NCBI GenBank assembly: GCA_014898415.1
Contig: RCTD01000035.1
Coordinates: 310,001-374,000, forward strand
DNA: 64,000 nt
Direction: 5' to 3'
From: Stromatinia cepivora
Taxonomy: Eukaryota > Ascomycota > Leotiomycetes > Helotiales > Sclerotiniaceae
Of this stretch, positions 1 to 64,000 are shown piece by piece. The translations under genes were made by a program, and so were the position numbers. The notes below the pieces were generated by a model. The model was given only the letters and a program-made list of their open reading frames with translations. It was not told the DNA's origin and did not search any database. How positions within the stretch are numbered: position 1 is the stretch's first letter; the number at the start of each line of letters is the position of its first letter.

Positions 1-1949
1 ATATAATATTATATATATATAATCGATCAAACCGAATCAAAAATACAAATATATTATTATACTTTTTATATACAAATACTCTGATTTATAATACTCGAAT
101 TAATTAAACAATTTATAATGATCTATTGAAACCTAATTGAAATCGATAATATTCGTTTTCAATACAAAATATGGATTATATTTAATACAATTCGATATAA
201 CAACTTTTTAAAATAATATAAAAAATTCAAATTACTTACTATCTAAATAAAGATTATTGATAATAAAATTCTATTCAGGGATTTTGAACAAAAGATTTCC
301 GATTTTCTTTTACAAATAATAATAATATCTATCAAGGATTATAAGACTATAAAAGAATTTACAAATATATTTACTAAAATAGATCAAAATGAAGTTTCAT
401 TACAAAAATGAAACCAATATTATATTGAACAAAAAACTTCTATAATTATTTGTAAACTAATGGTTATTACGAATTCCTTACAATCCTTTCAAAACTTTAA
501 CAACTCCAATTTTGGAACTTCCACATTCCTGAAACCGTTTCCACCCCGGAATACCCCTTTCAGATATACTAACTTTGCCATACTCAATAATTATTCGAAC
601 TTCAAATACTTATTGCCCTTTTTCTTTCCTGAAATAATATATATATCAATATCTTATATCGATAATTTTAATAAAATCGAAATGATATAAAAAGAAGTAA
701 AAGAATTCGAAGAATATCGGGATATTGAAAAAGATTTCAATCTAAAAGTTATAATTGAAGCTATACAAAATGTTCGTTTAGAAGAAGAAAAGCGTTTAAA
801 ATTAAATATTTAGATTTTATCTTTATTCTAAACGTTATATGGGATATAAGATTTCTTAATCTAATTAAATTTATAAAAGAAAAAGCATTCACTCTTCCTT
901 ATAATTTTTTGAAAAATAATTATACTTATCGATCAAAAGTATTTATTGATTTTGAAGCAAATGGATTCGTTTTTATTAATACTATATTCTTTATTTATTT
1001 ATTTTCTAAATTTAAATTAAGAATTATATTATTTGAAGTTTCAATTAAAGTTAAAGAATATAATGATATACAAAGCCATATCATTACTTATTTTATATTC
1101 CTTAATTTAACAATCGATGATTATAAATAATCTTTTATTCTTTTTTTTATTATTGAATTAGGGAGTTATAATATTATTTTAAATAGATTTTGATTATCAA
1201 AGATTCGAACGAAATTCGATTGCTTTAATCGATATTTCGAATAACTTAAAAAAAGATTTTGTACCATTTTTTATTTGAATAATCTTTTTATTATCTAATC
1301 ATTTTTTTGTAAACAAAAGATCGATTGATTAATTCAATAAAATATTGATCGATGAGATAATCAATTCGAAGAATATTGAAATCGAAAAGATTCATAATTA
1401 AATAAATCAATTGTAATTAATAATATACAATAAAAACCTTCAAATATAAATATAATATAAATTTTTGTTGAAAAAGAAGAAATTCTGATTTCTTTCAAAT
1501 TCAATTTATTTTCTTTTCAATCAATTATATTATTATTGTAAATCTACAAATATTTTTTCTATATATTATCTGAAATTCTTGATCTATATATACTCAAATC
1601 CGATAAATTCTAATTAGAATGTAAAAGAGATGAATAAATTGAATTTTTTATTATTATTTTGAAAAAATTCGATGATGTAATAAATTTTTGATAAAACGAA
1701 TGATATATAAAAAAGAAAGTATTAATTGTTTTAATTAAATTCAAGAATATAAAAGTTCGAAAGAAATTCGATCGAGTATTGATCGAAATCGATTCAAAAT
1801 TTGAAATATTATTTGAATATCGATAATATTATCAAATCTTTTTTAAATATGAATCAAATATCTTATTTTTTAATTGATTTTATAATTATAAAATTATATT
1901 GAAAGGCAAAAGAAAACAAATTTTATATTATAATCTACTTTATAAGATG

Positions 1950-2843
1950 TCTTTAGAATAATTGGAAATTGTTAAAGAATATATTATAGATAATTTTAGT
2001 AAAGATTTTATTGAATTTAATCAAATTTCTTACATTGTATTTGTTTTATTTATCAAAAAATCCAATAATAATTTGAGATTCTATATAAACTTTAGATTAT
2101 TGAATTTTTTAATATATAAAGATCGATATCCCTTTCCTTTAATCGATGAAATATTTTCTTAACTTTTTGATATTAAAATCTTTATCAAATTCAATATTCG
2201 TCAAACTTTTCATTGTATAAAAATGGATCCTATTTCGGAAAAGTATATTACTTTTCGAATTCGATATAGATTATACAAATATAAAATTATATTATTCGGA
2301 TTAATAAATGATTTTATAATTTATTAGTATTATATAAATGATGTTTTATTCGATTACTTAAATATTTTCTGTATAATATATCTCGACAATATTCTAATCT
2401 ATTTCGAAAATAAAGAAGAATATCAAATTCATATTAAACTAATTCTCGAATAATTAGAAACTGCTGGTTTATAAACAGATCTCAAGAAATGTAAATTCAA
2501 TATTATATATACTAAATATTTGAGCTTTATTATTTCTACTAAAAGAATAGAGATAAACCCTAAAAAGATTGAAATAATTGAGAATTGGACCTTTCCAATA
2601 ATAATAAAAGGGATTCAATCATTCTTCAATTTTTGCAATTTTTATTGATGATTCATTAAAGATTATAATATAATAACGAAACCTTTTAACAAACTTATTA
2701 AAACAAATATTAAATTTGTATTCGATAAAGTATATCAAAATATATTTAATATCTTGAAGAAAAAGTTTATCTTTATTCCGCTCTTATAATATTATAATCA
2801 TCGATTTTCTTATATACTCGAAATAAATATATTTGATAGAATA
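1950..2843 (+). pseudogene. Gypsy-A reverse transcriptase and start of RNase H
   Basis: Translated with stops ignored, this reads as a Ty3/Gypsy reverse transcriptase. The segment NLRFYINFRLLN is followed by KDRYPFPLIDEIF, the usual fungal 'RFCIDYRKLN...KDRYPLPLIDE' block. Then come a degraded RT core (RIRYRLYKYKIILFGLIN) and YLDNILIYFENKEEY, the YxDD-type active-site region with D kept and the second D changed to N. The reading runs to ILEINIFDRI, where RNase H (normally ILETDASD) should start, and is cut there by the hAT insertion at 2,844. The frame resumes at 16,565. It cannot encode a working enzyme. Confidence 0.85.
2836..2843. repeat. hAT target-site duplication, left copy
   Basis: The 8-bp sequence ATAGAATA directly precedes the left terminal inverted repeat and recurs at 16,557-16,564 directly after the right one. 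An 8-bp duplication is the hallmark of hAT transposases. Confidence 0.93.
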
Positions 2844-2856
2844 CAGGGCTGGGCAC

Positions 2857-3020
2857 TGGGTAGGGTATACCCGGGGTAACCCGGGGTATAACCCGGCCGG
2901 TATTACACCCAACTCTATCTTTATGAGGTAGGGTAATCACTTTGTAGATTGTTTGGGTATTTAGGGTATTTATAAGATATGTAATATATATTGGGGATAT
3001 TTGGGGGTATATTTGAAAGA
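2857..3020. repeat. hAT left subterminal GGGTA-rich region
   Basis: Just inside the left inverted repeat are clustered GGGTA/TACCC units (for example GGGTAGGGTATACCC and two GGGGTAACCC-like units), thinning out toward 3,020. The matching region inside the right end (16,440-16,543) has the same units. By analogy with other hAT elements these are likely transposase-binding subterminal repeats; that role is inference. Confidence 0.6.
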
Positions 3021-3390
3021 TTATAAGTATTATAGAATAATGGTTTTTTACTCAAATCATAGTATAATTTTGAAATCAAATAGGGAAAAAATGAAGATAT
3101 ATTATTTGTTTATTCTAAAATAACTGTTGATAACTTTTATATAGTTTCTTTAAAAGCTCTATTTCTACAATTTTCTCGTTTTTTCTATTTTGCCTGTCAA
3201 TCCTTTATTACTTTATATTCTTGAATATTATATATAGCTTTTATTACCTCTTTAGTCTTTTTTATTTTAGCTTCTTTAATACAATATTCTTGAAATGTAG
3301 AATCAAGAATAATAATAATTTTCTCGATTTCAATATCATTATCATTACTATTATTATCAATATCAACAATCTCAATATCTTCTTTTTTTT
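3021..3390. other. hAT interior, A/T-rich
   Basis: Between the subterminal repeats and the Copia-A target site. Only A/T-rich sequence with no recognisable domain. It should join to 13,902 onward once Copia-A is removed. Confidence 0.5.
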
Positions 3391-3395
3391 CTTTT

Positions 3396-3704
3396 TGTCA
3401 CGGAAAGCCTTGTGATCCCCTGTATCTTATGAAGGATCAAAGCGTATGCTTTCCAATCGGAATGAAAGATCTATTAGCCCTTACCAATCTACCAATTTAT
3501 AAGGTGATCCTGATATCCTAATAAATAAAGGTCTAGTTTAATTAAGGTGTATATCGGTTAGATAATTATTCATTTGTTCTATATATATAGTTCTTGATTC
3601 ATATAATCAAGGGCAAATCATTCAATTCTTTCATTTTATTAATCATATGTATCACCTATTCCTTGATCCTTGAAAATGCTTTGTAATTATATTATTCTAT
3701 AATA
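3396..3704 (+). repeat. Copia-A 5' LTR
   Basis: 309 bp, aligns end to end with 13,586-13,896. Shared landmarks include CTTTATAAGGTGATCCTGAT-type sequence, the run TTCTATATATATAG and TAATCAAGGGCAA. Its left third keeps more C/G than the right third. Confidence 0.9.
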
Positions 3705-5290
3705 ATTATAAATCTAATAATCTTTAAATCTATATAACTTTTTATTTGATGATTATTAAATATTCAAAGGATTATTCTTAAAATATTATTTCTATTTTAT
3801 CTATAATTCAATATTTATATTAATTTAATTATTTTCATTCAATATAACAAAAAATCAAAACGATCTTCTTCTTATAATCCATATTTAATAACCAGAATGA
3901 TATCTATACTTGAAAAATAAATATTAAATTCAAGGAATCTGGGATTCAATCAATCCAGAGAACGATTTATTTGTTTTTATATTAGCGATATCTATTTCAA
4001 GCTTCAATCTAATGAATAAGTTTATCTATATTCAGGTTGATTGGTTTTCAATTAAATCATTTGTTTTACCTTTTATTATCGATCTCCAAATCAAATATAA
4101 TCAAAAGAAACAAACTCAATATCAAAAGAAATTCTCGGAATATCTTATAGCAATCCAATCCAAAAAAGATACAAATAGAAATACAAAGATGAAAAATTCT
4201 GATAATAATATATCAGGATCTACTTCTAATAGATTCATTACTTCATTTTCAATTATTTTTCAAGAAATTTCCTTTGAGTTTGTTTTTTTTCAATTGGAGT
4301 ATCGATATTGATAACAAGAATATATATAAAATTATAAGACTTTCTAGGAAGTTTATAAATAGATCGAATCGTCAATTGATCAAATACATTTTATAAAGCT
4401 ATTTATTCTCAATCAAGATATTATAGCTTTTTCATTTAAGATAATTATCAATATATTCAAAAAGAAATTTGTATTTACAATAATTATTATTAAGTTCGTA
4501 ATACTACAAGAATATCAATCTATTCTAGTATAAACCTTGTTCAACAGAATTAACTCTATCAAATAGTATAAGGATTGAATTATAATCTATACCAAAGCTT
4601 TTGTATACAAAATTATTAAAGTATAGAATGAAATCGTTATCAATACTTTTCTACAAATTATTAATATTAGGATATTCCCAATCTGAATAAATATTATAAT
4701 TATATAAATCGAAATGAACAATCAATTCGGATTATCCAATTTTTCATTCAAACAATTCGGAGATATTTTTGAAGGATTAATCTTTCAGGATTCTATTTCT
4801 TCAAAAACTAAAAGAGAAATATATTCTATATTTACTTTTTTTCAAAATAATAAAAAGTTTAAAAAGAATAAAAAGAATATTAATTTTAAAAGTAATCAAA
4901 GGATCAAGAAGATTTAGGAATATTCTTATAAAACCGAATCTGAATAGAATAATGAAATTAATTATAATTATATTACTCATAATTGCAAAATCATAAAATT
5001 AGTATTCATTAAAAGAACCAATTCATTATTCAAAAGAATATTCAATGAAAATGAGCTACAAATAATTAGGAATCGAACAAGATTGTATTTATAAAAGCAA
5101 TTTTATTTTAATTGAATTAAAAGGAAATAAATAAAAAGTTCTATTGATCCTTTAAAATCTTCAATCAACATTACTATTTTGAATACTCGATACAATTAAT
5201 TAAGAATATACTTTATAACAATAAAAGTATATTATTTGTTCAATAATATTTTATTCGATAATTATAATATTATATATATTATAAACGATA
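3705..5290 (+). pseudogene. Copia-A gag region
   Basis: By position (after the 5' LTR, before protease) this is gag. Open stretches at 4,012-4,311 and 4,714-4,917 encode polar, Lys/Asn-rich peptides with no motif I can name. The many lysines are expected if Glu codons became Lys through G-to-A changes. No zinc knuckle is legible. Confidence 0.5.
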
Positions 5291-5332
5291 ACCGATTTCC
5301 CTACATCGTGCACGACCCCACATCTTGCACAC
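5291..5332. repeat. pogo/Fot1 left terminal inverted repeat
   Basis: 42 bp. It matches the reverse complement of 7,435-7,476 except at five positions, all C/T or G/A. It is one of the few GC-balanced patches in the block. Confidence 0.92.
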
Positions 5333-6239
5333 CCCTCATATTCCTATTATGATCACTTCAAAATTCGATATTAATTATAAATTATAAGATATAAAACTAT
5401 AATTCTTTTTGAACAATAAAGAGATATAATATTATCCTATAAAATTAAAAAACCTTTATATTTTCAATTTCGACGAAACCTTGATATATCGCCCGGTCTT
5501 TGAATATAATACCCCCCCCTCTCCTTTTACTATTGATTTATCAATCTCTATAACATTATAATCTTTTATAGCTTCTTAAAATATTAGATCTATAATAGAA
5601 AAACGTTTTTGAATTATTTGTATTCTTTTAATAAAAGATATTAATGATTTCCGAACTCTTTTCACCCTCTTTTTGATATCATATACAATTTGATAATCGA
5701 TTTCCCTTTATATTACCCTTTCTTTAATCGCTTTATTCTTCTATTCCTTTTCAATTTTCTTTTCGGTTTTCTTTTGTTTTTTTAGTTTTCTTCTTCTATT
5801 CAACAATTAATACTTTTATCGATTAATAGGTTTTAGTTCTTTCAATTTACAAAAGGAAATATAAAAAAGCATCTCCATCTTCCTCTTTTATTAAATTTAA
5901 ATATTTAGAATGGATTCTTTTCTTTCTTTTGATCTTTAAAACTTCTTCTAAATCTTTTGCTCTATACAATTGGATATTAATATTAATTATATATATAAAT
6001 ACAATCTTAAAAAGCTTTTGAGTAATATCGGGATTCTATTTAAAACGAAATTCTAATTTGAAATAATAAAGAGTTTTAATTATATATAATGTTTTTATTT
6101 TATTTTCTATAAATTGTATCGATATAAATAGTATAAGGGTTTATTTTAATTCGATATTATAAATAATAATATTCTTATTTATAGAATAAATACTAGCTTT
6201 TTCGAAAGATTTCAGGATATTATGAATAATAATAGATTG

Positions 6240-6890
6240 AGCCTAAGTAATCTTAAATATCATTCAAAAGTTATATTTCGATATTTTAATGATATTTTTG
6301 CTTTTGTGTATTAGATTATTGAGTTCTATATTATAATTTATCGAAAAAGGAAGGAAATAATCTATATTAAAAGATTGAAATCGATATATAAAGTAAAAGG
6401 GGAAAATCAATAAAATGATCTTCAATTCGTTACATTTCGATATAAATTCTATATTTATATGATTAAAATGATTATCTACAATCAATAGACGATATCCTTT
6501 CCCTACTTTTGAACGAATATAGCATTGAAAGATCTTATTAAATCAAATAAAGCCGAATATATTCGACAATTATTTATTGCTTGAAACTCCGAAATAAATT
6601 TGATCCTTCACTCCTATCTTATCAATCTATATATCCTGTAGATCTTCAGATTCCCTTTTATAAATTAAAGTAAATAGAATAACTGTACCATCAATATATA
6701 TATATACTAAAAGAATGATAAACTCTCTCAATCCATTTTGTCTAGCTTTCATAGTTCTATTATAATTATATATATTAATATTCATTATCCTTTTTATAAT
6801 CCTTCCTAAACTAATTATAAAGCTCTTCTTATTCCAATTGTATATATTTTTGGATGATATATTATATTTTGTAATTATTTTTATCAATTA
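6240..6890 (-). pseudogene. pogo/Fot1 DDE transposase (catalytic part)
   Basis: Two open segments on the minus strand match the fungal Fot1/pogo DDE domain. Segment 6,887-6,627 includes ISSKNIYNWNKKSFIISLG (normally 'IYNFDEKGF.IG.G', so the first catalytic D appears as N) and ends RESEDLQDI. Segment 6,485-6,264 begins MIVDNHFNHINIEFISKCNE, the 'L.VDGHGSH...F...C..H.I' block with the second D kept. The N-terminal DNA-binding part (toward 7,430) and C terminus (toward 5,500) are too eroded to delimit. It is inactive. Confidence 0.82.
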
Positions 6891-7434
6891 AATGAAAAAA
6901 AGAAAGGTATTAATATAACTCTTTTAAATAATAAAATTCAACAATAATATAAAATAATTCAAATCAGATTATAAAAATATTCAAATACAGCAATATTATC
7001 AGTTTTCACATACAAATTATCAATATATCAGAGATATCGATTTTGAAGATATATTTTATACTTTTTCATGAAATTTGTTGTTTAGTTTTTTTCTAGAAAA
7101 TAGTCTATGATCTTTTCCGTAAGATTTTTGATTATATAATTTGTAGGGGATATAGATCTTTATATTAATTTATTAATTTGATCAATTAAAACCTCTTTTT
7201 ATTCTTTTGAAAAAGATTAATGAATTTTAGTATATACAATATTATAGAAAATAGTTTTGCTTTTATAATATCAAAAAAGTATTGAATAATTGATTTTGAA
7301 GAAATTTGTTATTTGAATATATTTAGGGTACTCTTCCCCTTTAATTTGAATTAATGCAAACTTCATATAAATTTTTGAAGATATATCATCATTATATCCG
7401 TCTATAGTAGTTGATATTTTATAAAATTAAAAGT

Positions 7435-7476
7435 GTGTACAAAATGTGGGGTCGTATATGATGTAGGGAAATCGGT
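7435..7476. repeat. pogo/Fot1 right terminal inverted repeat
   Basis: 42 bp partner of 5,291-5,332. Relative to the left copy it carries the A/T state at all five differing sites, so this copy is the more mutated one. Confidence 0.92.
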
Positions 7477-7478
7477 TA

Positions 7479-8995
7479 TATCTTTATTGAATAATCATCA
7501 ATATCGATTATCCGATCCCAATGATTTTGTAGAAACAGATATTTCCAGTTTCCAAATCTTAAAATACAGAATTCATATTATCAAAAGGATCATCAAAAAA
7601 GAAAATTACTTTAATAATAATCTAATTTTAAATGATATAATATTCATCCTTAGTTTTTATATCAATATCGTTTTGGAAATTCGATTGAAGAAAACCGACC
7701 TATAGTTTTTAGAATATGATTATATTTTTTGTAAAAAAGATTATACAAATAGTATAATAATTGTTCAATATATTTATACTGAAAATCTTGTATTCTTAGA
7801 ATACAAATCATTTTCTATTTATTCAAATACTTTTTTATTTATTTTTATAAACAATCCTTTTATAATATATCCAATAATAAATAGAAAAATAAATAAAGCA
7901 TTTTATTGTTCTTATAATTCATTTCTCCTAAAAAAAGATATAAATAAAATATAATATAAACACTTTAAATATTTAGAAAAAAAAGCTTTTAAATATTTAG
8001 AAAAAAAAGCTTTTAAATATTTAGTATTTGTAATATAAAACATCAAAATAAAAGATATCATTTATTTCAATTATATCGATTATATTTATATTTATACAAA
8101 GCAAATCATTTCTTATACTCCAAATGATTGCTAATCATTTCGGCTCTTCTACAAAATCCAATAAAATCTTTTTGATTTCGATAAAAAATATAATAATATA
8201 TTATAACTTCTATTAATCAAAAAAATATATTATAATAAAATCTTTTCATATTCAATTTATTACAAAATATACAATAAAGTATTTACAATCATTCAAAGCT
8301 TTGTAATCTAGATTCATTATAAATATAATCTAACGATTGTAATGATCAAATAGGATAATGATATATTTGTTATTGGAATTATAGAAATAATATTATTTAA
8401 GAAATAAATCAAGTAAGAAAATATCGAATTCGAATTATCCCTGTTTCATATATATAAATCCAATAAAAGATCAAAGTGTATAGAATAAGAAATAATTACA
8501 AAATAAATAAAAATACAAATTATAACAGATTTACTGGATAAATTATAGATAGAAATAATACAAACTGCTACTTATTTATATAATATAAATCCTTTGAAGG
8601 CCAAATCCTTCAAATCGCCTAATAAAATATTCGATATATAATTCTGTGATTACCTTTATAAAAATAATCCCTTATTTGTAAAGAAAATATCTAACGATTT
8701 CTATTCCAATTGGAATAGAATCTATAGATATGAATACCGAGTTTACCTTTTGAATAAGAATAGAAAAACTGAAATTAATAGGAAATGATATAAAACCAAT
8801 CCTCAAATATATATTAGATATTTAATGAGTTATATCCTAAGTATATTGATCTACTATATATGGATACCTAAATTCAATAGAATTATTATTATTCGAAATA
8901 TAATGTTCAATAAAGAATTCATTTATTGTATAAATTTAATTAATCGAATAATTGATATTTATATTACAGAAGAGTTTAAATAATTTGTTAAAATT
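7479..8995 (+). pseudogene. Copia-A protease and integrase
   Basis: The reading starts SLLNNHQYRLSDPNDF, followed by IIFILSFYINIVLEIRLKK, the fungal Copia protease/pre-integrase block (normally '..V.FVPGFHINIVSE.RL'). Later pieces include LFDFDKKY, IIQTATYLYNINPLKAK and an IN/RT linker near 8,830-8,995 with IIIIRNIMFNKEF (normally 'VI.TRNVTFDE..F'). An open stretch at 7,433-7,705 begins within the pogo inverted repeat. Many stops interrupt the rest. The exact protein ends are not defined. Confidence 0.75.
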
Positions 8996-10369
8996 TTTGA
9001 TTTACAAAATTATATTGAAATAAATGAAATGATTATTCAAAACAAGAATAATTATAATAATTTCATTTATCTATTTATTTTTATGGATCGAAAAGTCTTT
9101 AATTTATTCATCAAATATATTTTAGATCTATTGTTTACAAATAAACTGGTTTTGGGGGTAGATATAAATTTAGGGGATGATAATAGAAATAAAGAAATTG
9201 ATCTAAAATTATTCAATTTATTTAATCCTTTAAATAGTAAGGATAAGGTATATAATGAAGATATACAAATATTGATCAATTCTTTTATTAAAGAAATTGA
9301 AGAAATCGATTTTTTTATTGAAAAATAATTATATTTTGTAAATAAAGATATTAATATTGTTCAAGAAAATGTTTATAATAATAATACAGATCCTGATTTT
9401 ATTGAATATATTAATATAGGGAATATAAAGTATAAATCTATTAATTGTATTATTGAAGTTCTTTATAATATATATAAAAGTAATTCAAAGATTATTTTAA
9501 TCAATCAATCTCAATATTCCAAAAGGAAGTATATATATTAAAATAATCAATCAAAATATTCTATAAAGAAAATCCAATTATTATAAAGATTGCTATGCTT
9601 TATATATTCATTTGATCAATTTATAAAGGATTCATAGATTTATAATCTCGAATAGATATTTAAGAGAATTTGTATTATAAAGATTGAAATACTCAGAGCT
9701 TAGATCAATCCATTTGAATTTCAATTATACAATTATTATTCAGAATCATTTCTTTTTCGAAAATCATTTAACTTTTGTATTCTAAAGTAATTAGTATATA
9801 TATAAAGGCAATTGTATATATAATAATATCATCAAAAAAGCAATTCTAATGCTGAATTTTATATAAAAATTATTATATTTTAAAAAATAAATTCAATAGG
9901 ATTACTTTGTTTAAATAATTTTCATTCTATATTTTGGTTTAATTAACAAAGAATAGATGATATAGAAGAATGTTTTTAATTTGTAATAGTTCATAGTATA
10001 ATCATTATTGAAATTGAAGTAAAACCATTATTATCTTCTATTTGATCTACAATTAATGGATTATAAGCAATACTATTTCTTCGAATTTATATATTCATAA
10101 TTCCAAAATTACTTCGTTTTTATTACTAATTAAAAGATTATCAAATAGGATATTGATTCAAATAGGATTACGATCTTGAGATTAATAACCTAAAGATTAG
10201 GAAAACCTAATATGAAATCAATTCTGGATTGGAATTTATAAAACCAATTTTCTTTCAATAGATATTTATATATAAATATAATGATCAAAATCTAATTATT
10301 CATTATCGTTTATATTTAATAATATAAAAAGATCTTTAAATTAAAAATACTATTAAGATTATTTATATT
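8996..10369 (+). pseudogene. Copia-A linker between integrase and reverse transcriptase
   Basis: Lies between two recognised Copia domains, so it should encode the variable linker and first RT segment. A 99-codon open stretch at 9,029-9,328 is rich in acidic and polar residues. Beyond that I recognise no motif. Confidence 0.45.
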
Positions 10370-11640
10370 ACTATATTAGTAAATCGATTATTCCGAATTG
10401 TAATAGCAATTGTTATTAAATACAATCTCAAAACAAAGTAATATAATATAATTAATACTTTTGTTAATACTCTATATAATTCTTTCAATATTTCAATTAT
10501 ATATTATTTATCTAATAAATACAAAATCCCAAATAAAAATGTTATAATCGATTGAGTTTTGTATAGTCTATAAGATTCTCTAGTTATATAATTTAAGGAT
10601 TTTATTTGAATACTTGAAAAACTAGAATTGGTATAATACAAAAAGAAACTATATTTATATATTAATTCAGAGTATATTATTATAATTTTTTTCTTTGTAA
10701 ATAATGTTTAGATTATTTATTATAAGAAAAACAAATCAGTTATTATAAAGATCATTGAAAAAATCAAAGCTATATATAAATTACAAGATCTAAGAAATAT
10801 TAAATGGTTTCTAAATATATGTATACTTTATAATCGATTTAAGAAAAAGTTATAATTAATTTATAATATATATATTAAGAAGATTGCTAAGAAATTCAAA
10901 GCAATAAATAGGATAGTAAGTATATTACTTTCGATAATAATATTTCGGAAAAATCAGGATCAAATTCCTATATATATTATAAAAATATATCAAAAGAAAG
11001 TAAACTTAATATTATATATTATAATCATTATAAAAACGGATATATTATTTGCTGTTTTACAATTGAATTATTATTTGATCAATTTATTAAATAATTATAT
11101 AAAAACTATTAATTACTATTTATAATATCTATAGAATATAAAATATTTTATAATCTAATATAATAATGATCAAATATTATAATTTTTTGTTTTCTCAAAT
11201 ATTTCTTTTATAGATGATTTAGATATTTATCGATTATTTTAGGGGTATATTATATTCCTTTTTGGTAATTTAATTGTATAGAAAATGTTTAAACAAAATA
11301 TTATAACCATCTCGATTATCGAAATAGAATTTCTCGGAATCGAATATATATCAAAAGAAATTATAACAATCCTATATTTCTTAAAAAAGATTGATTTAGT
11401 AATGAAAGAATTTATAACGATTTTTTACAATAATTAACAAATAATCAAATTAGTGGTTAATAAGAACGAATAGATTATTACAAAACTATATCATATCGAT
11501 ATCCAAAATATATAGTTATATCAAGAATATTCAAAAGGGAATTTTTATATAATCTATTTATTGATCATTAATATAATTGTTGATAAGTTTATCAAAAACC
11601 TTATAAAACAAAAGTTCGAATACTTTTGATTTCTTTTTAA
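10370..11640 (+). pseudogene. Copia-A reverse transcriptase and RNase H
   Basis: Read through stops, the plus strand gives FRIVIAIVIKYNLKTK (fungal Copia 'R.LMAIAA.Y.LE..Q.DV.NAF') and, near 10,690, FFFVNNV (the YVDD active site, both D read as N). It continues IKAIYKLQDLRNIKWFLNI ('..YK...G...WFLGI'), YIKKIAKKF, and the RNase H tail ITTISIIEIEFLG-like and YHIDIQNIWLY-like (normally 'KHIDI...WLR'). Order and motifs are diagnostic of Ty1/Copia. It is dead. Confidence 0.85.
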
Positions 11641-13585
11641 TCTATAAAATATAAATAATAGGATTATAAAGTTTGAATAATAACGATTATAAAGCTTGAA
11701 TAATGATAATCTGAATTATAAAGTTTAAATAACAACAATCTGGAATTTGTAATTCTTTTTTTTGATATAAATGAAATAAATCCTATTTGGTATTTCAAAT
11801 TATTATATTTTTCTATAATATACTTTAATTCGTATATTTTATATCTATTGGAAAACAAAGAACAATTAAAGCCGATTATTTCTTCACTTTTCATTTTTTT
11901 ATCCTCGAAGAAAAATAAGCTTCTTTTTAAATTCAATAATTTAAAGTTCAAATAAAAAAGTCTTTAAATTATTTGTAATAATTAAAGAACAAAAAACAAT
12001 TAAAATAACCGGAGTTATTGATATTATTAATATTATAAGAATTAAAGAACTATCTTTTCTTTCCTTTTTTTTGAATATATTATTTATTCTTTTCTTCTTT
12101 TTTTCTTCATTATTCTTTCTCTTTCATCCTCATTATCGTTTTCCGAAATTATAATGTATTTCTTCTATTTAGCTTTTCAAGAATTCTAATAAATAATACA
12201 ACGAAAAGAAAGAGAACAATGATATAAAGACGAAAGAACAACTTTTCTTTTCTTTTCGATCTTTAATATCATCTTCATTGTAATTCTGTATCCTTATTTG
12301 GATTATACAATCAATGATCAATATATTATAAAGATAAGGAATAAATAAAAAACTTATTTTCGAATTTTGCTAATAAACAGTAATATAATAATCTATTAAA
12401 GGATAAAGGAAAATCGATAAAAGAATACACAAATAAATACTACAATTCCAATACCAATAATTATTCAGTTTAAAAAAATCAATAAAATATTTATTATAGA
12501 AATTATATCTTCCAATAATCAACAATTTTATATATCGAATATATAAATGATCGTTTTTTTTTTTACGATTTCCTTTATTTTTTGTTTTAACTAAAAAATC
12601 AGCAATTTTCGATAACCTTTTTTCTCTTTTTTCTTTATTTAATTTATCATCCAAAAAATCCAATATCGAAGAATCAAATAGATCGTTATTATTAAATAAA
12701 GAAACCCTTTCTCTTTTTTTTCCTTTATCAAACAATCTTTATTTCAATAATTATAAATATAGAATTAATAAAACCTTTCAATTATATAATAGAATTCAAA
12801 AACGAAATCTATCTTCAAATTACTATTTGAATCTATAATAGGTAATTGATTATAACGAATAATAATTCCTTTAATAAAAAAAAGCAGTTTTTAAAATAAA
12901 TGATTATATATTATTCTAGAAATAGATTTAATTAAATTATGTTTTCAAAGATTGATATTTTGGTTTATTATCTGCATTAAATTTATTAATTCTTTTTGTT
13001 CGATTTGATAATCCTTCGAAAAAGTATTGGAATTTTCTTTTATATTCGATTCTTTCAAAGTTTTCTTTTCAATTATTGTTTGCTTAGTACAATTGAGATT
13101 CGTTTGTTTAGCCTTTTTAGATCCTGAAATCTTAAATATAATAATAATCAATAAGAATTTGATTAAGACAAAAATGAGAATACGAAGAAAAGGATCTATA
13201 TACTTTTAAAAAATTCATTCATTTTATTTCGTTATCGTGATTAATATATTGTAGTTTAGCAACTATATACATTCTCAATTGCTATATTACAGAATCGATC
13301 ATTTATTTATATTCTTCCAACAGAAAACTTTCTTTTTATTATTCAAAATCTTGATTTCGAAGAATATTATAAATAGTAAGTTAAAGACCAAAAGAAATTT
13401 GTAATTTATATATAATCAAATTCTTTTTTATTCTAAGAATACCAAAATCATTTCAGATTTATACATTATATTATTCCTTTGTTAATATCTATTTATAATC
13501 GTTTTATATATTTATTTACAAATTATATAAATTATCATTTTCTATATCTTTCCATTTATTTCAAATCATCTTTTGATTTAAAGAG
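11641..13585 (-). other. Copia-A extra region with antisense ORFs
   Basis: About 1.9 kb between RNase H and the 3' LTR. Three minus-strand ORFs with ATG are visible: 13,151-12,945 (68 aa), 12,735-12,370 (121 aa) and 11,951-11,664 (95 aa). The 121-aa ORF starts MFDKGKKRERVSLFNNNDLF, has many Lys where Glu would be expected before G-to-A change, and ends in a hydrophobic stretch. Staying open for 121 codons in such A/T-rich DNA suggests a former gene. It could be an antisense ORF belonging to the element or a captured gene. I do not recognise it. Confidence 0.4.
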
Positions 13586-13896
13586 TGTATTATAAAAAGC
13601 TTTGTAATCCTTTGTATCTTATAAAGGACCAAAATATATATTTTTTAATCAAAATGAAGAATCTATTAATCTTTACTAATCTATCAATTTATAAAGTAAT
13701 CCTGATATTCTAATAAATAAAGATCTAGTCTAATTAAGGTATATATCGATTAGATAATTATTTATTTGTTCTATATATATAGCTTTTGATTTATATAATC
13801 AAGGGCAAGTTATTCAATTCTTTCACTCTACCAATCACGTGTACCATCTATTCAACGATCCCTGAAAGTGCTCTGTAATCATACTATCCTGTGATA
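13586..13896 (+). repeat. Copia-A 3' LTR
   Basis: 311 bp, the partner of 3,396-3,704. Its last 70 bp keep many C/G bases (including CAATCACGTG and GATCCCTGAAAGTG) where the 5' copy has T/A. It is followed by the duplication CTTTT at 13,897-13,901. Confidence 0.9.
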
Positions 13897-13919
13897 CTTT
13901 TTGAAATAGAACTCCTTAT

Positions 13920-16376
13920 ATATATAAACAAAATATATATCGAATAATATTATTAGATAAATTAATTCTATATTTAGAAACTAGTAATCCAGTAGTACTA
14001 AAAATATATTCTGAAGAAGTAAATATAACTGGAATAGACGAATAGTCTTTCCAAATCTGAAAAAGAATTAGAAAGTTATATTGAAATTTTATCTATCATT
14101 TAACTATATTATCAATTGTATACTTATTTCGAATAATATAAGAAACTTTTAAATATCGATTTAATTCTGATTCAAAAGCTGGTGTATAAGTAGTTGTAAA
14201 TGGTTTAAATCGATCAAAATCTGTATATAGATTAATATTGAAATCGAGATCGATAATCAAAGCAATTGAAGTAAAATCGTCATTGTTATCGTTGTTGATA
14301 TATGCATCTCGAGTTTCTTATTCCATAAATATTCGAATTTGATTAATATATGTTTTATACTTCGAGAATATAGATTTAATGTATACAATTGTTTTTAAAT
14401 ATGCTGATGTTTTATTTCTATTTTCGGTTTTATATAAATATTCAATTAAATCGAGTTTGTGGTAAGGATCAAGGACTAAAGCTATCTATGTATGATGTGT
14501 ATTTATATTGGATTCGTAATATTTTTCGAGTATTTCGAAAGCAGCTTTAACAGCAATTTGAAAAATAGGATGATTATTGTTAATTGCCATTTTGTATATT
14601 TGTTGAATCAGAAGGATATAAATTGGTATTATATTTTGAAGTGTAGAATAGATATCGACTTGTGCTTTTGTAATTGGCAAATAGAAGTATACAAAGAATT
14701 GCTTTAATTCAATCAATACTAATTAATCATTATCAATAAAAAACAAGTTCTCTTTAATAAATTTATCCCAAATTTGTGTAACTAAAATAATTATAATGGA
14801 TATTTGTTAGTGTAAAGCTTTTGAAAGTATATCATCGATAGAATTCCAATGAATTAATATATCAAAAAAAAGATAACGAAAATTGATTTTATATATATTG
14901 TATTATTGTTTGAATATATCACGGAATTTTCTTTTGTTTCGAAATACTAAAACGATGCTGTGTAGTTTAAATAATATTGAACATATGGGAATATCATTGG
15001 TATACAGATTATAAGCTTGATTGAATTGGAATTCGTAAATATATCGAATTTCGGAAGATTCGGATTTTAGTGTATTCAAATTTATAAACTTATTAATATC
15101 AATCAAAAATAATAGTAAAAAAGAATTTGTCTATTTATACAACGATATTATTTATATGATCAGAATATCGGATATCTCTATTAATTCTATTAAAGTAAAT
15201 GGAATACTGTATCTTCTCCTTTTCCAAAAGAGTTATATAATTTGCAAGAATTATTCTTTCAAAATAGTTAAATATAATATTGTTGTAATTAGTATTATCA
15301 CATATGATCGAGATTATTGCTTTAATAATACCAAAATCATTTGTAATATCGAGAAACTTTTATACGAGGTATTTACTAGTATGAGAAGGATTAATGAGTT
15401 CAACAATATCAAGAATCAATTATTGAATACTATTAGTTGAAAGAGTATAATGTATAATAACAATAATATAATTTAATCGATTGTATTCAGACCATCCATT
15501 TATAATTAATGAAAAACATCCTTTATTATCAATATACTTTTGAAATTCTTTCATTTTGATTGTTTTCGTATTTTCGAAATCCTCTTTCAAATTCTTTATA
15601 AATTGACGATGTAATATATTTTTAACAATAGGTATAATAAATCTAATGAGATTATCAAATTGTGTTTAATCTATAATATTGAATGAAAAGTTGTTTTTGA
15701 TAATAAATTGTAAAAAAAAATAACGATAATAATGATAGTATTAATCTATTGATAATTTTGAAGATGAAAAGAATGATTTGGGACCTTCTGTAGCTTGAAT
15801 TTGAATCGTCATTTGAGCTTTCTTTTCGTCTTCAGATATTACAATATTTAAATACTTTCTATAATAATATAACTTGAAGTTGTTGATATTATTGATAGCT
15901 TTTAATATAATCTTTGTATAAATATAATCTAGTTAAATACATTTGATTTGTATTTGATATATTTGCTTCGGATCTTCTAAAATATAACGAGAAAAGAAAG
16001 GATTTGGATCTTTGAATAAGAAAGCTTTTGTAATTCCAAAAGATAGTATATTCGATAAACATAAAATTGATTATAAACATTAAAGAGTATCACCAATAGA
16101 TTACCTAATACATTTGTTATTGATATTATTTAAAAAAAGAAGTATATTTCGATCAATAAATCTAGAAACAGTATTATCAGCATTATTACATAATAAATAT
16201 AAATTATCTGATAAATCGTCTTGATCCACTGTATTATTACTACTAGTATAGAAAAACATAATTAATATAATTGTTTGAAGAAAAAGAAACTTACAAAATA
16301 ATATATTAAATAAAGTAATACAAATTTTCAATAATATAATTCGAATAATATAATCTGATGTTTTTGATTCTATCAT
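13920..16376 (-). pseudogene. hAT transposase (degenerate)
   Basis: On the minus strand, 14,716-14,486 reads IYSTLQNIIPIYILLIQQI then FEILEKYYESN; the next codons give IALVLDPYHKLDLIEYL, the hAT 'A..LDPR.KL.YF' block. After RYLKVSY-like sequence the end reads FQIWKDYSSIPVIFTSSEYI then FSTTGLLVSKYR at about 13,970-14,070, the C-terminal hAT dimerisation motif (normally 'A.D.L.IPATSAPSERVFSTAG..I...R'). The start is unclear; the ORF beginning MIESKTSDYI at 16,376 holds an acidic DQDDLSDN stretch. Several stops make it inactive. Confidence 0.85.
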
Positions 16377-16439
16377 ATAATTAAGAATAACCTCCTTTTT
16401 AAACGATAACTATAAAATGATCATATAATATTTACTCAT

Positions 16440-16543
16440 AAGTACTCCGGATACCCGGATTATTTAGTGGGTATACACCCCGTAAAAGCTTACGGGGTAG
16501 GGTATACTACCCTGTGAAGCCAGATACCCCGGGTAGGGTACGG
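16440..16543. repeat. hAT right subterminal GGGTA-rich region with hairpin
   Basis: GC-rich patch with repeated GGGTA/TACCC units matching the left end. It contains an inverted repeat with 8-bp arms (CCCCGTAA at 16,478-16,485 and TTACGGGG at 16,490-16,497) around a 4-base loop. It probably holds transposase-binding sites (inference). Confidence 0.6.
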
Positions 16544-16556
16544 GTGCCCAGCCCTG

Positions 16557-16564
16557 ATAGAATA
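16557..16564. repeat. hAT target-site duplication, right copy
   Basis: ATAGAATA, identical to 2,836-2,843. The Gypsy-A reading resumes here. Confidence 0.93.
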
Positions 16565-17894
16565 ATTGTTAATATATTATCATAATAATATAACAAAGAT
16601 TGGTTTCCTATAATTTATTTTTCCAAAACTATAATTACTGTTGAATTGAATTATGAAATTTATAATAAGGAAATATTGTTAATCATTTGATCTTTTAATT
16701 ATTAAAGAATAGAATTCGCTGGTTTATTATATAAAATCAAGGTTTATATTGATTATAAAGCTTTCGAATATTTCATAATTATTAAAACTTTCAATACCCG
16801 ATAAATTCATTGAATAGAAGTTCTAATTAATTATAATTTCATTATTATATATTATCTTGAAAAAGATAATCCTTTTACTAATAGCTTAACCTATCAAACC
16901 AACGAATTGAATTTTTAGAATTATATTAAAAAAAAGAATCGCCTCCAATAACTTATTAAAGATAATCAAATTGATATCGAAATCATAAAAGAAACTTTAC
17001 AAAAATATTATCTAAATGAAACAGTGATTATTAATATTGATTTAAATAAAATCGTTTTTCGATTCGATTTAATTAATTATATCATCAAAACAAATAAAAC
17101 TATAGATAATTTACTAATATTCAAAATATAAATTATTTAAAATCATAAATATATATTATTTCAAAATGATTTCTTGTTTTATAATAATTATTTAGTAATA
17201 TCCGATATCAATAATCTTTAAATTTATTTGATTTATAAAACCTATAATTCTATTTCTATTGTTTATTTTGATATAAATAAAATCTACTTTTTATTATTTT
17301 AATAATATTATTAATCTAGAATACATAATATTATAATCAGATATATATGCAATTATTACATTTGCAAATATAATTCTGTTTTATATAATTGTACCCCTGA
17401 TTTATTATATCTATTTTCGATTCTTAATCGAATATAATAATATATCATTATAAATTATTATAATTTTAATAAGGATAAATACAGATATAATAATATTTTA
17501 ATCATTATTGATCGATTAACAAAGCAAGCTATTTTTATATTTTATTACAAATTAATCGATATTTGAATTTAAATATAATTATATCTCTATTATATATATC
17601 AATATTATAATTCCCCTAATATTATAATATCGGATTGTAATTTCTAATTTATATTACAATTCTAAAAGAAATTCAATCAAATCCTAAAAAACCGATCTTA
17701 AATTATTTATTATTCATTATCCCCAAATCGATAATCAAATTAAGATTTATAATCAATACCTTCAATAATGATTAAGATTGTTTGTTAATTATTATCAAAA
17801 CAATTAATCAGAATTCCTATTTATAATGAATTACATATAATTTATTCTTCTATACGATTCCTTAAAAAGACTTATACTCTACGAAATCTTATAT
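16565..17894 (+). pseudogene. Gypsy-A RNase H and integrase
   Basis: Continues the frame interrupted at 2,843. RNase H reads VELNYEIYNKEILLII and KVYIDYKAFEYFI (normally 'ELNYEIYDKELLAI' and 'KVYTDHKALEYF'). Integrase follows, with NNILIIIDRLTKQAIFI ('VIVDRLTKQAHFIP') near 17,500 and NIIISDCNF ('..ISDRGSQF') near 17,620, then a 'SLSPNR.SN' relic of 'AFHPQTDGQTE'. It is cut by the solo LTR at 17,895. Confidence 0.85.
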
Positions 17895-18186
17895 TGTGAG
17901 AAAGTTGGGATATCAAGGCCTAACACGTAGCTAGTTCGTAGTCATATGGTCACATGACTCTTCGTAGTTAGATATAAGAGAGGGCTCTGCTCCCCTCTCC
18001 TTGAAAGAAATCAATCGTTTTTCCACTAGTCTTTTTGTACCCCATTTGTGCACAACCCAAACCATTGTCTAAACCTACTAGTTTTACTACTTGAAGCCTC
18101 TACAATGTAATCTGATCAGTACCAATTCCCATTTCCCTTCACAGCGTGCTATCGGGACGCACGTATCTCGACCTACCTCTTTCACA
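17895..18186. repeat. Solo LTR inside Gypsy-A, little mutated
   Basis: A 292-bp GC-balanced patch starting TGTGAGAAAG and ending CTTTCACA, so the ends are mutually inverted as in LTRs. ATAT lies on both sides (17,891-17,894; 18,187-18,190), weak evidence in such A/T-rich DNA. A TATAAGAGAGGG-like promoter motif is inside. No internal domain follows, so it is a solo LTR left by recombination. I see no second copy in the window. Confidence 0.7.
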
Positions 18187-18960
18187 ATATAGGTATACAC
18201 CGAAATATACATAGGAATAAAAGGAAGATATTAATAAATTAATAAACAATATAAATATATATAATACCTGTATATACATAAAATATAATAGATTAGTTTT
18301 TGTGTAAACAAAAGAAAACTTATTGTATATTCAAATTAAGATATCGAAATCTACAAATACTTATCAATATAAGATCAATTTTGATATCAGAGATTATATA
18401 TAATTCAATATAAAAAGTTATTCTACTCAAAGATTATTTAAAAAATTGGATTTCTTAATTTAAAGAAAATTCAAGATTATTAATCGATTTAGGAGTTTTT
18501 TTAAATTCGAATTTTCAATTACAATAAAAATTTATTCTGTTTTCTTTTCAAATCAATTATACAAGATATATAACGATTCTTTTTTTAATCAGATACTCGA
18601 ATCACCTCTACTTATTAATATAATTAATGATTCGAAATAAAAAATAGAAAAGATCCTAATAATAAAAAAAGCACAAAAAACCCTACTATACAGAGTTTCA
18701 TAGCTTAATAACGATATCGATTTTATTTGATATCCTATTTCCGATTTTAAAACATCATTATACCTCTTATACGATTTTCATCTGGCCAATCCAACATTGC
18801 CTGATTTTTTTAATCGATTAATTGATTGGATAAAACTTTATAAAAGCAAAGAGAATAATTATAATTATATAAATAACAATTCATTTATGAAATCAAAGGA
18901 AAGAAAAGTATTCTTCAATTCAGCAGATTAGATATTATGATTTTATGATAATATATATAT
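18187..18960 (+). pseudogene. Gypsy-A C-terminal chromodomain
   Basis: Read through stops: KIEKILIIKKAQKTLLYRVS, then DFIXYPISDFKTSLYLLYDF and HLANPTLPDFFNRLIDWIKL near 18,650-18,850. This matches the end of fungal chromovirus polyproteins ('EVEEILDS...L.YLVKWKGY....TWEP...F.N..ELL.EFH...P.KP'). The domain normally targets integration to heterochromatin by binding methylated histone H3. The upstream segment corresponds to the 'VFHVSLL' linker. Confidence 0.8.
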
Positions 18961-20339
18961 ATATAATTATAAAAGAATTAAAAACCTATATAAATTCAAA
19001 GGAATTTGATTGTATATATATAATCCGAGTTCTATACAATAAATGAGTTGTCATCATTAAGACAATATAAAGGCAATATATTTCAAAAAACTCATACTTA
19101 TAATCATTTTAAAAATCATACAAAAGGAAATTTGAATATAATAAAAATAAAATGTAATATCACTTTTATCGATTTCGTTCAATTTGATTGATTTGATCAA
19201 TTTGGTTGATTAACTTGATCGATTTCGGAATTGATTATATTAACCACCCATCATTATTATACCATAATTTAATCTTCTTTCCTTTTCTATTGAAACTTTT
19301 TTTTTTCAAAGATTCTTCAAATCAAGAAAAATATAAATCAATATTAATTTAATTAATTAATGAACGATTTGATCGATTTGATTAATTCATTCGTTATTTT
19401 GGTCAATTTGATCGATTATTTTGATCAATTTGATCAATTTCTAGTAAATTGATTAAATCAATTAAAATAATCAATTTAATTAATTTAAAGTTTATAAACC
19501 TTTACAAAACCTGATTTCCAATAAAATAACAATAAAACAAAAAAATGAAATACTTGAAAGCAAGTTTTTCTGAAGGGAAAAATAATATTACAAATTGTAA
19601 ATTATAGAAGATTAATTATATAATACCCTTTATCTCCTATATCAATTTATAAGCTGATTATCCATATATATATATTACAAATCATACAATTTAATATAAT
19701 AAAATAATAACCCTAATAACATATATACATAATTCCGCAGTCCATAAATAGGTATTTGTATATATATATCTAATCGTTTTTTATAAGTTATAATTCTTTA
19801 ATTGTAAATTCTAAGGAATATAATTGACCCTGTTTATTCAGCTCTACTACGGCTCTTGTGCGTCACAGAAGTAGAGTTGAAATACGATAATACAGTTTAT
19901 AATTCATAATATTATAGGCTAGAGTGGAAAGCAGTCTGTATAGTATTGATACAGAATTATAGCAAAAATGAAGAGCAAATTCGTATAGCTATAAGAAAAT
20001 ACATTATAATACGATTTTACGAATTTTCTTATTGTTTTATTTTTTATATTTCTTTATTATCCTGAATCTATTTATAGTATATTTTTTAAGATCGTTTTAA
20101 AAACTTGAAGACTATCTTCGATATTTATTAAACAATAAGAAATCTTTATAATATCGAAATCAAATAATCCTTTGAAACTCGATCAAAATAATTATAAATG
20201 ATGATTCAGATAAATAAAGATATAATTGAAAGGGAAAGGATGGTTTTATATAATTGATCAAATATTAAACGAATATATATAGATTACAGGATTTAATATA
20301 ATATCTGTTTACAAGATCAATGGTCGTATATATTACAAT
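18961..20339. other. A/T-rich stretch, no domain recognised
   Basis: Between the Gypsy-A chromodomain and Copia-B gag. At 19,165-19,490 it is dominated by imperfect repeats of TTGATCAATTTGATTGATT type. At 19,825-19,990 a GC-richer patch contains an imperfect hairpin (CAGCTCTACT and AGTAGAGTTG around an approximately 25-base loop). It should hold the 3' LTR of Gypsy-A and the 5' LTR of Copia-B, but I could not identify either. Confidence 0.5.
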
Positions 20340-22102
20340 ATCGAGTTGAAATTGGAATACTTAAAGGACGAAGCGAATGTGTTATTGTATATTTGTATAA
20401 TATTTAATAATAATGATGAAATCTTTATCAACGAATATTCAATAGTATATATATTTTGGAGATACTTTAAATCAAAATATACTAAAATCAATGTAGTTAT
20501 AGTTAATATATATATGATAATAATTCAGAACTTCAAATTTTAATTTGATATCTATCTCGATATGATTATTATCGAAATCTAGAACAAATTGAAAGAGTAT
20601 AAAAGGAAATTAGGGGTTGTAAACGAAAACTATCGATTAGTATATCAAAATACTATTTTGTTCTTGATTTTAATATATAATTTTTTAATCAATTATTAAG
20701 GAATAATAAATATATTGGATATCCAAATCAGTTTTAATATCAATAATAAGATCAAGTATTTACAAATTAAAGAATTTCATTTTAAGGATAGATCAGAATG
20801 AATATAAATTATAAAAGAATCTAGATATACTTCTTGATATTAAAAATCAGATTTCGAGATCCCAAACAATACTTATGATTTGTATCAAAAAAAAGATCAT
20901 TATATATAAGATTATCTGTATTTAATATAAACCAACAAATTCTTTTATAATTATTTTCATTATCAAAAGAGAAGGGGATTATCGAATCCGAAGAAGGTCT
21001 ATTTCAATAAAAAAGATCAAGTATACCCTGTTAACAATATTTCTGAATTAAATTTTGATATTAAGGATATAATAAAGGAAGATTGTAATTTGATAAAGGA
21101 AATTATTAATAAAACTTTCCCTAACAAATGATATACCGATATAGACATTTCTTTATATATATCTGATCAACCTTTATTATTCAAATCAATAAACCCTATT
21201 ATCAAACGAAAAATAAAGATTAATAAGAAAGTAATATATTATCGCCATTAAGGTTTAGTGGATATAATATACAAAGATGATTCTAAAATGTTACTTTTAA
21301 ATATATTATATATATTAGGGCTAAAAGTAAACTTGCTATCAGGAAAAAGGATTTGCGAAATAAGGCTACAAAGGGAATTCAATTCTCATCATATATATTT
21401 CAAAAAGAACAATAAGAAAGTCATCTGTACTAAAATACAAAACAGAATATATATAGTTTTATATATAACCAAAGGATACAAGAATATAGCTTTCTATTCG
21501 AATATATATCAAAATGATCAAAAAAAAAGGTTTTTTTTAAAAAATAATCGATAATATTAAAAATATTAATAACAAATTAACATTCAAAAAGAAAAAAAGA
21601 TATTTATTATAATATCAAAGATTCAATTATCTAGATCCAAACAAAATTAAGAATTTATACAAGATATCCAATATAATTAAATCAATAAAGATTCTAATTA
21701 AATTAAATATCTATAAAGTATATATATTCACCAAAATGATTAATTATATTCTAAAACAATTGAATTTATATAAATCAAAAAGACTCGAATTTATATATTT
21801 CGATATTATAAAATCATTTCTAAAATCGATTCGAAGAAATCGTTATTTTATATTGATTATCGATAATTATATAAAAGTAAATTGGATTATACTATTTAAA
21901 TAAAAAGATGATATAATTCAAACATTGAAAACTTAAAAAAAGAAAATAGAATTGACTATTGAAGAAAAGATTATTATAACCAAAACTAACAATACATTGA
22001 AACTCCTATAAATTATTTATAAATAATTATTAAATATACAATCCAAAGTTATAATAATTGCTTTTTCATATCAAAATAGATCTACAAAATAGAATATAAA
22101 GA
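20340..22102 (+). pseudogene. Copia-B gag, pre-integrase and integrase (left part)
   Basis: Gag begins near 20,346 with KLEYLKDEANVLLYICI and FWRYFKSKYTKI (fungal Copia gag 'W...LKDEA.VLL.IC...FW..LK.KYT'). At 21,258-21,554 an open stretch reads LLLNILYILGLKVNLLSGKR and CEIRLQREFNSHHIYFKK, the pre-integrase domain ('L..VLYVPGLG.NLLS'). Integrase follows: YHRRFNYLDPNKIKNLYKIS, then RNRYFILIIDNYIKVNWII ('GNRYFLLIIDNYTRKNW'). It is split by Gypsy-B at 22,103 and resumes at 28,544. Confidence 0.85.
22098..22102. repeat. Gypsy-B target-site duplication, left copy
   Basis: AAAGA precedes the left LTR and recurs at 28,544-28,548 after the right LTR. Confidence 0.88.
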
Positions 22103-22449
22103 TGTTACGGGAGCTGCCTCTAGGGTTATGTGGAAGTGGCTAGAGATCTCTTGAGATGGTTTAGATTAGACTTCAAATAGGAATTCAATAAAGTTGGTAA
22201 TTGGTTGTAATTCTTATAATTATAGTAATGAAATTAATGATTGTTCTTGAATACAAAACTTTATATTATAATGAAATCTATTCTCTTATATAAATCTTTT
22301 TGCTTTATAAAACCTATAATTCTATCCTTCTTGAATCCCTTGAATTCTAAATTTCAAAAGTTCCTGATTTTTTGGATTTTAAATTCCAAAAACTTTAATA
22401 TTTTATTATATAATATTTATTATATAATCCAATATTATTCATTATAATA
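22103..22449 (-). repeat. Gypsy-B LTR, left (3' LTR)
   Basis: 347 bp, aligns without gaps in the parts I compared to 28,197-28,543. Its first 120 bases keep C/G (GGGAGCTGCCTCTAGGG), while its last 130 bases are almost pure A/T. Confidence 0.9.
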
Positions 22450-24769
22450 CTATCCCTTTTTTAGATTAATATTTATTCCAAATATTTTTATTAATATTTT
22501 TCTTTTTATTATAATATATCAATAATTCTTTCAATATACTATTCCAAAATAATAAAGTTTCTAAATATCGATAATGTATTCTTCTTTCTGAAATAATCCA
22601 GATTTATAGTTCCGATAATATATTTTGTTTCAATTGTTTTCGTTATAATTATCATTATATTATTTTGAATAATCATTCTTAATATTATAATAAATATATC
22701 TGTTATAAAGTTTGTTATAATATTGTTCAGATTTCGATAAACAATTTTGAAAATCTTTATTTGAAAGAAAAGCATTTTCAATTTGAAAAAGATATTATTT
22801 TTGAAATTATAATAGTTAATTTTATTTGTATTTATATTCTTGAATTATAATAACAAAAGTTATATGAATATAATCATAAAATACTTTATTATAATTTCAA
22901 GATTTTAAATAAACTTAATATTTTTAAAGAAAAGGAAAAATTAGAAAATAAATATATTAAAAAAGAAAAAAAGTTGATATCTATTTTTATTATTAATTCT
23001 AATAATAATTCTTTTATTTTCGATTCTTCTTTTTTAAACTTTTCGATTTTGATTTCAATAGATTCTCCTTTCTTTTAGGTAAATCTAGATATTGTTAATA
23101 AAATATTTTTAATTTTTCAAAGTAATTAAGATTTATTCTTGATTTCTATGAATTTTCGGTATATAGATAATCTAATTATTTGATTAAATATTTGATTATA
23201 TTTCTAATATATTTATAATCTAGTATTGTTTCGATATTATATATAATGTTCAAATTGATTAATTCGATTTCTGTTAATGATATATTCGGTATTTCTAATA
23301 ATATTGGTTCGAATAAGGATATATAGAATACTGAATAGATATTCATTGTATTTGATAATTTTAATCGATAATTGATAATTCCTATTATTTTATCAATTTT
23401 GAATAATCCTAATTTCTTATAATCGAATTTATTATTTGATTTTTTGGTTTCGATATTTTATTATAATAGATAAATTTTATCCTTTTTTTTAAATATAAAT
23501 TTTATATTATATTTTGTATTATAATAGATTGCTATTCTGGATAATATAAATTTTAAATCAAAAGCAAATTGCTTTTATAAATCTTTTAATTATTCGATTT
23601 ATATTATTATTAATTCAATATTAACTTTTTATAATATTGATATTTAATAAATTTTAGAATTGAATTCAAAGTTAATATATATTGATATAATCTTTGTAAT
23701 TTCCGTTTTCGATATATTATATATGAATTATATTATAAATAATAATTCTATTCAATTATTCTATTAATAATTTATATAATATCTAAAATATATTTCTATT
23801 ATTTAATTGATCCTTTTTATTTGATCATTTATTTATAAATAAAAAGTTATCAATAGTTTTTTTTTAATATCCATTAATATTAATAAAGTAATCCAGAATT
23901 TCGAAATAAAGAGTTTGTTTTTATCCGAGATTATCTTATCTGGTATTTTATATATACTTATTATGATTTTAAAGAATATATATACTAATTATTCAATAAT
24001 CTATATTTCTTTGAATAGTATTATATATATAAATTTTGTTAATTTGTTTATTATATTAAATATTATATTATATTCAATTCCTATAATAGAATCTTTCGAG
24101 AATAATAATTTGATTATAAAGTCCTATATAATAGATTTCTATAATTGAGAAAATATATTTGGGATTTGAAATTAATTATATAGAATATATTTAGAGGATT
24201 TATTTTGTATACAAATATTATAATTCTTAATAATTTCTTCAATTATTGTTCTTATTTATAAGAAATAATTGATTTTTTATATTCTTATAAATATTCTTAC
24301 AATTCTTTGATATTCGTATATAAGCAATTTATATTGTTTTATTATAAATTTCTTAATTATTCAATTAAGAATATATATTTTTTTGTAAAAGTATATTATA
24401 TTGTTTTCTATTATGAATTTTGGTTTTATTGTTTTGAATATATATATTATTATAATATTATCTTTATAATATAATTGGATCTTTTTTTTTAAATGATTAT
24501 TTTTTAATATATAAGTAATTATAAACTATAATATATTATAGATCAGTAATTCATCTTTTTATTTGAATATAGTATATAATTTATATAATTTGTTTTTCTG
24601 ATATTCCGGTTTTCAATTGAAAGTATTGGTTCTAGTATTTTCTGATCTTTTGATATATAAAATCTTAAAATTGTAATTGACTATAGTTTTTGATTATTTG
24701 ATCTATTATTTGTTTAATTATTTTGTTATAATAAAATAAATTAAGTTTTTGTAATCTATATATATTTAT
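22450..24769 (-). pseudogene. Gypsy-B integrase region
   Basis: By order on the minus strand this follows RNase H, so it should be integrase and the C-terminal tail. It is too eroded for me to cite a convincing motif. An apparent plus-strand ORF at 23,915-24,148 is an A/T artefact. Confidence 0.45.
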
Positions 24770-25710
24770 ATTATATATTTTGATTTTTTCAAATAAACTT
24801 ATTATTCTTTAAATATATCGATTATCGCTAATAGTTTTTTGTTATATATTTCATAATTTAGTTTGGTTGATAATAGTTTTTGAAAATAAAATGTAATTAA
24901 TTGATATTTCTTATTTTGATCTGATTAATTTAAAATTATTCTTATAACGAAATCTGAGGAATCCGTTTCCATTATAATTTGCTTTTCTGAATCGAATATT
25001 AATAATATTAGTTTTTTGATTATTATTTATTTAAATATTTTGAAGGATTCCTATATTTTAATAATCTATTCGAAAATTCTTTATTCTTTTCTAATTAAAT
25101 TAATTAAAAGTATTATAATCCCTAAATAACCTTTAATAAATTTTCGATAAAAATTAACAAATTCTAAAAAAGATTGTATTTTCTTAATTATAATAGATTA
25201 CTTTCATTCAAATATTATTTTAATTTTATCCTTATTCATTTTGAACCCTTAACTTAATATAATAAATTCTAGAAACTTTGTTTCTGTAATATAGAATTTA
25301 TATTTATTTAATTTATATAACAAATCAATTTTAATCAAATATTCAAGGATATTATTGATATTTTTGATATATTGAACTTTGTTATTCGAATATATTAGGA
25401 TATCGTTTAAATAATATATATAACAAATATCCAAATATTATAATAATATATTATTTATAAGTTTTATAAATGTTATTGATATATTGATTAATCCAAATAA
25501 TATAATCTGATATTTGTATAATCTATATTTGATTTTGAAAACGGTTTTCCATTCTTTACCTTTTTTTATTTTAATCAAATAGTAATTATTGTATAGATTC
25601 ATTTTGATAAATATTGTTATTTTATTTAATCGATCTTTTAATTCTGTAATTAATAGAAATGGATATCGATCTTTTTTGATAAATATATTGAGCTTTCTAT
25701 AATCCACAAC
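24770..25710 (-). pseudogene. Gypsy-B reverse transcriptase and RNase H
   Basis: From 25,707 the minus strand reads MDYRKLNIFIKKDRYPFLLI, then DRLNKITIFIKMNLYNNYYL and EWKTVFKIKYRLYKYQIILF (Ty3/Gypsy RT blocks). YLNDILIYSNN follows near 25,420 (YxDD region). RNase H at about 24,990-24,770 reads METDSSDFVI and STKLNYEIYNKKLLAIIDIF, with both landmarks well kept ('LETDASDFAI', 'ELNYEIYDKELLAIVDAF'). Premature stops split it. Confidence 0.9.
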
Positions 25711-28196
25711 TAATTTTTTAATATTATTCTTTTTAAATATCTATATAATTAAACTTGTTATTTAAGATATAGATTCTTTGATCCATTCTTTAACTGAATT
25801 ATCGACGATATATTCTTTGAATATCTTTAATTTATCAATTGATATTAAATAAATTGAAATATATATAAATATTTTATCTTTCTTTAATATTATCTTATAA
25901 TCCTATAACTTGTATTCTAATAAAGTTTTATAATTCTTTGATTTTTTAAAAACATATTTATATTTCTTATATTATTCTAATATCATAAACTTCTTTATTT
26001 TGATTACAATTTTATACTATATCATTGGCTTCTGTATTTATAAAGAAGATATACTATCCTTCACTTTTAATAGAGAACCCTGAATTGGATATCCTACATT
26101 ATCAATATTGTTCGCGTTCAACTCTTCTTAATGCATATTACATTTCGCAAACGTTTTGAATATATCATTGTAACCATTCTTGTACTAATCAAATATCACT
26201 ATTTCTTATAATTAATTTATTCTTGGATTATATACCTTTAATTATAATATCCCTAAAATGATTTATTATTGATTTAATAATACAATATTAAATTATATAA
26301 CCTCCGAATATTGGATTATATTTATTCGTATTAATTGTATCTTTTGAAAAACAATCCTATCAAATCCTATTAGCTATCTATCAACTAATTACAATTAATA
26401 GAATTCTTGTTTCTTTTGAAATAAAATTCCCAAGTATTTTATAATTTTTGATATAATAAAATTTCCTATAATCCTTGAATTTATTATAATTAATTATATT
26501 TATTTATTTATCTTAACTTTATAGTATATTTGTTCTATTTATTTTATAGTATTCAATTATAATATAATTTGCTTATCTTTGTAATCCTGAATGATTTTAT
26601 TAATAAATATTATATATTATAATTCTTCTTTTTCTAAATAAACTATATTCGTTTTTGATCTAATTTTATTATCGAATAAATCTTTCTATAGGATATATCA
26701 ATAATCCCTTCGGATTATTCTTATTATTATATCTATAATTAATAATAATAGGATAACCTGAATTTGGATATAATATTCTTTTCCGATTTTTCTATATAAA
26801 AACAAATTCTGGTTCTTATTCTATTTGAATATATATTAATAAAATATTTCTTATAATTTTCCTTATTTTAATTATTAAAAATACTCTTCATTAATTCTTT
26901 TTATGAATAAAATATTAATAATAATTCCAAACTATAGAATTCGATATTGATCGATATACCGAATTTTGTAAGATTCTTTTTTTTCAATATTTATTATATT
27001 AAAATCCTTATTAATAATTTTTTCGTTTATATTTTCAAACTTCTAGATATAACGATTTCATTAATTAATTTCTCGAATAGATTATAATTCTTTTAATTAT
27101 AGGTTTTTGTTTATTTATAAAAGATTCTTTATCTTTTCTTTTTTTAATTCTTTTTCGTAAATTAATAATAATATAATTAATCTTATAATATTAATTATAT
27201 ATAATTGTAATATAAAAATAATATTAAATTGATTTTTATTGAATTTATTTTTAAAGTTGCCTTTCTTTTCATCTATTTTCTTGCTTTGGTATTCTATTAC
27301 TCGATGCTTTGTTTTTCTATATTCAAAGTATAAATTATTATTTCGTTTATATTTCTTTTCCTAATTATCATTTTTATTTATATAATATATAATATCTAAT
27401 TTTATAAAGTTTCTATATCTTTATAGATTATATTATAGTTTATCTTTATTTTTATAATAATATTTTTGGTTTTAGTTTTCTTGAAATTTATATAATCTTT
27501 AGTTTTGCTTAAATCTATAAAAACAATCATTTGATTTAATAGAATCTTAAATTAAATTATTCAAGTTTATATTTATAATAATTCTTTCTAATTCTAATCT
27601 AATTTTTAATTTAAGCTTTTTACAATAATAATTTATAATAACAATTTCATCCCAATTAATTGTTTCTATATATCTTCGAAATTCTATAATATATTTCAAT
27701 ACTGATTTTATTTATTTAAAATTAAAGATCTTTTCTTCTACTATCTTTAATTCATTGGAATTCCTAAAGATTCTATAAATCTTTGTTTTAAAACCTTCAA
27801 AACTATTAAAGATTATTTAAGTAAATTGTATATAATCTTCATTATTATACTTAAAATAATTATATAAATATAATTGGATTTATTTAATTGTTTCTCTTTT
27901 GAAATATAATACAATCTATATACTTTTAGATTCTATAATAATGAACTTATCCTTATTGAATCTAAAATAGATTTCAAATTACAAAAAGAAAATATCAAGT
28001 TTTTATTAACTACTTTGATATTTATCTAATAAAATAATCTTGAATATTTCGTTGATAATAATTTCCTTAAGTATATTAATTATCTCGATATCATCAGTGT
28101 CTATTGTTTATACAAATTGATTAATAATAATATCTTTGAATACTATAATAACAATTAATATTAAATCAATATTTGAAACAGAAATAATATTCAAAA
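25711..28196 (-). pseudogene. Gypsy-B gag and protease region
   Basis: Upstream of RT on the minus strand and next to the 5' LTR, so gag/protease by position. No CCHC zinc knuckle or DSG/DTG protease motif is legible. The sequence is almost entirely A/T. Confidence 0.45.
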
Positions 28197-28543
28197 TGTT
28201 ATAAAAACTGCTTTTAAAGTTATATGGAAATAGTTAAAGATCTCTTAAAATAGTTTAGATTAGATTTCAAATAGGAATTCAATAAGGTTAATAATTGATT
28301 ATAATTTTTGTAATTATAATAATGAAACTAATGATTATTCTTGAATACAAAGTTTTATATTATAATGAAATCTATTCTTTTATATAAACCTTTCTGTTTT
28401 ACAAAACCTATAATTCTATCCTTTTTGGATCCCTTAAATCCTAAACTCCAAAAACTTCTGACTCCTTAGATCCTAAACTCCAAAGACTCCAATATCCTAT
28501 CACATGACACTTATCACATAATCCAATGTTACCCGTCGTAACA
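28197..28543 (-). repeat. Gypsy-B LTR, right (5' LTR)
   Basis: 347-bp partner of 22,103-22,449. Here the outer end (about 28,430-28,543) keeps many C bases, including ATCACATGACAC and ACCCGTCGTAACA, while its inner part is A/T-converted: the mirror image of the left LTR. Confidence 0.9.
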
Positions 28544-31352
28544 AAAGATTGCAAAAGCAAATATAAGAATAATACTAAAAAAAACTGGATTATTATTAAA
28601 GTTTTGGAATGAAATTGTAAAGTATAATACTTATATCAGGAATTATACTAATATTGATTCTAATATAAACAAAATAGATTAATCCTTTATAGAAACTTTT
28701 ACAAATATAATATTAGATATAAAGATATACAAAATCTAGGGAAACAAATATTACATTTATATTAATCCCAAAACTATTTCGAAAAAGTAAAGATATAATA
28801 AATTATAGAACATTTCGAGAATCAATATATTCTTAGAATATTTAAAAATTATAAACAAATATATCAAAGTATATTCTTCAAAACTAAATTATATATTTCG
28901 ATTAAACAAAATAATTATAAATGAATTTTATCAAGAAAAAGATTTGGATTTTAAATTAAGAAATTGTGAATCAGACTTACAAAGAACAAAGAATATAAAA
29001 CCAAATCGAAAATTTTATAATAAATCAATAACAAATAAAGCATTTTCTCTATCTTCAACATCAAATATAATATCTGTATCACCTTTATTCCAAATATTCT
29101 TTTCAATAAATATTATACCGAATTCAATAATTATACTAAGCATCTCAATTATCGAATTGAAACTAAATAAATTAAATATATTAATATCAATATACAATAA
29201 AGATAAAGATAATAATATCCAAAAGATAAATCAAGAATCTTTTTCCAAAAATACTTCAGATATCGAATTCATTATTCTAAAAATTCTAATCCAAAAGTCA
29301 ACTTTTATAGATCCTGAATTTATATCAAAAACAAAATTTAAGATCATTTTAAATTTTGTTAATAAATTTATTTCAATAGAATCAAAAAGCGAAATAAATC
29401 TATAATTATCTGAAATTGAATAAAAGGATATAATGGATCTTAAAGATGAATCTTCAAAATATCTAATACGAAAACGAAAAAGAGATATAGAATAAAATCC
29501 TAAAAAAGAATAGGAAAGCAAAATTATAAAAACATTGATTACAATATTTATATAAACCAAAATTCAAAAAAGTATAGAATATATTATAATTACAATCCTA
29601 ATTATTTACAAAATAAATCTTTATATCAAAAACAAAATCGTTTCAGATTTCATAATTTCATTGATAAATATAGATAATACAAAAAGTATAATATATTCGA
29701 TCGAAAAAGTTCTAAGAATCAAAATACCAAGAATTTATAAAGAAACAATATCAGATTGAGAATACTTTGAAAAATGAAAGGAAATTATTCAAAAGGAAAT
29801 TATATCTTTGATTTAAAATGATACTTAAAAAGAATATATACTTCTTAAAGAAAATAATCTAATTTCAATGAAATGAATATTTATAATTAAGATTAAAGAT
29901 AACAAAATAGAACGATTCAAGGTAAAATTAATAATTCAAAAATTCAATCAGGTATTAAAAAAAGATTATAATGAAATATTTGTATCAATAATGAGGTTAG
30001 ATATATTCAGATTATTTCTAATTATTATTATAAAGGAAAATTTGAAATATTTATATTTTGATATCAAAAACACTTTTATTGAATTATATTTAAAAAAAAA
30101 GATCTACCTCAAATTATTTCAAAATATTAAAATCGAAAAGGGATATATATTATAAATTCTACAAAGTCTATATAATTTAAAGCAAATTGAAAGGGACTGG
30201 AGTTTATTATTGAAGAAAGAACTTTTAGATATAAACTTTATACAAAGTTTGGTAAATTCATATTTGTATATATCCAAAGATTGTGATATAATATTATTGG
30301 TATATATCAACGATATTATTATTGTATCATATATATTATTGTAAATCATTTGATTTGATGAAAAACTATCAGTTTATTTTAACATTAAGAATTTAAAAGA
30401 GATTAATAAGATTCTAAATATTAAGGTTATTCGTAATAGAAAAGTATATATATTAATTATAAATCAAGAAAAATATCTCGATATTATTTATATTAATTAA
30501 ATATAATATTATATATAAACAATATTAAATCAAGAAATTGTTAATAATGGATTATATCCATTTCCGATCAATAATTGATAATAATGAATTAATAGATATA
30601 AACAAATATCAACAATGAATAAAAAGTATAATCTATTCAATGATATATATTCAATCAAATATAATATTTTTAATTAAAAGATTTTCACAATTTATAACAA
30701 AACCAGCAAAACATTATATTATAACTTTAAAGAATCTGATGCGATATTTATGATCAACAATCAAACAAAAGTTATGGTTCGGATCAAAAGGAGTACAATC
30801 TGATATCTGTAAAGAATACAATATACTTGATAATACAATAATAAAGGTATATACAAATATAGATTAAGTTAATAACAAATATAACCAGAAAAGTATTTCA
30901 AAAAGAATTGTAATATTCTATAAAGGCCCTATATCATAGACTAACAAAAAATAAATGATTATAATTATTTCTAATACAGAATCAGAATATATTGCAATAA
31001 CAATATTTATTAAATAAAAAAGATAGATTATATAAATATTCAAAAATCTATTCAGATCAAATTATATTAGAAAGAACAAAAATATAATTCAAATATTTGA
31101 TAATAATTAAAACATTTTAACTTTAACCAAGAATCTATATTTATATAAACAATCCAAATATATAAATATCAATTATTACTTTATCAAAGATTTAATAAAA
31201 AAGAAGAAAATCACTATTAATTATATCAATATATATAATATAATTATCAATAGAATAATGAAACTTTATACAAAAATTGCTTTCGAAAAGTTCAAGAAAA
31301 TGTTAGGATTAGTAATCTAAAAGGATCGAATAGAATATCTTCAATAAAGGAA
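28544..31352 (+). pseudogene. Copia-B integrase end, reverse transcriptase and RNase H
   Basis: The frame broken at 22,102 resumes. YYIYINPKTI-like sequence near 28,760 (fungal 'KCYYYINPKTIP') and an open stretch at 28,944-29,405 starting MDFKLRNCESDL ('LELRLRNC') form the IN/RT linker. RT follows: YFDIKNTFIELYL near 30,060 ('DVK.AFL...L'), ILQSLYNLKQIERDW near 30,160 ('LYGLKQS.R.W') and LLVYINDIIIVS near 30,300 (YVDD region, read YIND). RNase H runs toward 31,330. Stops throughout. Confidence 0.88.
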
Positions 31353-31518
31353 TATTGAAAATGAGATCATTATAGGATTAAAATTGAGATTATATAATCA
31401 CAATGATATACAAACCATATTTGGGAATAATCTTAATTCTATTCCTACTAGAATAATAAATCCTTAGTTCAATCTACATAGTCAACAATACTACTACTTC
31501 CTGCACCAAAAGTTAACA
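31353..31518 (+). repeat. Copia-B 3' LTR (166 bp, mutated copy)
   Basis: Aligns over its full 166 bp with the solo LTR at 55,239-55,404. It starts TATTG where the better copy has TGTTG and ends AAAAGTTAACA. About 24 positions differ; 12 are G-to-A and 10 C-to-T in this copy. Confidence 0.88.
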
Positions 31519-32399
31519 TTAAATAAATTAAATAAATTAAAGCAAAACCTTCTAAAATATTAATATCATTTATAAATTATACAAACAAAACTGAATAATA
31601 AAGCAAACTCAATCTTTGCAAGAAAAAGCTTCGAGAAATTCTTAGTAATATTTTATTCTATTCAATGATCCCATCTACCTGCTCTTACGAAATGCTCGCT
31701 TGTCTTCCCCGCTCCTGTTTTAAGAGCTATATTTCACCCCTTCCCTTCCAAACCAATCAAGCTAAGGATTATATTTAATGAACAAAGCTATCTCTATATC
31801 TCTAAATCTCCCGACGTCCAAATCCAAATCCAAATCCAAATCCTCGAATTTGAGATACTAGATACTAGATAGCTCTACCCACAAACATCACCAAATCATC
31901 AATAAAAAAACCAACCGAGCAGCAAGCGAAAACTCAACGATGATGATGTTGCACCTACCACCTAGTATATATTGCCATATGCCATTTAATTAATCAAATT
32001 TATTACAAGGAGAAATGGACAAAATGGACAAGATGGAAAGAGTATTTGCTTGGAAATTGTTGTATTGATTGATTTATTATCCGGTCCTATCCTTTTCTTT
32101 CCTATCCTATCCTATCCTATTCCATCCTCATTAGAAAATATTTCATGATGATGTATCGTATCACATCATATCATATCTCATTGATCCCATTCCAATCCAA
32201 TTCATTCCATCCATTCCTTTCTTCATTCCATTTCTCATTCCTCATTCCTCATCCCTCATTCCTCATTCATCCAAATAATTCATAAACCATTTAAAAAAAA
32301 TTATCACCCCAACTCCCCTAAAAAATCACTCTTTCCTCCCTATCCCCATCAGCCCTTCCCCATTCCCCATTCCCCATTCCCCGTTCCCACCTTCACATC
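31519..32399. other. Border from A/T block to genic DNA, with simple repeats
   Basis: A/T-rich to about 31,650, then normal composition. It holds the 3' flank of the MARVEL gene and several pyrimidine-rich simple repeats on the plus strand: (ATCCAA)n near 31,815, (CCTAT)n near 32,098-32,130, (CATTCCT)n near 32,220-32,270 and (CCATTCC)n near 32,355-32,390. No ORF of note. Confidence 0.6.
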
Positions 32400-33072
32400 T
32401 CAAACATACGCTCTCCGATGCGAACTCCTCCTACTCCTATGACTCCCACTTCTCCTATGTCCATGTCTAGTAACATGCGTCTCTCTGACATAAACCTTCT
32501 CATCACGACGACCCTGTCTCTCATGACCCCTCCCCACCATACAAGCCAACAAACTCGTAATGAAAAAGAAGATACAATTCATGATTCCAAACGCAAAACA
32601 CGCTTTGAGCATCGCGCACGTTTTATCCGTTTTCACGCTCACGCCATTGACATTCGCATTTCCGAAGGCGCCGAAATTGATGTAGTAGCCGGGAGTAGTG
32701 GTTAGGGATGAACAGTTGGAGTTGGTGATGAAGCGGAGCTCGTAGACGCCTGCGATAAAGGCCCCCACGAAACAGAGGTCGATGAAGGAGACGAAGAGGG
32801 CGTTGGAGCGGGTGCGGTGGTAGGTGAAGAGGGTTGCGATGGCCCAGGCGCAGGCGAGGACTGAGACGATGAAGAGGACTAGGATGTAGTTTGGTGTGAG
32901 GGCATTATTAGATGCGTAGATATTAACGAAGAATGCGAGCATTCCTAAAGTTGGGATCTATGAAAGGGAAAGTATTAGCAGAGTGTGAGAGAAGGCTGGG
33001 AATAGTGAGATTGCATACCAGGGTTATGATCTCGCAGAATCGCCAAAAGGCGAAGAACATTCCGAAAAGCAT
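32400..33072 (-). CDS. MARVEL-like four-pass membrane protein
   Basis: Two exons: 33,072-33,019 (18 codons, MLFGMFFAFWRFCEIITL) and 32,957-32,400, joined in phase 0 across a 61-nt intron (donor GTATGC, acceptor TAG). The 203-aa protein has four hydrophobic segments: the N terminus, LVLFIVSVLACAWAIATLF, the SNALFVSFIDLCFVGAFIAG region, and ACFAFGIMNCIFFFITSLLA. Between the last two is an external loop with two Cys (SNCSS and KTCAM). The tail is Arg/His/Ser-rich and basic. This layout is the fungal MARVEL family, small plasma-membrane or vesicle proteins of unclear function. The start was chosen because the first exon supplies the missing half of helix 1. Confidence 0.82.
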
Positions 33073-34543
33073 TTTGAGAAGTTTATCTTTTCAGATATTT
33101 GGGTTGGTGAGATTATATTATTGATGCGATAGCAAAGATCGAAACTTTGCGATTATATTAATATGCGATGATGAAGTTGTGGGAGCGACAAGCTGAAGAT
33201 GAGAGGCTTATGCGACAACGATGATGGTGATGATGATGATGATGCCGAGTCCCAAACGTGCGAATCAATTCGCTTTCCACTTAGGTAGTTGCTTATTCGC
33301 AACACCAAAACCTCACAGCCAAATCAAAGTGAATCAAAGTAAAAGAAGTGAGAAAGAGGAGGGAAGCTATATCCTCTTATCAATCCAAACCCACAGACGC
33401 TGAGGTTAGGATGGATTGCCCTGCTTTTCACTATGATGCAGCCTTGTTAATTGTTGGTGGATCTGGATTTTTGATGCTTCCTTCGAGTGAAGTTAAGTTG
33501 CAAGGATTGAAAAGAAGAATGTGGAGAAGAAGAGATGTGCTGGGCAAATTGACAAGGCTCTAGAAAAGTCTTTCTAACAGGAATTGGTGTAACGGTGTGT
33601 TTAATGATTGAATTGTATATGACGTCGGTGAGATTGATTTAATTCTTATCGATAAATTGTTTGAATTGCGGAGGGGTTAAGATATCTCGTCTCCTCTCCT
33701 TCACACGATATACACCCCAATATTGTATGGAGTATGTACAGTCTTCAATATACAAAATGCATAAATTCAAAAGGATCAAAACACTAAAAAGAGAGATGGC
33801 TGGGTAGCCAAGTAGTGATAGGAATATAATCCTTCTAAAGAGTCTTCATACAACTAAAATGAACATCTAACAAGCCTCATCCGAGTCATCCCATCCTTAT
33901 GTTGACACCAAAAAATCTACTCTATGTTTGTTGCTATGAAAATTGGCGGGGTTGGGTTTTTGGGTTTAGTTTACGAAATAAAAGAAGTGGCAGGTTATTG
34001 GCGCCCAAAGATCCTTGACTAGGTAAATGCAGGGTGACAACATTTGTTGGGATGCTCTGGAATTAGATTTTGATCTAGGATCTGTTGGATGTAGAGTATA
34101 CACTACTGTAAAGTTCCATTATTGTTTGCCAGCACAACAATGCTTCGAGACTTTTTCAGGTACCGACGGGCATGGTTGTGGGGAATACAATCTGTACCTG
34201 TTCGTTGTACCTGTTCGCCGAGTTGATAATGCCTACATCGAGAATGGTGAATCATCTTGCGGTCCCATAACCTGTCGTCGACTGGGACTCCATCTCTCGC
34301 CGAGTTTCTTCTGTTGTTTCAATCTACCCGAAACGTTCGTTTGCGTGTTTAGTACATGATGTCGGTCAGGCCCCGTACCGCTAGATCACTTTTAGGCCAA
34401 TATTTTATCGACTTTGTGACAATAGCTTCGGCATCTCGCACGTGTCATGCTCGAAAAGGAAGAGAGCCGAATTGACATTAAACCCAGTCCTCGTTCGATC
34501 TCCCCATCTGGCCATTTCGCAATTGCATCTAGAAACCAATTGT
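33073..34543. other. Intergenic, no supported gene
   Basis: Upstream region of the MARVEL gene and 3' flank of DPH2. A (GATGAT)n run lies at about 33,218-33,245. A plus-strand ORF at 34,027-34,359 (110 aa, many scattered Cys) has an ATG but no recognisable domain or signal peptide and is probably chance. CTGTACCTGTTCG-like words repeat near 34,195-34,215. Confidence 0.5.
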
Positions 34544-36241
34544 TCAACTCCGCGAGGCATCCTCACCAACCGTATATCCTCTTGCCACACCACTTCTCCC
34601 TTCTTCCACAACCGCAGCTACTTCTCTTTCTCTACCCTCTTCAATCGCCTCTTTATCGAAATCACTACCTAGACCCGTCCAGGTCCTCTTCTCCCTCAAA
34701 TATTCTGCGCCAGGGCTAACCTCTCCATTCACTGTCGCTAACTCCATTTTGGCTCGCTTGACCAGTTTATTTGATGCATTGGGCTGCAAGCCATTCTCCA
34801 ACGTTTTCTTAGATTCCGAAGAAGTCGACTGAGAGGAGCGCATGGGTCGAGAATGCGAAACATATCGGCCGGTTCGAAGATCGAACTCGGGAGGCATTGA
34901 TTCTTCCTCGGAATCTTCTGCATCCCCGATAGCATTTCCATTTTCTGATTCCTCGACAGCATTTGATTCGGTAGGCTCCACGGATGGAACAGCAGCAATA
35001 GAAGCTTGCAGATTCAAGGCATTGAAATCTGCTACCCAATCTCCGCCCCAGACTCGTTCATCATCACTCTGTAAAGCTAACTCTAGCTCGAAAGGTGTAA
35101 TAACTGGTTTGAACAATGCTTCCCCCTCTACCAAACTACTTTCCCAACATCCGACCACTACCCATCCTTCTATTTCGCTGAAATTTGCCAACTTCGCAGC
35201 ATTAACCTTCCCTACCACAAATGTATATGATTTCTTTCCCTTCGATCGTATGAGTGAAGCCAGGGAATTGACCGTAGGTAAATAATTCGTTACACTTAAG
35301 GTATTAATCAGGATACCAAATACGGCACAGGAAGATAGGGATGTAAGTAAAGCATATCTCCGCATAAGCGCTCGTGCCGCGTTTGTTTTTGTCATTTCAT
35401 TTCCTGTCGTAGAATCTGTGGAGTAAATGTGCATGTCCTTGACTCTTCCTGACAACGTAAGTAGTAACGCAGACGGTGGTTCACTAATGTGAAATAAACT
35501 ATACTCCTTCATATCTATGCCTTCATCCAACTTTCGATTCGGAATTATCGCACTGGGATCGTGTGTAATATCTGGCGCAAGTAAATTTTCGTAGCCTCCG
35601 TCTCGTAATAGGGTGACAAGAGATGAAATATGCGAGTGATAGGTGATGTCAGCCATAATGACAATTTTGCCATCCTTCTCATTATATGTATTTTCAAATG
35701 CTTGCACGACGGACTCGAGTTTTAGAGGTCTAGATGTGAATACATAGATCACAGGTAATCGTGCAGTGGGAGATAGACAAGCGCGGCCATAATGAATGAC
35801 TACCTGCGCATCGACATGTTCGGCTGCGATTTCATCAACACAACAAGGACCATAAGACGTATCTGCCAATATGTATAATTTATGTCGTATACTCGAGGTC
35901 GCAATGTTCGCGGATGGATTGCTGAAGTCTGTTTCTAGGCTTGAGTTTTCTGTCTTTGGAATTTCGTTCGAAGCTGGTTCGGCAGGTAACTTCCGAAGCC
36001 TATTTCCCAGTTCTTGAAAAACTCTCGGTGCATCTGATAACATGCCATCTGAAAATTGTAAAGCTATTTTCTTCCATCCTCCTTCTCGTATCTCCTTCAC
36101 CGTCCGCGAAATCTCGTAAACATCGAACAACTCTTTGTCTGAAAGTTTTGGGAGATCATCCTTTTTAATGGAGGGCGTGGGATCTTCGAATATATGTACT
36201 TCTGGTGTTGATAGAACTGGCGCTGTGGTTAGTTGTTCCAT
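34544..36241 (-). CDS. DPH2: Diphthamide biosynthesis subunit 2
   Basis: Single-exon ORF, partner of DPH1 in the iron-sulfur, S-adenosylmethionine-dependent transfer of a 3-amino-3-carboxypropyl group to the eEF2 histidine, the first step of diphthamide synthesis in the cytosol. Counting from the upstream ATG (36,304; 586 aa), GWKKIALQFSDGMLSDAP is at 76-93 and ADTSYGPCCVDEIAAEH with VIHYGRACLSP at 147-179. A middle Cys is at 326, and GCWESSLVEGEALFKP is at 385-400. The tail after about 440 is acidic and disordered. I prefer Met22 of the long ORF (36,241; MEQLTTAPVL), because the first ATG lies inside a 17-bp inverted repeat. Length is normal for fungal DPH2. Confidence 0.93.
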   Translation of the reverse strand: MEQLTTAPVLSTPEVHIFEDPTPSIKKDDLPKLSDKELFDVYEISRTVKEIREGGWKKIALQFSDGMLSDAPRVFQELGNRLRKLPAEPASNEIPKTENSSLETDFSNPSANIATSSIRHKLYILADTSYGPCCVDEIAAEHVDAQVVIHYGRACLSPTARLPVIYVFTSRPLKLESVVQAFENTYNEKDGKIVIMADITYHSHISSLVTLLRDGGYENLLAPDITHDPSAIIPNRKLDEGIDMKEYSLFHISEPPSALLLTLSGRVKDMHIYSTDSTTGNEMTKTNAARALMRRYALLTSLSSCAVFGILINTLSVTNYLPTVNSLASLIRSKGKKSYTFVVGKVNAAKLANFSEIEGWVVVGCWESSLVEGEALFKPVITPFELELALQSDDERVWGGDWVADFNALNLQASIAAVPSVEPTESNAVEESENGNAIGDAEDSEEESMPPEFDLRTGRYVSHSRPMRSSQSTSSESKKTLENGLQPNASNKLVKRAKMELATVNGEVSPGAEYLREKRTWTGLGSDFDKEAIEEGREREVAAVVEEGRSGVARGYTVGEDASRS

Positions 36242-36285
36242 CGTTTTATTCCGTTTTGTCAAAGAAAATTCACATGGCGGGGTTG

Positions 36286-36354
36286 AAATTATATTGCCAT
36301 TCAACCCCGCGGCAGGTCAAGGCGGTGAGAAATTATAGAATGGCAATATAATTT
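36286..36354. repeat. 17-bp perfect inverted repeat at the DPH2 5' end
   Basis: AAATTATATTGCCATTC at 36,286-36,302 is the exact reverse complement of 36,338-36,354, with 35 bases between. In DPH2 mRNA it would form a 17-bp stem that includes codons 2-7 of the upstream ATG (36,304) and lies just before the downstream ATG (36,241). It may influence start choice, or be the trace of a foldback element. Confidence 0.85.
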
Positions 36355-37396
36355 TCTTACTCAGTTAACAGCACCCGTCAACCTTTCGTTGCATTTGATA
36401 CTTAGATAGAGTATAATACTAAATACTGCTAGATATTGGCATTTTCCCATATCCTTCCTACCTCCCATCTTTTTTACCATGGATTTTAAGCACAGATACA
36501 TCTGAAACCAATAAGTGTCCTTAAGCAGCGATTCAAAGGCGATAGAAATGAACTCGAGCAGCGCAAATTGGTATGCATCAAGTGCTCTCTATCAAACCGT
36601 CCCAATAAGGATGTGGTCGTACCATCATTGATATTGGTACACGTTTTGGTCTATGTCATTATCCTTGCTTCGGTCCCTTTGCCCTTTTGCCTCGAATTAT
36701 TGACTCCTAATAGTCCACCGCAGCTATTTCGAACAATTTTGCGATGAGCTGGTGGAATAGGGAAAGGGCTCGGCAGACAGCATTTCACATTTATTTTCGC
36801 GTTCTTGCTACATTTACAACATTCAGATTTATTTGCTTTTGTCATTCATTTCTTTCTCTTGTGTATAGACATATTATGCATCAGCATTATGAATCTCATT
36901 TAACAGCTGAGTGTTGTCCGACTAACATTAGGAACTTCTTGCCATGCTCGCTGTACAACCTCGCACATCACATCTAACGATGTGTAATCTGTTATGATAT
37001 TTCAACCATTTTCAGAAGTACCGCGCATCCTTTAATCCTTGGTGTAGCATTGGTATGGTCATAATGCCGTATACTGCACGATAAGGCTATGGATGGAGAT
37101 TTTCCGGAGAGCTCCCGGTGAAGAGGCTTTGTGCTTTATGCGTGATTGGTGAGCTGATTGTGCGGGGGAATTTGGTTGATGGCTACACACAAGGGGCTAT
37201 GCTGCAGCTCTTCTCATGTAAGGTAATTCTGGTTGGCCTATTTTGCAAACGTCGAAATGCCTTGAGACTTATGGGCGAAGTTTTTTGGATATTTATACTT
37301 CATCGCATCCACACCCCCAGAGTTCACCATCGAGTTTCTTGGGAATATATCTCGTCATTTCAACAATAAGTTCTTCCTTTTGGTCATTTCGCGCCC
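36355..37396. other. Divergent intergenic region (DPH2 / Clr5 gene)
   Basis: Shared upstream region of DPH2 (leftward) and the Clr5/TPR gene (rightward). Short ORFs at 36,651-36,845 and 36,744-36,977 overlap on opposite strands and show no domain. I see no supported gene. Confidence 0.55.
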
Positions 37397-39826
37397 ATGG
37401 ATTATTCGCCAATACTTCCTATGGGCGATCTTACAGCCTTACCGATGTCTACTTCTGGCAGCGGTGCGCCCCAGGCCCTTGGAGCCCATTACTTCCCAGT
37501 AGAAGTTCCGAAGGAAGTCCCAGCCCACCGGGAAAGGCTATCATTGAAGCAGACTGGCCAACTCTCAAGCCACTTATCCACCGTCTTTATATCAATAAGA
37601 ATTTGATATTCCCCAAAGTCAAAGAGGCCTTGAATGTCGAATACGGGTACAATATCACGTAAGTTTCCCCGTGGTAAACATGTCTTTTGGAATTTGGAGA
37701 ACCTAATGCCTTAATGAGAGAAAAAGAAAACGACAATTCACTCGAAAAATTGAAAAAATGGGGCTTCAGAAAGAACTTTAGGAAAGATGAAAGAGAAGAA
37801 ATCGTGAAGGGTGGAGAAATCCCGCAAAGACTCATCCACGATTCACGAGTCAATCAAAAACGAGTTGAGCGCTTACAGAGGAGAAATGATACGCGCATGA
37901 GTGTCGGATCAGAAAATCATAGCAATGGCATGCTCTCAACTCAAGATCACACGCTCTTTAAAACAATTAAAATTGTCGAAGAAGATCCTGAAAGCCACGA
38001 CAGAATATCTGGAGAGATTCCCGCGTCAGACAGTCCGGGCGACGCGATCATCACAGGGGCAGTGGACCCATGGTCATTTACTCAGGCAGCCGACGACAGC
38101 TCTCGACTTCCCTGGTTAACTCAATTGTTTGCACTGCTTGAGATTGAAGAAGCCATCGCGTCCACAAGTCTGGGCAACGTGAATGGGGTGGGTGTTGAAG
38201 AAGGGCATTTCATATCCGGGACGTAGTTGAAAGAACTTTCCAATCCATGCAACAAGCTTTCCATATTTGCCGAATCAAACTCGGCTCGGCAACATAGCTT
38301 CCACCAACAAGGTCCGAGAATCACAAATACCACACCATGGACCTGCGGTGCGACAATGTCCCAATCTTCTTGGAGTCCTCTATTCGAGATTGACATCTTC
38401 CCAAGATCTAGGAACTTCAACGAATGCGCACACAATGGTTGGATCTATTCAATGCCATTGTTGAGAAGGGAGGCTATAGAGTGCAAGAACAAATTGTCGA
38501 AATTGAAATTGATTCTGCCCGCAAATTCTCCAGGAATTATATCGACTTTAGAACACTTGGCCTTTATATATCTACAACAAGGCTCTCTCGCTGACTTCAT
38601 AAAGGTATGCAAAGAACTTCTTCATGCGAGACAAAAAGACCTATGTCCCAATACTTATAAAATGGTGGAAACGATTTTGTGGATGATCGATGTTTACGTT
38701 TCATCATCTCGGTCCAAGACTGGAATAAAGCTTCATAGCATTCTGCATCACATAATACAGAGAAATCTGAGCTGGCAACATCCGTTACATATTAAATCAT
38801 CTTATTTGATGGCCAAAATACCCCGTCCGGCGGGCGAAGATCACCTTGCTGAAGCTACAATCCGTCCTTTGGCACAGCTAGCTTTGGTCACCTTGGGGCC
38901 CAACAACCGATTAACTTGTGAAGTGATGACTTTACTTTCTAGAATATTGAGAAATGAAGGCCTAATGGCAGATGCCGATAGGCTTGGTAGATATAATCTT
39001 CAGGTATTCGAGAAATTGAATTGTACGTGGCCTCGGCTTTTTTATGAAAACGCGTGGAATCTCGCGAGCATATTGAAGGCACGAGGACTTTACAAAGGAA
39101 GTATCGATTTGTGCCATCACATGTTGAAGTTTGCAGCCGAAACAAAGTGTGGTGAAGAAGAAGCATACTTCAATGCTAAAATGGTAATCGCCGATGTCCT
39201 TTTAGATGAAAACAAAATATCAGAGTCAGTTGATATATACACAGGAATTAGAAGTTCCTATCTCATCCGATGGTGTGATAGAAAACGTTTCGAAAGGCTT
39301 TTAGCGAGCGGATTAGCTACGGCTCTTTTGAGGCAGGGAAATATTTGGGAAGCTCCTATTACTCTAAAAAAAATGGATCAGGTCAGTAGTCTTATGGCAT
39401 GGATGGAACCATCCAGATGTCTTCACATCTTGCCGAGCTATTAGGGACTGCTATGGAAGACTTTCACTATACCATGAGGCTTTGGCCTTTTATGTGAAAC
39501 TTGTGGAGAAATGGAAGGCAGTGGCAAAAAAGGGTCCGGGAATCGAATACCGGATCAATAAAACTGAAGATTGGATCTACGACGTCCGAAAATTGATCAG
39601 GGAAAACAACGAAAGTAGTCATGAAGATGATAAAGATGGAACAAGCACTAGTAGTATCAGAATCGAAGATTGTGATGTTCACAATGACGATGAGGCTCAG
39701 TTCAAAGATCGCGGGCTGAGCTTGGACGATATTTTTAATACGGAGCAAGACACTTCTGAGGATATGAGCTTTGAAGAGCTGGGTCTCAATGAGGATTTCT
39801 TTAAAAACTCTCTGGGCGGGGTGTAA
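37397..39826 (+). pseudogene. Clr5-domain / TPR-like protein, frame broken several times
   Basis: The likely start is ATG 37,397 (MDYSPILPMGDL). The Clr5 DNA-binding-like domain is split: ADWPTLKPLIHRLYINKN before a 60-nt intron (37,659-37,718) and EKLKKWGFRKN after it. The C-terminal half is TPR-like (STLEHLAFIYLQQGSLADFI; LVTLGPNNRLTCEVMTLL; YGRLSLYHEALAFYVKLVEK) with an acidic tail ending 39,826. Going from one recognisable segment to the next needs frame changes near 37,535, 38,215, 38,500 and 39,390, with in-frame stops at 38,224 and 38,287. Clr5 proteins are often nuclear or of unknown role in fungi. It is a pseudogene unless these are assembly indels. Confidence 0.65.
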
Positions 39827-40144
39827 TTTCGAATTAGGGTTTCATTTCGCCGTCCGGACACCACTCGGGGATTTTGATCAAATATATAGCGCATCATACA
39901 TTTCATATCATTTCGAACCTTTTCTTACTTTTTTTGAACCAGGGTGACTTCTGCTACAATATTAGTAACAGTAAACAGAAGCTCGAACAATATAAGGTTC
40001 TCAACAGTTCGATAGTGAAAGAGCTCCTGATCAAGGAATCGATGAATATCTCGCTAGATTACTCGTCTACCGGTATATCATCTCGTAAACATCAACCTAG
40101 TGTATGTACAGCATCACCATCCTCCACATAATTGCACCATCTCC
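39827..40144. other. Intergenic, nothing supported
   Basis: 3' flank of the Clr5 gene. A plus-strand ORF at 39,874-40,131 (85 aa) begins with a hydrophobic stretch but has no recognisable family and is probably chance. Confidence 0.5.
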
Positions 40145-40640
40145 CTAAACCCTCGTCTTCTCATCAACAACATGTCTCCCCTCCTCACTCCTCCATATCC
40201 CACTAAAACTCATCTCCCTGACTCTCTGTCCCTTCCACATCAAAAGCGCAGTACACGATAGTCTGCTACTTCCAAAAATGCCCTCGTGCCATACATCACT
40301 CTACATCTACATTCGCAATCTACGGTTTAATATAAAACAATACTCTAAATCGAAAGGTTTCCCGGTAGAAATCAACAGCTAGAGATGCTTCTACTGGATT
40401 ACCGATAAAACATTCGTTGATACAATTCACGGTGATAGGAATAATGCATAAGGAACCGAATGTGACAGAGACGGTTGCGAGCGCGAGGACTGCCCAGCCG
40501 AGGTAGTAGAGTAGATCAGCGCCGGGGAGGCAGGGTAATATGGGATTGAGGAGACAGAGGGCGTGCAGACGGTATCCGGAGACCCAGACGCCTTATTGTA
40601 TTTTTGGGCGATGTAGAGGAGAACTCGGTCGGAGGGATAT
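40145..40640 (-). pseudogene. MFS transporter, C-terminal remnant
   Basis: Minus-strand pieces match the last third of fungal major facilitator transporters. LYIAQKYNKA (near 40,610) shifts frame into GVWVSGYRLHALCLLNPILP, then AVLALATVSVTFGSLCIIPI and NCINECFIGNPVEASLAV (to a stop at 40,320). After another frame change come LLMWKGQRVREMSFSGIW and a tail SEEGRHVVDEKTRV ending at 40,145. I find no N-terminal half upstream (40,640-41,800). So this is a truncated, frameshifted leftover of about 150 codons from a family normally near 500 aa. Confidence 0.72.
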
Positions 40641-41801
40641 TAGTCGTAGAAGAGGGTAAAGAAACTACCTGGTACGTAACATTTCTTTGCATATGGAATA
40701 GGAAGGTATCTGTTTTGGTGTAACTTCCGTTCAATAGTCGATGAACAGGACTGAGTGTAGGGCTTTGAAGATCATCAAACGAATATTTCTACAGATAATT
40801 AGGAGCGAAGACCTCGTGTCACCGATCGTCTCTAGACTAGGGGTATTATGGAAAGCGAAGAAAAAGCAGAGCTTGAGGATATTAAAAAGTAAGATCGCAA
40901 TTATTTAGCTAGGGCTTCGGAGGATGATAAGGATGATGAGAGAGAGGGGGGATTGTCATTTTGCTCAAGACGGATGTGACAGTTGAGAAGGAAAGGAGTA
41001 GAGACGATGGGAGATATAAGTTGAATAGGGATTTCATTGATCCACTGAGGAAACCCCCTTCAAGAGTTAGTTGTAGGTGGATAATGCGTGGTATGAGCAT
41101 GCGATTGAGAATCGGCGGACGGATTTTAGGGCTGTGAGAGAGAGGGTGGATAGTTATAGCGAGGGGGGGGAGGGTGTGTAGATTTGGGAATGAGATATTA
41201 GGAGTTGGTTGGTGTGACGGGCATGGTAATGGAATGAAATGACGGGATCATTACTACGCCAGATGTCATGATAATTTAGAGAAATATCGAATACCAGGAA
41301 CATTTTGCCGTCTAACACATTCCCAATTCTTCCCTCAATTTCAAGAGCACATTAGAGAAGACAGTTATTGAGAAATAAATGTTTAATATATGTTCCTAAA
41401 AAGTACTGCCACTGCAAACGAGAGTCGGGTACTGGCAGTACGAGAATGAGATATGTCTATGCATATCCAACGAATGTTATTTAGTAAGAGAATGATAAAA
41501 CAGGGTATAAACGAATTATAGCGCCCAATGCCTGCCTTTTGTCCATTGCCTTTCGACGTAGTAAGCACCAACCCAAGCCCAGATATGAATGTGGTGTACA
41601 AACGATTGAATGCTCTCCTCTAGCCATAGTCCCCATACTCCTAGATCCTGTGGAGCAGTGCAGATCAAACTTGCCATTGCAAAGTCGAAACATTCCTCAC
41701 TGGTTGAATGATCGTGCTGTCATCATCCTCACTCTATCGTCTCACATCACCATGGAATTTCTATTTGCTACAACGCTCTCCTAACAAATCAACCATCCCT
41801 C
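40641..41801. other. Intergenic, possible further gene debris
   Basis: Short ORFs on both strands, none longer than 81 codons with a recognisable family. A G run lies near 41,163. The rest of the MFS transporter would be expected here but is not legible. Confidence 0.5.
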
Positions 41802-42242
41802 TCACTCATCATCCTCATCCTCAACATCCATCCCATCAATAAAAAGCACCTCCGCCCTCGGCGAACCCGGCGCTTTGGGCGCCAATCTCTTCGGAATAAA
41901 AAACCCAGGTCGTTCGTAGAAATAATGAGGTTTAGGACTATCTGGCATTCTCCTATAGATCAATTCACTAGGATGACGAGATTCATATCTGGAAGGAGGT
42001 TCAAGAAATGGTGATGAAGGCTGTGAGATTCGTGATTGGGATGAGGGTGTGGATGATGTGGAGGATGCGGAAAGAGAGCGCATGAGTGTTAGTGGTTGGG
42101 GGCTGGATTGGTAGATGTGTGTTGATGTGCTTGATGATGTTGAGGTCGTAGAGGAGGTTGAGGGGGAGCGAGTGAGTGCTCTGTTTTTAGATATACAAGC
42201 GGTAGTTGAGGTGGAATTGTAGGAAGTGGTTGATGAGGACAT
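41802..42242 (-). CDS. Ser/Thr-rich hypothetical protein
   Basis: 146 aa, single exon, ATG at 42,242. Residues 1-75 are mostly Ser and Thr (STTSYNSTSTT, SSTTSTSSSTSTH), so disordered. Residues 80-135 are more ordered, with Pro and aromatic residues (PPSRYESRHPSELIYRRMP; HYFYERPGFFIPKRLAPK). The end is strongly acidic (MDVEDEDDE). There is no signal peptide or membrane segment. I do not recognise the family. Continuous openness and the composition shift from Ser-rich to a conserved-looking C-terminal block support a real gene. Confidence 0.55.
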   Translation of the reverse strand: MSSSTTSYNSTSTTACISKNRALTRSPSTSSTTSTSSSTSTHIYQSSPQPLTLMRSLSASSTSSTPSSQSRISQPSSPFLEPPSRYESRHPSELIYRRMPDSPKPHYFYERPGFFIPKRLAPKAPGSPRAEVLFIDGMDVEDEDDE

Positions 42243-42557
42243 TTTGGTTGGTGATTGTGGAGTAATTGGTTTCGATGACTTCCAACTTGAGATTTAAGGA
42301 ATGATTCTCCAAGAGACGTAAATGAATGTAGCATATAAGTAAAGAGTGTGTATTCAGACCGCTCTCTCGCAATCCAGTAATGACCCAACAGCAAAAAGTA
42401 CAACAAACACGCACGTCATTCAATAATTCCAAGTGACGAACAAACGTAAAATGAGACGATTAAAGAAAGACAAGAAGAAAAGATTGGCCGTAAACTATCG
42501 GTACCAAGAACAAGAATGAGAACAAAAACAGGGAGAAACGTCCAATACATAAAGACC

Positions 42558-42927
42558 TCAAATGAGGCTCATCGACCATTTTGCATCAACTGTTCCTTGG
42601 ATCTCTTCCTGGAGTTCCTTCCCCATCACATAATTAAAAAATAGGAAGATTATGATCATTCCTACAGACCACATGGCATCCATACACTCCATATTTCATG
42701 CACATATCACCGTGCTAATAAGGAATGCACGTATATTTGTGGGGAAATCATCCATTTCATCCATAGCTTTATGTATGAGATTTCTAATGACCCATGACGC
42801 TGGGATAAGTATCGCATTGACCAATAGGAAGAGGGTGGGGGGAACTAGGTGGATGTTGTGCCTGGTGCAAGGTTGAGTACGGCGCAGTATGGTGGAATTG
42901 ATGTGATGTTGGTATTGTGAATAAAGT
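42558..42927 (-). pseudogene. Possible degenerate small membrane protein
   Basis: One minus-strand frame reads HLVPPTLFLLVNAILIPASW then IHKAMDEMDDFPTN and IRAFLISTVICA, a TGA stop, then MWSVGMIIIFLFFNYVMGKE and LQEEIQGTVDAKW to TGA at 42,558. Two hydrophobic segments with charged connectors resemble the small membrane ORFs further right. There is no good ATG at the front and one internal stop. It could be chance. Confidence 0.3.
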
Positions 42928-43334
42928 TAATCGTGAGCTAATTTACACCGATAAGCAAAGGTGTGTGAAAAGTGGGAGGACTTATCTTGTTTAGACCTGC
43001 TCCATGGTATCCTTTCAAATTTGTCATCCCCCGTTCCGAAGCCGGAACACATATCCCATCTCCCTATTTCTCCATCAAATTCATTATCAGTACGTCTATC
43101 GCGACGCGCTTCAGTTGGTGGTCCCATCCCATCTCCAAGAACCTAATTGACCCATCTCTAGAAATAGAAATAAAATTAGCACAGGACATAGAAAGGCACT
43201 TGCTCGGCATTGCGCCTCGCCCCCCAGTTATCAAGCGTTTCGATATAAATCCTCTGCTCATTATCACGAAAAACATACGGACCGAATGTGATGCTGTAGT
43301 ATGGTGAAAAACTTTCCTGCTCTAATCGGAATTC
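42927..43334 (-). pseudogene. Possible spliced gene fragment, family unknown
   Basis: A minus-strand frame from 43,334 to 43,200 (SFSPYYSITFGPYVFRDNEQ, IYIETLDNWGARRNAEQ) joins in phase 0, over a plausible 57-nt intron (GTGCCT...TTAG, 43,199-43,143), to 43,142-42,927 (VLGDGMGPPTEARRDRR onward). Each part looks protein-like, but no ATG precedes it in frame (TGA just upstream). It is either a 3' gene fragment or chance. Confidence 0.3.
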
Positions 43335-44113
43335 TCATTCGGTGTCAGAGCGTGTCCACTTTTCCTGTGTCAGCCCAGGCTTTCTTTAATATAATATGCA
43401 GTAAATAAAATTGTCGGGATTGAGAAAGAATGGTAGGAATAGGTGAAAATAACCAAGTGGTTTTGTGATGAATTTACTTATGTGATGAGAATTTACAAAT
43501 GTGTAATGAATTTGAGTAGTCGAATTTGGAATAGGCGCCAAGTCAAGGAAATGAAGGAGAACGTTTAATTTTTGTAAAAAAAAAAAAGTAGTCTTACAAT
43601 TAATTCTTCGCCTCTTATCTTACATTCTAATGATTCAGTAGATGGCAAAGTTTAAACCCGAGTTTTGCATCAGAGATAACCAATCAAAGTTCAATAAGAG
43701 TACCTCTAAGTCTTTAAATATCCAGATTTCTAGGCATTGGTTATCTCTTTCTGTCTCTACTTCCACCATAAAGTCCTTCGGTTGCGTACCGCATTGGCCA
43801 CGGATTAGCCATTGGTCTACATGCAGGCAACACGGAAAAGTCATTTGAAAATGACATCTCGCAGGTCGTTGATCGGAACCAGGATTTTTCAATAACGAGT
43901 GACATCGATTCTAACAATGAGCGTTGAGTTAGAGCTCGAAATAAGGTGGATAGGTTGTCGAAAACAAATAAGCGAGCCCCTTCATAATGGTAGCCACTTA
44001 CAAATATAGTTTAGACTTTCTATCTGGTTTGGCAGATAGGTTCTAATTTCATGAAGTACATACAATAGGTATAATAAGCAACACAGAAATAATTAGTATT
44101 CAATTAGATTCCC
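43335..44113. other. Intergenic, nothing supported
   Basis: A/T-leaning spacer downstream of the amidase, with a 12-base A run near 43,576. Overlapping ORFs at 43,635-43,892 on both strands have no recognisable features. Confidence 0.55.
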
Positions 44114-46057
44114 TTAAACGTATTCAACAAATGGTAATCCAGTTTGCTCTTGAATGATTTCTAACGCCTGAATAACCTTCTCATCCTCGTACCTACGAAC
44201 AGAATATTAGCAACGATTAATTTCAACTGTTGTGATGACTTACCTTCTACCTATCAACTGCAAGCTAATAGGTGCGTCCTTATAACCCTCGGCTCTATAT
44301 TTTTCCCATAAATCCCAATTGTACTTGTCCCTGTCATTTCTCGGAGTGTACGTCTCTTTGGCGTTGTCTTTTGTGACATCTACCTTATCCACTGGAAATA
44401 CTATGGCCGGATAATCTAACAGATTCCACTGCGAGGTGTATCCCCACCATTTAGCGGTATCTAGTTTTGGCGCACTCCCTGGTCCAACTGGAGACAATAT
44501 GACGTCTACCATTCCTTCCAGCTCGCCATTTGGTGCTTTTGAAGTCGCTGTTTCGTTCCAAATCTTTGCATATTCAGTACGATAGTTGTCTCGTCGTACT
44601 TGGGAGTTCCACATCGAGGCAATGCTGTGTAATTGTACGTGCTGGTTTTGAGTGATGATGTGCTCAGTGAGAGGCCGGAGGGATTCTCCAGATTCTTTTA
44701 TTGCATCGAGTTCTTGCACTCCACCATCAGGAAAATATAGATTGGCCTAAACGAAATTAGTGGTGGAGACGTCGCAGAAGACATCATGCTCACAATGATT
44801 TCCCAAGCGAGGCCATGCTTGTACGGTTTCCACTCAACCACTTCTATATTGTCATTCGTTTTGAGCTTGTCCACGACTTGCTGCAATGCTCTAGTAACTG
44901 GCGGATGTGGTTTCACAACCCCATCATCCCATAAAATAGCGACCTTCAATTTCTTACCAGGAAAGAAATCTTCTTCTTTCCAAGGAAAAGGCAAAAGAGA
45001 GGGTTCTTTATACCAAGGCTTCGCATCAATGAGTGTTTTCATGAAGACTTTGCAGCCCTCCAAGCTTGTTGATAATGGTCCGATTGTGGGAACGATGTGT
45101 TCAGCACCAGCCATCGTTGCAGTCCATCCGTCTACTGGTAGCCGCCGTGTTGTTGGCTTCATACCATATAAGCCTGTACAAAGGTAAGCATGTTTCCATT
45201 AAACTACTTCACTCTCTCCATTACCATTGTTTGCCGCTGGTGAACGGATTGAACCACCAATATCAGTTCCAATACCAAGACATGAGCCCCTGAACCCAAC
45301 CAATGCTCCTTCACCACCAGAAGAGCCGCCACAAGTCAACGTGGTATTAAATGGGTTTACAGTCACTCTACCAAAAACATCAGCGGGGTCAGTTTAAGCT
45401 GCCTGAGGAATTTACCCGTATATGTTGTTACTCGTCTCTAAATGCATTAGGGTCTGAGGCTGTGTGGTTCTAGCATATAAAATTGCACCTGCATTCAATA
45501 GAATTTCCAGAATATGTGAATCGACTGGACTTGTCCTGCCAACCCAAGCAACGAATCCCGCATTATGATCCAAATCTTTGATCCCAATGTGTTCTTTTAC
45601 GCTTATCGGTATGCCGTGAAGGGGACCAAGAGTCTTTCCATTCGTTTTGAGATATTCATCTAGGTACTTCGCACGAGAAAGGGCTCGCTCGGGTAATAAT
45701 TCGGTGATGCAATTAGTCTGAATATCGATTAGTCTCAAGTAAAATCGTATAAATGGGTAAACATACCACTCTTTGCGCCAATCCAGCTCTTCTCAAGAAT
45801 GCGTTCGTCACCTCGGTTGAACTTAACTCTCCTTTTGCAAGTTTAGCCACCAGATCTTCGACTGCAGCTTCAGTAATTTTTATCTCATCAGATGTGAGTA
45901 CTTGTTTTGCAATTGATAATGTGTTCAATGGGATGTTAGTGATATCCGGGACAGTTGGCTCGACAGCTGCGATAGTCTCATCGCGGTATCTTTGTCTATC
46001 TTTGGCGACCTCCTGCCAAGATGCACCGGATGCTGTTGTTACTATTGCAGGTGCCAT
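44114..46057 (-). CDS. Amidase (amidase-signature family, acetamidase-like)
   Basis: Hydrolyses a carboxylic amide to acid and ammonia. Six exons: 46,057-45,767; 45,717-45,416; 45,367-45,225; 45,173-44,794; 44,746-44,244; 44,192-44,114, with introns of 47-51 nt, all GT-AG with compatible phases. The product is 565 aa from [11 protein letters not shown], close to fungal amdS enzymes. Catalytic triad: Lys138 (GIPISVKEH), cis-Ser213 (GGSSGGEG) and nucleophile Ser237 (GTDIGGSIR), with the 75- and 24-residue spacings known for fatty-acid amide hydrolase. NLYFPDGG and DYPAIVFPV are further family landmarks. An in-frame ATG at 46,201 would add 48 residues, but the shorter start fits better. The substrate cannot be told. 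Confidence 0.93.
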
Positions 46058-46201
46058 GCTAAATGAGAAATAACTATTTGGTGAAGATGGAATAGATGAC
46101 GGCAAACCTAGAGAGGTTTGGATTTGAAGACTATTTAAAAGGAAACCGTGTACAAACCTAAAGCATGTCGTATTTACATTTATAAGAGCTTGTCTTTCCA
46201 T

Positions 46202-46594
46202 TATCAGTGGAGACGATAAGGAAAGGGAAGCTTCAGATGATCGAATGTGTTATCGTAAATTTCTGGACAACGGAGGGGGTAGGTGGTTGAAAGTGCCATT
46301 CCTAAACTGGAAAGTCCCCACGATAACGTGGATGATAACCTACCGTATACGATACGCGGGCGGTAAAAACTGGCAAAATAGATTGAAGCTTTGTATTCTA
46401 TTCTATTAGAAACAATCTTCAAATGCCCTTCGCAAACCGCTGGAACCCGATATCCTATACCATAATCCGTTTCAAGCTGCAGATTTCAAACTTTAAACTC
46501 CAAACTCCATTTCCATAGACCGGGTATAATTCCACCATTTCATTTTCCTGCTTTCGCTGTACGGTTGCCGGCATTCAATGGGTCTCACTCATCC
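46202..46594. other. Intergenic spacer
   Basis: Amidase 5' region (46,058-46,300) and 3' flank of the next minus-strand gene. No supported ORF. Confidence 0.6.
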
Positions 46595-47125
46595 TCAAAA
46601 TGGGTGTCCCCAATTGAATGCGAAGCCAACAGCAATAATTGTCAAAGTAATCAAAATCATGCTAACCAGCCATTTGCAGACATCCTCAGCATGGCCTATA
46701 TCCAGATCCTCGTCGTTCAACATCTCTAATTCGGTTTGTGTTTGTATGTATAAAGCTTCATAGGACGGTGGTGGAGGTTGGTTCGAATCTATCGTGATAA
46801 TGAAGGGGTCATCTCGGTAAGATTCTTGGTATTGAAGCGGTATATCGTTTGTATGATCCTGCAACGATGATCCATATTCAGGAGGCCACAATTGAGATAA
46901 TCGGCGTACTCTACTGGCCAAATAATCATGCATTGGCTCATATCCAGGAGGTTCGCTCATATCAGCTTGGTTTTCTTCAATTCCTTCTATAACCTCCGCA
47001 ATTTCATCGTCTGCTGGATCATCATGATACGGTGCGAGAGGTGTTGTATCTTCTTCAGGCAATGGTGGTAACGATTGTGTGAGTCGTGCTCGAGGAATCG
47101 AGGTTAATGGGTGATGGTTGGTCAT
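46595..47125 (-). CDS. PPxY-motif tail-anchored protein
   Basis: 176 aa from ATG 47,125; the frame is open to 47,197 without an earlier ATG, so an upstream exon is possible. The long N-terminal part is acidic and Pro-rich with three PY motifs: PPGYEP, PPEYGS and PPPPSYEAL. One hydrophobic segment near the C terminus (WLVSMILITLTIIAVGFAF) leaves a tail of a few residues (NWGHPF). PY motifs on a membrane protein are the known docking sites for WW domains of Rsp5/Nedd4 ubiquitin ligases and arrestin-like adaptors, so an adaptor role at endomembranes is a reasonable guess. I know no named family for it. Confidence 0.6.
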   Translation of the reverse strand: MTNHHPLTSIPRARLTQSLPPLPEEDTTPLAPYHDDPADDEIAEVIEGIEENQADMSEPPGYEPMHDYLASRVRRLSQLWPPEYGSSLQDHTNDIPLQYQESYRDDPFIITIDSNQPPPPSYEALYIQTQTELEMLNDEDLDIGHAEDVCKWLVSMILITLTIIAVGFAFNWGHPF

Positions 47126-48035
47126 GTCAAATATCGCAGTATCTTGGTATAAGTCGTACTCGATTCGCAGATCCTCAGATCCTTTCACGACAGTCACCGA
47201 TTTCCCTATCGATTATCCAGACACAACAGTAAGTTTTAGATGAAGTTAACCATACGAGAAGGTAGATGGGTATGGCAGCCTGTTATTACTTTGCTACGCC
47301 GCGCTGTTCACGATGATTTTAGCGGCTATGAGATGTCCCCTGCACCGTAAGGCCCGCCAAGCTTCCCTACAACCCGCCCTGAGACCCCTGATACTCTAAC
47401 ACAAGGCACATTTGCGACCACAATTCTCAAAATTGATGTTTCATCTTGTTTTACAAACGAAGAATATCAATGCCATTGGTGTCGCAAGTGTTGCATCGAG
47501 TGTGTTCGGATAAATGAGCTTGATTTGAATGTGAGTCAATACTTTTAACTTCTAATTCATCTCGAATTCTTCATTTCAAGTCACCCTGCCCTATTGATGT
47601 TTTTTTTAAATTCTAGAAGTATGCATAACTTTCTTCATCAATCATTCGTTACTAGCCCTTGCTTTAAATCCTTCCCGGGTTTTCCGTACTCTTATGAAAT
47701 AGCAAGTGCTTCTCCACACAATTATGAGTTGTCAATGCATGACATTCTGTCTGGAAGACGACAAAGGTTTTTTGTCAACCACCATTCTGGCCAGCTTGAG
47801 AGGTTATTGTTCTTTCGCTAAATATGAGTTAAGGAAAGAGAATGTTTCGAAAATAAAGAGAATTGTCCAATCAAAATCTAAAGTCCTTTGTTTCTTTTGT
47901 TCTGGTTCGTAGTAGATTGTCATAATTATGAGAAAGATCATGAACAATCCCAATTGTCCGAGTACATATGCCTCGATGCCCTCTGTCCTTCTTATCATCA
48001 CCAACTACACTCCTGACATAAACCTCCACTTCAAA
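47126..48035. other. Intergenic, one Cys-rich exon-like stretch
   Basis: At about 47,395-47,530 a plus-strand frame reads QCHWCRKCCIEC and meets a GTGAGT donor-like site, but I can connect it to no other exon. ORFs at 47,594-47,912 lack features. Confidence 0.4.
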
Positions 48036-48314
48036 ATGCCCAACTCAATACAAATTGGCATACTTGCCTTCTGCATGGTCGTTCTCGTTGCCATGCTCGC
48101 ATGGGCTTTCTGCTGGCCTCACAAACATCACAGATACGGAATGGATCACTCAAGAAAAGCTGCAAAAAATCGCTCGCGTACCGCTGGTCGGTCGCACAGC
48201 GATATCGAAATGCATCCAAAAAATTGGAATGAGGATGACAGTTCTTCCGGGGTTGGAAAGAAGAGAGCAATGCCCGTGTATGAAGTCGAAAAGGACGAAT
48301 CAACATGGGTGTAG
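48036..48314 (+). CDS. Small single-pass membrane protein
   Basis: 92 aa from ATG 48,036 (MPNSIQIGILAFCMVVLVAM); an in-frame ATG at 47,928 would add 36 residues of unlikely sequence. One N-terminal transmembrane segment (IGILAFCMVVLVAMLAWAFCW) is followed by a basic HKHHRYG and RKAAKNRSR stretch, then a polar tail ending YEVEKDESTWV. By the positive-inside rule the tail should face the cytosol. Family not recognised. The 62,189 ORF has a similar layout. Confidence 0.45.
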   Translation: MPNSIQIGILAFCMVVLVAMLAWAFCWPHKHHRYGMDHSRKAAKNRSRTAGRSHSDIEMHPKNWNEDDSSSGVGKKRAMPVYEVEKDESTWV

Positions 48315-49061
48315 ATTGTGCTGCGGGCATAATTACAGGAGTTTGAGATTGTATCACACAAACTTCAAGCAAATTTCGATCTCTCAGTCGAGTATGACAA
48401 GTCAATATTCGCCTCTTCGGAGTATAAAACAATCAAGCAAGACTTTTTAAAAATAACTTTATTACCCTAATTTTCATAGACCCATGAAATTGTGAATCAA
48501 AGTGTGACTACCCCAACTACCTGATAATTCCAACCTTCATAATTCAAGCACTCTGCATTAGCAATATGAACAAAAATAAAATATCCTCAATTCAACGATA
48601 AGCGTGCACTAATGTACTTTTAATAGAATTCAATGAATAGTCCCAGTCCAGTCTGACTGTGCTTCATTATCAACTTTTTCTGGAAGTCTAAATTTGATAA
48701 ACAATCCAAAAAGAAGTGTTTTGTGAATCGACGACTACCAATACTTTCTGCTTTCCTATACACATTATTCTCAGTATAAAATCGAAGCCGGATCCGGAAT
48801 CCTATTTGTACAAGTTTTAATAATGGGCGTGCAATGTAATAATGGGCGTGCAATGAATGGTGATGAAATCCACCTCCTCCTCGGGTGGTGTGGTATGCAC
48901 ATCTTTCTCGTTTTGCTACATTTTCACTCAGCTATCTATCTCACTATTATCACTTCATTGTTCATCATATCAAATTAATTTAAATTGCAAAAGTACATTT
49001 TATTCTCTCTACCCTTTTTTTGTGAGGACCAGCTCACCACCTTTACGTACGGCAATAGCAA
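48315..49061. other. Intergenic with a 19-bp tandem duplication
   Basis: Two copies of AATAATGGGCGTGCAATG plus one base lie head to tail at 48,819-48,837 and 48,838-48,856. Otherwise only short overlapping ORFs without features. Confidence 0.55.
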
Positions 49062-49604
49062 TTACTCGATCAAAAAAACTAGGTCATCCTCAGACACTTG
49101 GGCATCCTCATCAACTTCGGGAGGATCATTCGCCTGGGCATCCTCATCGACTTGGAGAGGATCATCCACTTGGGCAGCCACCCAGTCCGGATCCGAAGCC
49201 TGCTCCATATCAAGAAGCCACCCACGATACTTCGCAATCATATTTGCTCTTACCATTTCTTTCTCCATAAAAAAAATTCTATACGGACGTCTTGCTCTTT
49301 GTTGCTGCTCAGGCTCATCAATTTCCTCCTCCGGAGGATACTGCCCAGGCATTGGCCGCTCTCTACCAAGTCTCCTTCTCTCTGCAATTATCCTCTCCAA
49401 AATGAAATCATTGTTACCGTGAAGTTGGCTCGCAATCCATGGATCGAGAACTTCTTCTAGAACGGCTTGAAAGACAACGTTCAAGCCAATTCGGAACGTT
49501 CCGAAGATGGCCATTGGCAGCGTGATGGTGATCATCAACACGAAGAAGAAACATACGTAGTGGAGGAGGAGTGTAAGAACAAGCATAACCAATGTGAGAT
49601 ACAT
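49062..49604 (-). CDS. Small orphan membrane protein, paralog A
   Basis: 180 aa, ATG at 49,604. Residues 1-45 are hydrophobic (LVMLVLTLLLHYVCFFFVLM and ITLPMAIFGTF), giving one or two membrane segments. Then come VFQAVLEEVLDPW (44-56) and LHGNNDFILERIIAERRR (61-78), both shared with the ORF at 50,406-50,891. After a Pro/Gln/Glu-rich stretch the C terminus has an acidic 12-residue repeat, DDPLQVDEDAQA followed by NDPPEVDEDAQV. Family not recognised; function unknown. Confidence 0.55.
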   Translation of the reverse strand: MYLTLVMLVLTLLLHYVCFFFVLMITITLPMAIFGTFRIGLNVVFQAVLEEVLDPWIASQLHGNNDFILERIIAERRRLGRERPMPGQYPPEEEIDEPEQQQRARRPYRIFFMEKEMVRANMIAKYRGWLLDMEQASDPDWVAAQVDDPLQVDEDAQANDPPEVDEDAQVSEDDLVFLIE

Positions 49605-50405
49605 GGTGTTTTGAGGTTTTTTCTGTGTACGTGGGTTTTCTGATTGTAATACTTTACGTGATCCTTTTAAGACTTGGAAAATGTTACTAGCAGAAGTGGT
49701 TGGAAGAAAAGAGAGGCCAGTCTAGAATGGGGCTACAATAATTTATATACATCGTCTGGAGCTGGCCATAGAGCTGTTCTGGATTAGTCCGCGAGTTGTT
49801 TAGAGCCCTTTCGAGTCGTTGAAGTCTGAATACCCGTTGAATCTTATAGTAATAATGAAATAGAACAACCATAAAACAACAACTACCTCGAAGAAATGAT
49901 TACTGATGAATATGATATTTTGTTACTTGTTTTATGCATTTACCTATTCTATTTTATTATGGTAGGTGAGGAGAATGGGCACCTCGCCTTATAGATCTCA
50001 CATCGCACTGAACCCCTGAATAGCATTAATAATAATTTACACTACGAACCTATTTCTGATTAAGACGTCATAATAAACCTACCAATATGGTATCAAAAAT
50101 TTATACATTTGCTTGTTCTATGCATGCTTTAAATAATAAAATTTGCAGCTATGAGTTACGTCGATTTTCTATGAATATTTACAATGTCAAAATAAAATCC
50201 GATACGCATAATCACGGTATTATAACGCCATTTCTTCAGTAAGTATCATTTGCTTTTCTGACTTCGACGTTCTCATAAGTAATCTCATATTAAAGTAATT
50301 TGTTGTTTTTAGAAATATATTTCATTTGTTCTATTTTCTCCCGTTGGAGAAATACTGCCTCGCTACTTCCAAACAACAACCGCACCATCCAACGAATAAT
50401 ATCAC
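49605..50405. other. Intergenic, A/T-leaning
   Basis: Spacer between two paralogous minus-strand ORFs. A 61-codon minus-strand ORF at 49,687-49,872 has no recognisable feature. Confidence 0.5.
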
Positions 50406-50891
50406 TCAATCAAGCTCTTCATCAGAGTCCCGAGCCTCGTAAAACTCATCTATCTCACGAAGAATTCCCCGATGCCGTATGAATTCACGCTCCCGTACGG
50501 CCTCTCTCTCCCCATTCGCTTGTGACCGCGCCTCCTCAAGTGGTCCTCTTATGCGACGTCGCTCCTCGAGCCATTCCTCTAACATTAAATCATAATTATG
50601 CAGCGTCAAATGGCTTCTTGCCATTCGTGCTCGACATCGCGCATCGAACCATGCAAATTGCATTCTATTCGTCAATATCCACCCCGGCAATAGTTCGTGG
50701 AGAAAATCGATGAAAATATCGTTTTCTAGAAATTGCCACCAAAGCCATGGGCTCCACGGGATCATGACTGCCTCTAGAGCTTGGAAGAGACTTTGGATGT
50801 CGATCGGAACTCTCAAAATGATTAAGAGCGAGAAAAACAATGTGTAAAAAAGAAATGTTAGGGAAAGAAGTACTGCTCGTGCCAAGGGCAT
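50406..50891 (-). CDS. Small orphan membrane protein, paralog B
   Basis: 161 aa from ATG 50,891 (MPLARAVLLSL), chosen because it directly precedes the hydrophobic segment; an upstream in-frame ATG at 50,999 would add 36 polar residues. Residues 6-27 are a membrane segment (AVLLSLTFLFYTLFFSLLII). LFQALEAVMIPW (35-46) and LHNYDLMLEEWLEERRR (97-113) parallel the two motifs of the ORF at 49,062-49,604, with an extra 40 residues between them here. The tail is charged (EREAVREREF, ARDSDEELD). Unknown family and function. Confidence 0.55.
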   Translation of the reverse strand: MPLARAVLLSLTFLFYTLFFSLLIILRVPIDIQSLFQALEAVMIPWSPWLWWQFLENDIFIDFLHELLPGWILTNRMQFAWFDARCRARMARSHLTLHNYDLMLEEWLEERRRIRGPLEEARSQANGEREAVREREFIRHRGILREIDEFYEARDSDEELD

Positions 50892-51260
50892 GATTACTTT
50901 TCGGGGGGTTAGTGTTTGGGTTGTTATTTGTACTATCTCACTGGTTTCTTTAAAGTGTGAAGATGTTATTTTCGGAGATTGTTGAGGACAAAGGGACATT
51001 GAAACAGAGCTGGCTTCTTATGCACGGTCTAGCACTTGGCGATGGATGTTTTTTTTGGATTTGTTCAGGAAATGTTCTGGGACTCTTTACTTTTGCAAAT
51101 TGGCTCATTGTTACTTCGTTTATTGAAAACTAGTAATATGGTAAAAAAAATCTAATTTTATTATTTCAGAACAACCAAAGAGACTAGCGTGTTGCGACAA
51201 CCTAACGTTCTTACCCAGGTCTCACATTTCGACCCGAGCAACCTTCATCTCACTTTACCC
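50892..51260. other. Intergenic spacer
   Basis: 5' region of the 50,406-50,891 ORF. Nothing else supported. Confidence 0.5.
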
Positions 51261-51476
51261 TCAAGTCATTCGCTCAAAGCTCACAATCCCAAAAAGTAAC
51301 TCGCCATCTCGCTGCGGTTCCCGAGTCATTCTCGCGTCAAACCTTGTGCTAGTTAACAAATCACGACTAGACATGATATTGATAGCAACGATGCCACAAA
51401 TTATTGTCGGAACAATGATGAACCAGAAGAGAATAGGATCGTGAATTAGGAACGGGTCGGACCATAACATAGCCAT
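51261..51476 (-). CDS. Small membrane ORF (71 aa)
   Basis: ATG 51,476 (MAMLWSDPFLIHDP). One membrane segment, ILFWFIIVPTIICGIVAINI, then a polar tail with RFDARMTREP. FDAR followed by RM-x-R also occurs in the 50,406-50,891 protein (FDARCRARMAR), a weak hint of relationship. The frame stays open to 51,650, but the added 58 residues look random. Unknown function. Confidence 0.4.
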   Translation of the reverse strand: MAMLWSDPFLIHDPILFWFIIVPTIICGIVAINIMSSRDLLTSTRFDARMTREPQRDGELLFGIVSFERMT

Positions 51477-51518
51477 TTTTGAGGTTTTGGTGTTTGAATT
51501 GTTTGTGATTGGGGATCT

Positions 51519-51544
51519 TGCGCTCGTGTGTACACACGAGCGCA
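51519..51544. promoter_or_regulatory. 26-bp perfect palindrome upstream of the 71-aa ORF
   Basis: TGCGCTCGTGTGT followed immediately by its exact reverse complement, 43 bp before the ATG at 51,476. Its GC-rich, two-fold symmetric form would suit a dimeric regulator or a cruciform. The regulatory role is inference. Confidence 0.5.
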
Positions 51545-51963
51545 TGTGTACTATTCTTGTGAATGTAGTAGGTTCACTGTTGTTTGGAAATACACGAGGC
51601 AGAAGTTTGTGCAGAGGAGTAATGTCGGAATCTATCTTGCTTATATACATAATTTGGACATGGAACCACTGTTCAAGAAACTATTAGATGCTTTGATGTC
51701 GTGGCGAATCAAAGTCGAGGGAGCTCATCTAATATTTCCCCTATATTTTTACCGAATCATTACATCACAGTTTTCTAATTGTCGAATCTTTGGAGTCACG
51801 GCATTTTTTGCAATTAGTGATTTTGTTTTCAAAAAAGTCTTTTACTGTTACCGTACCTAGTCTGCATGGGAACAAGCCAAAAAGAAACGACCGCTCAGCA
51901 GTCTACACCTTTCGCCCATTAACCAACCCCCGCACTCCTACACCCCTGAAGCTCCCATACCAC
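51545..51963. other. Intergenic spacer
   Basis: Short plus-strand ORFs only (51,487-52,059), none with recognisable features. Confidence 0.5.
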
Positions 51964-52221
51964 TCACATCCATGCTGCTCTCATACACAAATACATCATA
52001 ACCAAAAGCAACACGCCTTCGAAAATCTCAGGATTGTGGATGACATAAAGAGGCATTGAGATAAAGACATGATAAAAGCCGCGCAAAGGAGCGATGAAGT
52101 AAGCACCAATTATGGTGAGAAGTATTTCGATCATGAACCACTCGAAAAGTTGTCTCAAAGTTATGTTTTTGCCAACGAACCTGAAGTCCCTAACATCTAT
52201 AAATGGATACTCGATGTTCAT
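51964..52221 (-). CDS. Small membrane ORF (85 aa)
   Basis: ATG 52,221 (MNIEYPFIDVRDF). Two hydrophobic segments, FMIEILLTIIGAYFIAPL and GVLLLVMMYLCMRAAWM, joined by FYHVFISMPLYVIHNPE. It ends right at the edge of the second A/T island. Unknown family. It is supported only by the ATG, openness and hydrophobic pattern. Confidence 0.4.
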   Translation of the reverse strand: MNIEYPFIDVRDFRFVGKNITLRQLFEWFMIEILLTIIGAYFIAPLRGFYHVFISMPLYVIHNPEIFEGVLLLVMMYLCMRAAWM

Positions 52222-52834
52222 ATGGATTTCATGGTCTATGTCGAAATACCGTCCGTTTAGTTCGTGTAGATGATTGTATAGGGTAGTCCATGATTGTAGA
52301 TCTTGACGATTACTATAGATTGTTGATGTAAGATATTTTAACTTTTGGTGAGTTTTAGAGTTTTATAATACTGATAAAGAGAAAAAAGAAAAGTATAAAA
52401 GAATTACATCATCGCCATTTTATTTAAAATACTTGAAATTGTTGTTGCATTGTTATGATATTATTATTATATTGTTCGATTTTGGCATCGGATTAGTTTA
52501 ATCTATTTATAATATTAATTGGTATTAGGACTCTTACTATATATATCCTCTCTATTCGATTAATCTATATATGACTGAAGAGCGTATTCTCTTGCGGCCA
52601 TTAATACAATGAGTGATTCCGGATTTTACCCGGATTTGATTATTAATATTATTTCATTTAAAGTAAATTATTAAATCAACCTTTCATTATTTTGATATAG
52701 AATTTTGACATATTTGAGATTTCGATATATAGTTTAATAATAATAAAAAGTTATTTATATATTCTATTTTAATTCTTCAATATTTAGTATATTAGTTTTT
52801 AATTATAATATAGACCTTTATTCTTTTCGATATA
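52222..52834. other. Left edge of second A/T island
   Basis: Composition turns A/T-rich from about 52,330. No domain or ORF recognised. Confidence 0.55.
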
Positions 52835-52839
52835 TTAGT

Positions 52840-52989
52840 TGTCACGAGATACACGTGATCGCGTCCGATCGGGCTAGTACGGTACTAAGCTTCGAGCCGA
52901 TCATATATATAGCTTCGTAACACTCTCTCTTTAACTCTATAACTTTTAATTTTAAGATTGATTTCTAAACGTTTGTTAGATTCGTTATA
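52840..52989 (+). repeat. Gag-only element, left LTR
   Basis: 150 bp beginning TGTCACGAGATACACGTG. It retains CG-rich words (GATCGCGTCCGATCGGGC) where the right LTR has A or T. Confidence 0.9.
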
Positions 52990-53099
52990 TTATTAAAAGC
53001 TTTTTTAGATAAGAAATAGAATAACATTTGTATATACTCATATATACTCTGCTTGCTTCTGTCTAAACATATACTCCTACTCTTTTGTTTATATATAGA

Positions 53100-54300
53100 T
53101 CTTCTTAATATTATTCGAAGATATTGTTTTTTTTCTTATCCTTAATTTTTAAGTTATAGATTACAATTCAATAAACTTTACGATTACAGAACTTTATGGC
53201 GAAATGATTTGTTAGTGGAATGAAATCTTGTTTTTACATTTTCTAATTCTCGAATACATTTCTATTACTTATATTCCTTCTTATCCGAAACCTTTTCTCC
53301 CTAATCCTGAAAAGTTCAATAATAACTTTCAAAAGTTCGATATTTGGCTTCTTTTGATTCGAGCGAAATTACAAGTAGATAACGTTGTGATCAACAATTT
53401 TACAATTCAATTTTATTATATTTATTTCAATTTCGAATTTTATATATAAGCTATAATACTATTTTAGTTTTCTTCTTTTGATCAAAACATTCCTTTAAAT
53501 CATACAATGATTCTAGATTAACTCATATATATTTATAACAATCCAAATAAAGTCCAAGAAGCCGAAGATAAGTTATTCATTTTTAAATAAGGAATTGATT
53601 CTCTATATATTTATATTACGAAATTCGAAAGAACTCTTTACAAAACCAAAAATCAGAATTAACCCGATTCGAATAAGATTTCAATCTTTCGCAATAGACT
53701 CAATACTATTCTTAGAAATCGTCTTTCTTAATAGTTTTCTTTTCCCTACTTTTATCCCAACTTTGTTTAGATTATATAACAATTAATTGTTCGTATAACA
53801 AATGGATTCTTTGTATCATTCCACTTTAGTAAACCTAGAGCCCCATATATATTACAGAATCTATTTCATTCTTGGAATTACAATTCAATAAATGTTAACA
53901 ATCTTAATGTTATTAATGCTCTTAGTTTTTTTGATGTCCAATTGGACAAGTTCGATTATACCTTGATTCTACTCTGCATACAAGTACCCGAGTTTTCTTC
54001 TTTTGAAAGAACTCTCTTATACAAACAAAATAAATATATATGATATAAAAGTATCTTCTATTGAATACAAATCTATTCATTAGATCTGTATTAAAGAACC
54101 CGAAATCGATAAAAGTCTATTCTGATTATTATACTGATTATTAAATCCGAAAGCAATGATGATAAGGACTTAAGAAAAATGATCAATGGCCGATATTTTG
54201 AAGATCGCTTGAAGGAGGTATATGGTACAATAAATACATATTCGTTGGTTGTGATGTATACTTCGCATCAGATATTTTTAGAAGAAAACGATTAATAATC
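53100..54300 (+). pseudogene. Retrotransposon gag (degenerate)
   Basis: At 53,270-53,400 the plus strand reads YPKPFLPNPEKFNNNFQKFD, then WLLLIRAKLQVD, matching fungal Ty3-type gag ('P.PP.P.PEKFDG....F..WL..I.AKL..D'). A second frame near 53,560-53,780 gives DSLYIYITKFERTLYKTKNQ and KISIFRNRLNTILRNRLS ('L..YI..FERTL.EA...W......I..F..GL...LR..L'). Stops and frame changes make it inactive. Confidence 0.8.
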
Positions 54301-54364
54301 ATTTTATACTTAATTCATTCATTTAAAATGAATTCGAGGTGAACTCTTCAGAAAAGGAGGGTAA

Positions 54365-54514
54365 TATCACGAAATACACATGATCGCATCCAATCGGGTT
54401 AATACAGTACTAAACTTCGAGTTGATTATATATATAACTTCGTAGTACTTTCTCTTTAGCTTTGTAACTTTTAATTCTAAGGTTGATCTCTAAACGTTTG
54501 TTGGGTTCGTCATA
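54365..54514 (+). repeat. Gag-only element, right LTR
   Basis: 150 bp beginning TATCACGAAATACACATG. Most differences from the left LTR are G-to-A or C-to-T on this copy. Confidence 0.9.
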
Positions 54515-54519
54515 TTAGT

Positions 54520-55238
54520 TTTCAATTTCATGAATAATTTAATATCTAATATATTTCATATTGCTTATAAACAATTCTTTAGTCTTTGTTTAGTATATTC
54601 TATATTGCTTCGATTATTAATAATATTAGAAAATATTTTAAAAATATATACTTTTAAATACTATCAAATATACTTTATAGAATTAAAATCGAAAGAATAA
54701 AGAGATTATTCTTTAATTAATTGAATACTCTGATTACAAAACCATTTTTATATTTTGATAGTATAATAAATAAGAGTATTATCCTGTATAAATTGATATT
54801 CTGGATTCAACTTTTCGAATATAAGGGTAATCTTTTCTTTAAGAATCTTGAAATAAAAATTGATATTATATTTATATTTTATATTCTTGAAATCTCTATT
54901 TATAATATAATTTTTTTTTTGGTATTATAAAAGTTTTTTTAGATTATAATCTTTATATTTTTATTTGTAATATAAATTTGAATTATATTTCGATTTTATT
55001 TTTGAAAGGGAATACAAAAGATTCATTTATTTTTTTATTCTGTTTTTATTTTATAAAGTATTTGTTTTATTCTTTTATTCTAAGATTTTTTTATAATAAA
55101 GTATTATATAAGATATTTATTTAAATATATATTTTCGAGTAAAGAATTATTTTTTTTTAGTTTTTTTAATTAAGGATCTTATAATTCTTGAGGATTTTTT
55201 TAATTTCTTTATATATAACTTTTGGATATAATTGTATA
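54520..55238. other. A/T-rich, nothing recognised
   Basis: Nearly all A/T. An ORF at 54,721-54,930 is hydrophobic by composition only. Confidence 0.55.
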
Positions 55239-55404
55239 TGTTGGAAATGAGGCCATCATAGGATTAGAATTGAGGTCACGAGACCACAATGGTGCACAGA
55301 CCATATTTGGGGATAACCTCAATTCTACTCCTACTAGAATTATAGATCCTTAGTTCAACCTACATAGTCAACAATACTACTACTTCCTGCACCAAAAGTT
55401 AACA
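55239..55404 (+). repeat. Solo LTR of the Copia-B family, well preserved
   Basis: 166 bp, TGTTGGAAATGAGGCC to CCAAAAGTTAACA, flanked by the 5-bp duplication GTATA (55,234-55,238; 55,405-55,409). It aligns to 31,353-31,518 and holds the G or C state at 22 of about 24 differences. No internal sequence follows, so it is a solo LTR. Confidence 0.92.
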
Positions 55405-55409
55405 GTATA

Positions 55410-56150
55410 TAATATAATAGAATTAATTCATTTTGTTTAATATATAATTTCTTTCGAGTTTTATAAGATAAAAAGATCCTTTTATTATATAATATATTCT
55501 ACTTTATAATGTATTATATAATATTATAAAAGATTTTAAATTCTTTTGTAATTTTTGTTAAGCGAATGTTTTCTTTGGTTTTCTTTATAATTTTTCTATA
55601 TATATAATATAAAATATTTATAAGCTACTTTATTTATCGAAATTGATTTCAATGGAGGATATGGTATTGATATATTTAATAAATAAATTAGATTGTTAAA
55701 ATATGTATTCAGAAAAATATGTGTTTTTATAATGTTTCGGCTAATATAAGTGAAGAGGTGCTGTAGATTATATATACCTCTTCAAATCACGTATTATTGC
55801 TAACTTCTCGGGCACATTATGTACAATCTTCACTTGTAGACTCTAAAATATCAATTTGAAGTTAGTTACACTCATTTCGATCATATTTACAATAGTTAAT
55901 GCTATAAAAAGACTCATCGAATTAGTCAATGAATTCAATTTTTTAAGTAATGTTTTTAATATTTATCTCAGATTCATAGTATCGGAAAGCTAGAAGACAG
56001 AGTCCGGATTTCTCTTCAAAAAAGAAAGAAAAAGTGTATAAAATCATCATACAAAGTTCGGATAGAAGAAGCGAAAATCAAATAGAACGACTGTTCACTC
56101 TACATTCTTCGCCTGATAACCACCATCTTACCATGATTCTGGTAATCTTG
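55410..56150. other. Right edge of second A/T island
   Basis: A/T-rich to about 55,900, then normal composition. No supported gene; the ORF at 56,034-56,270 overlaps the next gene on the opposite strand. Confidence 0.55.
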
Positions 56151-56483
56151 CTACGTGGGTCCACACGTACACCTCAACCAATCCCATCTAAAACGTCTCC
56201 TCACCCTCCTAGCAACCATCGTCAAAACATCCCCCCAAATGAACCCATAATAAGTAATCAAGAGAGGTAGCGCGATAGCAATAAACCAAAAAAGGAGAAG
56301 AGGAATATAAACAAGGATCAAAATCCAAAAGAGAAGAAGAAATATTACATTACCTTTGAAAGATTGTTTCCAGGATCGGTTTTTGTTGAGTAATATAGAT
56401 TCTAATTCCTCTACGAGGGGGTGCCAGACACTGGAGTTTAGTTGGTGCTCCAATTCGGCGAATGTTTCGTGGAGACGATTCAT
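56151..56483 (-). CDS. Small membrane ORF (110 aa)
   Basis: ATG 56,483 (MNRLHETFAELEHQL). A polar, helical N-terminal 40 residues (VWHPLVEELESILLN) is followed by two adjacent hydrophobic segments (GNVIFLLLFWILILVYIPLL and WFIAIALPLLITYYGFIWG), then a strongly basic tail (ARRVRRRFRWDW). Orientation and style match the four small ORFs left of the island. Family not recognised. Confidence 0.45.
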   Translation of the reverse strand: MNRLHETFAELEHQLNSSVWHPLVEELESILLNKNRSWKQSFKGNVIFLLLFWILILVYIPLLLFWFIAIALPLLITYYGFIWGDVLTMVARRVRRRFRWDWLRCTCGPT

Positions 56484-57120
56484 GGTTGGGGATGGTGGTG
56501 GGTTCTATGGGTTATTTGCTTTCTAGGACTGGTGAATATGAGAGGAGAATATAAAGGAGATATGGCCATTCTATTTATGTATCAAGACTTTGAATTGTTA
56601 TGGTATTGTTTTATCTTCCATACTGTCCTATATGAGACTCATCGACTATTCCTTGCTTGCATACATTAATGAACAGTGTCTGAACAGCAACGAAGTGAAA
56701 TTTTGAATTGGTCACGTGCCATCGATGTTCGGATTGGCAAGCTTTTGTCCCGCCAAAACCAATTAGCCCCTGTTATCCTCAACTTCATCAAGACTTTGGT
56801 GAACAAGAAAATAGAGATGGTGAAAATGATCGGACAAGGAGCGCTATTTTAGTGAACAACTGGATGGGGACTAGATGAGAATATGCGGTAGCCACGCCAT
56901 GTATAGCCAGCCGGAAATATAATTACGAGAATACACACTTGTGATCTGGTAGTTACATATCCTACCGCAACCTTTCCAGTGAATTTTTGCCTCGATTAAG
57001 GAAGGTGTCTACTTTCAAGTCTTCCAGAGGCATACATTACTTCGACTTCCTTTCACTTTTTCCGAGTTCCTTCCTTCAAAATACTCTCAAGAAATCGCAA
57101 AAGTTACCTCCCCCGAAGAA
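56484..57120. other. Intergenic spacer
   Basis: Nothing supported apart from the open upstream extension of the 2EXR frame (from 56,983), which has no ATG. Confidence 0.5.
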
Positions 57121-58116
57121 TTGGAACCCTCCAAGGGATCCGTGTCTTTTACAGTTGTGAAGCTCTCACGAGCATCGCAATACCATGTAGACAATCTGGT
57201 TGGTGGCATCAAATACAATCAACCAGTAAGTCAATCCACTTTGTTAGATTCATATTTCATCCCGAAAGTATCACTCACGGATGTCATACGAGTCCTTTCC
57301 AAAAGCTTTCCATGCCATAACAACACTAATTATCACAGACTGAAAAGCGTCCTGTCCGCTACAACCTGCGAATCACAGTCTCGAAAAAAGCAAATCCCAG
57401 CTACAACATTCACCTGTTTTGGACTCCTACCCCTCGAAATCCGACGCCGCATCTGGAAATATTACATTCGCGACCAAGCGGGCATAATTGAGGTATAAGA
57501 ACCATCGAGATTTAGGATCGCGGAAGCACTTCCGTTCTGCCAGATATTCTTTGCATCAACAAGGAGATTCGCCTTTGATGCTCTAAAGGTCCATGGGTAT
57601 TACATTTATAAGGACACGCCCACAGCTTATGAATGTTTGGATTATGTGCACCATCCGGAGAGATGTCTTGGAAGTTTTGGTCTACAAGATATTTCGATAT
57701 CGCATCTTCACTTTCGCCCTAAGACTGATATGCTATACATAACCGGTTACTACCAGGAACGGTGGCATAGTACAGTGGAACCTTTTTTACAGGGAGCGGG
57801 AGAAAGCATCAGGTGTATGGCTATTAATGTAATCGTCACTACGGACGGATGGAATGAAAATGTACACCCAATAACCTTGAAATATCTGAAGGGATTCAAG
57901 GCATTGGAACTCCTGCTCGTGGTAGTGAATGATGCTGCCGCCCAGCGGAGAACAAAGGCCGCATTTGAACAGATAGAAGATTTATATTATTCGCTGCGAG
58001 CATCGACGCGAAAAGCTGTGTTACAGAGCAGTCTCGCTCGGGAAGAAAATGGTGTTTTGGTGGCTCCAGAGGTGAAGTTTGCAAGAGAGAGGCACACTGC
58101 AATCAAAACTAAATAA
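57121..58116 (+). pseudogene. 2EXR-domain protein, broken
   Basis: FTCFGLLPLEIRRRIWKYYI then DQAGIIEV (ending 57,495) is the start of the fungal 2EXR domain ('F..F..LP.EIR..IW......R.IE'). TAA follows at 57,496. The expected next block ('P.LL..N.E.R..ALK.Y') appears in two frames: PDILCINKEIR and, shifted, FDALKVHGYYIYKDTP, so at least two frame changes occur at 57,500-57,585. From 57,590 one frame stays open to 58,116. No in-frame ATG precedes the domain, although the frame is open from 56,983. 2EXR proteins are numerous in filamentous fungi and of unknown function. Confidence 0.65.
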
Positions 58117-58448
58117 AGACTGGAAGACTCATTGCCTTGATCCAACACTGACAATTGACACCCACTTGCGCCATGCAAAGAGTCCAAAATTTACCCTCGG
58201 TGAGTGCTGTTCAAATAATTATCATTTATTAGTCATCGAAAGCTATCATGCTATGCTGTATCATCACATTCCCATTTCCCATATCTCATACATATCCTTG
58301 TTTCATGTCTCATTTGATCCATGAATGCAAACGCCCTGCCTGCTAGGTGTGTTCAAATCCTACACCTCAAGATGCAATAAATGTCCCGCTCGCATATAAA
58401 TAATCTTCCATAACCACGATTTTCATACAGGAAAGACAAGCTTTCCCT
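58117..58448. other. Intergenic spacer
   Basis: Between convergent genes. No supported feature. Confidence 0.6.
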
Positions 58449-60660
58449 TTAAAAACCGTTCTGATGCCAATGCTCATGCACCCCAAGTCTTCCATTACAC
58501 ATTCCCGGCCCAAACCAATCAAACAACTCTACCACCGTAAAATGAAATGCCATAAGACCGCCAGATATGCCCCAACTTATTCTTGTCCCAAGCCCAAGTT
58601 CGACGGCGGCTATGATGACAAGCGGATACCAGATCCATCGTCTTGCAAGAGAAGATAGACATGGCTTTGTGATCATGAAAACTTTGAAAAGAAAAATTGA
58701 TACTCTAACTATTAGAGTAAGAGATTGCTCGTTGTGTTGAGCCCATGTTTCGCTATAGTGGCGGTAAAGGAATATGCGATTCAAGAAGGAGGATATGGGT
58801 GTGGTGGGTGGTGGCATTAAGAGTGGGGTGGTAATGAGAGGTTTCGATAAAGGACCGGAATTGCGATGTCGGCTGATTTCGACAGCGAGCTGAGAGTCTG
58901 GTGTGGGCGATGATGAACGAGATGAGGTCTCGGATAAAGCATCTTCCATATATGCTCTTGAACGCACGCGCTTCGGTTCACGCTCGTTGACAGGTGTTGA
59001 GGGTGGCATGGGTGAGTCAATTGCTTGAATCCTTCCACGAATTCCTGATGCACTGCCGTGCCGTACTCGTGTTGGATTCTGTAGTCCCCTTTCAGTTCTA
59101 ATCGCTTCTAAGATTTCATTTGCACTAGGTCTATCATTGGGGTTGACGGCGAGAAGTCTTTTGAGAAAGATGTATAGCTGGTTTGGCAATTCTGGTCGCT
59201 CTCGTCGCTCATCTTGAAATCCCGACCACGTGCTAATTTCAGCTCGAAGTAGGTCCATGTCCTCGAAGTCTTCTTCGAAGCTGTCTGCACTCTTGTAAGG
59301 AAGTCGCCGGAAACACATGAAATACAATATCATCCCCAAGCTGAAGATGTCAGATTTTGTGGTAAAATTTCCATATCGACCAAATTGATCTTGTTTCAAA
59401 ACCTCAGGAGCACAATATGATATTGTGCCCGTAGATCCTGTCGACTTCCTCACAACGTTTTCCGCTTGAACTTCCCCAAAATCGCTGATGAGACATCGCA
59501 TATCACTTCCGTCTTGATGGAGCAAGCAATTGCTTGGTTTCAGGTCTCGATGAATATAGTTCGAGGCATGTAGATGTGCCAGACCAGAAGTAACATCCTT
59601 GAAGAATGAATAGATTTCCTCAAACTGTAATTTTCGTTGCGATGGCCTTAGGTCTGGTCGTTCTGCGCCTCCTTTCGATCTCCTCCGCATTTGCTCCTTC
59701 AACTGTTCATTTGTGGTTTGCATTTTAGGTGTAGGTCCAGCGATATAACGTAGTAGATCTCCCGAATTGCAATATTGCTGAAGGATGTACGCGCATGGCA
59801 CCGAGGGACTGAATCGATTCAATTGAACATCCTCCAGCCAGACATGTCGATAAGATACCAGATTCGGATGAGAAAGTCCTTGCAAAAGTTGAACCTCAAT
59901 AAGGACTGTAGAAGTTAGTATAAGAACCTTGGATGGAAGGGAATTGTTGTACCTTTCTCTAACCATGCATGATCATCTCCAACTGGTACTCTTTTGCACG
60001 CAAATTGGCCTATGAACCATCAGCACTTGCCTCGTATGCTCGTAATCACCCTTTCATACCTAGGGACACCCCATCAAGCTCATGGCGGACTAAAAGAACT
60101 ACACCCTTCCCTCCACGACCTAATTCCTTCTCCTCAGTGAAGAACCTCTTGAAGTAGTTTGGGCTAAAAGCTTCCTTCTTTATGGTATGCCCTTTCTCTA
60201 CTGCTGGAGTACTCGTCACAAATTCCACATTATTTTCTGCATCATCCACATAATTCGCAGACGTTGAGGCAGGCTGTACGAGCCTGCGAATCGGACTAGA
60301 GGGCCGTTGTCTATTCGAACCACTATTTGCAACGTAAAGCATGCGAAAGTACTCTGGGGCTATGAAAGCATTCGCACGAGCAGAGGGCGTAGGTTGTCGT
60401 TCGGGAGATGCCGTACGTAATGGTCGATGACATGTAGGGCAATCATTCAAGGCAAGACTGGGAGGGGCACTTCGTAGAGCCAATTCTTGAGTGTTGGGAT
60501 CTCGTATGACGATGGCGTCATCATGGCGACTGTAATATAGATGTCAGTATGTATCTTCTAGCTTCTGGCTTCTTTATAGGTTCCGCGCATAAAAATGATA
60601 GAGTATAACCTACAGCACAATCTCCCGACTGTCTCGAGATGAATAAGGCACTAAAGACAT
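58449..60660 (-). CDS. IKS1: IKS1-like serine/threonine protein kinase, membrane-anchored
   Basis: Four exons: 60,660-60,614; 60,529-60,060; 60,009-59,953; 59,905-58,449 (introns 84, 50 and 47 nt, GT-AG, phases consistent), 676 aa. The N terminus MSLVPYSSRDSREIVL joins a segment with CPTCHR (46-51). Kinase domain: Gly loop LGRGGKGVV (152-160), Lys178 in FACKRV, IHRDLKPSN with Asp312, DFGE with Asp333, and CAPEVL (356-361); all essential residues are present. An insert KMQTTNEQLKEQMRRRSKGG lies between the lobes. A Ser/Pro-rich linker leads to hydrophobic segments near 590-660 (WIWYPLVIIAAVELGLG and following). C-terminal membrane anchoring is typical of fungal IKS1. Start chosen by the conserved N terminus and splice fit. 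Confidence 0.93.
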
Positions 60661-62188
60661 GGTAGAGAGTTGGAGTTGGTAAAGTTAAGGAATTGAAGTT
60701 AGAAAGAAGATCTTCTGGACCTTCTTATGCAACATTGTTCATTCTTTGAGTAATGCCTTATAAGTCAATCGTGAATACAAGAATTGTAAAATTGTACTTG
60801 TACCTAGTATCAATGCGAAGATACACAGTTCCCAATAAGTTTTGCATTCTCATGTTACAATGATAATGACATAGATGGTATGGGTCGATCATTCTAGTGG
60901 CTGCCATTGTTATCCAGGCAGTTTCCCTTCCCCACATTCCTACCTTCAGCCTCACTAAAATGCCTATTTTCGAGAGCCCGTCGCTAAATGTAACACTACC
61001 GGCATGGCCCGATCCTACCCTATTTTATTTTATTTTTTATATCCAATGTCACAATATAAATCCCAACATTTCCTGGCTTGGAACTTACATGATCGTCATT
61101 TTACCATAATTTACGATTAACATTGAATTCAAGGGCATCCAACAAGTCTTTGAGGCACATTTGATAGTCGACAGTTCAAAGAATTCATGACTTTGTCTCT
61201 ATTATCAAAAGCTCAAGGCGATGATCGAGCATGACGACTGGCAGGTACAGTGGAGAGAGTGGAGTTTGACATATCGCTCTAGCACTGCACGACCGGTATG
61301 AAGCGGTCAGCTACATCTCCACAACGGCAATTACATCGTATGATTCCAGCATGTAACATTGGAATTCTTCGGAGGAGGCTACTAGAAAGACTCCGCTGAA
61401 GATAATCGGCGAGGATTGTTTCAAAATCGTGCTGTACCGCATGATCACCTCGTCAACATCCAGAATTTATTTCTCAATGTCAAACATCAAATTCATGATT
61501 GCACTTTGACATGTGCCGGAACAACAATACACCTCAAGCGCATGGCAACGCGACTATGTGTGGGTCTTGCATGACTTCATTTGAATCGGAGGTTTATATG
61601 CATGTTGCCGCATCAAGCAAACCTGGGATATTCCTTCTCGAAGGCGGAAGCTTGCAGAGAATGATCAAGTGTGCCTTTCATCGAAGTAACATCATCTCAA
61701 CGTCGATATCTTTATGAGGGTATAAACAAAGAAGATCAACAAGTACAGCCCAGAGCTCCTATTCAGCTAGCACTCTCGATATTATAGATCGCTAGTAACT
61801 AGTGGATAGTCCATAATGCATTTTGCTTGCAAGACGCACATTAACCATAAACAGGTACAGAGACTTCATTGACCTATTTTTGAACGACGAAGTGCTCTGT
61901 CTTCGATTTCTAAGTCTTTTATTTATTTTGGCTTGTACCTGATCTAAATTATGGAGATTTCCACAAGTACATTTATTGGGTGTTACAGAGTAGGTCTGCT
62001 TTTGCCAAGGAAAGTAATCTTCTAATAGAACAAAGATTGCGGTTCATATTGTTCCATAACGGCTTCTAGAACACCCTTTGTTGAAGAAAGTTATTTCCTA
62101 GTGCCTCTCTTGTCAATCAAGTGGTATATCTGAACCTGGAAGTCAGAGTCGGAGGGGGTTGTAGGATTCTCAAAAAATTGAGATCGAT
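60661..62188. other. Intergenic, 1.5 kb, no supported gene
   Basis: Upstream region of the kinase gene. Short ORFs at 60,758-61,109 and 61,499-61,717 lack recognisable features. Confidence 0.55.
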
Positions 62189-62810
62189 ATGGGTCAGGAA
62201 AGTCTGATAATTGGTGTGGTAATCATTGTAATTACTGTGATCGAAGGTACGGTAGCTTTTTTCGTATGGCACCGGTTACGCAGATCGAGACCGGGTAATG
62301 GAGGAATCCAGATGCGCCCTATACGAGAACGTAGTGCGGATGGTCGTCATGTACGAGAAAGAGATACAGAGGGTCGCCGTTCACGGGAGCGTGATCCAGG
62401 TGGACAGTTTAGCGGACATTGTACGCGACTTACCTGGGCGTCACACGGAAGGAACAGAGGGAAACGATGGTCGAAGCTTAGCAGATATTATAAATCCACC
62501 AGCAAAACGGCGTGGAAAGTCATCTGCAGCTCACTTGAAGAAGGGGAAAATACGGGATACTACCGCGGAATCGCAAGATGGCCCAAGCACAGCTGGTGTT
62601 GAAAGTAGCTCATCAGACCGCGTGCGCAAAGCTCCCATGCATACTGAGGAGTCTGTATCAGGAGTTGGCGGGAAAGGGAAAGGAAAACCAACCCCTGGGA
62701 AGATCCAGAGATCAGCCGTTACTCCCAATGACAGCAATATCCCTTTAATTAGGGTCGAATCGTCTCCAAGTTGTTCTCAAGATGAAAGTAGTCTCAAATC
62801 GGAGCCATGA
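62189..62810 (+). pseudogene. Single-pass membrane protein with one frame break
   Basis: ATG 62,189 (MGQESLIIGVVIIVITVIEG). One membrane segment is followed by a basic RRSR and Arg/Glu repeats (RERSADGRHV, RERDTEGRRS, RERDPG). At about 62,401 the plausible frame moves by one base (around GGTGG) into SLADIVRDLPG and, 20 residues later, RSLADIINPP, which are internal repeats supporting that frame. It then runs to 62,810 with a Ser/Lys-rich tail. With the break counted as a single extra base the gene would give about 206 aa. It is either a recent pseudogene or a base error in the assembly. Family not recognised. Confidence 0.5.
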
Positions 62811-63742
62811 TTGAACCGACCAAGACATAAGTGAGGAGGGAAGCTGGCATACTGATAAATCATGTCAATTAGTAATATCGGGAGAACAATGGACAAAATC
62901 ACCAAGCCCCGCATTAACAAGTGTTAAGTGTTGTAACAACGAAGCAAAGCAATCACTTTCGCATTGAAATGTCTAATATTCCCCAATATATCAAGCAGTG
63001 ATTGAAGATATGGGAAAGTCTCTGGAACACCAGCAATGCTCAAGTCCGAACCTTATAGATGTAGTATTCGGATGTGTAAAATATAGGAAAAGGGAGACTT
63101 GTGTCTACAAACCTATAGCATCAGAATCTGTTAGACTTCGCTTGTTTATGGTACGCTTGTTTATTTCGATTATCGCATACTACTATAGGAAAGATAACAC
63201 AAGTATCTCAACATGTCAAAACTTATTGTCATAACAAGCGTGACTGGAGCCCAAGTGCATGAACCCATCCTCAAATGATATAAGAATCCACGAATACTGA
63301 ATACTTATAGGGATCGTCAATTGCTGAAACATTCCTAAACTTCCCAGAATGGTGAGTTCGAGGAACAACACGATACCCATTAGGGGCAGCCGCTCAAGCA
63401 TTAGCAGCAAAAGAAGTACATAGAAATCGTTCAAGCTAGCTTTGATGATAAAATTTCACTTCTTTAACATTGGAAGGGGCTGCTCATTTGTTCTAATACT
63501 GATTTCTTTGTGCACCTTTTAATAGATATACACGTTGAATGGTTTGAGAATATTAACAAAAGCTATGTTGTGTAGAAGTGTATTGCTGAAAGAATACAGA
63601 AAGATGAACTCTCCAGAAAAGATGTACTTTGTCCTACCATCCCTTTCATATTCTTGCAGAATAAGAGCAAAAAGTAGCTTAAGAAGCCTACTTTCAACAG
63701 ATCAACTTTGCTTCATCATATTTTCCATTCGAGACTTTCAAA
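62811..63742. other. Intergenic, no supported gene
   Basis: ORFs at 62,998-63,234 and 63,216-63,434 lack recognisable features. Confidence 0.55.
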
Positions 63743-64000
63743 ATGCCAAAGTTGAGCAGAAACCAAGTCGCCATCTTGTCATTTGGGTTAGGGGTCGCGT
63801 CCACTCTAGCCATAGAGCTCATCCTCGATCATGTTTTGAGCACTGATATCGCCTCTCAAGTCACCCGCAAAGAAGGCGAAGATGGAAATGAAGATATCAC
63901 AGATGGCCAGGGGTCCAGTCTTCAAGATAGAAGATCTCCCACGTCTCATGCAATTCCAAGCGACGCCATGGCACACAAATCCATGGAAGAACTAATGGAT
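63743..64000 (+). CDS. Signal-anchored protein, partial (runs off window end)
   Basis: ATG 63,743 and 86 open codons to the window edge. MPKLSRNQ is followed by a hydrophobic stretch VAILSFGLGVASTLAIELIL, most likely a signal anchor, then an acidic, polar region (KEGEDGNEDITDGQGSSLQD). Too little is present to name a family. Confidence 0.5.
   Translation, partial: MPKLSRNQVAILSFGLGVASTLAIELILDHVLSTDIASQVTRKEGEDGNEDITDGQGSSLQDRRSPTSHAIPSDAMAHKSMEELMD

What the first reader, a model, noticed from the sequence alone, without database searches (positions are those of the whole stretch)
49062..56483. Cluster of five minus-strand small membrane-protein ORFs around a TE island
ORFs at 49,062-49,604, 50,406-50,891, 51,261-51,476, 51,964-52,221 and 56,151-56,483 all lie on the minus strand, all carry one or two hydrophobic segments plus charged tails, and none belongs to a family I know. 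The A/T island at 52.3-55.9 kb separates the fifth from the rest. This looks like a lineage-specific, fast-evolving family expanding next to transposons, as seen for effector-like or allorecognition gene clusters in fungi; the role is unknown.
Basis: partly seen in the sequence, partly recalled or inferred. Interest (0 to 1): 0.75.

Follow-up and report, generated by a model that had tools for sequence, protein, structure and literature searches.

The report
Two tandem orphan membrane-protein gene pairs
In a fungus very close to Sclerotinia, a short stretch of DNA beside transposon remains carries small membrane-protein genes for which we found no relatives, four of them forming two old duplicated pairs; genes of this sort are common in fungi, so it is a solid but modest find.

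Summary
All five minus-strand ORFs are present at the stated coordinates and each has a strong hydrophobic segment. They are not one family. Four form two divergent duplicate pairs: O1/O2 (49,062-49,604; 50,406-50,891) and O4/O5 (51,964-52,221; 56,151-56,483). Pair scores beat every or nearly every shuffle and all 1,767 control pairs of hydrophobic ORFs from the same contig. Each pair also shares upstream DNA, so genes were copied with their promoter regions. O3 (71 aa) has no proven relative, and the two pairs are not detectably related. No further copy was found in this 55.7-Mb genome. O2 and the O4/O5 alignment found no relatives in a large protein collection where a neighbour gene finds Sclerotinia species at 94-97%; but O5 itself was not found there either, so absence is weak evidence. 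The A/T island between O4 and O5 holds multi-copy repeats. Most likely: lineage-restricted endomembrane proteins, comparable to yeast DUP240; function inferred only. An effector or allorecognition role has no support here.

The parts
49062..49604 (-). O1, 180 aa: N-terminal hydrophobic segment (residues 1-41), charged tail ending in an acidic 12-residue tandem repeat
   Evidence: paralogue of O2
50406..50891 (-). O2, 161 aa (in-frame ATG also at 50,999): N-terminal hydrophobic segment, Arg-rich charged tail
   Evidence: paralogue of O1
51261..51476 (-). O3, 71 aa: one hydrophobic segment; no proven paralogue, weakest candidate
51964..52221 (-). O4, 85 aa as listed; the homology to O5 continues upstream in the same open frame to about 52,284, so the true start is uncertain
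56151..56483 (-). O5, 110 aa: 45-residue hydrophobic stretch (40-84) flanked by basic residues
49632..49811 (-). 5' flank of O1, aligns with that of O2
50917..51088 (-). 5' flank of O2, aligns with that of O1
52346..52462 (-). 5' flank of O4, aligns with that of O5
56496..56617 (-). 5' flank of O5, aligns with that of O4
51832..51925 (-). 3' flank of O4, aligns with that of O5
   Evidence: (offsets 38-132 after the stop)
56029..56122 (-). 3' flank of O5, aligns with that of O4
   Evidence: (offsets 28-122 after the stop)
52501..56000 (.). A/T island with repeat remains between O4 and O5 (151-bp direct repeat at 52,842 and 54,367; another multi-copy element at 55,225-55,405)

Best explanation
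These are real protein-coding genes (O3 less surely): two old local duplications of two different small membrane-protein genes, O1/O2 and O4/O5, each copied together with its upstream region, with repeats now lying between O4 and O5. Proposed mechanism, inferred only: O1/O2 sit in an internal (ER or secretory-pathway) membrane by an N-terminal anchor and hold a long charged tail in the cytosol; O4/O5 sit there by a hairpin or two passes with basic cytosolic ends. They would act as non-essential adaptors that recruit or regulate trafficking or membrane partners, as suggested for yeast DUP240 proteins, the copies having diverged in partner or expression. Shown: frames, hydrophobic segments, pairwise homology, shared flanks, no further copy found. 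Inferred: expression, topology, location, function, lineage restriction.
For: Smith-Waterman score of O4 (upstream-extended) with O5 is 101, z 11-14, reached by 0 of 1,000 shuffles in each of three schemes; O4 as listed scores 73, also 0 of 1,000; O1/O2 scores 59, z 4-6, reached by 0, 2 and 3 of 1,000. Among 1,767 pairs of 60 control hydrophobic ORFs the maximum is 55. In whole-genome searches O5 finds O4 at E 4.1e-4 and O4 finds O5 at 2.7e-4. 200-nt 5' flanks score 45 (O1/O2) and 54 (O4/O5), each reached by 0 of 500 shuffles, against a maximum of 39.5 in 5,830 control pairs. The 3' flank of O4/O5 scores 44, 0 of 500 shuffles, control maximum 42.0 of 5,826. The aligned O4/O5 frame has no stop in 101 codons; identity at codon positions 1, 2, 3 is 0.46, 0.54, 0.38, and for O1/O2 (125 codons) 0.48, 0.56, 0.35. 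DUP240 as a tandem, nonessential membrane family: passages of PMC2675101 and PMC4055711.
Against: Codon usage does not vouch for O2-O5. No transcript or protein data were available. O4 has no in-frame ATG where O5 starts, so it may be shortened or decaying. Structure models are poor (mean pLDDT 64.3 and 72.8, pTM 0.25 and 0.33), and the O5 model is one helix 2-78 plus 80-106, not a clear hairpin. The O5 model has no PDB match. O4's 5' flank has a GC of 0.24, outside the control pool's range of 0.28-0.48, so its control rests on the shuffles. The codon-position pattern leans on an alignment made on protein. O1 was not searched in the protein collection, and that collection did not return O5 itself, so lineage restriction is weakly tested.
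Confidence: 0.55

Rival explanations
1. Remains of genes: the duplications were real but the copies are now decaying beside an A/T island, with only chance-open frames left.
For: O4 lacks an in-frame ATG at the position of O5's start; O3-O5 are individually no longer than chance ORFs; O4/O5 coding DNA is at the shuffle level while the flanks still align.
Against: O1 and O2 are long for chance; both aligned pairs are free of stops although silent sites are near saturation (pS 0.72 and 0.77); second codon positions are the most alike and third the least, though the alignment was made on protein.
Confidence: 0.2
2. De novo membrane ORFs: noncoding T-rich DNA gave rise to hydrophobic frames, two of which were then duplicated.
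For: No relative found for O2 or the O4/O5 alignment in the protein collection; transmembrane proteins arising from thymine-rich intergenic DNA are proposed for yeast (PMC7005711, abstract).
Against: The pairs are already very divergent, so they are not of the newest kind; de novo origin cannot be told from fast divergence without sister genomes.
Confidence: 0.13
3. Effector-like or allorecognition genes in a transposon-associated fast-evolving compartment.
For: Small, duplicated, near repeats, without known relatives; O4/O5 coding DNA less alignable than its flanks; a sub-threshold AVR-Pik_HID match in O1 (E 0.0091, 16.4 bits, cut-off 27).
Against: The hydrophobic segments look like long anchors without an evident cleavage site (judged by eye only); the AVR-Pik-like stretch is modelled as helix at low confidence; no HET, NLR or cell-death domain in the five ORFs or the ten window ORFs scanned; dN estimate below dS.
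Confidence: 0.07

Closest known systems
DUP240 family of Saccharomyces cerevisiae
   Same: Nonessential membrane-spanning proteins, species-specific expansion, tandem array of six on chromosome I (passages of PMC2675101 and PMC4055711)
   Different: No sequence relation shown; here two pairs without detectable relation to each other, and no second site found in the genome
Species-specific small proteins of Sclerotinia sclerotiorum and Botrytis cinerea
   Different: Here paralogy and shared upstream DNA argue that the ORFs are genes; whether those species carry them was not testable
De novo emerging transmembrane ORFs of yeast
   Same: Hydrophobic proteins without found homologues (PMC7005711, abstract)
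   Different: Here already duplicated and deeply diverged

Membership tests
DUP240 (considered as an analogy) | small proteins with transmembrane segments in local paralogous copies | tested here: met
DUP240 (considered as an analogy) | sequence homology to the family | tested here: not met
   no Pfam family above cut-off; not filed as a member
AVR-Pik-like effectors | AVR-Pik_HID domain at or above the gathering score | tested here: not met
   16.4 bits against 27, O1 only
Fungal secreted effectors | cleavable signal peptide | not testable with these tools
   no predictor on hand; the segments of O1 and O2 look like anchors by eye
Fungal allorecognition loci | HET, NLR or known cell-death domains in or beside the genes | tested here: inconclusive
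   none in the five ORFs or in ten window ORFs scanned, but only part of the neighbourhood was scanned
Fungal allorecognition loci | balancing selection or trans-species alleles | not testable with these tools
   no population or sister-species DNA reachable
Orphan (taxonomically restricted) genes | no homologue in related species | tested here: inconclusive
   O2: only itself at E up to 1, 55 candidates. O4/O5 alignment: none at E up to 10, 150 candidates, O5 itself not returned. A DPH2 control finds Sclerotiniaceae.

The most novel reading that the evidence does not exclude
An uncharacterised locus of small membrane-protein pairs specific to one Sclerotinia lineage, whose O4/O5 copies keep their flanking DNA while the proteins diverge, as expected of a conflict locus (self/nonself or poison-antidote) rather than of housekeeping genes.
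Probability: 0.07. Interest if true: 0.75.

Novelty: new member of a known kind. Interest (0 to 1): 0.35.

Why it matters
It turns five ORFs without a known family into two demonstrable gene duplications plus one doubtful ORF, which is better evidence of coding than a single orphan ORF can offer, and it gives a small test case for how membrane-protein genes without known relatives arise, duplicate and persist beside transposon remains in a genus that includes major plant pathogens.

Tried and rejected
One shared family: rejected. Pairwise scores between {O1,O2}, {O4,O5} and O3 are near the shuffle level (the best of these is O3/O5, reached by 29, 60 and 48 of 1,000 shuffles; O1/O5 by 29, 198 and 199), and the two pair profiles do not match (probability 0.4%).

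Further copies: in the window plus 100 kb either side, tblastn and phmmer gave only the O4/O5 pair below E 0.01 in the output seen (its output was cut in the middle, in the part for extended O4 and O5). Weak hits at E 0.02-0.08 (for O1, O3, extended O4, O5), some on a repetitive stretch near 86.3 kb, were not pursued. Genome searches with O1, O2, O3, O5 and extended O4 gave no third copy at E up to 10, but the first look passed only one or two candidates each, so distant copies could be missed. The 5' flanks of O5 and O2 have no second match (O1's and O4's were not searched).

Viral origin: scans of viral contigs with both pair alignments matched 44 and 382 stretches by pattern, none a relative. 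Solved structures: one chance-level match each (E 1.2 and 2.3). Fold search of the O5 model: no match. The O1 model was judged too poor to search.

Positive selection: not shown. O4/O5: pS 0.72, pN 0.50; O1/O2: pS 0.77, pN 0.47. Against full saturation, 18 of 26 identical residues of O4/O5 use the same codon (10.3 expected if saturated); O1/O2 18 of 40 (16.5 expected). Identity figures from gapped DNA alignments are inflated, so scores against controls were used. RIP: the composite index is above zero in only 1 of 24 bins of 500 bases between 46 and 58 kb (52,501-53,000), so RIP in the island is not demonstrated. In the ORF-length test two stretches were joined; the 128-aa ORF there is most likely O4's frame running across the join and is not used as evidence.

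Paper searches: no title or abstract opening listed names this locus; this is no exhaustive check of print.

Full report
Setting. The window lies in a 55.7-Mb genome of 48 contigs, at C35:310001-374000. Composition is bimodal: 15-23% GC per 2-kb bin from 1 to 32 kb and 41-45% after that, except a second A/T island at 52.5-56.0 kb. The DPH2 gene at 34,544-36,241 (minus) matches proteins named Sclerotinia nivalis at 97%, S. trifoliorum at 95% and S. sclerotiorum at 94%, so the source is a Sclerotinia or very close to it. Other ORFs of the window match an amidase, a protein kinase and, barely above cut-off, 2EXR.

The observation. All five ORFs are there on the minus strand. Best hydropathy values are 1.93-3.08; 66 of 323 comparable ORFs of the contig region exceed 1.6. 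O1 and O2 are longer than chance gives (161 aa or more in 1 of 300 shuffles); O3-O5 are not singly (110 aa or more in 46 of 300). Codon usage favours O1 (1 of 63 wrong-frame ORFs as high) and not the others (13 to 40 of 63).

Relationships. O4 and O5 are homologous: score 73 with O4 as listed, 101 when O4 is read from its open upstream frame; none of 1,000 shuffles in any of three schemes reaches either, and they find each other in the genome at E 4.1e-4 and 2.7e-4. O1 and O2 are homologous with less margin: score 59; 0, 2 and 3 of 1,000 shuffles; BLASTP E 0.003 for the single comparison. Among 1,767 pairs of 60 control hydrophobic ORFs the best score was 55. No relation across the pairs, or with O3, stands out.

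Flanks. The upstream DNA of each pair aligns (O1/O2 112 of 168, O4/O5 84 of 108 aligned bases identical), with scores of 45 and 54 for 200-nt flanks against a control maximum of 39.5 in 5,830 pairs. O4/O5 also share downstream DNA, score 44, control maximum 42.0 of 5,826; the O1/O2 downstream score (31.5) was reached by 20 of 5,826 control pairs and is not claimed. The identities come from gapped local alignments and are inflated. For O4/O5 the coding DNA is at the shuffle level (local z 0.0) while the flanks stand at z 7.0 and 9.2; for O1/O2 coding DNA and 5' flank are alike (z 5.8 and 5.9). Silent sites are near saturation (O4/O5 pS 0.72, pN 0.50; O1/O2 pS 0.77, pN 0.47), yet O4/O5 use the same codon at 18 of 26 identical residues against 10.3 expected under saturation. 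Protein homology with stop-free frames fits selection on the protein, with the warning that the alignment was made on protein; neither fast nor positively selected evolution is proven.

O4 start. O5's start codon aligns with a non-start codon in O4; the frame is open further upstream but holds no in-frame ATG. O4 may start at the listed ATG, in an unseen exon, or be damaged. I leave this open.

Proteins. O1 ends in an acidic tail built of a 36-bp repeat, 2.3 copies at 82% matches. O1 and O2 share an ERRR motif in the tail. O5 has a 45-residue hydrophobic stretch between basic ends. Models, each from a two-row alignment: O5 mean pLDDT 72.8, pTM 0.33; O1 64.3, pTM 0.25. No PDB fold match for O5. 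Pfam: no match above cut-off; the nearest are AVR-Pik_HID in O1 and DUF4014 in O5.

Distribution. O2 found only itself at E up to 1 in a collection of 5.8 billion proteins, 55 candidates scored; the O4/O5 alignment found none at E up to 10, 150 candidates. O5 itself was not returned, so small ORFs can be missing from the collection, and the negative is weak. In the own genome no third copy was found for any of the five.

The island. A 151-bp direct repeat lies at 52,842 and 54,367 (84% alike); a 181-bp query covering the first gave 42 matches with 40 of 715 candidates scored. Another element at 55,225-55,405 gave 40 matches at 94-100% including itself, 40 of 1,118 candidates scored, so repeats of that kind have probably moved recently. 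O4 and O5 are thus a local pair now separated by repeats. The composite RIP index is above zero in 1 of the 7 island bins (52,501-53,000) and in none of the 17 others between 46 and 58 kb: A/T richness is clear, RIP is not shown.

Interpretation. Best reading: two small membrane-protein genes, each once duplicated with its promoter region. What they do is inferred by analogy with DUP240 of yeast, described as nonessential membrane-spanning proteins suggested to act in membrane trafficking (passages of PMC2675101 and PMC4055711). Species-specific small proteins are abundant in Sclerotinia and Botrytis (passage of PMC3158057), so novelty is moderate. The boldest reading left open is a lineage-specific conflict locus, for which the only hint is that O4/O5 flanks outlasted their coding DNA.

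Noticed in passing
46595-47125 (minus): 176-aa ORF with a C-terminal hydrophobic segment and, by eye, two PPxY motifs (PPGY, PPSY); PPxY plus a membrane anchor recalls adaptors of Rsp5/Nedd4-type ubiquitin ligases (recalled, not tested). No second copy found in the genome; no Pfam match above cut-off.
   Followed up: partly
49095-49176: 36-bp in-frame tandem repeat (2.3 copies) coding the acidic tail of O1, a likely site of length variation between strains.
   Followed up: no
48818-48855: Perfect 19-bp tandem repeat, two copies, downstream of O1.
   Followed up: no
55225-55405: Repeat with copies up to 100% identical (over 166 bases) elsewhere in the genome and 1,118 first-look candidates: probably recently active, LTR-like by eye.
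   Followed up: partly
1-32000: A 32-kb stretch of 15-23% GC per 2-kb bin, presumably repeat remains.
   Followed up: no
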